DNA of 64,000 bases, from positions 36,615,039-36,679,038 of the forward strand of contig OZ020487.1 in the NCBI GenBank assembly GCA_963971405.1, read 5' to 3'. Made by a program: the position numbers and the translations under genes. The notes beneath the pieces were generated by a model. That model was not told the DNA's origin. It saw nothing but the letters and a program-made list of their open reading frames with translations, and did not search any database. Below, one piece after another: positions 1 through 64,000 of this stretch (its first letter is position 1; every line of letters begins with the position of its first letter). Source of the stretch: Psococerastis gibbosa. Lineage: Eukaryota; Arthropoda; Insecta; Psocodea; Psocidae.

Positions 1-401
1 GAGGAACGGGCCATCCTGTAAGGCTGCTGTATATCTGTGTAATATATTACTGTATACGATATAGTATACAGGTAGTCAAGGCCGTATTTATGAGGGGGAT
101 CCAGGGGTCCGGACCCCCCCCCCCCCCCGTCTTGGAAAATTCCATCATCCACAAAGTGTTTTCGTACAGACCAGGGACGAACTCAACAAATTACATTAAT
201 GAATTAGGTAGGCTATAGTTAGGTAGTGAGTGCTACCCTCGCACGCCGCTGGCATGAGGGGGCACTTCAACTGTATTTGTATTTGGTTAAAAATTGTATT
301 AGGAAAAATAACGGTTATTTTATTTTTATTTTTTGATTTACTTTCATTCTTTGTCAGTCCCCTCAAATGGTCGTTTTTAAATGAATAAAAAATAAATTTG
401 T
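1..401. other. Intergenic, with a solo hAT-like end
   Basis: No gene is visible. A sequence resembling the left terminus of the CAWGGCCGTGCCC hAT-like family starts near 77 and runs into an unbroken C tract at about 113-128. I found no matching right end, so this is a fragment or a diverged copy. The rest is AT-rich sequence without structure I can support. Confidence 0.4.
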
Positions 402-490
402 TCTGTGTAAGAGGGGGTTTTATAGCCCTTACTCCGCTAGGTTGGCTTATTAATTAAACAAAAATTCAATATTTATTTATTTATTTATTT
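402..490 (+). mobile_element. tRNA-SINE fragment, 3' half
   Basis: This is the 3' part of the tRNA-headed SINE found in full at 9.2, 20.7, 35.7 and 47.4 kb. It carries the family's TAGCCC...ACTCCGCTAGGTTGGCTTA block followed by an (ATTT)n tail at about 470-490. The tRNA head is missing, as expected for a 5'-truncated retroposed copy on the plus strand. Confidence 0.65.
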
Positions 491-1426
491 AGTAGGTATA
501 GGATTTATTTATTTAATATATATCATAATATTTTGTATTTATAGTAGCTAGGTACAATATATTTCCAGACTGAAATAATAATGCATTGTGTGTTATTCTT
601 ATCTGTTGCAACGTTTATTCTCAATTTTCTCCTTTGGGAAATGCCTGGGAATTGCCCTCTAAGTCACTGTTAGAAGTCTTTTTGTTTATTTGTTTATTTT
701 TATTATTTTATTAACCTCCTTTGTCGCCAGTTGAGTGACGGCGTACGTCTCCGATCGCAGAGCGTGTAGAGACTCGCACAAGTACAAGCACGCTACCACC
801 TCGAAGTATTTTATCAATTCAGGGAGCATATCCATCAGTAGTCAAAAAAACATATAACTAGCGCTCTGATTGGCTAATAATGACAGCAGGCTATAGGTAC
901 ACTGGTACACGCGTGTATTACTTTTAGAAGTAGTGGATCATTATTATGCATTTGAGAAGAATTTATTATCAGCACAACATGAGGCCATCGGACATACTAA
1001 GTAGCAGCAGTATTTTGCATGCACAATGCATTCATCAATAGGCCAAGCCAAGTCAAGTCAAGAACTGATAAGAAGCACTGTGTTTCCAAAAGCTAAGGCC
1101 AATAGTCGTATTGTCTATAACCAAGGGGGACGAAACGGTGTTGTATTGGACAAAAAAAAACAAAAAACGATGGGTACTAAAATGGAATACGCAGGCGCAC
1201 AGCCTTGGGCAGCGGCCGTGACTTATAATTTAAATGGTAGCGTACCGCACACTTTTTCAAATGTCATGCCAAAGAATGAGATCAAAATTTGTGAGACGAT
1301 ATTGTACGTTCTAATTCTATTGATCCCGCTCGGGTCCTTGCTTTCCGGCAATGGTGCCCTTCCTCGCACCTAATACGGAATGACATTGATGTTGAGGTTC
1401 ATATATACAGTATTTCGTCTGAATGG
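491..1426. other. Intergenic; contains an 80-bp dispersed repeat
   Basis: No gene is supported. A 115-codon frame at 1026-1373 has no recognisable domain. At about 728-808 lies a dispersed repeat containing CGTCTCCGAT and GCACGCTACCACCTC. Related copies occur near 40636-40712 and 45430-45475, and on the minus strand near 54405-54475. Its nature is unknown. Confidence 0.45.
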
Positions 1427-1609
1427 CAAGAGCGAATCCAGCGGAAAATTTAGGGGGGGGGGGTCACAAATTGTATGTAAATTTAAAAGGTAATTTTTTT
1501 GTTGAAAATTTGAGTTTTATTCAATTTAAAAAAAAAATATTATCATATGAATTTAGTCATTTAGGGGGGGAATCATGACCCCCCTGCCCCCCCTGTGGAT
1601 CCGCCATTG
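1427..1609. mobile_element. hAT-like non-autonomous element
   Basis: The ends are CAAGAGCGAATCC and, read inward on the other strand, CAATGGCGGATCC. They are flanked by near-identical 8-bp direct repeats (CTGAATGG at 1419-1426, CTGAAAGG at 1610-1617), the duplication length typical of hAT transposases. The 183-bp interior is AT-rich, with G and C runs next to the ends and no coding capacity. The element at 19532-19689 is the same family in opposite orientation, with collinear interior sequence. Confidence 0.8.
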
Positions 1610-2018
1610 CTGAAAGGGTATAAGAAATGTTTCATATTGACCCTGCGAACCCCATATTGTGGGATATTTTTTTTCCTAGAAGATACTAATTAATTAAAAT
1701 TCATATGTGTTTTTGTATGAATAAAAGTTCACATGAAATTCGAATACTTGCTATCACGTGTAGGTTTGTCTATATTACTGTTACTGTTTGCAATTCTCCT
1801 AGCTATGTCGGAATTCAGAATCAGAACGGTTCTTCTTTCTACGCATGACTGGAAATTAAAATCCTTAAGTTACCTTAGTTACCGGTGCTAAGGCACTGGC
1901 CTTAGAGAAGAACCGGCTTGCCGGCTTGCCAGTTCGTGTAAGTTCTCTAAGTCTTCTCCTAAATGGCTCAGCAGCTACTGTGATCAGCGAACAGGATTCC
2001 GCGTACAGTGGCTGCAGC

Positions 2019-2307
2019 CATGGGTGTAGCCAGAGATGGTGCAGGGGGAACACCCCCCCCCCCTTAAAGATTTGACGAGTTAAAATAACTCTAGATAAAA
2101 ATATAGAATCGGGGTTTCCTTGATGAATTTACACAATATAAAAAAGTGCGGGGATAAGAGTACCGGTAGATATAATGAATACGATTTGTTGTTTATATTT
2201 AAAAAAAAATAAAAATTAATAAACCCGCGAAAACCAATCAATTTAAACGAACTTTTGCACCTGCCCCCCCCCCCCCCTCTTTGAATTCAATCCTAGCTAC
2301 GCCCATA
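2019..2307. mobile_element. hAT-like element, CATGGGYGTAGC ends
   Basis: The 289-bp element has ends CATGGGTGTAGCC and (other strand) TATGGGCGTAGC, bounded by 8-bp direct repeats GCTGCAGC and ACTGCAGC (7 of 8 identical). Two long C tracts (about 2050-2062 and 2263-2277) lie just inside the ends. There is no coding capacity. The TIR resembles those at 14214 and 46815, so I infer one broad hAT-like group. Confidence 0.75.
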
Positions 2308-2315
2308 ACTGCAGC

Positions 2316-4430
2316 TCTGAACTAGCTTCTAAGCGCCCTGCCACCCTGCAACAGAACTGGTCCGTATATGCGTCTCAATATTTTCCTTTCCCTGATGCTG
2401 GGAATTATCTTTGGTGAAGCATTCTCAAAATCACAACAAAAGTCAATTTACTCGACCTTCGAATGAGCATCTATCTCTTCGATGAACCAATGTTTAGGCC
2501 TGATGCAGTTTATAGTTAGCCACAATCGCATCTTCAACCTGTTATTAATGACTCAGCCAAGTTTCACATATTGAAAGTCTTTGAACAAAAACCACACACA
2601 CTTTTGCATAACAAAGAATCGGGCAAAAGAAACAAAAGGATATCATTATGGTAGCAGTATTCTGTATTGCAGCCAATTGGCGTCAAGCAACATTCGGTCT
2701 CAGCCAATCGTAGTGACGTTTGGATGTAAATACTTAGAATCTACTTGTGTTTTCTGGACAAGGAGGTTATATTCAGGAGAGCACAATACATCTGGTTGCT
2801 GCTAATCCATACGAGCTAAATGTTGCATGTCCTGGTCTTTGTCAGACGCGCTTTGTTATGGATAGTATTGTCTTTCCAAATCAGCCATGTTTCCGTGTAC
2901 CATTTTCCAAGAAAGCCATTGAGATATAGATGATAGGTGTGGAGTGCACTACAAGTAAAGTTGTCAGGCACGTGATTCAAAAATTGCAGGTATGGAACTA
3001 CGCTTGAGCATCTGAGACGTTGAGTGTAGGTCTATTTTTTTCTTTCGGGAAGTTAACAAGTTCTATGTAATTAACGTTCAAACCAGTTTAAACACTGGGA
3101 CTATTCCAATACAGTACATAATATGTGTATCAATTTAATGCAGCATTTTGAGCAAGGGGTTTGAATTATACCTTTACCTGAGGAGTTGCAACTAATCTGT
3201 AGAAGGAAATTGTGAGTATTTTGCTGAATTCACAAGACACTAACATCAAAAATATAGAATGGTGCCAATTACCGTTGAAATTGGGCAGACCAGAAAGCTG
3301 TCAGAACATGCAAACCCTTGCTAGTCTAACAACAAAAGGGAGCAAAAGACACAAGAAACATATCCCAACTTTAATGACGCGCCAAAATATAAAAAAAAAA
3401 ATCAAACAGTTCATCATATCATATTATATTGTAGTTCCTCAGTATTATGCAGCTGCTGGCAGACATCAAATGTATGGCGCCCCCCCCCCCCTTCGCAAGA
3501 CCTTTGGTGCGCCCTACCTTGTCTCATTATTATTACATTTTTGTTATGAGTGTTAGTCAATAATTGAATGGGAAGGAAAAAGTTTAAAAAATAAAGCAAT
3601 AATGGAAAACGTACCTGTACAATGTAGCAGTCAAAGCGGCATGCATATTTCTTCAACTTTCATTAAGACGTACCTCAGTAGAACAAACAGTTGATCAATT
3701 TTAGATACATCTTGAGTTGCATCAAAGATAAGGCTCCTGAAATACTGGGATGATTTAATTTCAGCTATACACGTTTTTTCTTGCACAAACCTGGAACTGG
3801 GAGCCGAAGTGCCCCCGCCAAAAATGCTGCAACCCCCCGCTCCGGGGTGTTATTTATGCCACTGTACCTTGTGCGTCCCTCGTGTCTCATATAAATTCAC
3901 GCCTTCACCTACATTATATAATCATAGATATCAGAATTTCCCAAAAACAACTCTTAACAGATATCCTCCGCAGCTCCAAATCCGACGAGATGGACTCAAT
4001 AGCTTAAAATCAACATTAGTTTTAAGGAGGCGGACACCATCATACATTTCGGACAGGACTTGAGGAATTGGCCGGACGACTTAATCATACAAACTTATCA
4101 TTACATCTGTTTAGACAACAACTTAAAAAGCAATTAAGGGCCCTCAACTATATTAAGTCGTACCCGTAGACTTTTCTATTCCTGATGCAAATAACGAGAG
4201 CAGCTTCGCGGGGCTCATTTATTTCCTGCAATATATTTTGACATGTAAGCTACGCCCCCCATCTCTCGGGGTTGAGCTCCACCAAGCACGTAAAGGTCGT
4301 TTCTTGTTAGCCATATCTGGCTTGACTAGTTCCGGAAAAGTTCAATTTGTAAGCCGGATCTATTCTAAAAATCAACTGAGTGCCTTTTTCTAGTTATTTA
4401 TTTTTCAACGGACCTTCTTCTCCTTCCCCC
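2316..4430. other. Intergenic, no recognised gene
   Basis: Small frames here (for example 3212-3556 and 3809-4063) show no known domain and cross homopolymers such as the C run at about 3480-3491. I see no splice-bounded coding signal that I would defend. Confidence 0.4.
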
Positions 4431-4694
4431 TTAGTGCCGCGTGCGCAGCGTGTGGGGGGGGGGGGGTTCGCCTCGAACCCAATTCCTGAACTCGCCCCGG
4501 TCGGACGTTAACACTTTCAGCTCGGCCATTGTTTTCCCTCTTGCTCCGGCGAGTTGTACAATCCTTTCCTCAAGAGTTCTCCTTGGTCTGCCGATGGGTC
4601 TTCTTCCTTGTGGCCTTCCTTCCGCCAACCTCCGAGTGGTCCGTCCATCCTTTGGACGTGGCCGAACTTTTGTTACTGCTTGTTCTGCATTCAA
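4431..4694 (-). mobile_element. LINE reverse transcriptase C-terminus, fragment
   Basis: The 87-residue minus-strand translation contains RRPIGRPRRTLEERI, then, about 15 residues on, LKVLTSDRGEFRNWV. The order GxRPxGRPRxxxxE, spacer, L..DRxxFRxWV is the hallmark of the extreme C-terminus of many non-LTR retrotransposon polyproteins. No reverse transcriptase catalytic core lies upstream, so this is a 5'-truncated remnant. A G run at about 4456-4467 lies at its downstream edge. The family is identified by motif only. Confidence 0.6.
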
Positions 4695-4783
4695 CGGACC
4701 AAGGCCTAGTTATAATGGCCCATGGGTCCCTTGTCCCCATGGATTTTGTACATTATTTGTAATGCATTCGTATGAATTTTTGG

Positions 4784-5325
4784 CCATTGGCAAACTGGTA
4801 TAGGTTCTCGATGTCAACCTACACCGGCTACAAGTGATAATGGACAAGCTGAGACAAGCTTACCATTGACGCAGCGAAACAGGCAAAAATCTGACTTAAC
4901 CAAGTACAGATACGAGTCCGCCTTTTTCCAGTACAGTAGGTACAGGTACATTTAAGGAGAGAGAGGAAAGGCGAGATAGAGAACTGAGCTACGGCACGGA
5001 AGGTTGAGGTCCAAGACTCTGAACTCGTGAAAAACGGAAATCCTGATTAGTTTATTACTTACGAGGAAAACCCGGCTGTCTGGAAAGTTGCTGACCATGA
5101 TCCCAAATAGGGAATAAAAAGGATCCTCTATCAGTTCTCGAGCCTAGATTCTCAAAGAGGGCATCGCATTATATACCCGCAAGCGTCTTAGACTCGTATC
5201 TGCACTTGGTTAAGTCATGCTTTCGCCTGTTTCATTGTTTTAATGGTGAGCTTGTCTCAGCTTATCCATTATCGCTTGTAGCCGGTGTAGGTTGACATCG
5301 AGAACTTATACTAGTTTCCCAATGG
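4784..5325. repeat. Foldback element, ~136-bp inverted arms
   Basis: The arms at 4784-4919 and 5189-5325 are inverted copies, about 85-90% identical by eye, separated by about 270 bp. Each begins CCATTGG, continues with TTCTCGATGTCAACCTACAC and reaches TTAACCAAGT near the inner end. The inner arm sequence also occurs alone near 21606-21640, so this is a dispersed family and not a chance palindrome. I could not find a convincing target duplication and no transposase is encoded. Confidence 0.7.
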
Positions 5326-5394
5326 TCATAATACATAATACGTAATCCATGAGGTCATTGGCATTGGATTAGGGACTGGGTCGTTAAAAAAACG

Positions 5395-5615
5395 TCCTTA
5401 ATATAATATGTCTTATGTGTAGGGGCAAGACTTGCGACTAGAAAGTATTTTTCTGTCTAACCCACGTCCAAAACATCAATACAAATTCCAAAATACAGAA
5501 GATATAGCCAATATAACAAAACCAACAACAAAATTCTAAATTATATTTATATTATAAAAATATTCTAAACGTATTTATAAAAAATACACCTATAGACATA
5601 AATCGTATTCTAAAG
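5395..5615 (+). repeat. Unclassified dispersed repeat V, copy 1
   Basis: This stretch aligns with 58598-58760 in the same orientation. Shared blocks are TTTTTCTGTCTA, CCCACGTCCAAAA, TTCCAAAATACA and ATTCTAAACGTATTT. No termini or coding sequence are visible. At its downstream edge it touches the (CTA)n tail of the U repeat. Confidence 0.5.
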
Positions 5616-5626
5616 CTAAGACTAGC

Positions 5627-5868
5627 ATGTAGTAGTAGTAGTATGGTTGGACACAGTCCCAGGCCACGGTGTGGGTCCATAGGACAGTGGACCTCCTGAT
5701 TATAGTGGATTCCGAACCACTTGGGAAACACAGTGAAGTCACACAATTAGTTCGGAGGTGACCAGGACAAGTCCTACCATGTTTCCCTACCGGCACTGTG
5801 CACACGACTAAGTTATCTGCATCTTTGAACCTGCTCTGGTCCGCTGGATTCAACTTGGTATGGCGGCC
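5627..5868 (-). mobile_element. U repeat (SINE-like, (CTA)n tail), copy 1
   Basis: One of three copies (others at 41633-42258 and 54750-54996). On its own strand it starts GCCGGCCGCCATACCA and ends CCATACTACTACTACTAC. The first ~34 nt line up without gaps against the start of metazoan 5S rRNA (recalled Drosophila sequence, about 24 matches, including the CCATACCA block). A 5S-derived head is therefore possible, but the 5S internal promoter region is not recognisable. A minus-strand frame (5590-5874) stays open through the repeat, and a matching frame is open in the other copies. Confidence 0.6.
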
Positions 5869-8800
5869 GGCCACAAGACGAGCATGTAGGAAACAACTGA
5901 AATTTATTCATTCGATCTGATTTCTGTGCCTAGCATTTTTTTTTGCTTTTAAACGCACGAATCTTAGGCTGCGTAGGGAGTAGGCGTAGGGAGTTCCACT
6001 AGCTATGTATTCAAGTGTTTTTTCACTCCCTGCAAAAGATCTGTTTACGTTAACGACGCGACGGTAGGCCCTTTCCTTATTTATTCTAACTTGAAACTAT
6101 GAGGATTACAATCCATAGGTAATATAAACGTCAACTTTTTTGTTTTCAAAAATTTGGTGGAAATAGATGGCAGCAACAAGTAAGTTAAATGACATCCGCA
6201 GTATATACAGCAATCATTTAATAGGACAATATGGAAATACAGTATAATAAGGTGGATAGCATATAATCAAGCACAATTTATTAAATAGTTTAGAGATGGG
6301 AGTGGTTACCTACAAGGACAACTAGAGAATTGAATCTGACTGTCATAAGGTGTTTATTACCTTTAAGAATAATCCAGCATGAATATACATACATATACGT
6401 ATAGTAGGACTACTGCATTATTATGATGGATTATTTAGCATTCTCTTTTAACCATGAACAGATAATAAGCACGTCAAAATATAAACTATCCTTAACTTAT
6501 ATTTAATGAGCTTATGTTAGTTATTAGTTTTGATGGACTTTTTATTAGCAATCACAATAGTTTTCTTAGAGGAATGTCCATCAGCCTCTACTTGCCGCAA
6601 TGCAATGGTGTATTGATTACACCTGCTACAGGCCTGGCTCTTGAAGTTTCGCGTATTGTTTTCCCTTTTAAATTTTATGATTTAGTCCGTTGGTTCCCAA
6701 CCGGTGGTTTGCGGACAACTGAGACCCAGACCATTGGTCCTCGAGAAGGCCTGCAGGAACTTAAAGAGTTGGTATTAACAAGAACATTAGCCGAGAATAC
6801 AACTTGCATGAAACATGCGTGCCCAAGTTTCTTTCAAGACTTTGAAAGTACTCTAAACAGAGGCTCTGACAGTCTCTCTGGGGAAAATGTTTTAATACAA
6901 CAGCCCAAAATATTTGGTTTCATGATAAACTACGTTAAACGCGTTGGGCTTCAAACTTAGTATGAAGTATGTACATGTATGTATGTAACTTCTTAATAGC
7001 TTTTCTATCATTTTCTCATTTTCTTGAATTTCCTCATTTTTTATAGCTTGTTTCCAATTTAGCCACATTGCAGCCATTTAGGTGTTTTTGTAGTTGATGA
7101 AGCAGTAGAATCCGGGATGATAGGCCTTGGTAGATTTGATAGCGTACTTTCAAACGTCTTCACTTCAGCAGCAATAGCTGCGGAGGCACCGAGATACGAT
7201 CTTAGAAGTCTTCGCAGTGCCACTGAAGATGTCAACCGCAAATGTTGACGAAACGTTTGGAAGTCCGCTTTCAGATTGACCATCGTCCATCATCCCGGCG
7301 GATTCTACTACTTAATCATGGCCGGAAAAGGTCTCTGTTTTTTTTTTTTTTTTTTTTTTAAAGATTAATTGCATGCAAACAATGTAATTATATATTTTTT
7401 GTTGTTGTTCATGCTCTGGGGCAGCAGCCCCCCCCCCTCCCCCCAAGTTCCCTTACATCCCCAAAATAACCCCATTACCACTATATCTTATATATATATA
7501 TACTTTTATGTTATTTGTTAGTAGTGTTTTGCGGTATATTCAAATTTGACCCTAACTTTGACTCTAAGGTTATGGGTTAAACAAAAAAGGACTTGACGGA
7601 GATTGAAGTCGGGTATTGTAGACGATGAAGCGATTGATGGAAAAATCAACACGTCGGGGCCTGTGAGCGGTAATGGAGGTGTCAATAAAATTTCGGCAGC
7701 TTTGGCCCCCACACTAATGTGAATGTCAGAAAAGTAATTAGTTTACAGTCAATACTCTTCACTCACCTGCGACTTCTTCCTCTGCCTATTTTCCTTGTAA
7801 TCATATGAACCTTTTCCTTCTAATCCAAGTAGGTTCTTACTTAAAGGTTCATTGCTACACTTTAGACGAAAACAATCTATAAATCTCTAAGAGATGGTCT
7901 CTAATTTAGGGAAACTAGTAGCCTTAGTCCCTTTCTTTACTCAACTATTGTATTCCGGATGTGTCACAATTACTCTGCGCCTATAGATCAAAGCAATTTG
8001 CACCAGACACCTATTCAATATCAATAAAATCGAGAATAGGTACACTTGTTCAATAAAATAGCAATTAACTTCAATTGTTCAATGAAAAAATATTTATGAA
8101 TGGATATAAGTCTAGAGGAGAATAAGGGCAATAGTAAATAGCTGGATAAAGCGCTTATATTAGGTTAGAGTTTTACGCATTTATAACCCCGATCCAATGC
8201 CTCGAATTTATCGATTTGCCACTTAAGCTCATTACGTAGGTGGCTTTTAAACATTTATGACTTGATTTGTTTATGATTATTTCTGCAATAATTATTTGTG
8301 AACGACTATGGCTAGTGCAATTTATTATTATGACACTAAAGAAAGCAGAGGAGAAAGATGTACGACTGTACGAGTAATAGTAACTGGTAGTTTAATAGAA
8401 GAAGAATATAGGACAGACTATCTCCGTCCATATACAATTTGCTATTGTCTAGTCTATATCTCTACTTCGGAAGAAAAAAGACACAACTCAAAAATTGTTG
8501 ATTTCAACTTAATAAGCTAATAACTCAAAAGTATTAAAAAAATAATCTATTTCGCGTTAATGTAGACTGTAGTGTGTGTATATCTTCCGCGCGATGGCAG
8601 TCGTGTCGTTTTATATTTGGCTGAACCGTCAAGTAGCCTAATTGATTTAAAAAAGAGAAAATAAATAATGATATAATATAATTTATATATATATTATATA
8701 TATATGTAATTAATAATATAAGATATAAGAATAAGATGAAGATAATGAATAAAAAAGTCTTTAACTTCAATTTCTGTAAATTGATAGATTTATTTAGAGT

Positions 8801-9213
8801 TGGGCCCTTTTCCTTCCGAAGTAGCGATATATTTTTAACGTATTGTTTATTTTTATTTATCAGTTATTGTTCGCGTCAAGGCTCTATTCCAGGGGTTCTA
8901 AAAGAAAAAAAAACCTGGCCCTTAGAAAAAATATTTCTTGACCTTCAATTTTGATAATGTCATTGACGGAAAAATCATTTATATTTTACCCCTCATTCCA
9001 CTTGTCTTCAATAACTGATCATTTTCGTTTTCAATTTTTTCCAATTCTGTAGGTTTGCCCACCGTCTTTCTTTCAATTTTATAATCTACAAGAAATTTCA
9101 TGATTTAAATTAAGAAATAATTCGTTTGTTCTCAAGAAATGAATTACAATTATTAGATCCAATCAATCAAAGCAATCAATCAAATTTTATTAAATCAAAT
9201 TAAACAACAACAA
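5869..9213. other. Intergenic; solo hAT-Charlie-like end near 6690
   Basis: No gene is recognised. Near 6693-6712 the phrase GGTTCCCAACCGGTGGT resembles the terminus of hAT-Charlie-type elements, but its partner end is not visible. An A/T homopolymer lies at about 7339-7360 and (TA)n sequence at about 8680-8705. The 148-codon frame at 6514-6960 has no recognisable domain. Confidence 0.4.
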
Positions 9214-9424
9214 CAGATAAATAAATAAGGACTTTTGTTCTATTACTAAGCCAACCTAGCGGAGTTAGGGCTATAAAGCCCTCTTTTACACTCAACTAGA
9301 AAGGCCCAGGACCACCTGCTTTACATGCCCTTCGAAGCATGGCCAGAAAATGTAGCAAGTGTAGGACTCGAACCAACAACCTTTCAGGTGAAAGTTAGAG
9401 TCCGTACCACTACACTGCATGTCA
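9214..9424 (-). mobile_element. tRNA-derived SINE, full-length copy
   Basis: Read on the minus strand, the element begins GACATG, has an RNA polymerase III A-box-like TAGTGTAGTGG and a B-box-like GGTTCGAGTCC about 35 nt later. It continues through a conserved body (CATGCTTCGAAGGGCATG, TATAGCCCTAACTCCGC) and ends in an (ATTT)n tail at 9214-9230. The tRNA-like head plus pol III boxes and tail define a SINE. Other full or near-full copies are at 20676, 22581, 35672 and 47344. Confidence 0.8.
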
Positions 9425-10118
9425 TTATTTATCATCTCCAGACGACGCCATTGTTTAATTACAGTTTGTTATTGTTTGCAAAGCGTGATTTTATTCTATT
9501 ATCATTGATCAATTTTAACATGTTATAATAGACAATGACATAGAGTAAAACAAAAATCTCATCAATTATTGACGAAATAATGACAAGTGCAATAGCCGGC
9601 TAATATCAGCATAAATACCAATCTATAGACCTTGTGGTATAGATTACTATAGACAAACGCATCACAGTTTCTAACAAATAAAAACTAAAGTAAAAGGAGT
9701 GCCACAGAAGTACCTAGCCTATACAGGTAACCTAGTGTACCTAGCTATGACAAATGACAAATTCGCTGACAAGGCTCCCGTGGATAGCTCAACCTTAAAA
9801 CGCGGTCCTAATATTGCTACCTATTTATTTAACGCTCATGTCCACTTTTCTTCGCAGTCATTTGTTTCTGACTAAACGGCATTGTATCTCGCCTTGCTTC
9901 TCTTTTTGAACATGCCCCGAGCGTCGTGCTCCTCTGTCGCGAGGTCACTCACGAGGTTATGCAACCGTCTACGGAATTGGAGCATTATTCTTCTTCTTCT
10001 TTTCATTTCTCTCATTTTCATTTGGGCTATATACTGTTGACTCATATATGATATACCTATGGTATAGTGAGAATATAAATCGAAATAAAACGCAAATAAA
10101 TAAGCAACCGACTTGTCG
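9425..10118. other. Intergenic, nothing recognised
   Basis: AT-rich sequence between a SINE and a tRNA-like sequence. I see no coding frame or repeat I can support. Confidence 0.4.
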
Positions 10119-10190
10119 GGGCTTGTGGTCCAGCGGTTAAGACGACACCCCGGTTAGGCGTAAATCGTGGGTTCGAATCCCGCCAAGCCC
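10119..10190 (+). tRNA. tRNA-like sequence (pseudogene or SINE head)
   Basis: 72 nt fold into a cloverleaf. The 7-bp acceptor stem is perfect (GGGCTTG with CAAGCCC). The T stem pairs GTGGG with CCCGC around TTCGAAT. The A-box-like TGGTCCAGCGG and B-box GGTTCGAATCC are intact. A T run follows at 10193-10198, compatible with pol III termination. The anticodon arm has an A-C mismatch, position 33 is C where T is nearly invariant, and the would-be anticodon GGT (Thr) is unusual in eukaryotes. I infer a pseudogene or tRNA-derived retroposon over a working tRNA. No CCA is encoded. Confidence 0.55.
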
Positions 10191-10625
10191 AGTTTTTTCC
10201 ATATCCTCTAATTTCGGTTAACCAATGTTTCTATCGTAGTCCATGAATATTTACTGTTAGCTAAGACTTTTACTTTCATATTTCTATTTCTATTCTAGCT
10301 AACTCTGCCATAGGTAAGTGACCGCCAAACTATGGGTATACCCCAAGTATAGATTTGATGCATTGTATCTTAGTCTTAATACCGAGAGCATAGATACGGT
10401 GAAAAGTGAGGTTTTGAGCTGAGAATAAGTAAACTGAATGAAGGAAATAGGCACTGTAGTAGCACGGTAGTTTTCGTTTGTGAAATCAAAAGTTATTTAC
10501 TGTCAAATGTATAGATCCCCACTATTTCGGGCATACTTAGGTCATTCAACATCCCCCATCCCCCCACCCGGGGGAGACTTCGCCGTCATTAAATAAGAAC
10601 TTTCCAAACGGTTCGAGGTTCTAGA
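10191..10625. other. Intergenic, nothing recognised
   Basis: Contains a short C-rich tract near 10552-10575. No gene or repeat is supported. Confidence 0.35.
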
Positions 10626-11000
10626 AAGAAATACTGTATAAGCAAGTGAGAACCGCTAAGAAAAGCTATTGCCCGAAGTTGGCGTTACCCCAGTACCGCT
10701 CAATTCATTCCATATACCTGAGACTGGTGAGACCATTGATGCTACGGTTGTATTGAGTGGAACACACTACTATTGTTATTTGTTGAGGTGAATACAACTG
10801 AGAGGATAGGCAAGAAATACTGTATGAGCATGTGGGAACCCATTAGAAGACGCATTGCCCGAAGTTGGTGTTATCCCAGTAACACTCAATTCATTCGATA
10901 CGCGAGACCAGAGTTGCTATTCAGCGGAACTGGGGTAACGCACTACTATTGTTGAGGTAAGTACGACTGAAAGGAAGAAGAAGAAATACTGTATGAGCAA
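10626..11000. repeat. Tandem repeat, ~170-186 bp unit, about two copies
   Basis: The word AAGAAATACTGTAT starts at 10626, 10812 and 10981. The text between is repeated, including GCCCGAAGTTGG and CTCAATTCATTC. Unit lengths of 186 and 169 bp differ by small deletions. Frames inside are short and not conserved between units, so I do not call it coding. Confidence 0.65.
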
Positions 11001-14000
11001 GTGGAAGGTGGAATCCTTATAAAGGTAGGTTATAAAGTAGGAAGCGCCGCAGGTCTGCATGTTGATAGGAAGATGCAGTTTGTCATTGGAGACAGATTTG
11101 AGTTTGCGTGCTGCGACAGGTCAATAGTTGTACGTGCGCGCGATCCCAAGATCCCCCAACCGCTTTTCCATTCACTGCTTTTCATTGCTATGTACCGCTA
11201 GGGCTGCCAAACGCCGGAGAGACGCGTCCAAGTGACAGGCAGCAAGCATCATTGTAGATGACACTGATGGTACAGCTTTTATCCATATAAACAATGATCT
11301 GTATGAAAGGGATAAAGATTTTGGTAGATTTAAGCCTGTGTCTGGTGTTGAAGAAGGGAAAAAAACTGAGAGTATTAGGTGGCTATTCCCACCGCTGCCA
11401 CCAACTATTAGGTGGCTAATCCTACCGCTGCGGGGGTAGCCACCTAACCTTCGCAAGGATGGGGGGGGGGGGGCTGTTGTAGTAAATGTAGTTTTATAGG
11501 TTTTACATTATATACAATAGATATATTAAGACACTCACCGATTTACATTATATTGTACACTCGAGCACTTGGACAAAGAACGACAGTCATGGTCTACAGG
11601 CCATAGGGTTGCTCTAAGAGCTCCGAGAGCCTGAGAGAGGTCCAAGAGAGATCCGAGAGAGAGTACGCACTTTCTGTCGCTACTCCTATTTATAACCTCG
11701 CCTAGCTACGTCACATGAACAAGCTTTCACGGACTGCACCGAAGGCGCGCTGCTAATTCAGCACTTTTCTAGCACAGACCGTAGAAAGCAATTCATTGAC
11801 AGCTGTACAGCGTATTACAATACATAGATACAGAATGTGCCAACAACTATACATTAATATACGGTGCCCACAGGCAGGTGCCTGGAGCACCTGACAAGAG
11901 TGAGGAAGCAAGGAAAAAGAATTAAGAAGACGCAGAAGAGAAAGAAAAAGAGATGATATGAATTTGTAGTAAATTTTTATTTGCGACTACGCTGAATGGT
12001 ATTTGCAACTAATAACAATGTAGTAATTTACGTTATGGTGTTGTGGCGAAATCGATTTTATTTAATTAAGAGAATTTGCTGAGTGTTTAATCATAAACCT
12101 ATACCCTGCAAGCTACCTACAAAACTGGTGTTAGGGGAAAAGGGAGTTCTGAAAATAGTGGTGGTGAAGTAAAGAAAGGTGATGAAGAAGAAAATGATGA
12201 GGATCAGAAAAGATTAAGAACGATAGAAGAAGAAGAGGCAGAAGAAGACGAAGATGATGTTGATTGACGGGGGCGGCAGTGTGGACAAGCCCTGATGTTA
12301 TCAGATTGGTCGAACCGGGTCCGCTTAAATGCTCGTAAACTTCCAAACCCAGAACAAATTCCTGTGTCAAATAACCGCGTAAATTATGCGCGAGATGACA
12401 CCGGTCTGACCACCATAACGCACGCTTTGACCTCACCTACGTTGCCATTGACTCCGGTCTTAACGAGTGAGTTACAGCTGGGTTCTTAAGTGGAGGGCTT
12501 AGCCAAAGGATTATGTCAAGTGGAAGGCGTTTAGGAGCTAACTGTATGGGAGCCGAGCATGAGAACTATTCAAAATGGGGATTATCAATCGCAGGTCAAA
12601 CGGTAGCACTGTTTTTATACTAGTATTACGTACGGACTATGTAGCAATCTAAATAAATGTTACGCAGCATCGGGGGGAATTTGGAACCATTTACAGTGGG
12701 CATTGTACATTATACACCTTAACAGTATACTATAGTTACCACGTTACGAAGACATTTCCCGAGTCTAGTTTTTTAATTCTCTATTATTGTCCTGAATGGG
12801 ACGAATATGTCTTTTCTACATTACAAGAAGTGAGGCTAACGAATGAATTCGTAACGTGGTCGGAATATACAGCCAGAAAGTGTTAGAGTATTTTGGTATA
12901 CAACTATAATATACACTATACAATGTGAAATCAAGGCATATGCCCCACATGGTACATTTTTATGCAGTTTAATACCAATATTCTGTTGTGAGAGCTGAGT
13001 ACCTGGGTTGACCTGCTATGAGTATATTGCACCATTGCTTATTTGCTTATCTTACTTAATTCACGGCCCTCAATAAAACTATTGTAGCTACAACAGATCA
13101 AAAAATGCATGAATGAAAAAAGTAATTATATAATTTATTCATCTAGGTACAACGTTCGCAAGAGGGTGGATGAAAAATCCTGCATACCGCTGTTCCTCAA
13201 GTTAAAAGAGTATTCAATTACTTTTATGGTCCCAGTTCCGGACTAATATTACAATTTGTGAATGTATTTAGCCGTCCGTAACTGCGGAGGTTCGTTGACT
13301 GGGGTGCGCTTTTTACCATCATTGATTCCTACAAATATATTACATGCAATACAGTAGGCCCTACAATGCAACCAATTTATGTTATTCTTGCTGGAGTACA
13401 ACATGTATTGGAAATAAGTACCCTAAAAAATACGAACTGTACTGTTGCATGCCTCTTGAAGAATAACAGCTTATTTTTGGGTTAAAATTGTAATACAAAA
13501 TATTTTTGAGTATGCCTTCCCCTCATTCCACATCTATAGCATATGCAACAATGAACAGCAATTAATCTGTCGTCCAGCAATTTATGAATTTATATTGTAA
13601 TTCGCTGTTATTCTTGCAAGTTAATTTACATTCATTTGGGTTCATTCATAATTGAGGATGCTTTAAATTTGTTCCTGGATAAGTTAGTTTTTTCCGTTCG
13701 TGCTAGGTCTGCAGGTACCACATGATAGCTTATATTCAGCATTTGTCATACGCTACCATCATCAGTTTTATTTAATTCTTCTTCTAATAATGTTCCATTT
13801 TTATGGCACTTGTCATACTCTTATTGGGTTTTCGGCCCACCTTTGTCAATTTAAAGTAATAAAACCAAACCAGATCAACTTGTCATGTATATTTGTCAAC
13901 AAAATGTCAACTAATAAAAGTTTACGACCGGAATCTAGAACTATTTGTGGGACGTAATTTATTAATTTCGAAACTCACAGTTACTTATGACAAACGTAAA

Positions 14001-14205
14001 AATCGAACTTGTTTTTTTAACTGCTATCTTTTCGACTTATCAAGTTTAGGCTGATTGGATTGCTTTTCCAGTTTAAGCAAATCAAATCTTTGCGTCGAAA
14101 ACCTCGTTCACGGAATTTATCGAATTCATCACTCATGCGCCTACCTGTAACTACTGTAAATTTTCTGGCCAGTAAAAAAAATGCAAAAAAACCTGAAGAA
14201 TACTT
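11001..14205. other. Intergenic, two weak exon-like frames
   Basis: Two plus-strand stretches have protein-like composition without recognisable domains. 11236-11439 encodes ...VDDTDGTAFIHINNDLYERD..., and its end runs into a local duplication of AGGTGGCTA-type sequence. 12098-12266 encodes an acidic Glu/Asp-rich tail ending at TGA, a composition that purine-rich simple DNA also produces. A G run lies at 11461-11473. Nothing else is recognised. Confidence 0.25.
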
Positions 14206-14213
14206 ATTGTCAT

Positions 14214-14427
14214 CAAGGTCGTGCCCAGGTTTTGATTTCGAGGGGGGGGGGGGTCCAAAAACTGTTTTACTTCATTTATTAATGAAAGTTCATTATAGTC
14301 AGTGTTCAAACTCAAATAAATGTATTCAAATTCTTCAATCAAAACAGGTTTACATAATACAATTTATTTCGGGGGCGGGGGGGGGGGGGGTCCGGACCCC
14401 TCAGACCACCCCCTGGGCACGGCCATG
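14214..14427. mobile_element. hAT-like element, CAWGGCCGTGCCCAGG ends
   Basis: The 214-bp element starts CAAGGTCGTGCCCAGG and ends with the inverse of CATGGCCGTGCCCAGG. The flanking 8-bp repeats ATTGTCAT (14206-14213 and 14428-14435) are perfect, which fixes both ends. G tracts of 12 or more lie inside each end. It has no coding capacity. This is the best-bounded member of a family also seen at 19016, 38652 and 46815. Confidence 0.85.
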
Positions 14428-14435
14428 ATTGTCAT

Positions 14436-16072
14436 CAATTGCTTCCGAGGAAAACTATATTAAAAATCAATATTTTACCCAGATATGCTGTTTTACGCGA
14501 TAGTAAAGATATAAATGGGGAGTTTGCACATAACTTTTGTTAGGTGCATTTAGAACAAAAGAAATTCATTAAATTTTAGAAGATGGAGCGAAAACCAAAA
14601 TAACAAAATTGGATAACACGAAAAATCTCATTGACAGGCCATAAACTATAATGTACCGGTAATATTGTAGGTAGGAAAAATGTAAATACAACGAAAAAAA
14701 AAGTAATTACTTTTTTTTTAAAAACAGTTATAAAACAAAACCACGTCTTTTCGCTTCTTCAACGCGGAAAGCTTACGTCCTAGGAGTGCTGATGTTTGGT
14801 AGGTTTGTTCAGACTGGGCATCAATCGAAGACAAAATATTTCATTTTTATATTTTTGGAATTTTTGGCAAGAGCTCTCCTTTACTACTAGCCTAGTAAAC
14901 CAATGCAATATTGTGTTGTAGATCCTATTTCCATAGTACACAATTCAAACCATGGCATCTTTACTATAAAGCCTAGCTAATGCGAATTAAGACTTTAATT
15001 TGCATATGTATATGTAAATCAATAATTTCTCCTTACGTTTTATGCATGTTGAACAAAATGAAGATGTATCATGAATAGTTTCGCGATTACCATAGAGTAC
15101 CTACGCCATCTTCTACATTTAAGAGTTATGGAGAACAATAAAAACCAAGGGACATATTCTATGTAGCCAGTTAGCTAGCTAATACAAGTTTGGTGTCATC
15201 ACTAACGGCGCGACAACCATCCAACTCAGTTCAATACATTTCAACTTAATTGTGAGCCGTAACTTCCCATAAAGGTCAGCAATATTCCACTGAGACTAAA
15301 TAAGAAGTAGTTTCTCGTATTTTCAACTTTATTTTTCCGCTGTCAAATGAAATGAGCTGGGATGGAGCCATATCTTGTAATTACATAACTTGCTACGGTA
15401 GGGAATCCAAAATGAAGCGCATGTTAAATATTATTAGTAGCCTATTGTCTTTGTAAAGAAGCTCATTCAGACTTTTACCATTCCACGTAGTACCTTTTTA
15501 ACTGAAAAAAAAAACACTGAACACCGATTTTAGTGTTTAGGCTATTCACTTACAAGTTTCATCATTGTAGCTCTATCGTAGGATATTAGCGATTAGAAGA
15601 GGGGGGCGGGGGTAAAGACCAGTGGCGGATTTACGAATAGCCAACTGAGGCCATTGCCTATATCACGCGCGCGTACATTAAAGATTTTTTATTGCACAGT
15701 TTGCTGGGGTCAAAGCAAGAAAAAAAAACAGTTTAGTTCAGGATAAGAAAGTAGGTTATTTTGATTAGAAACATTTAAAAAAATATAAAAAATAGGGCAG
15801 TCCTGGTGAAATTATTGTCTTGTCTCCATCGACTCCATCCCATATCATGACCTAAACGCAATAAGATTACTTGACTTATATTAATAAGAAATCAGTAAAC
15901 TATGTTTTTGACACTTGAACTGAAGTTTCTGGCTTACTTAACGTTTTTTTACAATACGGCATGAAATTATGAATTTCTACAGATGGAATTCGAAACATCA
16001 TCTATTGGTTTGGCGGTTTGGCAGTGTGCTAGTTATCTATTTTATATTATTATATATATTGTATATATATAT
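14436..16072. other. Intergenic; solo CAGTGGCGGATTTACG end
   Basis: At about 15624 lies CAGTGGCGGATTTACG, a hAT-type terminus, with a G-rich tract just upstream (15600-15613). I found no partner terminus. (TA)n sequence lies at 16050-16070. No gene is supported. Confidence 0.4.
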
Positions 16073-16397
16073 AAGGGTCTTCACAATGTCGGTATTATCG
16101 AGTTATCTAGTTACAAGCGTTATCAAAGTAAACAGCGTAGTAGTGTTTTCTTTAAGGCATTTTGGGTAATTACTTCTGACATAATACATATAAATTTAAA
16201 TATTACCGCGTGTTTCAAATCAACTGACATAAACCAATATGTCGGTGGTCAAACAACTGTCAATCACTGCGCTACCTAAATAACACGGGTTAACTTACTT
16301 TAAAGTATGTTTCGATAACACGCTGGTTAGCTTGGTTGCACGATATAACACACTTGACTAGGGATAACTCGCTAACGCCAACATTGCGATTCCCCTT
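16073..16397. mobile_element. TIR element of a 16-kb/21-kb family
   Basis: The left end AAGGGTCTTCACAATGTCGG and the inverse of the right end (starting GAAGGGGAATCGCAATGTTGG without its first base) share a TIR of about 36 bp that continues into ATTATCGAGTTATC and its variant. The interior (TAATTACTTCTGACATAATA, GATAACACGCTGG) is collinear with 21330-21601. It inserts in (TA)n, so the target duplication cannot be read. No transposase is encoded. The superfamily is undetermined. Confidence 0.6.
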
Positions 16398-18003
16398 CAT
16401 ATATTAGTTTGGAAAATCATTCAACCAATAGGTTCCCAATACACCTCAATTCAGAATAACTCTTTTCTCACAGCCTTCATATCGGATCGCACTTGCCAAC
16501 CATTTTGACTGCACACTGCACAGTAACTTTATATCTAATAACCGGCAATGTTGAACATGCAACTGCACCTGAACATACATCTTTATTTTTTTTAAATTTC
16601 TATTAGTAATATTTCCCTGCTGTCAGCAGACTGGATGCATCAGACAACATCTTTTGCTCGGTAAACTTTAGTAGTGCATCCTATCGCAAAACGTTAGCGT
16701 ACAGTTGTAAGGCTCAGATCTAGATGAATGCAAGACATTGAGCATAAAACTATCCCGGCCTCGCCGCACCCCACTGGAAAATATTATATACCGCTGTCGA
16801 TTTCCAGCTATTGATACTGGAACGTTGCTATCCAGTCTGCATTCTTTATAGAGTTCGTTGGCTGCGATTGGAGAGATGAACTGCAGGTAGTTATTGCACC
16901 TAAATACAATGGGGCGATTTGTCGGCGGCTAAAAGAGCACCACTATTTGAAAAGGAAGAGATTTTATCCAAGTGGCAAGAAATGGTGACAGCATATCGCG
17001 CTCCTATTTATTTACTAGACCTGCTCTCACTATTGTGTATTCTAATGATATTAATTTTCGTACTGTATCCTATAGATATGTTGTGTGTATAGTAAGATTG
17101 GCATATAAATAGGTTTAAAGGAAAAGTCCGTTCCACGCAATGAATGCTTCGGAAGGGATTGTTCGTGGGTTCGAGTCCCACGTTATCTAAAGTTTTCTTG
17201 ATACTCTATTTTCGGATATGATTTCCTCAGAAGATTGCATCATCAACGAATGTCTCAGCACTCCTATAGAACTCTAATGCACCCTGAAACTGAAGTTAGG
17301 TGTCTCAATAACATGAATTTCTCTCCCTTTGAGTGGTGGGTCCTTGAAGATAACCGCCATCCACTTTACTGGCTGTACAATTTGCAAACTGCCAAGAATT
17401 TCTCATCGATGACGATATTCCAAGACCCCCCAAAGCTTCCAAGCAAAGGAGAGCATGTTCCCATAGGCACTTGACGTTGAAACGTTATCGGCCAACGTTG
17501 GAGTGAAACGATTTTTAAAGATGACACCTCCAGAGTGGTGCCGGCTGTGTAGTAGGAGTGAGTTTTCTTGTCGGCCGTTTCGGCAACATTCGCCCCTTTG
17601 TCAACATCATCGGCTTTATCTAAAGACTTTGTCATGTCGCTGTACGACCTGGCATGCCCGAACTTTTGGATGGGCGTAGAGCGCATGAGCTATGTGGCGC
17701 TTTAAATATACATGGTTACATTATTAGAAGTGATAGTGGAGGTCTTCTGAAATTGATAGCTTACGGGCGGAAAGCAAACTGGAGTGTTTTTTAACGTTGT
17801 TGTTCAATTTGTTATAACAGAAGTTTTTTTTCCTGTTTGATTCATTATCAAGTGATGCAGATCACGTCTTGTACTAGCCTACTCTTCTTTAGCTGACGCC
17901 CAATTTAGTGTGTTTTCATTGCTTTACCTATCGATTATGGTGTATTGTAATTTAGCCAGGCAAGTAAATTAAATAAATACAACCCACAACTTTTTCTTAT
18001 TTT
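16398..18003. other. Intergenic; tRNA-like 3' fragment near 17155
   Basis: At 17160-17195 a T-arm-like hairpin (CGTGGGTTCGAGTCCCACG) resembles the 3' half of a tRNA, with no acceptor or D arm. It is probably a tRNA-derived fragment. Small frames at 17235-17474 and 17366-17686 have no recognised domain. Confidence 0.3.
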
Positions 18004-18707
18004 AGGGAGATTCACCTACCTATTGAGATGGCGACCATGTTCGACTTTCGGATAATTTCTTCACAACTTTTCATTTCGTGACCCCCTGAGCCTAAAGCTA
18101 CCCTTCGTTCAAAATGTTATATATATATATGTACATACAGTAAGTATGTATATCGATTTTAGGAAAACTTCCGTAAATATTATCCGATTTTGAAGAAACT
18201 TGGCACAATAATTGATCATACAAAAGTCTTGATCGTGTTCGTTAACCAGCTAGATCCACTATTTAGTTACAAGATGGCGGCCGATTAAAACCTTATAAAA
18301 TTCATATCTCAGTTGATATTGGTCACAGAGGACTGAAAGCCCGTATTATTATCTACGATAATGGCAATAAACACTTTTTACGACAAATTAACCATTTGAA
18401 GATGGCGTCCAGTCAAAGTGAAAACAATTTGATAAGTAAAGTTCATAGTACAATACAATACAATATATATTTCCTTCAAATTATACAATACATGTAAAGT
18501 ATAAGATAAAATCGTCAGCATATAGCAATAGTCGGCATTGTGGTTCGAAATTTGGAACACAAGAGTGTTTTGTGTGTTGTGGTCGGGAAAGTAATGAAGC
18601 ATTTTTTATTTGTTATTACATAGACTACACAGCGTAGGTAGCGTAGAATGAAAAACAGGGTTTGCGGAATCCCCCTACACCTGATCGGTCTGAGCCGAAA
18701 GGGATTT
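18004..18707 (-). repeat. S repeat, near-complete copy (minus)
   Basis: Aligns in reverse to 34565-35490. Landmarks are AGGGAGATTCACCTACC at the left, three GATGGCGNCC words (18027, 18273, 18401), TGGAACACAAGAGTGTTTTG, and the right end with a small hairpin (CGGTCTGAGCCG) followed by AAAGGGATTT. AGGGAGATTC occurs inverted near both ends, suggesting a DNA transposon or foldback. No protein is encoded. Confidence 0.65.
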
Positions 18708-19015
18708 TTAAGGTTTATTATCATTTATTAAAACTTATAAGCGACTGGTTTCACCTGAAGATTGCTATTATGAGACAGGAGGGGGAAATGTGTAAAAAAT
18801 CAAATATCCCATGAAAAACCAATCGCAGAGTAAGTTGTCAAAAATATCAGGACAAAGAGAAGACATTTTTCTGAGCACCTCTATGCTATGTACCTCTTTC
18901 AAACACAGATAGGCCACGATTTTTGAATCGGATTTCTTACAAAAAACCATTGGTGTAGTGGTCCCGAGGATAAAATTAAGAACTGGTAAAATAGTAAATT
19001 GGTGTTTGTGAGGAC
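18708..19015. other. Intergenic, nothing recognised
   Basis: Short AT-rich segment between the S repeat and a hAT-like element. No gene is supported. Confidence 0.35.
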
Positions 19016-19192
19016 CATGGCCGTGCCAAGGGGGGTGGTCCAAAGGATCCGGACCCCCCCCCCCCCCGAAATAAATTTTCTTATGTAAACCTTTATTGTT
19101 TGAAGAATTCATCCAACAATTCATTAATAAATTACGTAAATTTTTTTTGGAACCCCCCCCCCCCCCCGAAATCAAAACTGGGCACTGTCATT
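19016..19192. mobile_element. hAT-like element, CAWGGCCGTGCCC ends
   Basis: Starts CATGGCCGTGCC and ends with a diverged inverse (GGGCACTGTCATT). The flanks GTGAGGAC (19008-19015) and GTGAGAAC (19193-19200) form a 7-of-8 duplication. C tracts of about 15 lie inside both ends, and the interior shares TTTATTTCGG and TTACATAA-like words with 14214-14427 in the opposite orientation. Confidence 0.7.
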
Positions 19193-19531
19193 GTGAGAAC
19201 CACATTTCATCAGATATTGAGAGGTAGGCTAGAGGAGTATTTGTAAATTTCTGCTAATTTAATGGGTATACCATCGATATTTCCGATCAAAATCGACATT
19301 GTACAAAAAAGTGTGGGGGGGGGGGGGGGTACTCCCCTTTGTTCTTAATTCTTAATTGCCTTTAAAAATTCCTAAAATTGTGTGTTTTATTTCTTAAATT
19401 TAGGACTAGGTATTACGAAGAAAATAAATAATATAATTATAATTCGACAGACATTTCAACTGGCCCCAACTTTGCCAGTATCAGAAAACAATATAAATAA
19501 ATAAAAATAGTTCCATCTATATCCATACTAC

Positions 19532-19689
19532 CAATGGCGGATCCCCCTAAATGAGTAAATTCATGAAATGATTAAAAAAAAATTAAAAAATAAAATAAAT
19601 GAAACTCAACTTTTCAACAAACAAATTACCTTTTTAACTTACTACATGCAACTTGTGACCCCCTAAGTTTTCCGCTGGATCCGCCTTTG
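19532..19689. mobile_element. hAT-like element, CAATGGCGGATCC ends
   Basis: The 158-bp element runs from CAATGGCGGATCC to the inverse of CAAAGGCGGATCC. Flanks CATACTAC and CCTACTAC differ at one of eight positions. The interior is the reverse complement of 1427-1609. No long G/C homopolymer survives in this copy, and it carries no coding sequence. Confidence 0.8.
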
Positions 19690-20340
19690 CCTACTACACA
19701 GCGTCATTTACAGGGCAGCTTACAAGGATGCTTTGTTTACATTAATTATCATAATTAATGTAACCACTGAGTTAGCTTAACTCAATACTTTCCCAACGCT
19801 GGTGGCTAGAAAAAAAAATTAATCTACCGTATTTTTTACAATTACCCGCAGCTATGTATCATTATTTAATTTTGCAGCATTGAATATTTTACTATTCACC
19901 ATCACCATGGTAGGCCCAATTAAGGGCGCCGCGTCCACAGAGACGCACTGAAGAAAATGACACTTGTAAATATATGGGAAATGGCGTAATTTATGGTTGT
20001 GGGAGACGCATTGGCAAGTTATGATTCGAGAGCGTTAACATACAACGCAATATGTCTCCCGGGAGATTTACGTTGGGAACATATTGCTCTCACACCTCGC
20101 ATGGACTCATATTTTTGCACTCTTGAGCTGAGAGTAGGGAGTTTATTGAATTCTGCACATTATGCATGCAACGAGCCCTATACTTGCTACATTTTCTGGC
20201 CATGCTGCGGAGGATATGTAAAGTAGGTGGTCCCAAGATGAGTGTAAGAGAGGGGTTTATCACACTAATTCCGCAAGTTTGGCAATCAGTTGCGTTGACA
20301 AATAAAGTGACCGGTGGAAGAAGATATTAAGTCACTTTTT
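19690..20340. other. Intergenic; small palindrome and SINE remnant
   Basis: A perfect 23-bp palindrome (ACATTAATTAT, C, ATAATTAATGT) lies at 19739-19761. A plus-strand body fragment of the tRNA SINE lies at about 20195-20275 (TTCTGGCCATGC, ATGTAAAG, GAGTGTAAGAGAGG), without head or tail. No gene is supported. Confidence 0.45.
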
Positions 20341-20630
20341 GCTTTCCAATTTATACGTAGTATATAAGGAAAGCTTTGTGATGGTCGAAATTTTCGATTC
20401 CGAGATTTCAACGGATTTACACGTTTTGAGGTCCCAGGAACCCAAAAAAGTGGTTTTTACAAAATGTCTGTCTGTCGGTCGGTCTGTCGGTCTGTCGGTC
20501 GGTCTGTCTGTTCGTCGATTTCCGGGCAAACTACTCAGTGGATTTGAGTGAAATTTGGCATGTAGGTTCACAAAAATCATACCTCGGGACCATTTTTTTT
20601 TTTGGGCTAACTCAATTGGGGGGGGGGGTT
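20341..20630 (+). repeat. (GTCT)n element G, truncated copy
   Basis: Starts with the family hairpin (GCTTTCC at 20341, GGAAAGC at 20368-20374). It continues through GATGGTCGAAATTTTCGATT and AAAAAAGTGG, an imperfect (GTCT/GTCG)n tract at 20466-20516, then GGGCAAACTACTC and AAATTTGGCATGTAGG, and stops at a G run. The longer copies at 57070 and 62561 extend another 500 bp or more, so this one is truncated. Confidence 0.75.
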
Positions 20631-20675
20631 TATTTAATAGACTTTACAATGGAAGTACAGTATGTAAATATTGAC

Positions 20676-20873
20676 TTAAATAAAATAAATAATGAATTTT
20701 TGTCTTATTACTAAGCCTATCTAGCGGAGTTCAGGTTATAAAGCTCTTACACTCAAATATGAAAGCCCGGGACCACCTGCTTTGCAAGCTCTCCGAAAAT
20801 TTAGCCAGTGTGACGCTCGAACAGACAACCTTTCGGGGGAAAGTCGGAGTCTGTACCACTGCTCTACATGTCA
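20676..20873 (-). mobile_element. tRNA-derived SINE, full-length copy
   Basis: Same layout as the copy at 9214: (ATTT)n-type tail at the left, body with CTAGCGGAGTT and GAAAGCCCGGGACCACCTGC, B box on the minus strand (GTTCGAGCGTC, diverged) and an A-box-like TAGAGCAGTGG. Divergence in the B box suggests an old copy. Confidence 0.7.
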
Positions 20874-21329
20874 TGTCCTGTCGAATTAAAACGTAATACA
20901 TTGACTTACAACAGAATTACTACATGTTGTTAAATGTTGGGGAAGCAGCTACCACCCGTGCCCCTCCCCCTGTATCAGTCTATGCCCTGGCAGGGAGTCC
21001 GTGAGGCAACCGCTCGGCATAACACTATGTAGAAACCCGCACTATTTTGCCCTGAGGTATTCCAATATTTTCTCCTGGTGGTAACCCTCGAACCTCCCCA
21101 GTTTTATTAACTATTACTCGTATGTAAAATCTACAATTTTCTGTTGTCACACTATTTTGCACTAACTTTATGGAGCACACCTATTTGTAATGTGTTTAAC
21201 AGTGGTAGTAGTCAGGACGTTCGTGGAACTGTTTTAAATAAAGTGGCTGAGCTCTATTCTACACCTAGTGCCACGTTTGTTAATATTTTTGTGTTCATTT
21301 TGGTTATTATTTTTTAAAGTAAATTTACC
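20874..21329. other. Intergenic, nothing recognised
   Basis: No coding frame or bounded repeat is visible. Confidence 0.35.
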
Positions 21330-21601
21330 ATAATTACTTCTGACATAATACGTAATACAAATAAATTTAAGTATAATAAAATTCTAAATACGTGTTTTAC
21401 ATCAACAGACAAACAAATCTGGCGATAGTCTACCACTGTCGATCACAGCGCTGGCTAAATAACATAGTTAACCAACTCAGAAGTGCGTTTCCGATAACAC
21501 GCTGGGTAGCTTGGTTATCGGGTTCCACGAGTGTTAACTTAGCTTGATATAACACACTGAACTTGGGATAACTCGATAATATCAACTCTGTGAAGACCCC
21601 T
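21330..21601. mobile_element. Partial copy of the 16-kb TIR family
   Basis: Collinear with 16170-16397: TAATTACTTCTGACATAATA, GATAACACGCTGG, TAGCTTGGTT, GATATAACACACTGA, GGATAACTCG. It ends in the TIR (inverse of GGGGTCTTCACAGAGTTG). The left TIR is absent. Just beyond, 21606-21640 holds a fragment of the foldback arm seen at 4784-5325. Confidence 0.55.
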
Positions 21602-21640
21602 ATTGTAACAGGTCAAAGCATGACTTAACCAAGTAAGATA

Positions 21641-22580
21641 CGAGTCACAGTACAGCTACAATTACAATACAGGTATACGGCGTTGCTTTTAGGTCAGATT
21701 GCACTGCAATTGAAAGCTTATACTGTTCATAATAATTTCCCAAAGCTGCATTAGGTATGCAAAACATATAAATTGCCCTACTTGCATTCCTTTTAATCAA
21801 TAAGGAGAAGATATTTAAACCAGTTGCAACCAAACAACACTTCTGCGGTTACCAATGCCACGTCACACATAACATAAACTGCACAGCGTTTAGAGCCTCG
21901 TTCCCCAGCGACAAATAGCCGACATTATTTATACGATTTCAAATGGTATAAGAGATTTTTAATGCACTTGCGCCGAGTTGCAAATAGGATGCAAATTCCA
22001 TGGCTTGTCCAGCGTTTTTGTGCCGAGTCCCGTTGCTAGTTTTCCAGGATTCCATACGTAATAAATTATACGCGAAATAAAATGCTTCGCACCACTCCCA
22101 GTGGCAAATGCAATTGCCCTCAGCAACAAATGACAACGTTTTATTTGTTGCAAGTTTGTGCACTTTACGAAACCGCCTTTATACATGCCAATTGAGTGAC
22201 CTTTATTATAAGTAGTTTTAATCACTGGATTTAGTAAATGGGGGGGGGGGGGAGAGTGAGATACATACTCTTCTGCTTCTTTATCTAGCTTCTTAGTACC
22301 CTTCAGGGTGCCACGGGACTATCAATTATTCATACGTAACACAATCTCTGTCGTTTGCACGATTTTTGCTTGGGTGTGGGTTCAACTATGGAACTTACCG
22401 TACATAGCTCCAAGCCGTGCTTTTGCACTACATACTGACATAGCCTGCTGAAAATTGAAATAACGTTAAGAATTCCGAAACCAACCCATGGTTAAATTTT
22501 AACATTTTTCTTTAGCTGCAGCAAAGTTTTCCATCGTCATATCCGTCTATCTTTACCCTGGGCCATTCTCTCATATCTTA
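21641..22580. other. Intergenic, no recognised gene
   Basis: Two overlapping minus-strand frames (21939-22163, 21959-22225) are open but match nothing I recognise. A G run lies at about 22241-22251. Confidence 0.3.
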
Positions 22581-23076
22581 TAAATAAATAAGTAAATACG
22601 GCCTTTTTGTTCGATACTAAGCCATTTATAAGCATATGTATGCATATAAGCAAATATAGGCATTAACTTAGTAAGCAATATGAAGCTTATCTATTACTTT
22701 CAACGAAGAATCCCGGAACCACCTGCTTTCAGTGGCGGCGCTACGGGGGTGCCCGTGGGGGCCTGCCCCCCCCAACAGTTTTTCCGACCCCTCCATGGCC
22801 CCCCCACTTTTGAGATATTGTATATGTTGTTCAATTGCAGAACTATTGTACGTTATACCTACCCCCAATGAAAAATGTTTTGTTTTTTCATTGGCCCCCC
22901 CAGATAGAAGTCATGCCCCCCTTGGCCCCACCACCTTTAAATTTCTAGCGCCACCACTGCCAGCTTTACATGCCCTCTATAGAGTAAAGGCCAGAAAATT
23001 TAAGGAGTGTGGAACTCGAACCAACGAACTTTCGGGGGAAAGTCAGAGTCCTAACCACTACTCTACATTCCCTGAC
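22581..23076 (-). mobile_element. tRNA-derived SINE interrupted by a hAT element
   Basis: The tail (22581-22597) and first body part (to 22729) are separated from the rest of the body and the tRNA head (22968-23076) by a 230-bp hAT-like insertion. On the minus strand the head shows an A-box-like TAGAGTAGTGG and a B-box-like GGTTCGAGTTCC. Joining the flanks restores the family word CCTGCTTTACATGCC, so the SINE predates the hAT insertion. Confidence 0.75.
22730..22959. mobile_element. hAT-like element inside a SINE
   Basis: Ends CAGTGGCGGCGCTA and the inverse of CAGTGGTGGCGCTA. The 8-bp duplication is CCTGCTTT (22722-22729) and CCAGCTTT (22960-22967). The empty-site sequence is known from uninterrupted SINE copies, which makes the boundary call strong. 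The interior has C-rich tracts and no transposase. Confidence 0.85.
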
Positions 23077-23195
23077 ATATCTTGCTTGAGATCTTCTGCG
23101 TACGCCTTCCTTTGTTGGTCCCTGGCAACGGTGTCCTCAATGGTGTCTTATTTTAATATGGTGTTAAGGAGTCCTTTACAGCCCCTTTGGATTTT
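23077..23195 (-). mobile_element. Probable LINE 3' fragment
   Basis: The reverse complement contains a run (ACCATTGAGGACACCGTTGC and following) that aligns with 49081-49150, where the translation reads as a LINE C-terminus. The reading frame is degraded. It directly abuts the head of the interrupted SINE. Confidence 0.4.
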
Positions 23196-24084
23196 GAAAC
23201 GATATGCAGAAGAGTCACGCGCCTGAAAAAATAATTCTAATTTATTATGGTATCGAAATTTCCTCACTGCTAACACCCTATAAACCATTTCAGCCGAAAT
23301 TAATGACTATTGAATAGGTTAAGAAGATGTACTACTACTACTATGAAATAAAACTCCGGTTCACCTCGCAAATGTCAGACCCGATGACTGTAACAAACTT
23401 GTTGCGCCCCATAAAGTATACTTAGCCGCTAAAAAGTTGATACAAACCTCATTTCTGGTTAGCCCCATACATTCAAATTAAGCCATTGCAATTAAGAGTG
23501 GCCCATGCTGATTGGAAGTGACGTTTTTATAGCTTTCTTATGTATACATAGCATCATTATGCGATATGTTTGAAATGTCGGAATCTTTAAGGTATACAAG
23601 ATTGGGAATTCTGGAATGGGGTTCACTGTCCCCACATGATCATTGAAGTTTCATATCCAATACATAATTTAATTCACATGAGTAGGTATATCTACTATGC
23701 GCAGACTCTGGCGCCGACTTGTATGCTGCTTAGATCCTGAAGTACCCACAACATTCGAAAGAAGGGGGCTAAGAATAGGTAGGGTTGCCAGAAAAAAATT
23801 CTCATGTAAAATAATTTTGACTGAGAGGAATGAAAGCTCCGAAAAAAATAGTACCGGTAGCCTACTTCGAAAAAAAATAAAGTACGCAGCCAGCATTGTA
23901 TTTTTGCTTTACAATTTTGTTGATTGAAAGTAAATACGAGTATAGAATAAATTTGCAAATTATAAACAATATTATCGTATAAGAAAAATGCTAATGCCAA
24001 AAATGATTGCAATAAATTAAATAAAATATACACATGTTCTGTATGGAGAAAAATGACCAATTACGAGAAACAATAAATAAATAA
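23196..24084. other. Intergenic, nothing recognised
   Basis: AT-rich; overlapping small frames on both strands with no domain. Confidence 0.35.
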
Positions 24085-24109
24085 ATCCCTTTCGGCTCTG
24101 GCCGATCAG

Positions 24110-24267
24110 CAGCCTGATCGGGGCGTTTATAATACCGGTATTTATTTAATCCACTGGTAAACAAGATAATTTTATAATGGAAAGTGTTATTCAAAATTTG
24201 TTTGTTTACAGTTATAATCCTAGGGTATTTATTTAACCCCGGTATTATAAACGCCTCGATCAGACTG
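24110..24267. mobile_element. Palindromic MITE R, copy 1
   Basis: Begins CAGCCTGATCGGGGCG and ends with an approximate inverse (CGCCTCGATCAGACTG). The inner arm TTTATAATACCGG is also inverted as CCGGTATTATAAA, so most of the element can fold. CAG precedes it and CTG follows. It shares TTTGTTTGTTTACAGTTATAATCC with copy 2. No coding sequence. Confidence 0.65.
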
Positions 24268-24270
24268 CTG

Positions 24271-24441
24271 CAGCCTGATCAAGGCGATTATAATACCGGG
24301 GTTATTATTTAATCCCCTGGTAATAAAAATATAAACAAGATAATTTTATAATGAAAGGTGCTATTCAAAATTTGTTTGTTTACAGTTATAATCCTAGGGT
24401 ATTTATTTAACCCCGGTATTATAATCGCCTCGATCAGGCTG
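24271..24441. mobile_element. Palindromic MITE R, copy 2
   Basis: Direct tandem neighbour of copy 1, separated by 3 bp. Starts CAGCCTGATCAAGGCG and ends CGCCTCGATCAGGCTG, followed by CAG. Copies 1 and 2 are about 85-90% identical by eye. CAG also flanks the pair on the left, compatible with a 3-bp target duplication of the array, though the CTG between copies does not fit exactly. Confidence 0.65.
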
Positions 24442-24645
24442 CAGGTGTAGGGAGATTCCGCAGACCCTGCTTTTCCTCTATGCTACCTACCCTAAGTACA
24501 GTATGTAATAAAAAATAAAAAATACTTTATTATTTTCCCGACCACAACATCAACACACAAAACACTCTTGTGTTCCAAACAATGACGACTACGAACTTCT
24601 ACTTATTAAATTATTTTTACTTTGACTGGACGTCATCTTGAAATT

Positions 24646-27600
24646 GGGGCAAGCGTGCCCCCCAGTGAGGGGATTTTGCCCCAGTGAGGGGATTTTGCCC
24701 CCTACTTTTAGGCATATTGCCCCACAGAAATTGGGCACAAATATCAAATTCCAGGACTAACAAATTAGAAAAAGAAAGAAAAGAATAGTCAAAAGTTACG
24801 TTCTCCGTCGTATTTATGGCGCCAATTTTGTTTTTAACGTTTTGCTATATGAAATATAAATTGAAATGGTTTTGGTAATATTGTAAAAGTGTGATTATTT
24901 AGAGCTGGGTATAGTATACCTGGTATTCTACCCATTATTAAAAATAATAGACCTAATCTGAACTTATTTATGAAGGGGGTGGGGGTGGATACAAGCGAAA
25001 TGTACACTATATGCAATAGGATCTCAATTTGTGCCACCCAGTGAAAATTTCTTAAAATATGCTCAGGTTCACCTAATCCCAATGGATACCTTGTCCTTAC
25101 CGTCAACAGTAGTGGGAAAGCACGGTTTCCGGATGTACGTATTGCTGACCGGAAAATCCTAAAATAGTGCAGTGATCAGGAAAGAGAAACTTCTACCAGC
25201 TCTCAACCCTCAATTTTGTTGCTCAGTGTGCATTAAAAACATTTTGGAAATGTCGCGCCTCTTTCCTTTGTATTGTACTTGTACTGTACAACTCTAGTTA
25301 ATTGTCCAATCTTGAACAGCAGCAGTGTGCAAACTAACGACTTTGCAATGACGATAATCTCCTTTGTGAGTTATGCAAAGCAGTGATGCACAAGAACCGG
25401 ACAAGTCACCTGCACATAGCTTCTGGTGTCACCGAGGCATTTACATAAATTAACCGCAACTAACTCAGGCCAAGAAAAACAATTTTCACCGCGACCACTG
25501 CCATTGAAAAAGGGCAAAACCGTTTAATCTAATACTATCTATTTAATAAATACAATAATAAGACAATTATATCATGTATGGTGTGGTGGCAAATCCTCCA
25601 TAAATCTAGGCTGATAGTTGAATGTGGTATGCTCCAGCACCATAAGAATGGCTGGTAGATTCCTGGCGGCTTCGGATCTCTGGAATTTTATAAGGCAATT
25701 TGTAGAAATGAATCTTGAGGATGTGTCTTAGGAAAACAGGGGCGACTTGGAGAATGTTATGCTAGGAATGAGTTTCTAATGCCTCTCAAATACTCAATTA
25801 CATATCTATTTTAGTTTTATTGGTGCCATATTTTTCGCCAAGCTAATTGTTCCGTGATTGTCCGTATATGCGATACACAACTGTATAGTTCTAGGGCAAT
25901 ACGATGGAACGTGAGGTATTTACGGTATAAAGTATAGGCTACTATCTGCAAATACTTGAAAATTCTTGAGATACTGTACATATAAAGCCTTATACAGCGA
26001 ACGCTGAATCACGCCTCTATAAGTAAACCTAGCTTCAATTATAAAGCTAACCGGGCTGGGAAAATTCTAATATTTTGCTATTTACAGTATAATGATCAAG
26101 TAACTAAAAATGTTCCATGGAAGCAGCAGAATCGCCCAATTTGTTATTTTGTAGATATATTTTAAAATCGGAATACAGCAAATACAATAGTTCTCCAATG
26201 CTCTCCGCAAATGACTGATTGGGCGATTCTGCCATAATGGAATATTCATGGGAACTTGATCGTCTTAGTCCGAGCCAACAGCATATCGTCGCTGTTTTCG
26301 CAATGAGCAGCAATGTCGGATAATCCCAGCTTTACAGGAGCAATCGAAAACTGTTTATTTATTCGTTTAAAGTCAGTTAAGTAACTATCAGATTCACTTT
26401 GGGCTATTTTTAAATGTAGCTTTTACAATGTCTCGGCGAAGTTCCAACGAATAAAGCCAGTATTTAGGCAAATAAATCGACACAATTAGATTGTTGTTCA
26501 AAACTTGACACGCCACTATTAGTACCTAACGATTTCTGGCCTATTACAAACGATAAATAAACGTTCACGCGACCGAGTTAACATATTATTCGTCCTTTTG
26601 CCCAGCCGACAAAGGGCATTTTGTACCCGAATGCCAATTCAACAGCCAATGTTTGCATTTTTCAGTTAAATTTTATTCCTAGATTACCCACGTAGCACAT
26701 ACATAGGTCCTATTTCAAACTACATTTACGCTTGAAATACATATCTTTTTCTTCACATGAGACCTTGTGCAAATCGTGTGGCTCGCCAATAATGTTAAAA
26801 AGATTTTAATCATTTTGAACACACACCCTATTGAAAAACAGCAACGCTACTAGTATTCTACGGTGCTGCTTAAAAAACAAGTTTGGATTAACTTTTTTTT
26901 AATTTGACTCAATACTGTCTTTCATCGCCATTTTTTTACTTGATCCTTTGTAGAGTAGGTAATTAAGTTAATAGATAGTGTTTTTCTTCTAGAATTACGC
27001 ACTGTAACACATAATAATGTAACATGTCAGCAAATATGTAAGCAAATAGAGAACATGCAAGATGAACATGAATGAGGTTAACAAGGTTCCCCGGACAAGC
27101 AGAGACATTTTTTTCTGTTTTCATAAATTTTGCTAATTGGACTGAGTGCTGTAACCTAATTAATTCAAAATAGAAGTCTAATTTTCATTATCATTTAACT
27201 GGTCTAAGCTGTACACAATTCACATCACCGGTCTACCACTTCTAAAATAGGTATCAATTGGCTGCAATCGCTCCAAAACAAGGACATGGCTACAAATTGC
27301 AATAGAACACCAACCAATGAGAACCAATGAAACTATTACCAACAACATGGATCCTGGAACGGACTGTAAGAATATCAATGAAACTGACTTACTATTGTTG
27401 CAACGTCAGGCTGTCATTCTTGAATGCCAATCATGGGATGAGGAGAAAGAACTTGTCTGCATTGCATATTATACAGGTACTCATCTCACGCGTCGGCTTA
27501 TGTATTATGGATTTGGAACGACACAACCTTTTTAGTCGATCCCATCTTCCGCTTACAGATCATTGGCGATGATCTCAGCAATGATACAAGCGATTCAAAA

Positions 27601-28967
27601 TATATCAATTTTAAGCTCACAAGGAATATGATACTTTTACATTATTCACTCACTCCATTCCCGCTCCATCCACTCCATCGAGATAATCCAACTTATGTAT
27701 ACTGCGGATGTGGACCGATGAATGCTTTTTAGTCTTCAGCAATCCACAAATCCATTTTTTTGGCCCGTCTCATTTGCAATTCTTTCTCTAATAACCGTTC
27801 ATTATTTCTTACAACTCATTGATAAATTATTTTACCACATATGTGGTATGGCTGAGTATGGTATGCTGTACAACCTACAACTAAATTCCACTTGTTGAAT
27901 CATTTTAAAAAAGTAATTAAGAAAGAAATATTTGTCAGTAGGTAGTGCAAAATCCTCCCCTCTAGCTCACTTAAGTATAAATACTACCATAAACTAAATA
28001 TGAGATGCAAAAGGCGATTTCTTACAAAAAGTCTGAGAAAATCAAGAGTTGAGTAAGTTTCCAGTTAACGGTTTCGGCATAGATGATGAAAAGCTGAACC
28101 CTCCCATGCGCCTCAAAATTAATACAATATTGTAACTGTGTTGCATTTTAAAACTACTCCCTTTTACCCGACGTCACCTACCTAATTGATTAGGATCGTC
28201 CAACGATAGGTGTTGCCGAAACGTTGGCTTGTCTACACAGTGCAGGCAAGAATGTCGCTTCTGATAATCAGGCACAGACAAATGGTACCTAACCAGAAGG
28301 ACTAAAAAGGCCGTGCTCTCATACCCATGTGAAACCGTATCAAGACTAATCGGCGACATCACCAAGATGTATTAGAGTAAATGTTGGCCATTGTGTACAT
28401 CCATTAATATGGCTCTAACCTCCGACCTCCCTCTTATAGTAATCTGAGTCCACCAGTAATGGTCCTCATTTTTATCCCACAACTTTTCCACTTGCACGTT
28501 TATTTTCTTTTTCTCCCTATTGTGGGAAGGTATTTTCCGCAATAGTGTGACAAATGTCAAACTAGGTATCAGATCTTTTGCATAGTTTGCCAAGGTTTTA
28601 ATCTTGTTGGATAGTTAAAACTGGCAGCGGCGGTATGATGCATAATGTTTCTTGTTTAATATCGCAGAAATCGTTTTTTCCTGTTTTTTTTTTTTGTTCC
28701 ATTTGCAGCCTATATAGTCGTAGGGTTTCACTTAAGGTCCAAATTTTTGTAAATGTTGAAAGTAGAAGCTAAACCAAGATTGGCAATGAAACAAGTAATG
28801 GAGCCTGATAAGTAACTACCTATTCAAAATAGGTACTCCAAAGTCCAAGCCATGTTAATCATTTTTTATCACAGCTGCTGCAGCAGTAACATACTTATTT
28901 ATTTGAGGGCGGTATGTTACCGTTTTATTAACAGCAAGCTGTAAGTATAAGTATTAGTAGTATAACC
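24646..28967. other. Longest repeat-poor stretch; small foldback at 26126
   Basis: No gene is recognised in about 4.3 kb. At 26126-26140 and 26218-26232 a perfect 15-bp inverted repeat (GCAGAATCGCCCAAT) bounds a 107-bp segment, possibly a tiny MITE without a readable duplication. The plus-strand frame at 27317-27535 (contains QAVILECQSWDEEKELVC, then a GTACTC donor-like site) is protein-like but unsupported. Confidence 0.35.
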
Positions 28968-29269
28968 CATGGCCGTAGCCAGAGGGATAGGACTTATAGG
29001 GTTGCAGTCCCCCCCCCCCCCAAAAAAAAACATGTACAAATTGAGAATTAATAAACCTAAAACCGGTAATATGTGGATATATATTTTGCTCTAGCTGTAC
29101 CCAGCGCACGCAACCATTTATTACGTGCAAAGTCCCCCCCCCCCCAAATTTAGTAAGTCTGTTGCAAGGCAATAATTTATAATTTAACCGATACTAAATA
29201 AGTTTACTCTACAAGTACTAGTATTTTGTTGACATTTTGACCCCAAGAAATGGGCTGGATCCGTCACTG
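28968..29269. mobile_element. hAT-like element(s), unmatched ends
   Basis: The left end CATGGCCGTAGCCAGAGGG resembles the CATGGGYGTAGC family. The right end, read inward, is CAGTGACGGATCCAGCCC and resembles the element at 43211, as does the interior after the second C run (AAATTTAGTAAGTCTGTTG). The two ends do not match each other, so two elements may overlap or be nested. C runs lie at about 29010-29020 and 29134-29146. Confidence 0.45.
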
Positions 29270-29695
29270 AAAACATGCTGATTGTTATAATTACCTGCAG
29301 TGATAAGTAACAATATTCGAATATGGTAGGCTTCACTTCTGTAGTTGCGTGAGTTTTTTACAGGGCCATCTATTTTCCAAATGTCAGGTTAAGAGAACTG
29401 GGGCCCGATACTTAGTTAATTTATTGGGCTCAACTGATTTGGGGAGTTCGGAGCCCCTGTGGTCTACACCTCCGGAGCTATATTTCTTTTTCACAGCTAG
29501 CCTGCCTCAAATTTCGTGCGCTGGTGCGGCTATAAAATTCTTGAGCAATATTTCACTAAATTCTGATTTATAGAGATTTTATAAAGCTATTATGTTCGCA
29601 GGTCAATTATGGTATGTTCAAAAAAGATGAATGAATCGAATAAAAATGACGAGTATTCCGATAATAATCTATAGTATTATACTATGGAATACTAT
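29270..29695. other. Intergenic, nothing recognised
   Basis: AT-rich flank of the large TIR element; no gene seen. Confidence 0.35.
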
Positions 29696-30401
29696 ACTAC
29701 GGGTAATTCTCCGCACTGGGTACAATTTTTTACACTGAATCTTAAAAAAATTCAAATTGAATTTTAACATTGGAATGTAACCATTAGTTACGGGAGACCT
29801 CCTATAGTTCATCAAAAATAGTAATCAGGCTTAATAAAATTTATTTTAGTAAATTAATTAATCCGGCACGGGGTCTTACGTGACAGACGCTAGCGTGACA
29901 GACATCAGAAAACCACATGTTTTGACCAATATTCCTGTGAAATAGTAAAAAGAAAAAGTTATACGCTGATTAGATAGAGCAATAAATCGTATTGTTGTCC
30001 TGTATTATTAAAATGATTATATAATGATGTTTTATATTTGGTACATGAGGCGTGACAGACATCAGACGAAAAAAAGTACGCGCCGATTTTTTAATCAACT
30101 TTCCCCTAAAAAGATTGATAATTTAAGTAATTCGGTTAAGGAAACTTACGGATACGCGCCATTTCGTAGAACTGTAGTGATACCAACACAAGAAAACACA
30201 AATTGTCTTTAAATGGATTTTACAGGGAGTTCCAAAAAAGTGTGACCGTGTGACCGACGTTAGACGTTGGGTGGGGTCACCTGTTTGAAAATTAATAAAA
30301 TAAAAAATAGAACGTTTTCATCAAATAGTATTTCAAATAATTAATGCTTAATCTGTTCATAAATAATTAGATTACTCGTGACTTCGTGGTATTTCATTTT
30401 A

Positions 30402-30513
30402 ATAAACAAAAAATAACAAAAACTTAGAGTTTTAGAAAAACTTGTTATAACAACCCGAATTAGTAAAACCCAAATAATCGTTAAGAAATTAACTTTGTCT
30501 AAGAAACCCACTT
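30402..30513. repeat. Left arm of perfect 112-bp inverted repeat
   Basis: Identical in reverse complement to 30835-30946 as far as I can check by eye. The arms would form a long hairpin in single-stranded DNA or RNA with a loop of about 321 nt. Complete identity implies recent origin or ongoing gene conversion. Confidence 0.8.
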
Positions 30514-30636
30514 TTTTTTGAAAATGTTGAAATCAAAAGAGCTTTACACAATAGGGAAAAATTAACAAACGACATAACATTCACACAATCATCCCCTCTA
30601 ATAGATCTAGCTAGTAGGTTAGGAATAGGTAACCAG

Positions 30637-30712
30637 CCACGCCCCCTCCCACCCCCTCCTCCCCCCGCTCCCAGTCCTATATAAACCAAGGTTTCCTCTC
30701 CCTAGTCACATT
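30637..30712 (+). promoter_or_regulatory. Core-promoter-like segment in the hairpin loop
   Basis: A GC-box-like CCACGCCCCC (30638-30647) and a pyrimidine-rich C tract precede TATATAAA at 30678-30685. An initiator-like AGTCACATT follows, with its A at 30708, about 30 bp from the TATA start, the canonical metazoan spacing. GC content jumps relative to both sides. This is a pattern match only; no coding frame starts plausibly downstream. Confidence 0.4.
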
Positions 30713-30834
30713 TGCATCTTCTTCTCCTTGAGTTGAGCAAGTCTCAAATCGCAGATAAGGTGTAACTGTGCTAGTGGGTTTCCCTCTGTAGATGGCAGTT
30801 CTTGCCGAAAGCGCTCAGGGTTTTATACTAACAC

Positions 30835-30946
30835 AAGTGGGTTTCTTAGACAAAGTTAATTTCTTAACGATTATTTGGGTTTTACTAATTCGGGTTGTTA
30901 TAACAAGTTTTTCTAAAACTCTAAGTTTTTGTTATTTTTTGTTTAT
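30835..30946. repeat. Right arm of perfect 112-bp inverted repeat
   Basis: Partner of 30402-30513. It reads AAGTGGGTTTCTTAGACAAA at its inner edge and GTTTAT at its outer edge. Confidence 0.8.
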
Positions 30947-31419
30947 GCTTAATCTGTTGTAAGATTATCTAGTTGCAAGGACATTTGTTAATATTACTAT
31001 TAACTGTGCTGTTAATTTTTGAATCTTTGAAAATGGGGTTGCTACACGTGACAGACGTCAGAAATTGACCATTTCAAAGAGGAAATTAGGTAAAATGAAA
31101 AATTTTGTAGAAACATAATATACGTGAGGACACGGATAAAGAAGTCATTTAGTTGCTGCAATATCAAAATCAAGTTTTTTTGCAAAAGTATTGATGTTAT
31201 ACTGAAGCATCATCAATTGTACCCAGTGCGGAGAATTACCCACTACACATTAGTACTACTATAGTACTATTCCTAATTCTTGAATATATTTTCTTCTGAC
31301 ATAGAGGAGTTACGCAATTTTTGTCTATTAAAAAATGCCACCACAAATTATTTCTTTAAATCATGGCTAAAATCAAACTAGATACTAAGTTAATGATGTT
31401 GTTGTGGTGATAATGCTAA

Positions 31420-31576
31420 GGCGGGTATTCCAAATACGTCAATCGTCAATGAAAAATTGAAAAATGACGTTTTAGCAGACATTAAAGACATACTAAAAAT
31501 TCTGCTACCACGTCAATTTACGACATTGTCATTTTTCAATTTTTCATTGACGATTGACGTATGTGGAATGCCCGCC
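31420..31576. mobile_element. Hairpin MITE with TAA duplication
   Basis: The 157-bp element starts GGCGGGTATTCC and ends with its near-inverse GGAATGCCCGCC, flanked by TAA on both sides (31417-31419, 31577-31579). The arms stay complementary almost to the centre (TTTTTCAATTTTTCATTGACG). The centre contains GCAGACATTAAAGAC and TGCTACCACGTC, also present in the composite MITEs. A 3-bp TWA duplication is typical of PIF/Harbinger elements; I infer that superfamily. Confidence 0.75.
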
Positions 31577-31634
31577 TAATGTTGTAGGAGTAAAAAAAAA
31601 TCTTTTTGGCTGTAGTGCTAATACCTACTGTTGG

Positions 31635-31780
31635 GGGACATGGAAGGAGCCTCCCCGAAGATTGCGCTTATGAGCGATCGGGCGTCCCTGGAAACGGCGG
31701 GAATTACCCCGTCGGCCAATCCTTCCACCACCGGGTCAAGCGACAACAACGTGTCCAAGGCTCGGACACGTTAAGTAAGT
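31635..31780 (+). mobile_element. Short retroposed insert with 12-bp duplication
   Basis: ACCTACTGTTGG flanks the 146-bp insert perfectly (31623-31634 and 31781-31792). The insert is GC-rich, ends GGACACGTTAAGTAAGT and so carries an (AAGT)n tail like the LINE ends at 32014 and 48842. One frame contains RSGVPGNGGNYPVG. I infer a heavily 5'-truncated LINE copy or a SINE using the same machinery. Confidence 0.7.
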
Positions 31781-31792
31781 ACCTACTGTTGG

Positions 31793-32013
31793 AAGTTTTA
31801 ATTTTAAACTAGGTCGTATAAAATTTCAAAACTTAGTGACCAACTTCAGTTTAATTCTCTTAGTAGGTAAACTATAATATGACTATACTTATGACTTATG
31901 ACTTATAATATAATAATTATATAAGCGAGCACTAATAAGTTTTTTTTACGGACTCTTACGAATCTTCATTTGTTATTATTAAATGCCCATCATTCGGAGA
32001 AATATAAATAATA
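31793..32013. other. Intergenic spacer
   Basis: AT-rich, no feature seen. Confidence 0.3.
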
Positions 32014-32196
32014 GTGGAGGGCACAAGTCCTATAGGACGACCGAGGATTTCCCTTGAAACGAAAGTGAGGGAAAACCTCAGGACCCTCAGTCTCTCGCCG
32101 GATGATACCCAAGACCGGAACACCTGGAAGATGGAGATCCGCGTGCCGCCGACCCCGTGGGAGGGATAAGGCGCCGTTAAAGTAAAGTAAGTAAGT
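32014..32196 (+). mobile_element. LINE 3' end with (AAGT)n tail
   Basis: The translation of 32014-32169 contains GTSPIGRPRISLETKVREN, then a spacer to DDTQDRNTWKMEIR, and stops at TAA. GRPR, KVRENLRTL and DRNTWK are typical of the polyprotein C-terminus of non-LTR retrotransposons. The stop is followed by GGCGCCGTTAAAG and an AAGT repeat tail (about 32178-32196). The upstream reverse transcriptase is missing (5' truncation). The same 3' end occurs inverted at 48842-48965. Confidence 0.7.
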
Positions 32197-32525
32197 AGTC
32201 TCCTTATAATAACTTTGTTAAACATATCGTACTATGAATCATCCGAACCCGTTAATTATCTTCATGCAAATGAAAGTAATTGTGTTATTTATAAATGGGG
32301 ATTGGGCAAACACTAACTTTAAAATAGTAAAATTGCGGTTCACTTTTTTACTGTGGTATGTACAGGTACATGTACATATGGAGAGAATTAGAAACAAGAC
32401 GTAAATTAATAAGTAGGTATACGCTTCCCTGTTTCATCAGAAATTTTAATACAACATGCTTATTAACTTTTAGCATCTCCCAATTGTTGTGAGTTTTTCC
32501 TGGCGGACTTCGTGAATGCTGGGGA
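32197..32525. other. Intergenic, nothing recognised
   Basis: No gene or bounded repeat is seen. Confidence 0.3.
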
Positions 32526-33117
32526 ACATCTAACATCTTTAGATAGAAGTAACACTGTAAGTAACACCCTAATATTTGGCAATTGTGCGGTGCAGAGCCA
32601 AAGGTCAAAGAAGTGCCGAAAATCCTAAAGCATTCAGTCATGATAATATGACACATCTTAACCATTTAAGAAGCCCAACTACTGATTGAGGCACTGTCTC
32701 TCCTCACCGCACCTGCACTGCACATCTTTACGGAGAAGTAACACAGTGCCTGCTTCTCCCTAAGATTTGGCAATTGTAATGCTTCGGTGCAGAGCCAAAG
32801 ATCAAAAAAGTGCCGAAAATTCTATGCCATTCAGTTCAGTCATGATAATATGACACATCTTAACCATTTAAGAAGCCTAACTACTGATTGAGGCACTGTC
32901 TTTCCTCACCGCACCTGCACTGCACATCTTTACGGAGAAGTAACACAGTGCCTGCTTCTCCCTAAGATTTGGCAATTGTAATGCTTCGGTGCAGAGCCAA
33001 AGATCAAAAAAGTGCCGAAAATTCTATGCCATTCAGTTCAGTCATGATAATATGACACATCGCTTAACCATTTAAGGAGCCTAACTACTGATTGAGGCAC
33101 TGTCTCTCCTGACTGCA
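32526..33117. repeat. Tandem repeat, ~200-bp unit, about three copies
   Basis: The word CAATTG followed by ...CGGTGCAGAGCCAAAG starts at 32580, 32771 and 32973 (spacings 191 and 202 bp). Each unit also contains CATGATAATATGACACATC, CTACTGATTGAGGCACTGTC and CCGCACCTGCACTGCAC. The second and third units are almost identical, pointing to recent expansion. No frame is kept across units. Confidence 0.8.
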
Positions 33118-34045
33118 CCTGCTTGACCACTAACTCACGAGACTGACAGTAGCCCAGATCTGGCTTAGTCACCACCCACTGTTTCGGTTATACCTCGAGA
33201 GCTTTCCGAGGTTTGAGTAGTTATTCTCTTAGCCATCAGATTGAACATCATCGCCTGGGAACCAGTTTACAGACAAATAAGAGCCATCACTTACAATATA
33301 ATGACGTTCTAGATCCCCCTTTCTTGGGAGCAGTTTTAGTTCTCATGATGGTAATGCCCATGGGTCTTCTTCCTCTTCAATTAGGACGTACTTTATGTTT
33401 GAAGGCTTTGGTGTTCATAAAGTGCACGTACAGTTAGCTGCTCATCCACGCGGCCTATCGAGTCGATTTCAGGCACGGTCTATCTGATTCACCCTGACAG
33501 AAGTGACTTCTAGATTGTGTCGGTCCTCAGTAGGGAATCATCGCCAGCACGATAGGCCCTTCATTGTATTCACAAGAATGTACCTGATGTGAACATTGCT
33601 ACGTGTGACGCACGATACAAGAGGTATTTAAGAGAAATTTACCTACAGTAGGATATTAATTTCTTTTGAAGTCAGCAGGCCTACTGTGTAGTAATAACTT
33701 ATTCCTGTGGTTAAAAATGTACACAGAACAATTTTGAATAGTTCATTCCATTCTAAAATTATATTGTTTAAATTTTTAATTCCAGGTTAGGATTAAAAAT
33801 AATCGCCATAGTAAGCCTGCAGGTACAAATATTGAGAACACAGTGATTTATTGGCCGCGCAGAACATTTCACTACATACTATAGGCAGCCCCCCCCCCCC
33901 GAAATAAAATCCTGGTTACAGGCCTGTATGCAAGTTACGAATATTTGCATACTTGGGAAGTACACCAAGTCTCCAGCACAATTAACATGTATGGTGCCGC
34001 CCCCCCTATACTCATGTATTTGGCAAGCACGCCAATGTTTGTGTA
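33118..34045. other. Intergenic; hAT-like end remnant near 33888
   Basis: At 33886-33930 a C run followed by GAAATAAAATCCTGGTTACAGGCCTG resembles the inner side of the CAWGGCCGTRMCCAGG family end, without a partner. Nothing else is recognised. Confidence 0.35.
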
Positions 34046-34053
34046 CTTGGATA

Positions 34054-34218
34054 CAAGGGCGGATTTTTCCTCCAATTTAGGGGGGAGGGGTCAGCGGGCA
34101 GGTTCAGTGGATTATAACAGTAAAAAACATTATTATTTTTCATTCACACTGTAAACCCATTGTTGTCTAGTGTAAGTTCTTTTTTTTGGGGGGAAGGGCT
34201 CCCTAAAATCCGCCCTTG
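34054..34218. mobile_element. hAT-like element with perfect TIR and duplication
   Basis: The TIR CAAGGGCGGATTTT is perfect over 14 bp, and CTTGGATA flanks both sides without mismatch (34046-34053, 34219-34226). The 165-bp element has G runs near both ends and no coding sequence. The perfect ends suggest a relatively young insertion. Confidence 0.85.
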
Positions 34219-34564
34219 CTTGGATAGAGCAGCAGGTTTCGTCGCTATCTTTGCCAAAAACAGACTAACTGCAGAAATTAATTGAAAGTTTATGAAAAAT
34301 TATGAAAGTAAACTTCCATGGAAGTTCATCTGACTTCTGCCGTGAAAGCCTTTGTAGTTACATTAAAACAGGTGAATTATTATTACTGTACACTATGTTA
34401 CAAATTAAAATCAAAATTACCCGCCATAGGTTGAAATTAAAACTAGTCCATAGAAACCCTATAAAACTGCTGTAACATAATTTCAACCTGAAATATTTGT
34501 TCTCCATTCCCCCAATTGGACATTCGAATATTGTTCTAATATATTTTACGATTATAAATGTAAA

Positions 34565-35490
34565 AATCCCTTTCGGCTATGGCCGATCAGGTGTAGGGAG
34601 ATTCCGCAGACCCTGCTTTTCCTCTACGCTACCCAGAGGCGTAAAGTTTTAGAATGATGGCGGGGGCAAAACTAAGTAGACCTTATGACGTCATCAGGCA
34701 GGATTGAAGAAAAAAATTGATAATATAATAGAAAAATTGTAGAGTTATACACATTTTTTAATAGTTGTAAAGTATAGCTGTAGATTTTACAAAGCTAAAA
34801 AAAGAATGCTTATATTCATATTGCTGCAAAGGGGACTATGAAGTAAGAACCACGTCTTACAATGCGCTCGAAGCTGGGGGGGGGGTAAAGTCAAAAGGAG
34901 CTGGGGGGGCAAGTTGGACCCCCCCCCCTCCCGCCCAACTTTACGCCCCTGACGCTATGTGTAATAGAAAATAAAAAAAACTTCATTATTTTCCCTATCA
35001 CAACATCAACACACAAAACACTCTTGTGTTCCAAACTATGACGACTATGAACTTTTACTTATTAAATTATTTTTACTTTGACTGGACGTCATCTTGAAAT
35101 CGTTAATTTGTCGTAAAAAGTGTAGATTACTATTATCGTAGATAATTATATGATCTTTCAGTCAGATTTTAATTCATTCCTCTGCGACCAATATTGACTG
35201 AGATATGGATTATATCAGTTTTCAATCGGCCGCCATCTTATAACTAAATAGCGGATCTAGCTGGTTAACGAACTCGATCAAGGCATTTGTTTGATCAATT
35301 TTTCTTTCATCCAAATCGGATAATATTTACGGAAGTTAGAGTATTCCCTAAAGTCGATATACATATATATATAACATTTTGAACGGAGGGTGGTTTTAGG
35401 CTCAGGGGGTCATGAAATGAAAAGTTGTGAAGAAATTTTCCGAAAGTCGAACATTGGTCGCCATCTCAATAGGTAGATGAATCTCCCTAA
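34565..35490 (+). repeat. S repeat, longest copy, interrupted by a hAT element
   Basis: Starts AATCCCTTTCGGCTATGGCC (a short hairpin of GGCTATGGCC type), continues GTGTAGGGAGATTCCGCAGA, is split by 34634-34951, then reads through TTTGACTGGACGTCATC, GGCCGCCATCTTATAAC and GGTCGCCATCTCAATAGG to TGAATCTCCCTAAAAT. It ends in an (AAAAT)n tract (35488-35540). AGGGAGATTC is inverted at the two ends. No coding sequence is present. Confidence 0.7.
34634..34951. mobile_element. hAT-like element inside the S repeat
   Basis: Ends CAGAGGCGTAAAGTT and the inverse of CAGGGGCGTAAAGTT. Flanks ACGCTACC and ACGCTATG agree at 6 of 8 positions. Its right half (AAGTATAGCTGTAGATTTTAC, AATGCTTATATTCATATTGC) recurs at 59566-59741. 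G and C runs lie near the right end. Non-coding. Confidence 0.75.
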
Positions 35491-35540
35491 AATAAAATAA
35501 AAATAAAATAAAAATAAAAAAATAAAAATAAAAATAAAAA
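35488..35540. repeat. (AAAAT)n microsatellite
   Basis: Irregular AAAAT/AAATA repeats directly downstream of the S repeat. Confidence 0.8.
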
Positions 35541-35671
35541 TTGAAAAGTGCATAAATTCAGATTCAAATTGTATACTTCAACATGAAAATCCATATGCAG
35601 TAATAATTCTTCGATAAAATAAATGTTGGATCGAATAAATATTAAAGTGAGTAATCAGGGTCATCAAAATG

Positions 35672-35841
35672 TTTATAAATAAATAATGACTTTTGCTCTA
35701 ATACTATGCCAACCTAGCGGAGTTACAGTCAATTAGAAAGGCTCGGAACCGCCAGTTTTACATGCCTGAAAATGAAGGAAGTGTGGGACTCGAACCAATA
35801 ACCTTTCGGTTGAAAGTCAGAGTCCGTACCATTATACACAC
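35672..35841 (-). mobile_element. tRNA-derived SINE copy
   Basis: (ATTT)n-like tail at 35672-35686, body CTAGCGGAGTT...ACATGCC with an internal deletion relative to 9214, B-box-like sequence GGTTCGAGTCC on the minus strand, and a degraded A box (TGTATAATGG). Confidence 0.7.
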
Positions 35842-38643
35842 CTAGACTATTAAATAATTTAAATCATAATCCATCCATTTTATATCCCACAATTTATAAA
35901 TTATTCAGGCAACGTTGAATTAATTTCCTCAAAACAATTTTACACACCATTTCATCGTAATGTGCCAAACTTAATAGGTTTGGCGGCTAGGCCTAAGATC
36001 AGTCATTAAAGAGGTTAGCTCCAGATCAAAGGCTACGCTCAGGCACCTGTCTATGTATGACGTCACGCCAGGTACGCCCCCAGCTAATAGGTATATCTAT
36101 ACCGTCGGCCCAGTCCATGCCTACAGATTGTGCTGATCTCATGGGAATAAGACAGGGAAAGTGTAAAATTGTTATTTCGTCCATGAGAGGTCCTGCCATA
36201 CCTGAAAAATGTATTTAATTTAAACCTCTTCCAACATCGAACCTTATACACAGTTATAGTGGGATTAAGTCAATATTACCCAATTAGTGATTCATACAGT
36301 ATATTTCGTTCATGTACTGTATACTTCATAGGTACTGCACATACTGAATGATGAATTTAAAGACATAACAACGGCTGGAATTGCCCATAGAATGGTAAAT
36401 TCTTCACCAGGCAAACTATGAGTACATAAAGTATTATTTAGTTAACCTGACTTAATATAAGCGCATATCAACCTGATTCGATTAGAACACTGTCTTTCAG
36501 GTACAGATTTCGAAATAATTTGTAAACATGAGATGATCGCATATTTTTAACGAAATTAATTAATATCTCGTTCCACATTCGGGTAAGGCATTAAAAATTA
36601 GGATTAATCTATGAATAGCCGTTCAGATTATTTCTACAAATTCATTTTCTGTTAGATATCGGTTTGTAGTTTCACTTGAAATTAATGCAATCATTAAATG
36701 TGAAATAGAACATTAAAACGATTAATAAAATTAAGACAGAAATATAAAGTGATCATGAATTTTTTTTAATTATTCTATTAAAAGAGAACGAACTTTCTTG
36801 AAGATTTCAATTTGATAAAGTTCTGAAAGTGGTCAGATAAAAAATTCAGAAAAAAATCCAAGGTTTCTCGAGAAGGTGTCTATTTCCCCTGTACTGATTT
36901 GCCTTTATTCTACAAATTGGTTTCATGCACTTTATTTGTTTTTGTTGAAGTAAAAAGAGTTCAGATGAGAAAATATGTAACTTGTAGCTTACCGAAATAA
37001 AATTCATATAAACCTGTATTGCTAGAAGAATTGAAATAAATTAATTTGAGTTTGAACACTGGATTGAATAGACTTTCATTAATAAATTAGATAAAAAAAA
37101 TTTGGACCCCCCCCCCCCCCAATCAAAACCTGGCTCGGCCATGGTGGGAAGTATCCGATTAGTTCTATGTCAACGCCCAATGGTTTTCTGCCACTATTAG
37201 AAATATTCTTTACAATTATTGTGTATAAATTGTTTTTTGTATCTTCAATATACGTTCATTCATTCATTCATTCATTCCTGCATTGTTTTGTTTGTTGGCA
37301 TTCTGACACTTGTCTCAAAAGTCAACAAAGACAGACTGTTTTAAGGTTTTATTAGAACATAATGTACGGTAGGCATTACCGCAGTAGTTTCAAATGTCAA
37401 TATCAAAATTATCATTATACTTAGGCTACCCACAGTCAGTCTTATATATGAGCCAGGTACATACGATGAAGGTGCGGTATTTAAAAAGAAATAACTTATC
37501 AACCGCAGCAAAGCCGATGACCTTCCTTGGCACCATCTTTGCAAATCTTATACTTGGCAGCGAGATTCAACTGATGCGGACCAAAAAAGTCACGCCGGCA
37601 ACGCACGTGCTCGACACGAGCACTCCGGAGAATTATGTTGCCGCAAAAAGTCAGCAGAGGGCATCGCAGTAGACCATCAGTCCGCCCACATCTTATATAC
37701 AACGAGTAGATGTAAGAAGAGATTCAGACCACATGTCGGTATGAATTCTCCGAAAAGATAGATAAGGTACGATGTATGACGGTATACATCTCGCAATCTG
37801 ATGCATACTCCAAAATTGTCCCCTTTGCGACGACATTTGGAACAAGGTGACAGCTTGAAATTCTTTGAGGTTCTTATTGTAAGTTATGAAGTATTTAAGT
37901 CATGTTGATGATACCTCCCTGTGTGTTCCAGGTATTATGTACCTGAATAGTTTTCTTTGTTCGTCTGCTGGTATCGTTTTTATTGCAGTCTATATGACCT
38001 TCTTCGCTGGAGAAGGGTTTACTTCATAAGGTGATAAGGTTAATCTAGATTTGTCTCAAGATGCTCACCATTGATGTGACATATTCGTCCTTGGCGTTCG
38101 TGTGTCATCTGACGAATTAAATACAGGCTTTAAGTGATAGGATGGAGAAAGCTGCTGCTTCTAATACTGTTGGAAGAGTTTTTAGTTTCATAGCTTCTAT
38201 GGACGAGTTTATTTCCCTTTACTACTATTGTAGCTTTAAAAATTGTGTCTTAAACTAGATAAATATAATTATGCCTTATTGTTGTTGCTATTTACTCACG
38301 TAGGTCGATCCAGGGTTTGGTTAAAAGATGTGTTATTGTGTTTAATCTGAATGAGGGAGTTATAGCAGTTCAAAATGAAGGAGTAACATGGGAAATATTG
38401 CCCCCAATATAAAAGGTAATACAGTATAACAGTAAGTTGCTATTATTGGTATTTATAGTTATTCTGCAATGTTGGGGCAGTGACACATTCCTATATGGAT
38501 CTCAAGTGCTCAGCTCAGCTCAGCTCTGGACTTCCATGAGAAGGGGGTTTCAAAATATAATATCAGAGGAAATAACCCTAAACTGAAATGGAATGTCCTA
38601 GCACGACAAAATCGGTGACAGTGTGTTGAAAGAGAGTTAATCC
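35842..38643. other. Intergenic; GC-richer island near 37500-37690
   Basis: The segment 37500-37690 is clearly more GC-rich than its surroundings and is open on both strands (plus 37394-37672, minus 37499-37702). I recognise neither product. A hAT-like end remnant with a C run lies at 37107-37142 and a (CATT)n microsatellite at 37256-37279. Otherwise featureless. Confidence 0.3.
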
Positions 38644-38651
38644 TTCGTGGC

Positions 38652-38791
38652 CAGGCCGTGCCCAGGTTTTTGTTGGGGGGGGGGGAGTCCAAAGTTGTTT
38701 TTACATATTTTAATAATGAAAGTCCATTCTATCCTGTGTAAAGTCCTTTAATTTCGGAGGGGGTCCGAACCCCGGGGACAACTTCCCTTGT
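38652..38791. mobile_element. hAT-like element, CAGGCCGTGCCCAGG end
   Basis: Left end CAGGCCGTGCCCAGG. The right end is badly diverged, but TTCGTGGC (38644-38651) and TTCGTGGT (38792-38799) supply a 7-of-8 duplication. The interior GTCCAAA...TTAATAATGAAAGT resembles 14214-14427. Confidence 0.6.
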
Positions 38792-38812
38792 TTCGTGGTG
38801 CGGGATATCTAA

Positions 38813-39196
38813 GGTGCTCATTCCACCGACCGGCTAGGGCTATTTACAAAAACAGTGACGTGGTAGCAGACATTCAAGACTTAGGCGGGGTTTCCACCGA
38901 CCTCGCATTGCAGAATTGACGGAAATGTTTATTTTCCTCTATGCCATAGTTAAAATTGATCAATGATCACACAGTAAAATCACAAACAAACAAACTAAAA
39001 TTAAAAAATGGCGTCATGGGATATGTTAAGTACAAACATTTTAATAGATTTCTATAAAAAGAAAAATTCTAATTTCCGTCAATGTCATTTGCATTCTGCA
39101 ATGCGAGGTCGGTGGAAACGCCACCTAAGTCTTGAATGTCTGCTACCACATCATCGTTTTTGTAAATAGCCCTAGCCGGTCGGTGCAATGGGCGCC
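38813..39196. mobile_element. Composite MITE, copy A (384 bp)
   Basis: Outer arms run from GGTGCTCATTCCACCGACC through TTTACAAAAACAGTGACGTG to TTCAAGAC. Inner arms begin GGCGGGGTTTCCACCGACC and include CTCGCATTGCAGAA. The order outer arm, inner element, inverted outer arm is the same in all four copies. TAA precedes it and TTT follows, so the 3-bp duplication is eroded here. Non-coding; PIF/Harbinger-like by duplication in other copies. Confidence 0.75.
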
Positions 39197-39245
39197 TTTA
39201 AGAACTGCATAGGATCTGATATAGCTACTGCATACATGGCTTCAT

Positions 39246-39524
39246 TCATTCCTGCATATACCATGCACAAATTTGTCTGCTGCCACGATTTACCCTTTCA
39301 CAAAGCGTTGGCAATCCATTGGAAATAATTTCTGGTAACATTTCAGACACTTTATTAGAACTTAGAGCCACCCTAAGTGCACATTGGCCATCAATTTCAA
39401 GAGTATGTGCATTCAGGTAGACTCTCAGTCTTTGGGACATACTTGACTGACTTGTCGGTAAGAAACTTCCTGAAATGGGCAGACGATCTGTCGGCGCATT
39501 AGTAGACGCCAACCTTAAATTCAA
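39246..39524 (-). CDS. Weak exon candidate, unknown product
   Basis: A 92-codon minus-strand frame with balanced, protein-like composition, including RLRVYLNAHTLEIDGQCALR and, near the end, LPTLCERVNRGSRQICAW. It does not overlap an identified repeat, unlike most open frames here. TTGAATTTAAG before the GTTGGCGTC codons could be an acceptor, but the pyrimidine tract is poor. I recognise no domain, and chance frames of this length are expected in 64 kb. Confidence 0.2.
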   Translation of the reverse strand: MNLRLASTNAPTDRLPISGSFLPTSQSSMSQRLRVYLNAHTLEIDGQCALRVALSSNKVSEMLPEIISNGLPTLCERVNRGSRQICAWYMQE

Positions 39525-40080
39525 TTTAAATTAGGTGAACAATCCTTATCAGAATCTTTGTATTCTAATGCATGAGCAATTAGAAAAACGTGTGACATAT
39601 TTATTAGGCTGTTTAGGTTTATGTAGCCTTTGTATGGAACCTTACCGACCGCTGGCATATATACCACCGTGATTGACAAGTATTCTGCTTTTATAGGTTC
39701 AACGCCGGTACTTACTGACTGATGTTACAAAGAGATTAGGCTACCGGCTACGGCTGAAACATATAATTGCTTATAGAAATGTAAAAGGAATGTTCTTGGG
39801 AGTTAAAAGAAAATGGCCTTGAATTAAGGGTCTTTCGAATAAACTGTCATGCTTGTGAAATGTCAGTTTCCACGTTGCGACACCCAAGAACAGCCATTGT
39901 CGGGTTCTGCCGGTTGACTTACCTTACGGTATCTTAGAATCTCAGATTATCCGCATCTGTTAGTTTAGAATTTGGGTAGCCTACCATGCATTTTTTCCAA
40001 CAAAAAGAAAGGTTGGTAGGCCTATAAATAATTTAATGAATGAACCCGATTGACCTCTACAATACAATACAATTATATAA
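39525..40080. other. Intergenic spacer
   Basis: No feature seen between the exon candidate and composite MITE copy B. Confidence 0.3.
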
Positions 40081-40464
40081 GGCGCCCATTCCATCGACCG
40101 GCTAGGGATATTTACAAAAACAGTGACGTGGTAGCAGACATTTAAGACTTAGGCGGGGTTTCCACCGACCTCTCATTGCAGAATGCAAATGACATTGACG
40201 GAAATTAGAATTTTTCTTTTTATAGAAATCTATTAAAATGTTTGTACTTAACATATCCCATGACGCCATTTTTTAATTTTAGTTTGTTTGTTTGTGATTT
40301 TACTGTATGATCATTGATCAATTTTAACTATAGCATAGAGGAAAATAAACATTTCCGTCAATTCTGCAATGCGAGGTCGGTGGAAACCCCGCCTAAGTCT
40401 TGAATGTCTGCTACCACGTCACCGTTGTTATAAATAGCCCTAGCCGGTCGGTGGAATGGGCGCC
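40081..40464. mobile_element. Composite MITE, copy B (384 bp)
   Basis: Ends GGCGCCCATTCCATCGACC and inverse, preceded by TAA and followed by TTA. The inner element lies in the opposite orientation relative to copies A and C (the TAGAATTTTTC block comes first). Since the arms are symmetric, this means the whole element is inverted. Confidence 0.8.
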
Positions 40465-41632
40465 TTATCAGAGAGTTTGGTTTTCGATGCAGGGTTAGAC
40501 AGAGAGGTTAGAGGTTATGTTTTTTGTTTTTTTTACTTACCGCAGGACTAATCCTCATGTAAGTGAATTCTGTTATAGTGTTATAGTGTTCTATGGAGAT
40601 TTTCTACGACTCACTTAGTAACTTTATACTTGTTTCGAGTTACGACACGTCTCCGATGGCATGGTGTGAAGATCCTACTCGAAGAAAATTACAAACACGC
40701 TACCACCTTTGCCACTGAAGCCGATAATTCTTTAATTGCAGCCTGTAGGTTGAATTAATGCAATTAGAAAGTACCTATACAAGATGGTAGTTTAAGTATA
40801 GGTATACACAAGCTACAGGTACTGTAGTACAACTGTAGTACATAGTGTAAATAACAGTTCTCATAGAACTTGCTGAGCAACATTGTCAAGTTGTTCGGTA
40901 GGCTAACTAAAGGCATAAGTTCCCATAAAGTCCTCGGCGGGCACTAGAAATTTGAAACGCTATCCGGGGCCAGCAAGTTACCCCAATAAAATGCCTTTAC
41001 TGGCAATTTTATTGGTGGTCTTTAATTGGTCTGTCATTAAAATGGAATAAAGCGGACACATTAGTGACCAGACTGCTAAATTCAGAAGGGAAATACATAA
41101 AATTGAGAAATAATTAGGAGGTTGTCGCCAGTGGATGGGTCAAAGATCATTGGGTGCCGTTTTGGGTCGTTCGCTGATAATACCTGGCCCCACTCGGCAC
41201 TCTGTTTATTTATGCTTAGTGCAGGACAAGATATAATATTGTACGTAATATAGAGTTTTCACTGGAGAAGATAAGAGGAGAATATGTTACAGGAAGATAA
41301 ATGTTGAAACGTATCGATAAACGAAAATATTGAAATACCAGCAGTAGGGCTCTTTATATACATGTATTCTTGCTCCGCCATAGTGGTTGCGAATTAAAGG
41401 TCTAGGGCTGGAAATAAATATTATATGAAGTACACATAAGGATTTATCCAATGATACCCTTTATTCACAGGAATAGTATTAAATGAAAAACTTTTAAAAA
41501 TTCAATTTTTCATTATATTTATCGGTGTAAATATAACCTTTTTCCCACAACATTTTCTAGGATTAAGCGGAACAGGCCAGTAACAAGGATTTTACATGGG
41601 AGGGCTCTGATCCGACAGTACTGTATGTGGGG
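40465..41632. other. Intergenic; 80-bp dispersed repeat at ~40636
   Basis: Contains the repeat also seen at 728-808 (ACACGTCTCCGATGGCATGG, CACGCTACCACC), followed here by TTTGCCACTG, which resembles a hAT terminus. No gene is supported. Confidence 0.4.
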
Positions 41633-42258
41633 GTTGCCGGCCGCCTTAGGCGCCCATTCCACCGACCGGCTAGGGCTATTTACAAAAACAGCGACGTGGT
41701 AGCGGACATTCAAGACTTAGTCGGGGTTTCCAACGACCTCGCATTGCAGAATTGACGGAAATGTTTATTTTCCTCTATGCCATAGTTAAAATTGATCAAT
41801 GATCATACAGTAAAATCACAAACACTCTAAGTAAAATTAAAAAATGGCGTCATGGGATATGTTAAGTACAAACATTTTAATAGATTTCTATAAAAAGAAA
41901 AATTCTAATTTCCGTCAATGTCATTTGCATTCCGCAATGCGAGGTCGGTGGAAACGCCACCCAAGTCTTGAATGTCTGCTACCACGTCACCGTTTTTGTA
42001 AGTAGCCCTAGCCAGTCGGTGGAATGTGCGCCTTACCAAATTGACCAGAGCTGGTTCAAAGATGCAGATAACTTGGTAATGTGCCCAGTGCCGGTAGGGA
42101 AACATGGTAAGACTTGTCCTGGTCACCTCCGAACTAATCGTGTGACTTCACTGTGTTTCCCAAGTGGTTCGGAGTCCACTATAATCAGGAGGTCCCCTGT
42201 CCTATGGGCCCACACCGTGGCCTGGGACTGTGTCTAACCATACTACTACTACTACTAT
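41633..42258 (+). mobile_element. U repeat, copy 2, split by a composite MITE
   Basis: The head (GCCGGCCGCC, about 41636-41645) is separated from the body (from 42036, CCAAATTGACCAGAGC) by composite MITE copy C. Comparison with copies 1 and 3 places the insertion at the CCATACC position, converted to TTA duplications. About 10 bp are missing just downstream. The body ends CCATACTACTACTACTAC. A frame (41968-42237) stays open through the body. Confidence 0.7.
41649..42032. mobile_element. Composite MITE, copy C (384 bp), inside a U repeat
   Basis: GGCGCCCATTCCACCGACC to the inverse, with TTA on both sides (41646-41648, 42033-42035). The empty site is known from the other U copies, so this is the clearest evidence for a 3-bp TTA duplication and for mobility of the composite as one unit. 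Confidence 0.85.
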
Positions 42259-42390
42259 ATGCGGGGTGAAATGACCCACTTTTGGAAAGTTCAATTCTAA
42301 CTAGTGTAAAATCAAACCATTTCGGTCAGCCCCCCCCCCCTCTGGTTACGGGCCTGGAAGGCAGTAATAACGTTTCATGTTATGGAGTTT

Positions 42391-42640
42391 ATTTCTCGCA
42401 TTTCCGTATCCGTAAGGATGCGAAACTTCTTCTTCAGGCTCGAGAGCCCTTGATGGGTTTTGGCCTGCTCGACAACACTCCTCCAGTCATCTTGGTTTTG
42501 TGCAACGCTCCACCATCCACGGACTCCCAACTCGCAAAGATCAGTTTCCATTACTCATCCTTCCAGCATTTTCGAGGAGAATGTCCAGCGTTTTCGAAGA
42601 TGGATGTGAAACCACTTACTGTATTTCAAGGGATAAATGG
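42391..42640 (-). mobile_element. LINE reverse transcriptase C-terminus, fragment
   Basis: The reverse complement encodes LCELGVRGWWSVAQNQ followed by DDWRSVVEQAKTHQGL. The LGV..W..AQxxxDWRxxVEQA pattern is typical of the last residues of LINE polyproteins, with AQNQ for the usual AQDR. It ends ...KFRILTDTEMREI before a stop. The upstream part is frameshifted. A plus-strand 168-codon frame (42282-42788) is a shadow. Confidence 0.6.
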
Positions 42641-42898
42641 TTTTAACAGCTTCATGCAACATATCCACTGCCAGTGTTCTCAGGGTCTCTACAAAAAGCC
42701 CCCCCAAAGATCGATGGCGTGGCCTCTTCAAAAACCCCCACAATGGAACATAGTCATCTTTAAAAATGAAAACTTCAAAACCTTTTGAAATTGGAGGAAA
42801 AAACTAGAAGTGGTTTAAATTTTGGGTTGTTTTGTTGTTGTTTTAAATAAATAAAATGGTATCTACGGGCCTCAACATTGATTTATCTCCACAAAAGG

Positions 42899-43418
42899 CA
42901 GAGCCGGATTAACCTTCTCTTGGCCCCCAGGCAACCCCCCCCCCCTCTATAGGCTCTATGTTTATAGTCTTAATAGGTAAGGCGACTAACATTGCAACTA
43001 AGAACTACCTATAATAATACAAAATACAAAGTAGCCTACATCATATTTTTAGTATATTTAGTTTTGGCGCGAAAACTTTCTGTTTTAAAAATTAGAGTTT
43101 TGCAATATTATGAAAAGCACATTTTTCAAGGTATTATGAAAAGCTTTGAAAACTAAATAATAAATTAACTTTTTAACAAAATTTGTGGGCCCTCATGCAG
43201 CTCTGGGGCCCAAGGACGGATACAAAGGGAGTAGGGGGGGGGGGGTAGCTGCCCCCCAAATTTGGTAAATCTATTGTAAATTAATTTATTACGCTCTAAT
43301 TCAATCGATCGTATTTGGACCCACAAATACCCCCCCCCCTCAAAAAAATGCGCTGGATCCGTCCCTGTCTGGGCCCTTAGGCAGTTGGCTAGTGTGCCTA
43401 GTTGGTGATCCAGCACTG
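42899..43418. mobile_element. hAT-like element, outer of a nested pair
   Basis: Ends CAGAGCCGGATTAACC and the inverse of CAGTGCTGGATCACC. Duplication ACAAAAGG (42891-42898) and ACAAAAGA (43419-43426), 7 of 8. Related by its termini to 63509-63753. A second hAT-like element occupies 43211-43367. Non-coding. Confidence 0.8.
43211..43367. mobile_element. hAT-like element, inner of a nested pair
   Basis: Ends CAAGGACGGATACA and the inverse of CAGGGACGGATCCA. TCTGGGGCC on the left and TCTGGGCC on the right give an 8-bp duplication with one extra G. G and C runs lie just inside the ends. The interior AAATTTGGTAAATCTATTG is shared with 29145-29165. Confidence 0.7.
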
Positions 43419-43426
43419 ACAAAAGA

Positions 43427-44404
43427 CAATATGCCACTGAACATATCCACCCATTTGTACCCTCTTTATCACATCTAATTGCAAATATTAAGAGAAGTAT
43501 GTTGAGTACCTATTTTATACCCCCATTAACAACGTGAAAAGTTTGAATGGGTACGATCATACGAAGCGTATATCGCACCTAAGTATACTCTACTAGGCTA
43601 TAGTGTATACTGAATTCAGTATTAGCAGACGAACGGTCATAAACAAGCATAATAAGTCTTTAAAACCATTCAGTAGCCATTGAAAATCAATCTCATTTGA
43701 AATACGTTTATGGGAGCAGCCCAAGAAAGCTTCCCTCGTATGGGTGGAGATTGAACCTTTTACGAGAACTCCATACTTCGCTGCTTATATAAGTACGGCC
43801 AATATCTATACAACAGTCCATCTGAGGCTCATATAATTAGAAAGAGGTATGCGGTCGGTACATCATAAAACGGTAGTCGTAATCCCCGTGACAATGCCTC
43901 CCGCCATAATTCCGTGAATTATGCCAACTTGAGAATCGACAGTTTATAGGCTTCGCTTCTGAATTACACGCCAGCCTTAAAAGGCATGCCCGAGTGATTT
44001 TCTATGGAATGCTGAAGAAGTTATAAAATAAGGCACTGCGACTTTTTACGAGTCGGACTATACCTAGGCTGCTGCAGATCTGAATCGATTGGTCTTCCTT
44101 AAGATAAGTCACGTATTCGGAATGTTGGCTGTCAAAGGGCTCGTCTGCTCTTTGGGTGTCCTCTCCAGTCGTTGAACGTCAGTCAATCGCTCATAATAAC
44201 TGCGTTAGGGTCTGCTTTGTATTGAGCCTTTGTGTTTGTTAGGAGGAATGAAATACGGGAACCGCAAAGCATTCAGTAGCCTTCAGAAGTGAATGAAGTA
44301 GCTGTTGTTCTGCTTAAACGCTGTCGATGAAGGAACCTGCTCCCCGTAGACATAAAACGTTGCACAATTAAAAATACATTTAAACATCTACTAAACTCAT
44401 GGCT
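43427..44404. other. Intergenic, nothing recognised
   Basis: No gene or bounded repeat is seen. Confidence 0.3.
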
Positions 44405-44407
44405 TTA

Positions 44408-44546
44408 GGCGGGGATTCCATCGATCTCGTTTGTGTTTAGCAGCGTGACATTGACGGAAATTTTTGTTTTAAAGACAGTCTTTAATGACTGCTACCACGT
44501 CAATATCACGCTGCCAAACACAAACGAGGTCGGTGGAATCCCCGCC
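44408..44546. mobile_element. Hairpin MITE with TTA duplication
   Basis: 139 bp, GGCGGGGATTCCATCGATC to a near-inverse, TTA on both sides (44405-44407, 44547-44549). The arms include CTCGTTTGTGTTTAGCAGCG. The centre has AAAGACAGTCTTTAATGACT and CTGCTACCACGTC, homologous to the central palindrome of the composite MITEs but without any nested element. Confidence 0.75.
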
Positions 44547-44549
44547 TTA

Positions 44550-46806
44550 GGAGAAAAGAACAGATCTAGAAAACATACCTACGAGAAACATACCTACTAT
44601 CTTATTATACATAGAACAATAAAAGGTCATTTAAATCAACATATAGAACAAAACTGATTTTTATTAATTTTGTAACTACATTAGACCAAAAACGGTTATT
44701 TTTGCTGGGTGATCATCTAATTAATTCTAGGTACCTACCTAGGTTGTTGTTATTCATCAGGTTCACTTCGTACCGTACTGCATCTTAAAAAAATTCTTTG
44801 AGGTTAAAAAAATAATTCATTATTCATTATTTCATATTTTTATTTTATTATTATTCATATATCTCAGGTTTTTGATTAATCATTTGTTAGTAGCATTGTT
44901 TATATTAGTCACGGCCATTCTGCAGGAATAGCACCAAAGGAAAAATAAAACTTACCCGGGGAATTATTTAAATTATTTAACCACGGCATTAAAGTAACTT
45001 GCTCCACAGCAGACAATATCCAACTCTCATATTCCTCATTGGGCCCAATATGAACAATGAATAGAAATTTATGTCTGTTGACAAACAATTGTTAAATTAA
45101 TTTAATTCCCTTAGGTCAATTGGGTTTATTTAGGATAATTAACACGTATTGCGGTAGGTGTGTCGTTGCTACGGCTCCTGGGTGATCAGTAATTTCCATT
45201 TTAACACCATTTCGGCGATAGTCACCACTCACTACTTTGATTTGTCCCAACCGCAACCTCAACTTCAAACTCCCGTGGGACACCAATTAGAGCTCATAAA
45301 AGGGGGAGGCACTTGTCAGTGGCGTAATGAGAGTTTTTTTTTCTTTTTTTTTCTTTTAAGGTTAATCGCAAACAAACAATTTAATGGATGTATCCGATTG
45401 ACCTCTTTGGTCGCCTCTGTAGGTTAGTAACCGTGTTGAGTTACGACACGTCTCCGATTGCATGGCGAAGGGGCGGTGTATAATTTGGCGCCCTTCCACC
45501 CACTTTCATAAAGGTTCTCATGGGGGTACGCAGCTTTCAAATTAATGACGTTAGTGTCCTTTGCGCAAGAGCCAGAGGGTTCGGTGGAGAAAAAGGGGGC
45601 CCCGGGGGTCTTCCCCGGGTGAAATTTTTTGAAAAATAGGGCTGAAATATTGGGGTTTTACGCATTTTCAGAGCAATATGGTTGATGTATTACTATACAG
45701 GCAATTAATATAATTGTGACCATGGGGGGTCTTCCCTCGGTAGAAAAATCTTGAAAAGTTGAGCTGAAATAGTGGGGTTTTACGTATTTTGCTGAGTGCA
45801 GTAACACTTGAATTTTAGAGGCAAAGAATATAACTGCCTGCCAAAGGGGGGGGGGGAGTCTGCGTCCACCTCTGACACCAACGCCACTCGTTTTTTGTCC
45901 GAATTTGAATTTCCCAATAAATATTCATTGTAGAGCTATAAAAAATATTATAGTCATTAGAAGAAATATTTCTTGACATTTTGATACATGGTAATACATG
46001 TCGCTGATTGGCCACAATATTTAGAATTGATTTATACAAAACACTGTTGGTATGGCCGTGACCAATGACGGCCACATAGTCATGTAACGAAATGTCGCGA
46101 AAGATTTCTTCTAATGGCTATGATATTTTTATAGCTCTACAGTGAATATTTACAGTTAAATTCTGCTTTGTTTACAAAATACGGTCCCGGGGGAGGGTCC
46201 GATTGGGCTTTAAAGGAAATAACAAAATTAGATAGCCTATGCAGTCATGTGCCAGATTACCTATATTATAGGTGTCATTACCCGTTCGGACATGTCACAT
46301 TTAATAGGGCCACAACAAGGCATTATGCCCATAATTATGCCTCGAAATTTCCGACTGAATATGCGATAGTTTTGCGGAGTGTCCCACGATTTCACCTGCA
46401 GTGTCAAAAACAGGCGGGGTCAGAGGTCAGTGAGACCAGCCTGACCACGACTTGGGACAATACTTTGTTGTCACGGAGAACAAATTTCATTACGGGGCCG
46501 AGGAAATAAGGAGAAATAATTATTAATTATATGTCACGTTTAGAAATACTGCAGCTCAACTATGTGTTGCGCCATGTAGGCTTTAGGCAGTCGTCAATCA
46601 ACTTGGACAAGGGATTTACAAAAAATGAAGTGTCTTTCGTATATAATTCAAACAGCCTCTTAAAAACAAATAGGACTACCCGTCTTTTTCACAAAGTCAA
46701 TTTTCACAGGAAATATTGATCGTTAAATTAACAGAAATGCCCCTCTACATTTCAATATATTTACTGCGGCGTTCGCTACCACCAATTCACACAATTCACT
46801 TCCTTC
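44550..46806. other. Intergenic; G-rich hAT-like modules 45590-45855
   Basis: Two tandem ~120-bp units each contain GGGGTCTTCCC, GAGCTGAAATA-like sequence and GGGGTTTTACGCATTTT (45652 and 45774). The module recurs inverted inside the hAT element at 47691-47968 and near 59128 and 59535. A solo CAGTGGCGTAATG end lies at 45317. No gene is supported; the frame at 46168-46509 is unrecognised. Confidence 0.45.
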
Positions 46807-46814
46807 CTCGGGCC

Positions 46815-46949
46815 CAAGGCCGTGCCCAGGTTTTTATTTTGGGAGGGGGGGGCATTTTCTTATGTAATTCAAACCATACAGGCTTACATACAAAAATTTA
46901 TTTTATTTTTATTTTATACCCCATGGACCACCCCCTGGGCACGGCCATG
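46815..46949. mobile_element. hAT-like element, CAWGGCCGTGCCCAGG ends
   Basis: 135 bp, CAAGGCCGTGCCCAGG to the inverse of CATGGCCGTGCCCAGG. Flanks CTCGGGCC (46807-46814) and CTCGGGTC (46950-46957), 7 of 8. Shortest bounded copy of this family, with an internal deletion relative to 14214-14427. Confidence 0.85.
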
Positions 46950-46957
46950 CTCGGGTC

Positions 46958-47343
46958 TACTACACCTTTCGCTTAATTGTACAAATCAAAACCAATAAAT
47001 GTGGCCAGCCCCGGATTTAGGTTTTTTTTTACCGGAAATTCCTCCCCCCCCCCTGTCATTTTACATCCTGATTACTTCCTTGCTAATGATACAATGCAGT
47101 ATATACCGTACAATGAGAAGACATTATTCAAGCTGTATTTAACAAACTGTTAAAAGTCCCCAGAAACATTGATCTACCATTTGTATGTAAAATAGTATTA
47201 ATTAATTAATTAATTAATAATAATGAATCGCTTCCACAGAACTCAAGTCGCGTAGACCAGGCAATGAAGAAAGGGAGAAAAAGAGAATTAGTTTCTTTAG
47301 TCTTTAGTTCCCACATAGGTAATAGGCCCACTCTTACAAAATT
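46958..47343. other. Intergenic spacer
   Basis: Includes an (ATTA)n stretch near 47198-47220. No gene. Confidence 0.3.
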
Positions 47344-47561
47344 AATTAAATAAATAAATAAATATTGACTTTTTGCTCCATCTCAAAACTAACCTAGCGG
47401 AGTAAGGGCTATAAAGCCCTCTATTACACTCAACTAGGAAAGCCCGGGACCACCTACTTTACATGCTCTCCGAAGCATGGCAAGAAAATGAAGCAAGTGT
47501 GGGACTCGAAGCGACAACCTGTAGAGGGAAAGTCGGAGTGTGTACCACTACACTACATGTC
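47344..47561 (-). mobile_element. tRNA-derived SINE, full-length copy
   Basis: (ATTT)n tail at 47344-47364, body CTAGCGGAGTAAGGGCTATA, CCCGGGACCACCTAC, ACATGCTCTCCGAAGCATGG. On the minus strand the A-box-like TAGTGTAGTGG is intact, while the B box is diverged (GCTTCGAGTCC). Same family as 9214-9424. Confidence 0.8.
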
Positions 47562-47690
47562 CTAAATTAACTCATAATAAATAATAAATGTTGTGCAATA
47601 TTACAAATTTAACTGAAAAATAAAATTGACTTAAATAAAATATATTCACAACATTCAGTCACCATATATCCATAAAATAGTCATGACAAG

Positions 47691-47968
47691 CAGGCGCGGA
47701 TCTACGGGGGGGGGGGGGGGCTATGGGAGCTACAGCCCCCCCCCCCCCCATTAGGGTCCTCAAAATGCGTAAAACCCCACTATTTCAGCCCTATTTTTCA
47801 CACATTTTCCCCGGGCCCCCCTTGTGCTCGCTTGTATTAATTACCTATAATATAGAATCCTAATTGCTCTGAAAATGCGTAAAACCCCAATATTTCAGCC
47901 CTATTTAAAGAAAAAAATCGAAATTTAATCTTAGCCCCCTCCGTGGTGTCATTCTAGATCCGCGCCTG
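47691..47968. mobile_element. hAT-like element, CAGGCGCGGATCTA ends
   Basis: 278 bp; ends CAGGCGCGGATCTA and exact inverse. Flanks ATGACAAG (47683-47690) and ATGACAAA (47969-47976). Contains a G run and a C run at 47706-47750 and two inverted copies of the GGGGTTTTACGCATTTT module (near 47762 and 47874). Non-coding. Confidence 0.85.
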
Positions 47969-47976
47969 ATGACAAA

Positions 47977-48580
47977 CAATCATAAAGTCCTTTAAACATT
48001 TTTATCATTTCTGATGATGATTTCGATTCTGATGAAGTGTATTGTATTATTTAAAAAGAGTATGACACCAAACTTCAATACAAAAATACACACATCTGTG
48101 AAGAACTTGATGAAAAATGTGTTTTTCCTTCTGTATGACAACTAGATCATGACGTTAATGATATAGTCATGACGAAGGATGACACTAACATTGTCGCGGG
48201 GCGTGACATCCGAGCAAAGTTTAGACCTCATAATTGAAATTAAACGAAGTGCCACTCCAGTTTCGCGGCCTGGAATGTTTCAGCACGCTCCATCCACGCT
48301 CTGTCTCTACACCCACTCCCTATTACACCCACCAGCTATCTGCTGGAATTCGGCTGTCATTCTTCGTTCTTTGTGCTTTAAAAATTTGAATTTTCGGAAT
48401 TAAACTGGTAGCCATGGGCAGGATCTAGGATTTTATAAGCAAATACTTTTAAATCCCAAATTAAACTTACCTTCGTAGTGAGTGACACCCAAGCCTAGTC
48501 TTCTTACAGAAGCAAATTAATTTTATTTATTTAAAACTAATTTCCAAATTATATTTTCACCCCACTTTATATACCATATT
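47977..48580. other. Intergenic, nothing recognised
   Basis: No gene or bounded repeat is seen. Confidence 0.3.
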
Positions 48581-48735
48581 CAGTAGAATCCGTTTATTAT
48601 GACGGGAATTGACAAACACGTCATAATAAGCAGATGTCATACAAAGCATTAATGAAAACCAAATTTCCTTGAGTAATTACGTCATAACTGGCGGTTGGTC
48701 AATACAGGCGGAGTCATAATAAAAGGAATCTACTG
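48581..48735. mobile_element. pogo/Tigger-like MITE
   Basis: 155 bp with ends CAGTAGAATCCGTTTATTAT and the inverse of CAGTAGATTCCTTTTATTAT, both followed by GAC. CAGT-starting termini of this form are typical of pogo/Tigger elements of the Tc1/mariner group. The expected TA duplication is not preserved. Non-coding. Confidence 0.6.
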
Positions 48736-48841
48736 TGTACGTGTATATACAGTATATACTGTATTTATATATACTTTATACAAACAGGTATAAATACTAG
48801 TATTATAGTAGTATATAGGTATTTTTTTTGCGAGGGGCAAT

Positions 48842-48965
48842 ACTTACTTACTTACTTTAACTGCGCCTTATCCCTCCCATGGGATCGGCGGCACGGATCT
48901 TCCATCAGGTGTTTCGGTTTTGGCCTTTGGGTTTTTGGCGAGAGACCGAGGGTCCAGTATTTTAG
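48842..48965 (-). mobile_element. LINE 3' end with (AAGT)n tail
   Basis: Inverse of the 3' end at 32014-32196. On the minus strand it reads ...GGACCCTCGGTCTCTCGCC, then RRxxP-type codons, GGGAGGGATAAGGCGC, GTTAAAG and an AAGT tail ending at 48842. The frame is broken relative to the 32-kb copy. 5'-truncated. Confidence 0.65.
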
Positions 48966-49080
48966 TATTACATATATATGTATATATATAAATAAATAAA
49001 TAATATATATTGTATATTCATGTATTAAATTAATAACCAATCTAATTTATTTAACTCCTTATCACCATAATACCTGTAGA

Positions 49081-49262
49081 AGTCACCATTGAAGGCACCA
49101 ATGCCAGGGAAGGCGTCCGCGGAAGACCACAAGCAAGATATCATTATGCTGAATCTACATGGAAGTTGGAACTCAAGAGAACGGTCCAGGACAGAGAATA
49201 GTGGGGAAGAAGACGGAAAGATTGCCTGCAAACCAATGGACAGATTGCGAGTATAGAAGAAG
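49081..49262 (+). mobile_element. LINE reverse transcriptase C-terminus, fragment
   Basis: The translation gives EGVRGRPQARYHYAEST followed by WKLELKRTVQDRE and a stop where RW/QW is expected, then RRRKDCLQTNGQIAS. The order RGRP, R-Y, W, VQDRE is diagnostic of LINE C-termini. The in-frame stop shows it is dead. Related to 23077-23195. Confidence 0.6.
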
Positions 49263-49323
49263 AACATGCCCACCGTAGAAATTTTTTTCTGACGGGATCA
49301 CTATTTCAGCGGATATACTAACA

Positions 49324-50057
49324 CAGGGGTTCCAAACCTTTTTTTGTCCATAGACCATTAGATTATTTTATGATTTTTCATGGACCACCATAGCAGCGAC
49401 AGGAAAATCGTCAAGTTCTGTGATGATTTGTGCCTACAATTATGCTATTTAATATTTGATTAAATGTTTAGGACAGATATCGGTTGGATTTTATAGTTCA
49501 GTGCCAAGACTTACTGTATTTTACTTAGGCGGGGTTTCCACCGACCGGCTAGGGCTAAAAACAAATACGGTGACGTGGTAGCAGACATTCAAGACTTAGG
49601 CGGGGTTTCCACCGACCTCGCATTATACAATGAAAATGACATTGACGGAAATGTTTGTTTTCCTCTATGTCATAGTTAAAATTGATCAATGATCATAGAG
49701 TAAAATCACAAACAAACTAAAATAAAAAAATGGCTTCATGGGATATGTTAAGTACAAACATTTTAATAGATTTCTATAAAAAGAAAAATTCAAATTTCCG
49801 TCAATGTCATTTGCATTCTGCAATGCGAGGTCGGTGGAAACCCCGCCTAAGTCTTGAATGTCTGCTACCATGTCACCGCATTTGTATTTAGCCCCAGCCG
49901 GTCGATGGAAACCGCGCCTTATTAGTACTTCCAATTTGCAATATCTCAGCAAATTTATTTTCTTATTTCTTACTTTGGCCCGTAGACCACCTGATATATG
50001 TCTGTGGATATATGTCTGTGGACCGTTGGTCCATGGACCACAGTTTGGAAACCCCTG
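49324..50057. mobile_element. hAT-Charlie-like element carrying a composite MITE
   Basis: Ends CAGGGGTTCCAAACC and the inverse of CAGGGGTTTCCAAAC. TACTAACA flanks both sides perfectly (49316-49323, 50058-50065). The second terminal motif TCCATAGACC/GGTCCATGGACC is also inverted. Removing the composite MITE at 49528-49918 leaves about 340 bp with no coding sequence. CAGGGGTTCCMAACC ends are well known from hAT-Charlie elements. Confidence 0.9.
49528..49918. mobile_element. Composite MITE, copy D (391 bp), inside a hAT
   Basis: Here the outer end reads GGCGGGGTTTCCACCGACCG where copies A-C have GGCGCCCATTCC, so the outer terminus resembles the inner one. TTA flanks both sides (49525-49527, 49919-49921). 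The inner arms (CTCGCATT...) and the AGTACAAACATTTTAATAGA interior match the other copies. Confidence 0.8.
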
Positions 50058-50065
50058 TACTAACA

Positions 50066-50557
50066 GGTTCCAGTTCTGCAGCATGAAATTACCGAATACA
50101 GTTAGTTCGTAAATCCCAGCATGTCGGGAATACTGCTTCTAACAGCTCTCTGAAATAGAATCTCGAAATAGTCGTTAAGATAGGAGGATGAGGTAAGATA
50201 GAAGCAATTAAGGCTCTGGATATAGTTGAGAGGACAACTGGAATTGGGGATGAAAAGTTATGGTTTCAACTTTAAAACCAAACACAATTATTGCCAAACT
50301 TTTGACCATATTTATTTATTATGCTTGTATTTCATGGAACCGGAGCCCGGTTGAAAAACATATACAATGCATTAGACATAGTCCAATATGACGTCAACGT
50401 TCTTTCTCCATGGACCTACAGATTTATATTTTTTCATAATTAAGTGATTTAACCACACTTGCTGGTCTGATGGGATTTGGTAATTGGGTGAGGCTGTTAT
50501 TGAGTTGCTGGTGTAAGCCATAGAGTTAATGGATAACGGTGAGGACTTTCCTAAAGG
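50066..50557. other. Intergenic, nothing recognised
   Basis: No gene or bounded repeat. Confidence 0.3.
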
Positions 50558-50705
50558 AATTGCTCCATTTTCTGGACATGCTTCGGAGGGCATGTAAAGA
50601 AGGCGGTCCCTTCATAGTTGAGTGTTAGAGAGGGCTTTATTGCCCTAACCCTGATAAGTAGGCTTAGTAATAGAGCAAAATAATAATTATTTATTTATTT
50701 ATTTA
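50558..50705 (+). mobile_element. tRNA-SINE 3' portion
   Basis: Plus-strand body (TTTTCTGGACATGCTTCGGA, GGCGGTCCC, GAGTGTTAGAGAGGGCTTTA, TAGTAATAGAGCAAAA) and an (ATTT)n tail at 50686-50705. The tRNA head is absent (5' truncation). Confidence 0.7.
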
Positions 50706-51219
50706 AAAGAAGTCACGGGTTCCATACCGCCAGCCTGTCTAATGAGAAATAATTGTGAGAGGCTGAAGCCAAGTATTTCTAAATTTAAAAAAAAAAATCT
50801 AAATCTATTGTACCATAATCAGGAGATCCCCTCATTTATATCATAGCAAGTTCAAACGCATAGGCTTGGCGCTATGTAAGTTCTATAGTTGAACTCATGT
50901 CCAAGGAAAAGTCGTGCAAACGACAGAGATTGTGTATGGATGAATTGAGAGTCCCCTGAAGAAGGTACTAACAAGGTAGTAGTTGAAGTAGATAAAGTTG
51001 AGGTAGAAGTGATGTAACCTAATTCATTGACAAAAATGCAAGTAGATCGGCAGGCTTATCGAACTTTCAACCTCAAATATGTAAATAAAATAAATGAATA
51101 ATCATGTATTTGCAAACATTTCAAAACGTGCAATAAAATACAAATTTTTAGCACAGGCAGAGAAAAGCCATGAGAAAAAATCATGTACCTACCTTTTTTT
51201 TTAAATTATTAAATTTTTA
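50706..51219. other. Intergenic, nothing recognised
   Basis: No gene or bounded repeat. Confidence 0.3.
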
Positions 51220-51420
51220 AATACTCAGTGGATCGGCCACGCCCACCGTAGGTATGCAGATCGACCAAAGCTGTTTGGGAAACTGCTCCACCTGGAAGAA
51301 AACCAAGAGAAAAACCAGTTCCAGGAGGACCTCCTCCTCGTAAGCCTCGACACTGCAGCGAAAGATGGAGGACTATTTTTAAGTCCAACTGGGTTGACTG
51401 CGCCAAATTAACAACTTGTG
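51220..51420 (+). mobile_element. LINE reverse transcriptase C-terminus, fragment
   Basis: The frame reads QWIGHAHRRYADRPKLFGKL and then shifts. W-x-GH-x-x-R-x-x-D-x-x-PK marks the stretch just before the GRPR motif in many LINE polyproteins. A second frame continues with GGPPPRKPR and ERW. At least one frameshift separates them. Confidence 0.5.
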
Positions 51421-51438
51421 GTACATATATCGTATATA

Positions 51439-51849
51439 AACATAATAGTCTCCTTAGTATCTTCGTAAAACTTGCTGTCACTCATTGTTAAAATTAACTT
51501 TGTATAGTTTTACGAATAAAATTAAATTAAAAATTCACAACCGGTTTCGGCTCACGCCATCGTCAAGTGCGATTGAAAACAGATTAAACAAAAGGTATGC
51601 AAGCTAAAACAAAATAAAACTCATTGTCCCTTGTTGGCGCTTCCATTGGTTAATGTTTAATTGTTCAATTTAAATTGTTTACTTTATGCGATGCTGTGTG
51701 TTATCCTGACAGTGAGTTTTATTTTGTTTTAGCTTGCATACCTTTTGTTTTATCTGTTTTCAATCGCACTTGACGTGAGCCGAAACCGGTTGTGAATTTT
51801 TAATTTAATTTTATTCGAAAAACAATACAAAGTTAATTTTAACAATGAG
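51439..51849. mobile_element. Penelope-like foldback with hammerhead-like motif
   Basis: The arms at 51481-51627 and about 51706-51849 are inverted and nearly identical. ATATCGTATATA flanks the insert perfectly (51427-51438 and 51850-51861). In each arm, on the strand reading toward the end, AGCCGAAACCGGTTGTGAA is present, the phrase seen with hammerhead ribozymes of Penelope-like elements. The left arm (minus strand, about 51575-51541) has TTGACGATGGCGTGAGCC before GAAAC, a diverged CTGATGA core. The right arm lacks the ATGGC part. No reverse transcriptase is present. Confidence 0.6.
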
Positions 51850-51861
51850 ATATCGTATATA

Positions 51862-54577
51862 CGCTTTGTGTATGGTATAGGGATGTAAAGAGCAAACGAA
51901 AATTCTCATCATCATAGAATAATAACAACAATCCACAAATACAGTTCCTAATCGACTCTAGATATTTTATTACAGTTTAAACTATGACCTTAGCCAGGCT
52001 ACCCAGCTAAAACCGAAACAATAACGCCTTGTTAGAAAATAGAGAAATAAATTCCATAATAACAGAGTGTAAAGATCACAGATCAAATTGTTATCCTTCG
52101 TCTTTTTAAATAGAAACAATGAGAGCAAGAAATCACGAATTCAGATCCACAAAACAGGTTCAGTGCAAACAATTCAATGAATGAACAAGCGTATGCGTGC
52201 TGTGCTATATGAATGAAGGCGCACCATATAATGTTCACACGCTTGTAATTACAAGTATCAAGTACCCCATCATTATCAGGCGCAATCTCAAATACTTTCA
52301 TAACACAGACAGCTCGCTTTAGATTTCGCGCCAAATTTGACATGACTGAGCATGCATACAGCGATGGAACGTGTTTTATATTCGAATTAATTTTCTTATT
52401 TACTCCAAAACGCATCAAATGGTAATTTGGGTTTGGTAATTAAAATGGGTGATGGGTAAAATTCGTGATTTGAGACAGTTCCGGGTTAGAGTGGTGCTGT
52501 ATGGGTTAATGAATAAATAATAACGCTTGCATTCCGTTCTCACAATCATCATTTCTATATCTTTCTCATTTACGCGCAAGAAACGACTTGCGTATTCCTA
52601 TTTGTGGTTAATTGATATGACGGCTTTGTGCCGACAAAAGCAAGCTTTTACTCCAGCATCCCGCTAAACATAAGGTTTATAGTTATAATGTGTTTATTTG
52701 AATATTATACAGGCAACATTAAGTATGTAGTAATACCACCATGAAGCAAATTGGGTTTGATTTGCTGCTTCATCAATCTAGCTGCTAATCTCATTTCAAT
52801 CTCTTTAATATCATAGCGCATAGCATATGCAGCGGAAACAAAAGTATAAGAACAACTTATAGTATACTTTTGGAGCACTGTGTGTATTGTACGATAAATT
52901 TTAAAATGTATTGTGTATTGATATGCCCTCTCCCAGGCTCCTTTCGCAATTTGCCGCCAATGCTCCCACGAACCGGTAGCGGGAGCGTCATTTAGGGTCC
53001 CCATGCTATAAAAAAAAAAAAAATTGGACCCTGTCTAATGATCTTGTTTATAAATAAGTAAATAAATAATTACTTTATTTTTAGCTGAGACCACCCTACC
53101 GGAGTTAGGGCCAGCAAATAAAACTGTAGTGAAATTTGCAATACCATTAAAAATCAAATTGCTATTTCCTTAAAACTAAATAAGCACTCACTCGCTCACA
53201 CACACAGGCATGGGGCGGTTCGAAAAAATCCTAGCCTATATTATATATAAAATGTACGCATTTTTCATTTTGCCCCCCTCGCCCTCGCCCTCCTTAGAAA
53301 TATTGAAATTACGCTCCTGACCTGTAGCTAGTCGCCAATAGCCAATTCATAATTTTAGTTTTTATATTGGTCAGCGGGAAAGCAAAGAATCCAGCCCAAA
53401 ATCAATTTCCAATCTAATTTGGAGGGTTTTCTCTTTGCTCAGTGATGTATTTCCGAATAAGTGCACTACGCACGCGCCTATGGTGTCAAATTTTAGGGAC
53501 GGCAAAATTTTGGTGAAAAATAATCTGCCTTTAGCTCTCAAAAATAAAAATTTACCAAATAATATTGAGTTATTAAAACGCGGCTTCGCTGGCGTATCGG
53601 AGAGGGCACAGACAGGGAGGTGGTGGCAAACTTCGCTGCCTAGAGTCGGTAGATACTTAAATAGGTCCCTGTCCTCGCTAATCAAGAACCTTAAGCAAAC
53701 GGCTAGTATAAAAATGATTGAACACGAAGATGTCGCCTACCTTCTACGTCTGTAAGCCGCAACCTAAAACGCAAATATTCTCGGAATACGGCAGCTAGTA
53801 AATGGGGCATGCATATGTGTGGGAATAATAAGTCACACAGTTCTAAAGGAGCTTGAAGTCTTGAAGTCACGCAGGATACATAAAGATCGGCACTGGAGCA
53901 GGCAAACTGCCCAAGTGAATGGACGGGCAATGAAAAAGTCATTGAAGGGCTCTGAAAAGAAGTGCAAGGCCCCATCTCACGCGGATCAAACATTTGAAAG
54001 GCTCGAGTTCACGCGAGTCCAGATCAAACAATATTTGAAAGACAGGCAGTCGAGCGCGAAAACTTGCTGTACTTAGGTATTATGAATGAATGTGGGCAGA
54101 TTATACCGGTGACGCCTGGTGCAGTGGCTAAATTCACTCTTAATAACTTGCTAGTCTCAGTGGCGGATCCATGGGGGAAGGTAAGGGTGAAAAAGAACAT
54201 AAGCGGTTCAAATCCAGTCACTTTGCCAACTAAGGCTACGAACGAAATGGTGATCTAATATGGGGAATTCAAAATTTTCAAAATTTTCCCCCGGAACCCC
54301 TTCTAGCAATAGTTAATGCCTTAGTTTGCATTTCATAATATCTAAGCTTTGAGTTTGTCCAATTATCTTTTAGGGCCACTTTGTGCACCCTACTGGCGGA
54401 AACCATCGGGGTGGAGGGCTTATGCTTGTGCGAGTCTCTGCACACCATGCGATGGGAAACGTGTCTGAATTCAACACAAGCACTAAGTTATTACTTAGTG
54501 AGGTGACTGAAAAGGTCTCGTGTGATTGTTAAGTCAAGTGTCTTGGGCAGGTCCACTTTTTCAGGTAATAGGACAAT
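51862..54577. other. Intergenic; SINE shard and solo hAT-like ends
   Basis: A minus-strand tail fragment of the tRNA SINE lies at about 53045-53118. A solo hAT-like right end (inverse of CAGGAGCGTAATTTC) ends near 53321. CAGTGGCGGATCCATGGGG begins at 54158 without a partner, and the 80-bp dispersed repeat is inverted near 54405-54475. Frames at 52083-52418 (minus), 53371-53685 (minus) and 53435-53755 (plus) are open but unrecognised. Confidence 0.35.
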
Positions 54578-54735
54578 ATGAGCAGACTTGCACAAGTTGC
54601 CCCAAGAGATAAAACGAGTAGGACGACCACGAATGCGATAGCTGGACGACCCTTGGCGTCGATGAGTGGCAAAGGAGGGCGCACGACCGCGCAGAGCAGG
54701 CCAAGATTCTTCACGGACCGCAGCACCAAAGAGTA
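54578..54735 (+). mobile_element. LINE reverse transcriptase C-terminus, fragment
   Basis: One frame gives KRVGRPRMR, a stop, then LDDPWRR. A second frame gives TLGVDEWQRRAHDRAEQAKI, then LHGPQHQRV and a stop. KRxGRPRMRWLDD followed by LGVDEWQRRAHDRAEWR is the standard end of a LINE polyprotein, here split by a frameshift and a stop. Confidence 0.65.
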
Positions 54736-54749
54736 TAGTATATTATACG

Positions 54750-54996
54750 GTAGCCGGCCGCCATACCAAGTTGAATCCAGCGGACCAGAGCAGGTTCAAA
54801 GCTGCAGTTAAATTGGTCGTGTGCACAGTGCCGGTAGGGAAACATGGTAGGACTTGTCCTGGTCACCTCCGAACTAATCGTGTGACTTCACTGTGTTTCC
54901 CAAGTGGTTCGGAATCCACTATAATCAGGAGGTCCACTGGAGTCCTATGGGCCCACACCGTGGCCTGGGACTGTGTCAAACCATACTACTACTATA
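54750..54996 (+). mobile_element. U repeat, copy 3
   Basis: Runs from GCCGGCCGCCATACCAAGTT to CCATACTACTACTAT. It has an in-frame 3-bp insertion (CTGGAG for CTG) relative to copies 1 and 2. The frame 54666-55007 is open throughout. It directly follows a LINE 3' end. Confidence 0.65.
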
Positions 54997-55371
54997 CGGT
55001 ACGCTGAAATACTACGGTATATACTGACAAAGTTTCCTTTACTTTGGGATATGGCGTACCGAATGTACTTAGCGTAGGTTGCGGCAACCAGATTCTTTGT
55101 GTCGTGTAGTGACCTCAATCATTGATCACAAAACATGAATGAATTTTGAAGTACAAGCACCCCCGCAAGCAGCTCAGTAGCGTGAGAAAACCGTCCGCAC
55201 GTTTGCAAGACTTGAGCCAGCTTGTTGTGAACATGTACACTTGGGATTTGTGCAGTATGAGCGTACCATACAGTACCTACCATTGCGTGCCACAAGACGA
55301 AACATATCGTGATTTTTATCGACTACCTTCTAATTAAATTCTACATAGCTCGGACGCGACCTCTCAGCAAC
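54997..55371. other. Intergenic spacer
   Basis: No feature recognised. Confidence 0.3.
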
Positions 55372-55617
55372 CTATTTTTCTGTCACATCTTTTATGTGAT
55401 TGTCAATATCAGAAGTAGGCTCCATTTTTCTTACAAGTACTGAAGGGGTGTTGTAATTGTCGCCGATGTTCTTGAGAGGCGGAATACTGGTAGTTTCAGT
55501 AAGGCCAGGGTCCGGCTTGATTGCTTTCATCACGGAATGGGTTATAATCGTAAGTGCCTCTTCATACGACACGCGCAACGTTTGCTTAAGAGGATATGCT
55601 ACGTAAAAAATTGGCAT
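55372..55617 (-). CDS. Weak exon candidate, unknown product
   Basis: An 81-codon minus-strand frame with convincing protein-like composition (RVSYEEALTIITHSVMKAIK early, then SIPPLKNIGDNYNTP and VRKMEPTSDIDNH before TAG). GC content is higher than in the flanks and no repeat overlaps it. CCAATTTTTTACGTAG just after the first ATG could be a splice acceptor, making this a terminal exon. No domain is recognised. Of all open frames here this is the one I would test first, but the evidence is composition only. Confidence 0.3.
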   Translation of the reverse strand: MPIFYVAYPLKQTLRVSYEEALTIITHSVMKAIKPDPGLTETTSIPPLKNIGDNYNTPSVLVRKMEPTSDIDNHIKDVTEK

Positions 55618-55675
55618 CCCAAAATGAAATACTTTTCATTTTATATTTCATTAACTCAGTATAACTTAATATTAA

Positions 55676-55893
55676 AAATTTGGCTCATTTAAGTTGCAGG
55701 AGACTACTACGTGCATCATGTAATCGGTATTTTTACTTTTTGGTTTTGTAGTTTTTCCATTGGTTTTTATGAAAGAACTAAGGTACCAAAAATTCAATAT
55801 TTCCTATTATTTGATATTTCCTGTTTATTACACTTATTCTATTACCTGTTATATGAAGTATGAAGGAGTCTCCTACAACTTAGCCAAATCTTT
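55676..55893. repeat. Short inverted-repeat element
   Basis: Left TTTGGCTCATTTAAGTTGCA plus GGAGACT, and right AGTCTCCTACAACTTAGCCA plus AA, are inverted over about 26 bp with a 3-4 nt indel. The interior is AT-rich and non-coding. No target duplication is readable. Confidence 0.5.
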
Positions 55894-57069
55894 CATAACT
55901 TACATTGTTAATTAAATAAAAAGTCAGTAAAAACAACAAATTTTGGGGTGCTAATGTTCCACGTAGCATGTGCTATTGACGTGTTTTTTTTAATTGTGAA
56001 GCGATATCTTCACTTGGTTCAGTTCTAATTCACTTATCACTTCACTTCATAGCATGGCTCATCACTTGATGTTCTTGTTCACCGTGTCAATCTTGAATCC
56101 CTTGAAATGTTTTTTTTTGAAATAAGGAAGGAACGCCGTGCTCTTGCCAAACCACTGCCTCAGGTTTTCCAAACAGGATGTTCTTCTGCCGGGAGCCCTC
56201 TGCCCTCTCAAATTTCAAATGCACTAATTCTGTTCTCCGTAGCCAATCTCAACGTCCACCCCTCCAAAACATGTAGAACGACAGGGAACAATGCCATTAT
56301 GAAACTGTAAATAATTATTCTTCCTTGAACAAATACTTGTCATTTCTAACCTTATCCGACCCAACGTCTGGTTGTGCGCTAACTGCACATTATCAGAACA
56401 GGTGTGTGCTAAACGGACGAGTTTCAAGGTTTGTTCAAACAGCACGTGCGCTAACTAACCCCACGTTGCCAGCTGGATACGGTCCCCGGTGACAAAGTCC
56501 TTCAAGGGGGCAAAGAGGAAGGCACAGCACATTATGGCAATACCAGAGCAATTTGTCTGAAGATCGATCATGGGATTTTAACCAAGGCCAGACTCACTGA
56601 GACGGCTGAGACAGTGGGAGGGACACCAGGTTGCAAATTCGCCAACATACGCCCCGCGGTGACTTAACTGATCGCGACACTTGTCGTAACTCGCCTTAAC
56701 AGGCGTACGACTTATCACCGTATAGCCTCTTCCGTTAAATATGAGTGTAACCATTTTTCCAATGGGTAAAAGAGCTCTAAAATATTATCGTGCCCTAGGA
56801 GTCGTGACTTTGTGGTTTTTAGGTGGCCTTTGATATGCTATCTTGTTAATCGATTTGGCACCAGAAGAGATTGCTTGCTTTAAATATGTATAAATCACTG
56901 TCGTTTGGTGCAAAATTATTTAAACACATTCTCTTCGGTTGTATTGCCTACCGTTCTCATCACTCTTCATGGGTGCATACCGTACATACAGCGGTTAAGG
57001 AATAAAATTTAGATATCCCGAACAAATGTCAACGCCTGCAATACCGGAATTTTGTATTAAATGGAAATA
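55894..57069. other. Intergenic, nothing recognised
   Basis: No gene or bounded repeat; the small frame at 56107-56310 is unrecognised. Confidence 0.3.
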
Positions 57070-57947
57070 AAAGAACCGGTCCGAGTTTACTCAAACATGC
57101 TTTCGAATTTATCAACATTAGTAGATAGAGAATATGAGTAATTTCATGGTAAATAATTTTCCAGTGGTTCAATTTCCGATATCTCTGAGGGGGGGGGGGG
57201 GGGTTGTCCACCTGACGTCACTGGAAGTGAAATAAATTCTAGATAGGACAGTCAACACATTAATTACCACACAGCAATAATGGCAGGGCACACGATGCAT
57301 TTGAGCGCGAATTTTCTATCATTTTTTTCAAAAAATAATTTTTTGTGCAATAGATTTTTGGGAAAGCAACCTATCCGGTTTCGTTACTCAATTTAACACC
57401 TAAAACATGCCTGAAGTAAGAAATCATCGATAGAAAGGTTTCACAAAAAAAATATTTTTTAGTCATTTTTCATTAAAATTTAGTTATTTTTATTTTTTTT
57501 TACCCCCAGAAGCAAACTATCAAGGGGCAAGCGACCCCCCGCATTTTGTCAACATTAATAACAAATACAATATATGTAAATTTAAAAGAAATCCTTGGAG
57601 CCGTTTTAGATAAATAATTTTTTTAGACGTTTTTTTGGAGTTATTTGAAAATAAAACCACCCAAAATTGAATTGCCCCAAAATAAAAATAAAACTGTCCC
57701 GAGGTATGATTTTTGTTAACCTACATGCCAAATTTCATCAAAATCGACCGAGTAGTTTGCCCGAAAATCGATGAACAGACTGACAGACAGACAGACAGAC
57801 AGACAGACAGAGCGACAGACAGACATTTCGTAAAAACCACTTTTTGGGGTTCCTGGGACCTGAAAACGTGTAAATCCGTTGAAATCTCGGAATCGAAAAT
57901 TTCGACCATCACAAAGCTTTCCTTATACTACGTATAAATTGGAAAGC
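57070..57947 (-). repeat. (GTCT)n element G, long copy (minus)
   Basis: Aligns in reverse with 62561-63475. From its right end inward: hairpin GCTTTCC/GGAAAGC (57916-57922 with 57941-57947) enclosing TTATAC/GTATAA, CCGTTGAAATCTCGGAATCG, a (GACA)n tract (57777-57825), CCAAATTTCATCAAAATCG, TTACCCCCAGAAGCAAACTA, and a G run near 57190-57204. The two distal ends also share an inverted GCTTTCnAATTTAT word. No protein is encoded. Confidence 0.75.
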
Positions 57948-58544
57948 AATAAATTAATGAAAATCTATCCTACATCTAAAAGTGCTCCTTAAATATGACG
58001 CGATAACTTAATTGCTGATCATGTTGCTGACCAGAACAACTCAAACAGAGCAGTGGTAATGAGAGAGTATCCTCTACCTGTGCTCAGGTCTAGACCCTTA
58101 TTGAGCTGTCGTTATGGAATGGGTGAATATTTCATTTTTGACATTAAAATAAGAAATAATATGGTAAGAAAATTGATCTGATTTTACAAAAATGATATAT
58201 AGTGGATTACCCGCCCAGCTAAAAATTACAATTAAACATTAAGAAAGGGCGAAAAAGTGCAAAGTCAAGAACCCCGGATGCACTAGTGCCAAAAATTCGT
58301 CTGATTGTAGCTGAGTTAGGCTCTGCGAGGGGAGGTAATGAGTTCCAGAATATAATTACTACGTATATGGATGTCGATAGGCCGTGCGATATGGCAACTA
58401 AAGTAATAACGCCGTAGCGAATGCTGGTGCGGGGGCGGCCTGTTTTATTATACGTCTACCAACGTGTGCGGTATACAACTCGTTTACCAATTTTTCGTGA
58501 TATTGAAACATTTAGGACAAGATGTACAAAGTTTCAAGCAAGGC
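57948..58544. other. Intergenic, nothing recognised
   Basis: No gene or bounded repeat. Confidence 0.3.
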
Positions 58545-58770
58545 CGCACCCAGGAATATTGATAGAGGGGGAGGGGGTTCAGGCAATAATAGTAAGCGTT
58601 TATATTCACGGGGCGAGACTTAAAATTAGAAGTCTTTTTCTGTCTAGCCCACGTCCAAAAACCATATACAACTTCCAAAATACATAGTCAACAAAACAAA
58701 TTAAATAATCTTATTCTAAACGTATTTGTACTCGTAAAAAGACAGAAATCGTACAATACTCGCATGAAAT
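58545..58770 (+). repeat. Repeat V, copy 2, with hAT-like end
   Basis: Starts AAGGCCGCACCCAGGAATAT, resembling the CAWGGCCGTGCCCAGG terminus, followed by a G-rich tract. It then aligns with 5395-5615 (TTTTTCTGTCTA, CCCACGTCCAAAA, ATTCTAAACGTATTT). V may therefore be the interior of another hAT-like element. Confidence 0.45.
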
Positions 58771-59099
58771 GTAGTAAAATTATAGCTTATTATGTATTCA
58801 ACTTCCAAGTATAAATATCATATACAGCACATGTTGTACACTTGAGGAGCTTGGTTACAAACGCGGACATCTTTTTTTGATCCGAACTTGCAGAAACTTT
58901 TAATGTCCACCTGTACGATGTAAAATAAAGTGACGAATGTAGCCAGATTGCGCACAGAAGCGCTGAGAAGTCTAGGGTTAGCTATAAACTTAATGTAATT
59001 TTCAACAGAAAATCCGCTCTCCTGAAAAATTGTACAACTTGGAATTGTCCGTGTTTGTAAACAGCCTCCTCACTTGTACCCTGCAACCACCACCGGGGA

Positions 59100-59741
59100 A
59101 AAATGTTTAGAAATAGACCCAAATCAGTGGGGTTTTACGGGTTTTAACTGATAACAGTAAGGCTTCAATTTTACCGACAAAGATTCATGTAACTGCACAC
59201 AAGGGGGTCCTGGAGTCTCCCCACGGACATACTTTTTAATAAAATAGACGCGAAACAGTGCAACTTGTATTTTGACAGCAGCAATGTTTGGTTTAACATA
59301 CGAATTACGAAGATACATAGTATATTTAACTGTAAACAGAGGGGGAGCTAAGGTCTCTCCCTTGGAAAAGTTGTGGCATTTTAAAAATTTGGGGGCTTAC
59401 TGAATAAATGTCAGATTTCCAGTATGCTATGAATTGGGGATGAGTGATTCATACAGATTCACAAAAATTTAACCAAAGAGGGGGGCTCGGGGGTCTCCTC
59501 TGGGGGAAAAATTTGAAAATATAAGTGCAAAGTAGTGGAGTTTTACGCATTTTAATGAAAGTAAAGTATAGCTGTAGATTTTACAAAACTAGCAAAAGAA
59601 TGCTTATATTCATATTGCTGCAAACAGGGGGAACCACGTCTTGAAGTGCTCAAGGCTGGGGGGGGGGGGGTAAAGCCCTCCCCCCCCCCAAAGTAGCTAG
59701 AGGAGGCAAGATGGACCGCGCCCCCGCCATCTTTACGCCCC
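59100..59741. mobile_element. Degraded hAT-like region
   Basis: 59566-59741 aligns with the right half of the element at 34634-34951 and ends at the inverse of AGGGGCGTAAAG. Upstream, GGGGTTTTACG-type modules occur near 59128 and 59535, with G-rich runs at 59478 and 59659-59670. The left end is not resolvable. Confidence 0.5.
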
Positions 59742-60845
59742 TAATTGGACCTCAGCTGTAAACCCGTCTTCAGAGAGTTCCACAAAGGTTAAATCCGCGA
59801 CTCTCGCCTCCCCGCATTTTTTTTTTCATCGATCCTCTTTCGCAAAATAAGCCCTGGAAAAATGACGTAAAATGTTGGCACGGTTGGGCCTGTGGTCTAA
59901 TTGGTTGGGCGTGAGCATTTTCCTATGCGAAAGAGGTCCACTGAAAGTAACTTTTAAATACTGTCCCTCACAATGATAACGTTTCGCTATGCATGTCCTG
60001 TGTCCCGTATCATGGTATCAAATTCTTTATTACGTCCGCATTACGCGGGACGTAATTAAAAACCCATACTCATCACATCTAAAAATAAATAAATGTATGC
60101 ACAGATAGATTTCTGCTCGAAAATGATATTCTGTCTAATTGTCAATCATGGCCGATGTTCTCAACTAGACCTGCTCTATTGGTCCGGGATTAGCTTTGTC
60201 ATTGGCGTAGAATGAATGGATGAAATTTCGAATTAACACTTTTCAAGTTCGCCAATCCACAGAGGTTGATGCATCATAAAGTATAGGCTCCAGTGTCGTC
60301 GTGTTGTTGACGTGGCCATTAGGCAGGTCGTTTAGGATGAAGACATAATGCAAACACTGTCAGCCGGGATATTAGATCACATCTTGTGTGGGACGACTAA
60401 GGCAATCATACCTTCAAATCAGAGGAACGTGCTGGTACCTGGTAGCAGCCTCGGATTTTCCATTAAGAGAATGACTACAATGGATGGTACAGTTGATTTA
60501 GCTAACAATAAGATGGTAACATACAGTAATACTACCGTTAGAGTTGCTATATACACACTACGGAAAATTGGAACTTGTATTTATCAAAGAAATGGAAAAT
60601 AATGGGAAGCGCTTAGTTTGCTGAATATTTAGCATTCGAACCTTAATTTTTAGATAGTTTCCAATCCACCCCCTATATCATAAAATTAAAGCACTTGATC
60701 ATTTTCGTGCTGGATGCTGCCTGCCCGCATACAGTATGTACAATATATCCTAATGTATGGGGAAAATTAAGGTTTTCCTTCAGATTTTTATGGCCAGACG
60801 GATGGTCAGAGGTCAGAGGTAATCTTGCTAACTCAAGAAAAACGA
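59742..60845. other. Intergenic; tRNA-like scrap near 59889
   Basis: TTGGGCCTGTGGTCTAATTGG at 59888 (21 nt, last base excluded here) resembles the 5' half of the tRNA-like sequence at 10119, without a T arm. The frame 60348-60602 is unrecognised. Confidence 0.25.
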
Positions 60846-61017
60846 TCGAAAGCGCATACACAAGGCCGTAACCAGGATTTGTTCGGGGGGGGGGGGGATT
60901 TCATTGGATATTACATAGTGGTTTTTATTTTTCCTCTCAAAATCCAAATCCGATTCTATCTAGTATCAAGTCATTTCATTTCGGGGGGGAGGGGGGTTGA
61001 ACCCCCATGTTACGGTC
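60846..61017. mobile_element. hAT-like element, CAAGGCCGTAACCAGG end
   Basis: Left end CAAGGCCGTAACCAGG with a G run at 60885-60897. The right side has a G run, then CCCCCATGTTACGGTCA, an imperfect inverse. The duplication is not readable. A further unmatched end (inverse of CAAGGTCGTATCCAAGG) ends near 61341. Confidence 0.5.
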
Positions 61018-62560
61018 ACATACCGTAGCATACAGAAGTAAGACTGTAATATGGGAGTGAACCTAAGAACGACCCTGGGTAGTAGCCAGGGTGAGCCACC
61101 AGCAACCCGGGTCTATATCTGTACGTTTAGTATAGATAGTATAGTTTTATATGTATAGTTTTTGTGTAAGTATTGTGTTTTCTTGTGTTTTGTACCCTGT
61201 CTTTTCTTTCATTATACCGTGAGTCGTAGAAGTATACACACGCGTATTTTCCTTGCTAGCGGTAGTCTCCCCGCAATAGGCCGGGCTGCCACAGCCTCTC
61301 CAACCCCCCATGAACCCCCCCCCCCTTGGATACGACCTTGGGCATACGCGTACATCAGTATGCGACAGTTTGCCCATTTACGAGTACCACGGACGACACG
61401 AATTACCTATATACTGTAAATCTAATTGAATGTTACATTGCCCCAGGAGTGCAAGGTAATTAAAAGGTTATATTAAAATAACCTTTCATCGCTAATAAAA
61501 TCGTTACAAAATGAGCTTTCTAGCCTACCACTTCTGGCCATTTCCTTTCATCATATTTCGTATAAAATATAGCTATATATATATATAAATATAATTTGTT
61601 TCTTGACCATGGGATAGTATAATAATATACATAAGCTATAATATAATAACGGTTCTTATAATAGCATATTTTCTCAGAGTGGCACGCATTCTAAAATGTG
61701 CAAATCCAGTGATCCATACGCTATACAGGACAGCACCTTTGTATACTCAAAGTTCCAAAAAACATGATTGGTTTTAATGGTGGTCGTGCCAAAATGTACT
61801 AAATTCAATATAGTCGGGCAATAAAAACTGTTAAACGCCATGCATACGGTAATATATAGCAGTGGCACTAGTTACGTCCGTTTGTACGCATATTCATCCT
61901 TCATTACTCCTGCTATGACCCGGTCAGGCTTGTTTAAATAATAAATTGTGCAGGCTTGGTTTTACGCCTGAATATGAGTTGAGCAGTAGGTATGTAGGTA
62001 TGATTTTGTATCTCTTCTACATGGTTAAGAAACTATATATAGTACCTACCGAAAAGAAAAAAATTAATTAAAAAAAAATAGGTTATCATGGGATAGAATA
62101 TCTCGTGGTACTGATACCTGAAATTGGCTTGAAGGGAAATTACTATGGCTAGCTAGCAAGTAAAAATAAAGCAAGTAAAGTATAAAAATATTTCCTCTTC
62201 CACCATTAAAAACCTAATTCCGTCCCTGGAAGCATTAAATGTAAAACAATTTGTAATAAACGGTGAACAGTAGCCGTCGACACGTTGACGCGCGGTTAAT
62301 AAATTCGTGACATTGTCTAGTACATGCTCTACATTCCAGACCCTGTGGCCTCACAAATTGTTTTAAGTGCTTCTGTCAGCAGGTGCGAGGCAGCTGTCAT
62401 CTACAGGGCACGCGGGAGGAAAACAAATGATTTTACACTATGGCATATATAAATTTGAGGTTCCAGCATGTACAGTATATTACTGTAGACTACTACACAC
62501 AGTATTAGGTATACAGCGTATTCTTCAGTGAGCATAACAATACGATAATGCCATTTTATT
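61018..62560. other. Intergenic, no recognised gene
   Basis: Contains C runs near 61309-61325 belonging to a solo hAT-like end and (TA)n sequence near 61572-61586. No gene is supported. Confidence 0.35.
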
Positions 62561-63475
62561 GCTTTCCAATTTATACGTAGTATAAGGAAAGCTTTGTGAT
62601 GGTCGAAATTTTGAGGTTTTGAGGTCCAAGGAACCCAAAAAAGTGGTATATACGAAATGTCTGTCTGTCGCTCTTCTGTATGTCTGTCTGTATGTCTGTC
62701 TGTATGTCCGTCTGTATGTCTGTCTGTATGTCTGTCTGTCTGTATGTCTGTCTGTTCATCGATTTCCGGGCAAACTACTCGGCCGATTTTAATGAAATTT
62801 TGCATATAGATTTACAAAAATCATACCATTTACCATCATACCATACGAGACCATTTTTTTATTTTGGGCCAACTCAATTTGGGGGGTTTTATTCTCAGCA
62901 AAAACCTCTAAAAAACGTCTAAAAAAATTATTTCTCAAAAATGGCTCCAACAATTTATTTTAAATTAACATATATTGTAGTCGTTATTAATGTTAACAAA
63001 ATGCGGAGGGTCGCTTACCCCTTGATAGTTTGCTTCTGGGGGTAAAAAAATAAAAATAACTCAATTTTCATGAAAAATGACTAAAAAATAATTTTTCTGC
63101 GGAACCTTTCTATCTATGATTTCTAAATTCAGACCATGTTTTAGGTGTTTAATAGGGTAACAAAAACGGACAGGTTGCATTACCAAAAAAAGTTTTGCTT
63201 CTGTGCAAAAAATTATTTTTTGAGAAATTATGGAAAATTCACGCTCCAATGCCATGTGTCATTGTTACTACTGTTACAATGTATTGGTCTGTTCGTTCCA
63301 GAATATGCAATTAAGTCTTAAGGGGTTTTTAATATATTGAGGTGGACAACCCCCCCCCCCCTCGAAGGATCTGAAATGTAACCATAGGGAAATTATTTCC
63401 TATGAAATTACACATGTATATCTACTAATTTATAAATTGGAAAGCATGTTCGAGTAAACTCGGGCCGGTTCTTTA
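62561..63475 (+). repeat. (GTCT)n element G, long copy (plus)
   Basis: Opens with the hairpin GCTTTCC...GGAAAGC (62561-62567, 62586-62592), then GATGGTCGAAATTTTGAGG, a (GTCT)n/(GTAT)n tract at 62660-62757, GGGCAAACTACTCGG, GTCTAAAAAAATTATTT and GATAGTTTGCTTCTGGGGGT. It ends after GCCGGTTCTTT. Collinear with 57070-57947 in reverse. Confidence 0.75.
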
Positions 63476-63508
63476 ACAAAGGGTTAGTTGCACTTACATT
63501 GCCTGCTT

Positions 63509-63753
63509 CAGTGCTGGATTAACCCGCAGTGGGTGCAAACTCCTCTATAATTCATAAATCTACCAGTATTGCAGCAAAAAAAAAAAAAAACACATAATTT
63601 CCCGGCAATTTCGAAACTTTTAATTTTGAATTTTTTATATTTTTTAAAAATTTTATTTTAAGAAATCTCGTTTGTGGGGGCCGGAATTTTAGGCATTTTG
63701 GGGGGGGGGCTGTTGGCCTGTGACCCAAGTGCCCTTGGGTTAATCCGGCACTG
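63509..63753. mobile_element. hAT-like element, CAGTGCYGGATTAACC ends
   Basis: 245 bp; ends CAGTGCTGGATTAACC and the inverse of CAGTGCCGGATTAACC. Flanks GCCTGCTT (63501-63508) and GCCTGCTG (63754-63761). A poly-A run and a G run lie inside. Same terminal family as 42899-43418. Non-coding. Confidence 0.85.
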
Positions 63754-64000
63754 GCCTGCTGTGGTAATAGTCATTAGAGGCAGGGTCTCTCAGTCATTGA
63801 ACAATAGTCAATCGGTGAGAAGTTTGTTCTTTATAGCGAACTAACTACGCTGCTTTGCTAGGGTGGAGGCCATTTTCATTGTGGCCCGGGACCCACTTTG
63901 CGCCAGCTGACATAAATCCTGAACCCACCCCGTGGTTTTCAATTGGACCATTTGCCCCACTGGCCACAACTGCTAGACTGGTCAAACTCATACATAAAAA

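Follow-up and report, generated by a model that had tools for sequence, protein, structure and literature searches.

The window, a 64-kb stretch of the genome of the psocid Psococerastis gibbosa, carries at 29701..31241 a DNA transposon, hereafter the shell, that measures ~0.94 kb without the insertion it contains. Its 27-bp terminal inverted repeats (TIRs; left, 29701..29727, plus strand; right, 31215..31241, minus strand) are complementary at 27 of 27 positions, and ACTAC lies immediately outside each of them (29696..29700 and 31242..31246). Searching the 409-Mb, 68-contig genome with the TIR 27-mer returned 43 matches at up to three mismatches, while a reversed control pattern returned 0, demonstrating that the TIR family is real. 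A preliminary description of this DNA had reported the perfect TIRs with ACTAC on both sides, proposed a mobile element and suggested such a genome search; the repeats and the mobility are borne out, and the TIR is not single-copy. Elsewhere in the window we found a tRNA-Thr (GGT) gene at 10119-10191, which is the sole Rfam match in the window at gathering thresholds, and a tandem repeat at 32588-33122 with a period of 202 bp, 2.7 copies and 94% matches.

The shell family was sampled at 28 loci besides the window (L015-L022 and L029-L048), whose aligned pieces are ~85-97% identical to the window copy; seven of these siblings are free of an insert and measure 893-938 bp (L015, L016, L029, L031, L032, L034 and L037). 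Exact 4-bp target duplications flank 11 of the 16 siblings in which both ends are well defined (TTAT, GTAT, TTAT, AGAT, ATTA, ATAT, ACCT, ATAT, ATAT, ATAT and ATAA), four of the remainder have one mismatch in 4 bp and one has two, and a 5-bp duplication occurs in 0 of 16. Excluded from this count were L017, L018, L020, L021 and L022 (which lack an end or have an imprecise one), L041-L046 (a single TIR within the fetched stretch) and L048 (which overlaps L035). Because 11 of 16 siblings have exactly 4 bp, the ACTAC of the window copy, the only one of 17 shell copies with 5 bp, is atypical of the family; it can be read as 5 bp or, under the 4-bp family rule, as ACTA plus an extra C, and the 5-bp duplication assumed earlier does not hold as a family trait. 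Inspection by eye of open frames from 11 sibling loci revealed no transposase, and Pfam scans of open frames from the window found a domain in 0 of 14 (4 + 10 frames). Accordingly we call the shell MITE-like: it is a non-autonomous DNA transposon that we place in no named superfamily, in agreement with the preliminary description, which recognized none from the TIR. We also rejected a Transib/RAG-type identity. Transposons of that type have 5-bp target duplications and a TIR starting CAC, whereas the shell TIR begins GGG and its siblings show the 4-bp pattern. The shell further contains four copies (76-100%) of a 17-nt motif, GCGTGACAGACATCAGA, at 29893-29909, 30050-30066, 30248-30264 and 31046-31062, which perhaps serve transposase binding or regulation. 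Two siblings hold insertions of other kinds: L035 has an RNase H-like open frame, recognized by eye, of another inserted element, and at L043:451-1875 a different insertion with a 262-codon, aspartate-rich open frame interrupts the shell copy.

Within the shell, the segments 30402..30513 (minus strand) and 30835..30946 (plus strand) are reverse complements identical at 112 of 112 bp (BLAST E 7e-54 in the window), just as the preliminary description had stated. What that description had overlooked is a 14-bp direct repeat, ATGCTTAATCTGTT, at 30344..30357 and 30945..30958 (both plus strand), which bounds a 587-bp insertion (30358..30944) holding both arms. The insertion consists of two outward-facing end pieces of a Penelope-like element (PLE) joined head to head. 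The left piece (30358..30513, minus strand, 156 nt) faces left and ends in a 44-nt tail (30358..30401, minus strand); the right piece (30513..30946, plus strand, 434 nt) faces right, is tailless, and its last two bases are ambiguous with the target duplication. When the PLE end is numbered outward (q1-q478), the insert reads as tailed q478-q323 joined to tailless q1-q434. In 10 of 10 sibling shells compared, among the 28 loci, the site is empty, with continuous sequence through ...AATTAATGCTTAATCTGTTGTAAG... and small differences, and the BLAST breakpoints of siblings against the window overlap by 17 nt. A genome search with the whole 1541-bp shell split in the same region, with query positions 1-657 and 1242-1541 matching one set of places, the TIR family, and 658-1246 another (40 of 1646 candidates were scored, and place counts are lower bounds). 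The hairpin is a PLE insertion inside a DNA transposon, and its two ends are copies of a single terminus, both facing outward, an arrangement that disposes of the replication hairpin suggested earlier. The suggestion of a nested foldback was half right: the 14-bp duplication and the empty sites in siblings confirm nesting, but the nested unit is a PLE insertion and not a foldback.

We assigned the insert family to the Penelope-like elements because its longer copies encode a reverse transcriptase (RT) and a GIY-YIG endonuclease. The open frame of one longer copy, L012, matched RVT_1 (E 4.5e-14) and GIY-YIG (E 1e-4; 23.0 bits against a cut-off of 22.6), and the PLE ORF has 649 homologues, many of them ~810 aa long among the best 120 of 649. 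The right piece of the window insert retains the final 56 codons for the PLE protein (30514..30681, plus strand), C-terminal and downstream of the GIY-YIG match, with 100% identity by tblastn to residues 449-504 of the L012 frame. At the other extreme of the ORF, the tail likely holds the main start codon (ATG at 30397-30395, minus strand, MKYHEVTSNLIIY...), because the predicted MKYHEVTSN... resembles by eye the homologue N-termini MSKFHKVT and MDFHQVT; BLAST E-values for this N-terminus against the homologues were not significant. The family thus displays RT and GIY-YIG in one ORF in longer copies, inverted pLTRs, a tail at one end and a target duplication with an empty site, and at L012:3658-4401 a pLTR is followed by the N-terminal part of the ORF, a partial tandem arrangement as in other PLEs. 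A 29-mer from the PLE end has 2171 genome matches at up to two mismatches, which points to a large, recent expansion. A parvovirus-like ITR was also considered, and was dropped once RT and GIY-YIG had been found in the longer copies.

Motifs in the pLTR together with the positions of inner ends predict that it carries a promoter. A putative promoter box, TATATAAA (30678..30685, plus strand), precedes an initiator-like TCACATT (30706..30712, plus strand), in which the predicted transcription start, A 30708, lies 30 nt on from position 30678. Among the 56 PLE pieces that were not truncated by the limits of the fetched stretch, 12 have inner ends at q193-199, coinciding with the predicted start, and 17 extend past the query, leaving no inner end visible. 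Junctions between the two pieces were listed for the 18 copies whose middle is short, leaving aside 10 in which it is long and four fetched as ends only. In most of these junctions the pieces are separated by 0-47 nt of filler or overlap by up to 15 nt.

The right piece also contains a hammerhead-ribozyme-like motif, identified by eye (30781..30820, plus strand), with stem I CCCU/AGGG, core CUGUAGA, stem II, GAAA and AGC/GCU. Its core is degenerate, departing from the hammerhead consensus CUGANGA, and the freely folded RNA falls short of a clean hammerhead. Rfam found no hammerhead match in the PLE element, where the single match at E up to 5 was a weak one to FtrA (E 2.8). The first 48 loci include 14 with the identical 40-mer, and the motif is possibly a relic. 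Cleavage is predicted after 30816, which is 25 nt into the frame of an upstream in-frame ATG (30792); the ribozyme of a lizard PLE cuts 26 nt into the ORF (PMC11167929).

Edge words shared by the two boundaries of two-ended PLE copies, scored as the longest exact word with shifts within 8 nt and therefore upper bounds, reach at least 11 bp in 28 of 32 copies (11 to 14 bp, and one of 19 bp in a C run). In the other 4 of 32 they are only 6-8 bp long; these are weak because random boundary pairs yield 6-7-bp words in 32 of 300 trials (at least 8 bp in 0 of 300), and some of them resemble by eye mutated longer words. Two-ended insertion is frequent and not universal, since 7 of 20 consecutive clusters (L049-L068) have a single end at the BLAST cut-off, three of them tailed (L054, L062 and L063) and four tailless (L049, L051, L058 and L068). 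Duplications of 11-12 bp flank L049, L058 and L068, in which the tailless end stands alone, and L051 shares an 11-bp edge word and has by eye an opposite tail-like piece of ~18 nt. No duplication was found at the boundaries tried for L054, L062 and L063, and the consulted part of PMC3846280 likewise describes Penelope copies without one. A single tailed end was also present in the fetched stretches of L023-L027, with a further piece cut by the stretch edge in L026.

We found that tailed and tailless ends are paired almost without exception: in 32 of 33 two-ended copies, exactly one end lies at q475-478 (tailed) and one at q429-442 (tailless), a result with p ~8e-9 under independent tailing of the two ends with a probability of one half each. 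The 33 copies comprise eight first loci, the most window-like (the window, L009-L014 and L028), 13 among the 20 consecutive contig-1 clusters (L049-L068), and 12 chosen as pairs, eight of which were fetched whole (L069-L076) and four as ends only (L077-L084); tail state played no part in selection. The exception, L012, lacks a duplication, and its right "tail" continues into the N-terminus of the PLE ORF (aa 22-171 of homologue P0005), so this side is an internal pLTR-ORF junction, not a second terminus. The pairing script takes outward pairs only; among 19 neighbouring PLE-end hits within 3.5 kb, drawn from 100 listed places of 2171, all exact matches on contig 1, 18 faced outward, one pointed the same way and 0 faced inward. 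The longer piece is the tailed one in 9 of 21 copies and the tailless one in 8 of 21, with 4 of 21 equal; the idea that the window insert is unusual in having the longer tailless piece was therefore discarded. Arms mismatch at 1.5% within copies (23 compared, nine identical) versus 2.1% between copies, and they share too few variants for one RNA template to be told from two.

These data lead us to conclude, with a probability of about 0.93, that a TIR transposon was later hit by a short insertion of an RT- and GIY-YIG-encoding PLE, presumably through double-strand target-primed reverse transcription. Acting probably as a dimer, the PLE protein would cut both target strands ~11-14 bp apart and leave 3' ends, both of which would prime reverse transcription of PLE RNA, internally, near the ORF start. 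Priming at the distal site on one strand would yield the 44-nt tail, and priming at the proximal site on the other a tailless end. The two cDNAs would then grow inward and halt at, or short of, the 5' end of the RNA, end joining would link them head to head, and fill-in of the overhangs would create the target duplication. The dimer, the order of these steps and the single start site per strand are what we infer. The structure of the copies fits the biochemistry of a lizard PLE protein: purified PAc from Anolis cleaves and extends both target strands and begins reverse transcription at two neighbouring internal positions, between which the tail lies (PMC11167929). In vitro, the top and bottom strands were reported to show no difference in start site (PMC11167929); in the genomic pairs the two ends of one insertion differ, which suggests an asymmetric complex. 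Whether labour is divided strictly, with the distal site used on one strand and the proximal site on the other in every two-ended insertion, we consider evenly balanced. If it is, the integration complex would be asymmetric, with differently docked dimer subunits or two enzymes on one RNA, and the "optional tail" would turn out to be an obligatory mark of double-strand target-primed reverse transcription.

The most serious competitor holds that a single cDNA snapped back and was copied, making the insert the product of one reverse-transcription event. Self-priming from palindromes at inverted junctions has been argued for PLEs in the consulted portion of PMC3846280, and in 4 of the 18 junctions listed (L055, L065, L074 and L075) the inner ends coincide or lie no more than 2 nt apart, with a palindromic-looking middle by eye in L055, L065 and L075. 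However, the inner ends differ by at least 58 nt in 14 of 18 junctions and by more than 100 nt in 10, those of the window lie at q323 and q1, and snap-back copying alone does not yield one tailed and one tailless end; we therefore judge this course of events unlikely. Perfect arms would also be expected if the inner repeat were a separate foldback or MITE transposing as DNA with 112-bp TIRs, and a flanking duplication fits that idea too, but arm lengths and inner ends vary among copies, the tail is confined to a single end and longer copies run into the RT/GIY-YIG ORF, so that such an element is highly improbable. The perfect arms could also reflect a local template-switch duplication or an assembly error, an account that we find barely credible for a terminus with thousands of genome matches, in an insert flanked by a target duplication at a site that siblings show empty. 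On our preferred reading, the supposed hairpin transposon is a natural record of Penelope insertion.

Both nested elements are of known kinds. Non-autonomous DNA transposons of the MITE type with 4-bp target duplications are an established category, and the shell resembles them in being short and in having TIRs and small AT-rich duplications; it differs in that its TIR, GGGTAATTCTCCGC..., was matched to no superfamily. L1 twin priming likewise places inverted segments of a single retroelement between paired target duplications, but there the 3' end forms one of the outer ends and the inverted part is 5', whereas both outer ends here are versions of one terminus. The closest parallels are endonuclease-containing PLEs, namely PAc (PMC11167929) and Pen2a_Av of Adineta vaga (PMC3846280). 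As far as the consulted parts of these reports go, they share with our family an ORF with RT and GIY-YIG, a pLTR with TATA box and initiator (here a predicted promoter), an inverted pLTR, a tail of ~30-44 nt at one end and a short target duplication; the hammerhead motif that such elements carry near the pLTR/ORF junction may survive here as a degenerate relic, for which Rfam gave no hammerhead match. Pen2a_Av has inverted pLTRs, a 31-bp tail and a 9-bp duplication, and because the same portion of PMC3846280 describes an inverted pLTR, an optional one-sided tail and 8-10-bp duplications for PLEs, the anatomy of the insert was already known. The present family differs in that 18 of 29 two-ended copies fetched whole consist of short end pieces, several of them ending at the predicted transcription start, and in that its duplications concentrate at 11-14 bp. 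How PLEs integrate is poorly understood, and the abundance of PLE ends in this genome offers statistics beyond in vitro work. A limited search of the PLE literature did not find one-tail pairing stated as a rule; in contrast to the optional tail of the texts consulted, the tail here occurs at exactly one end in nearly every two-ended copy, and this near-absolute pairing of tailed and tailless ends is what our counts add to those descriptions.
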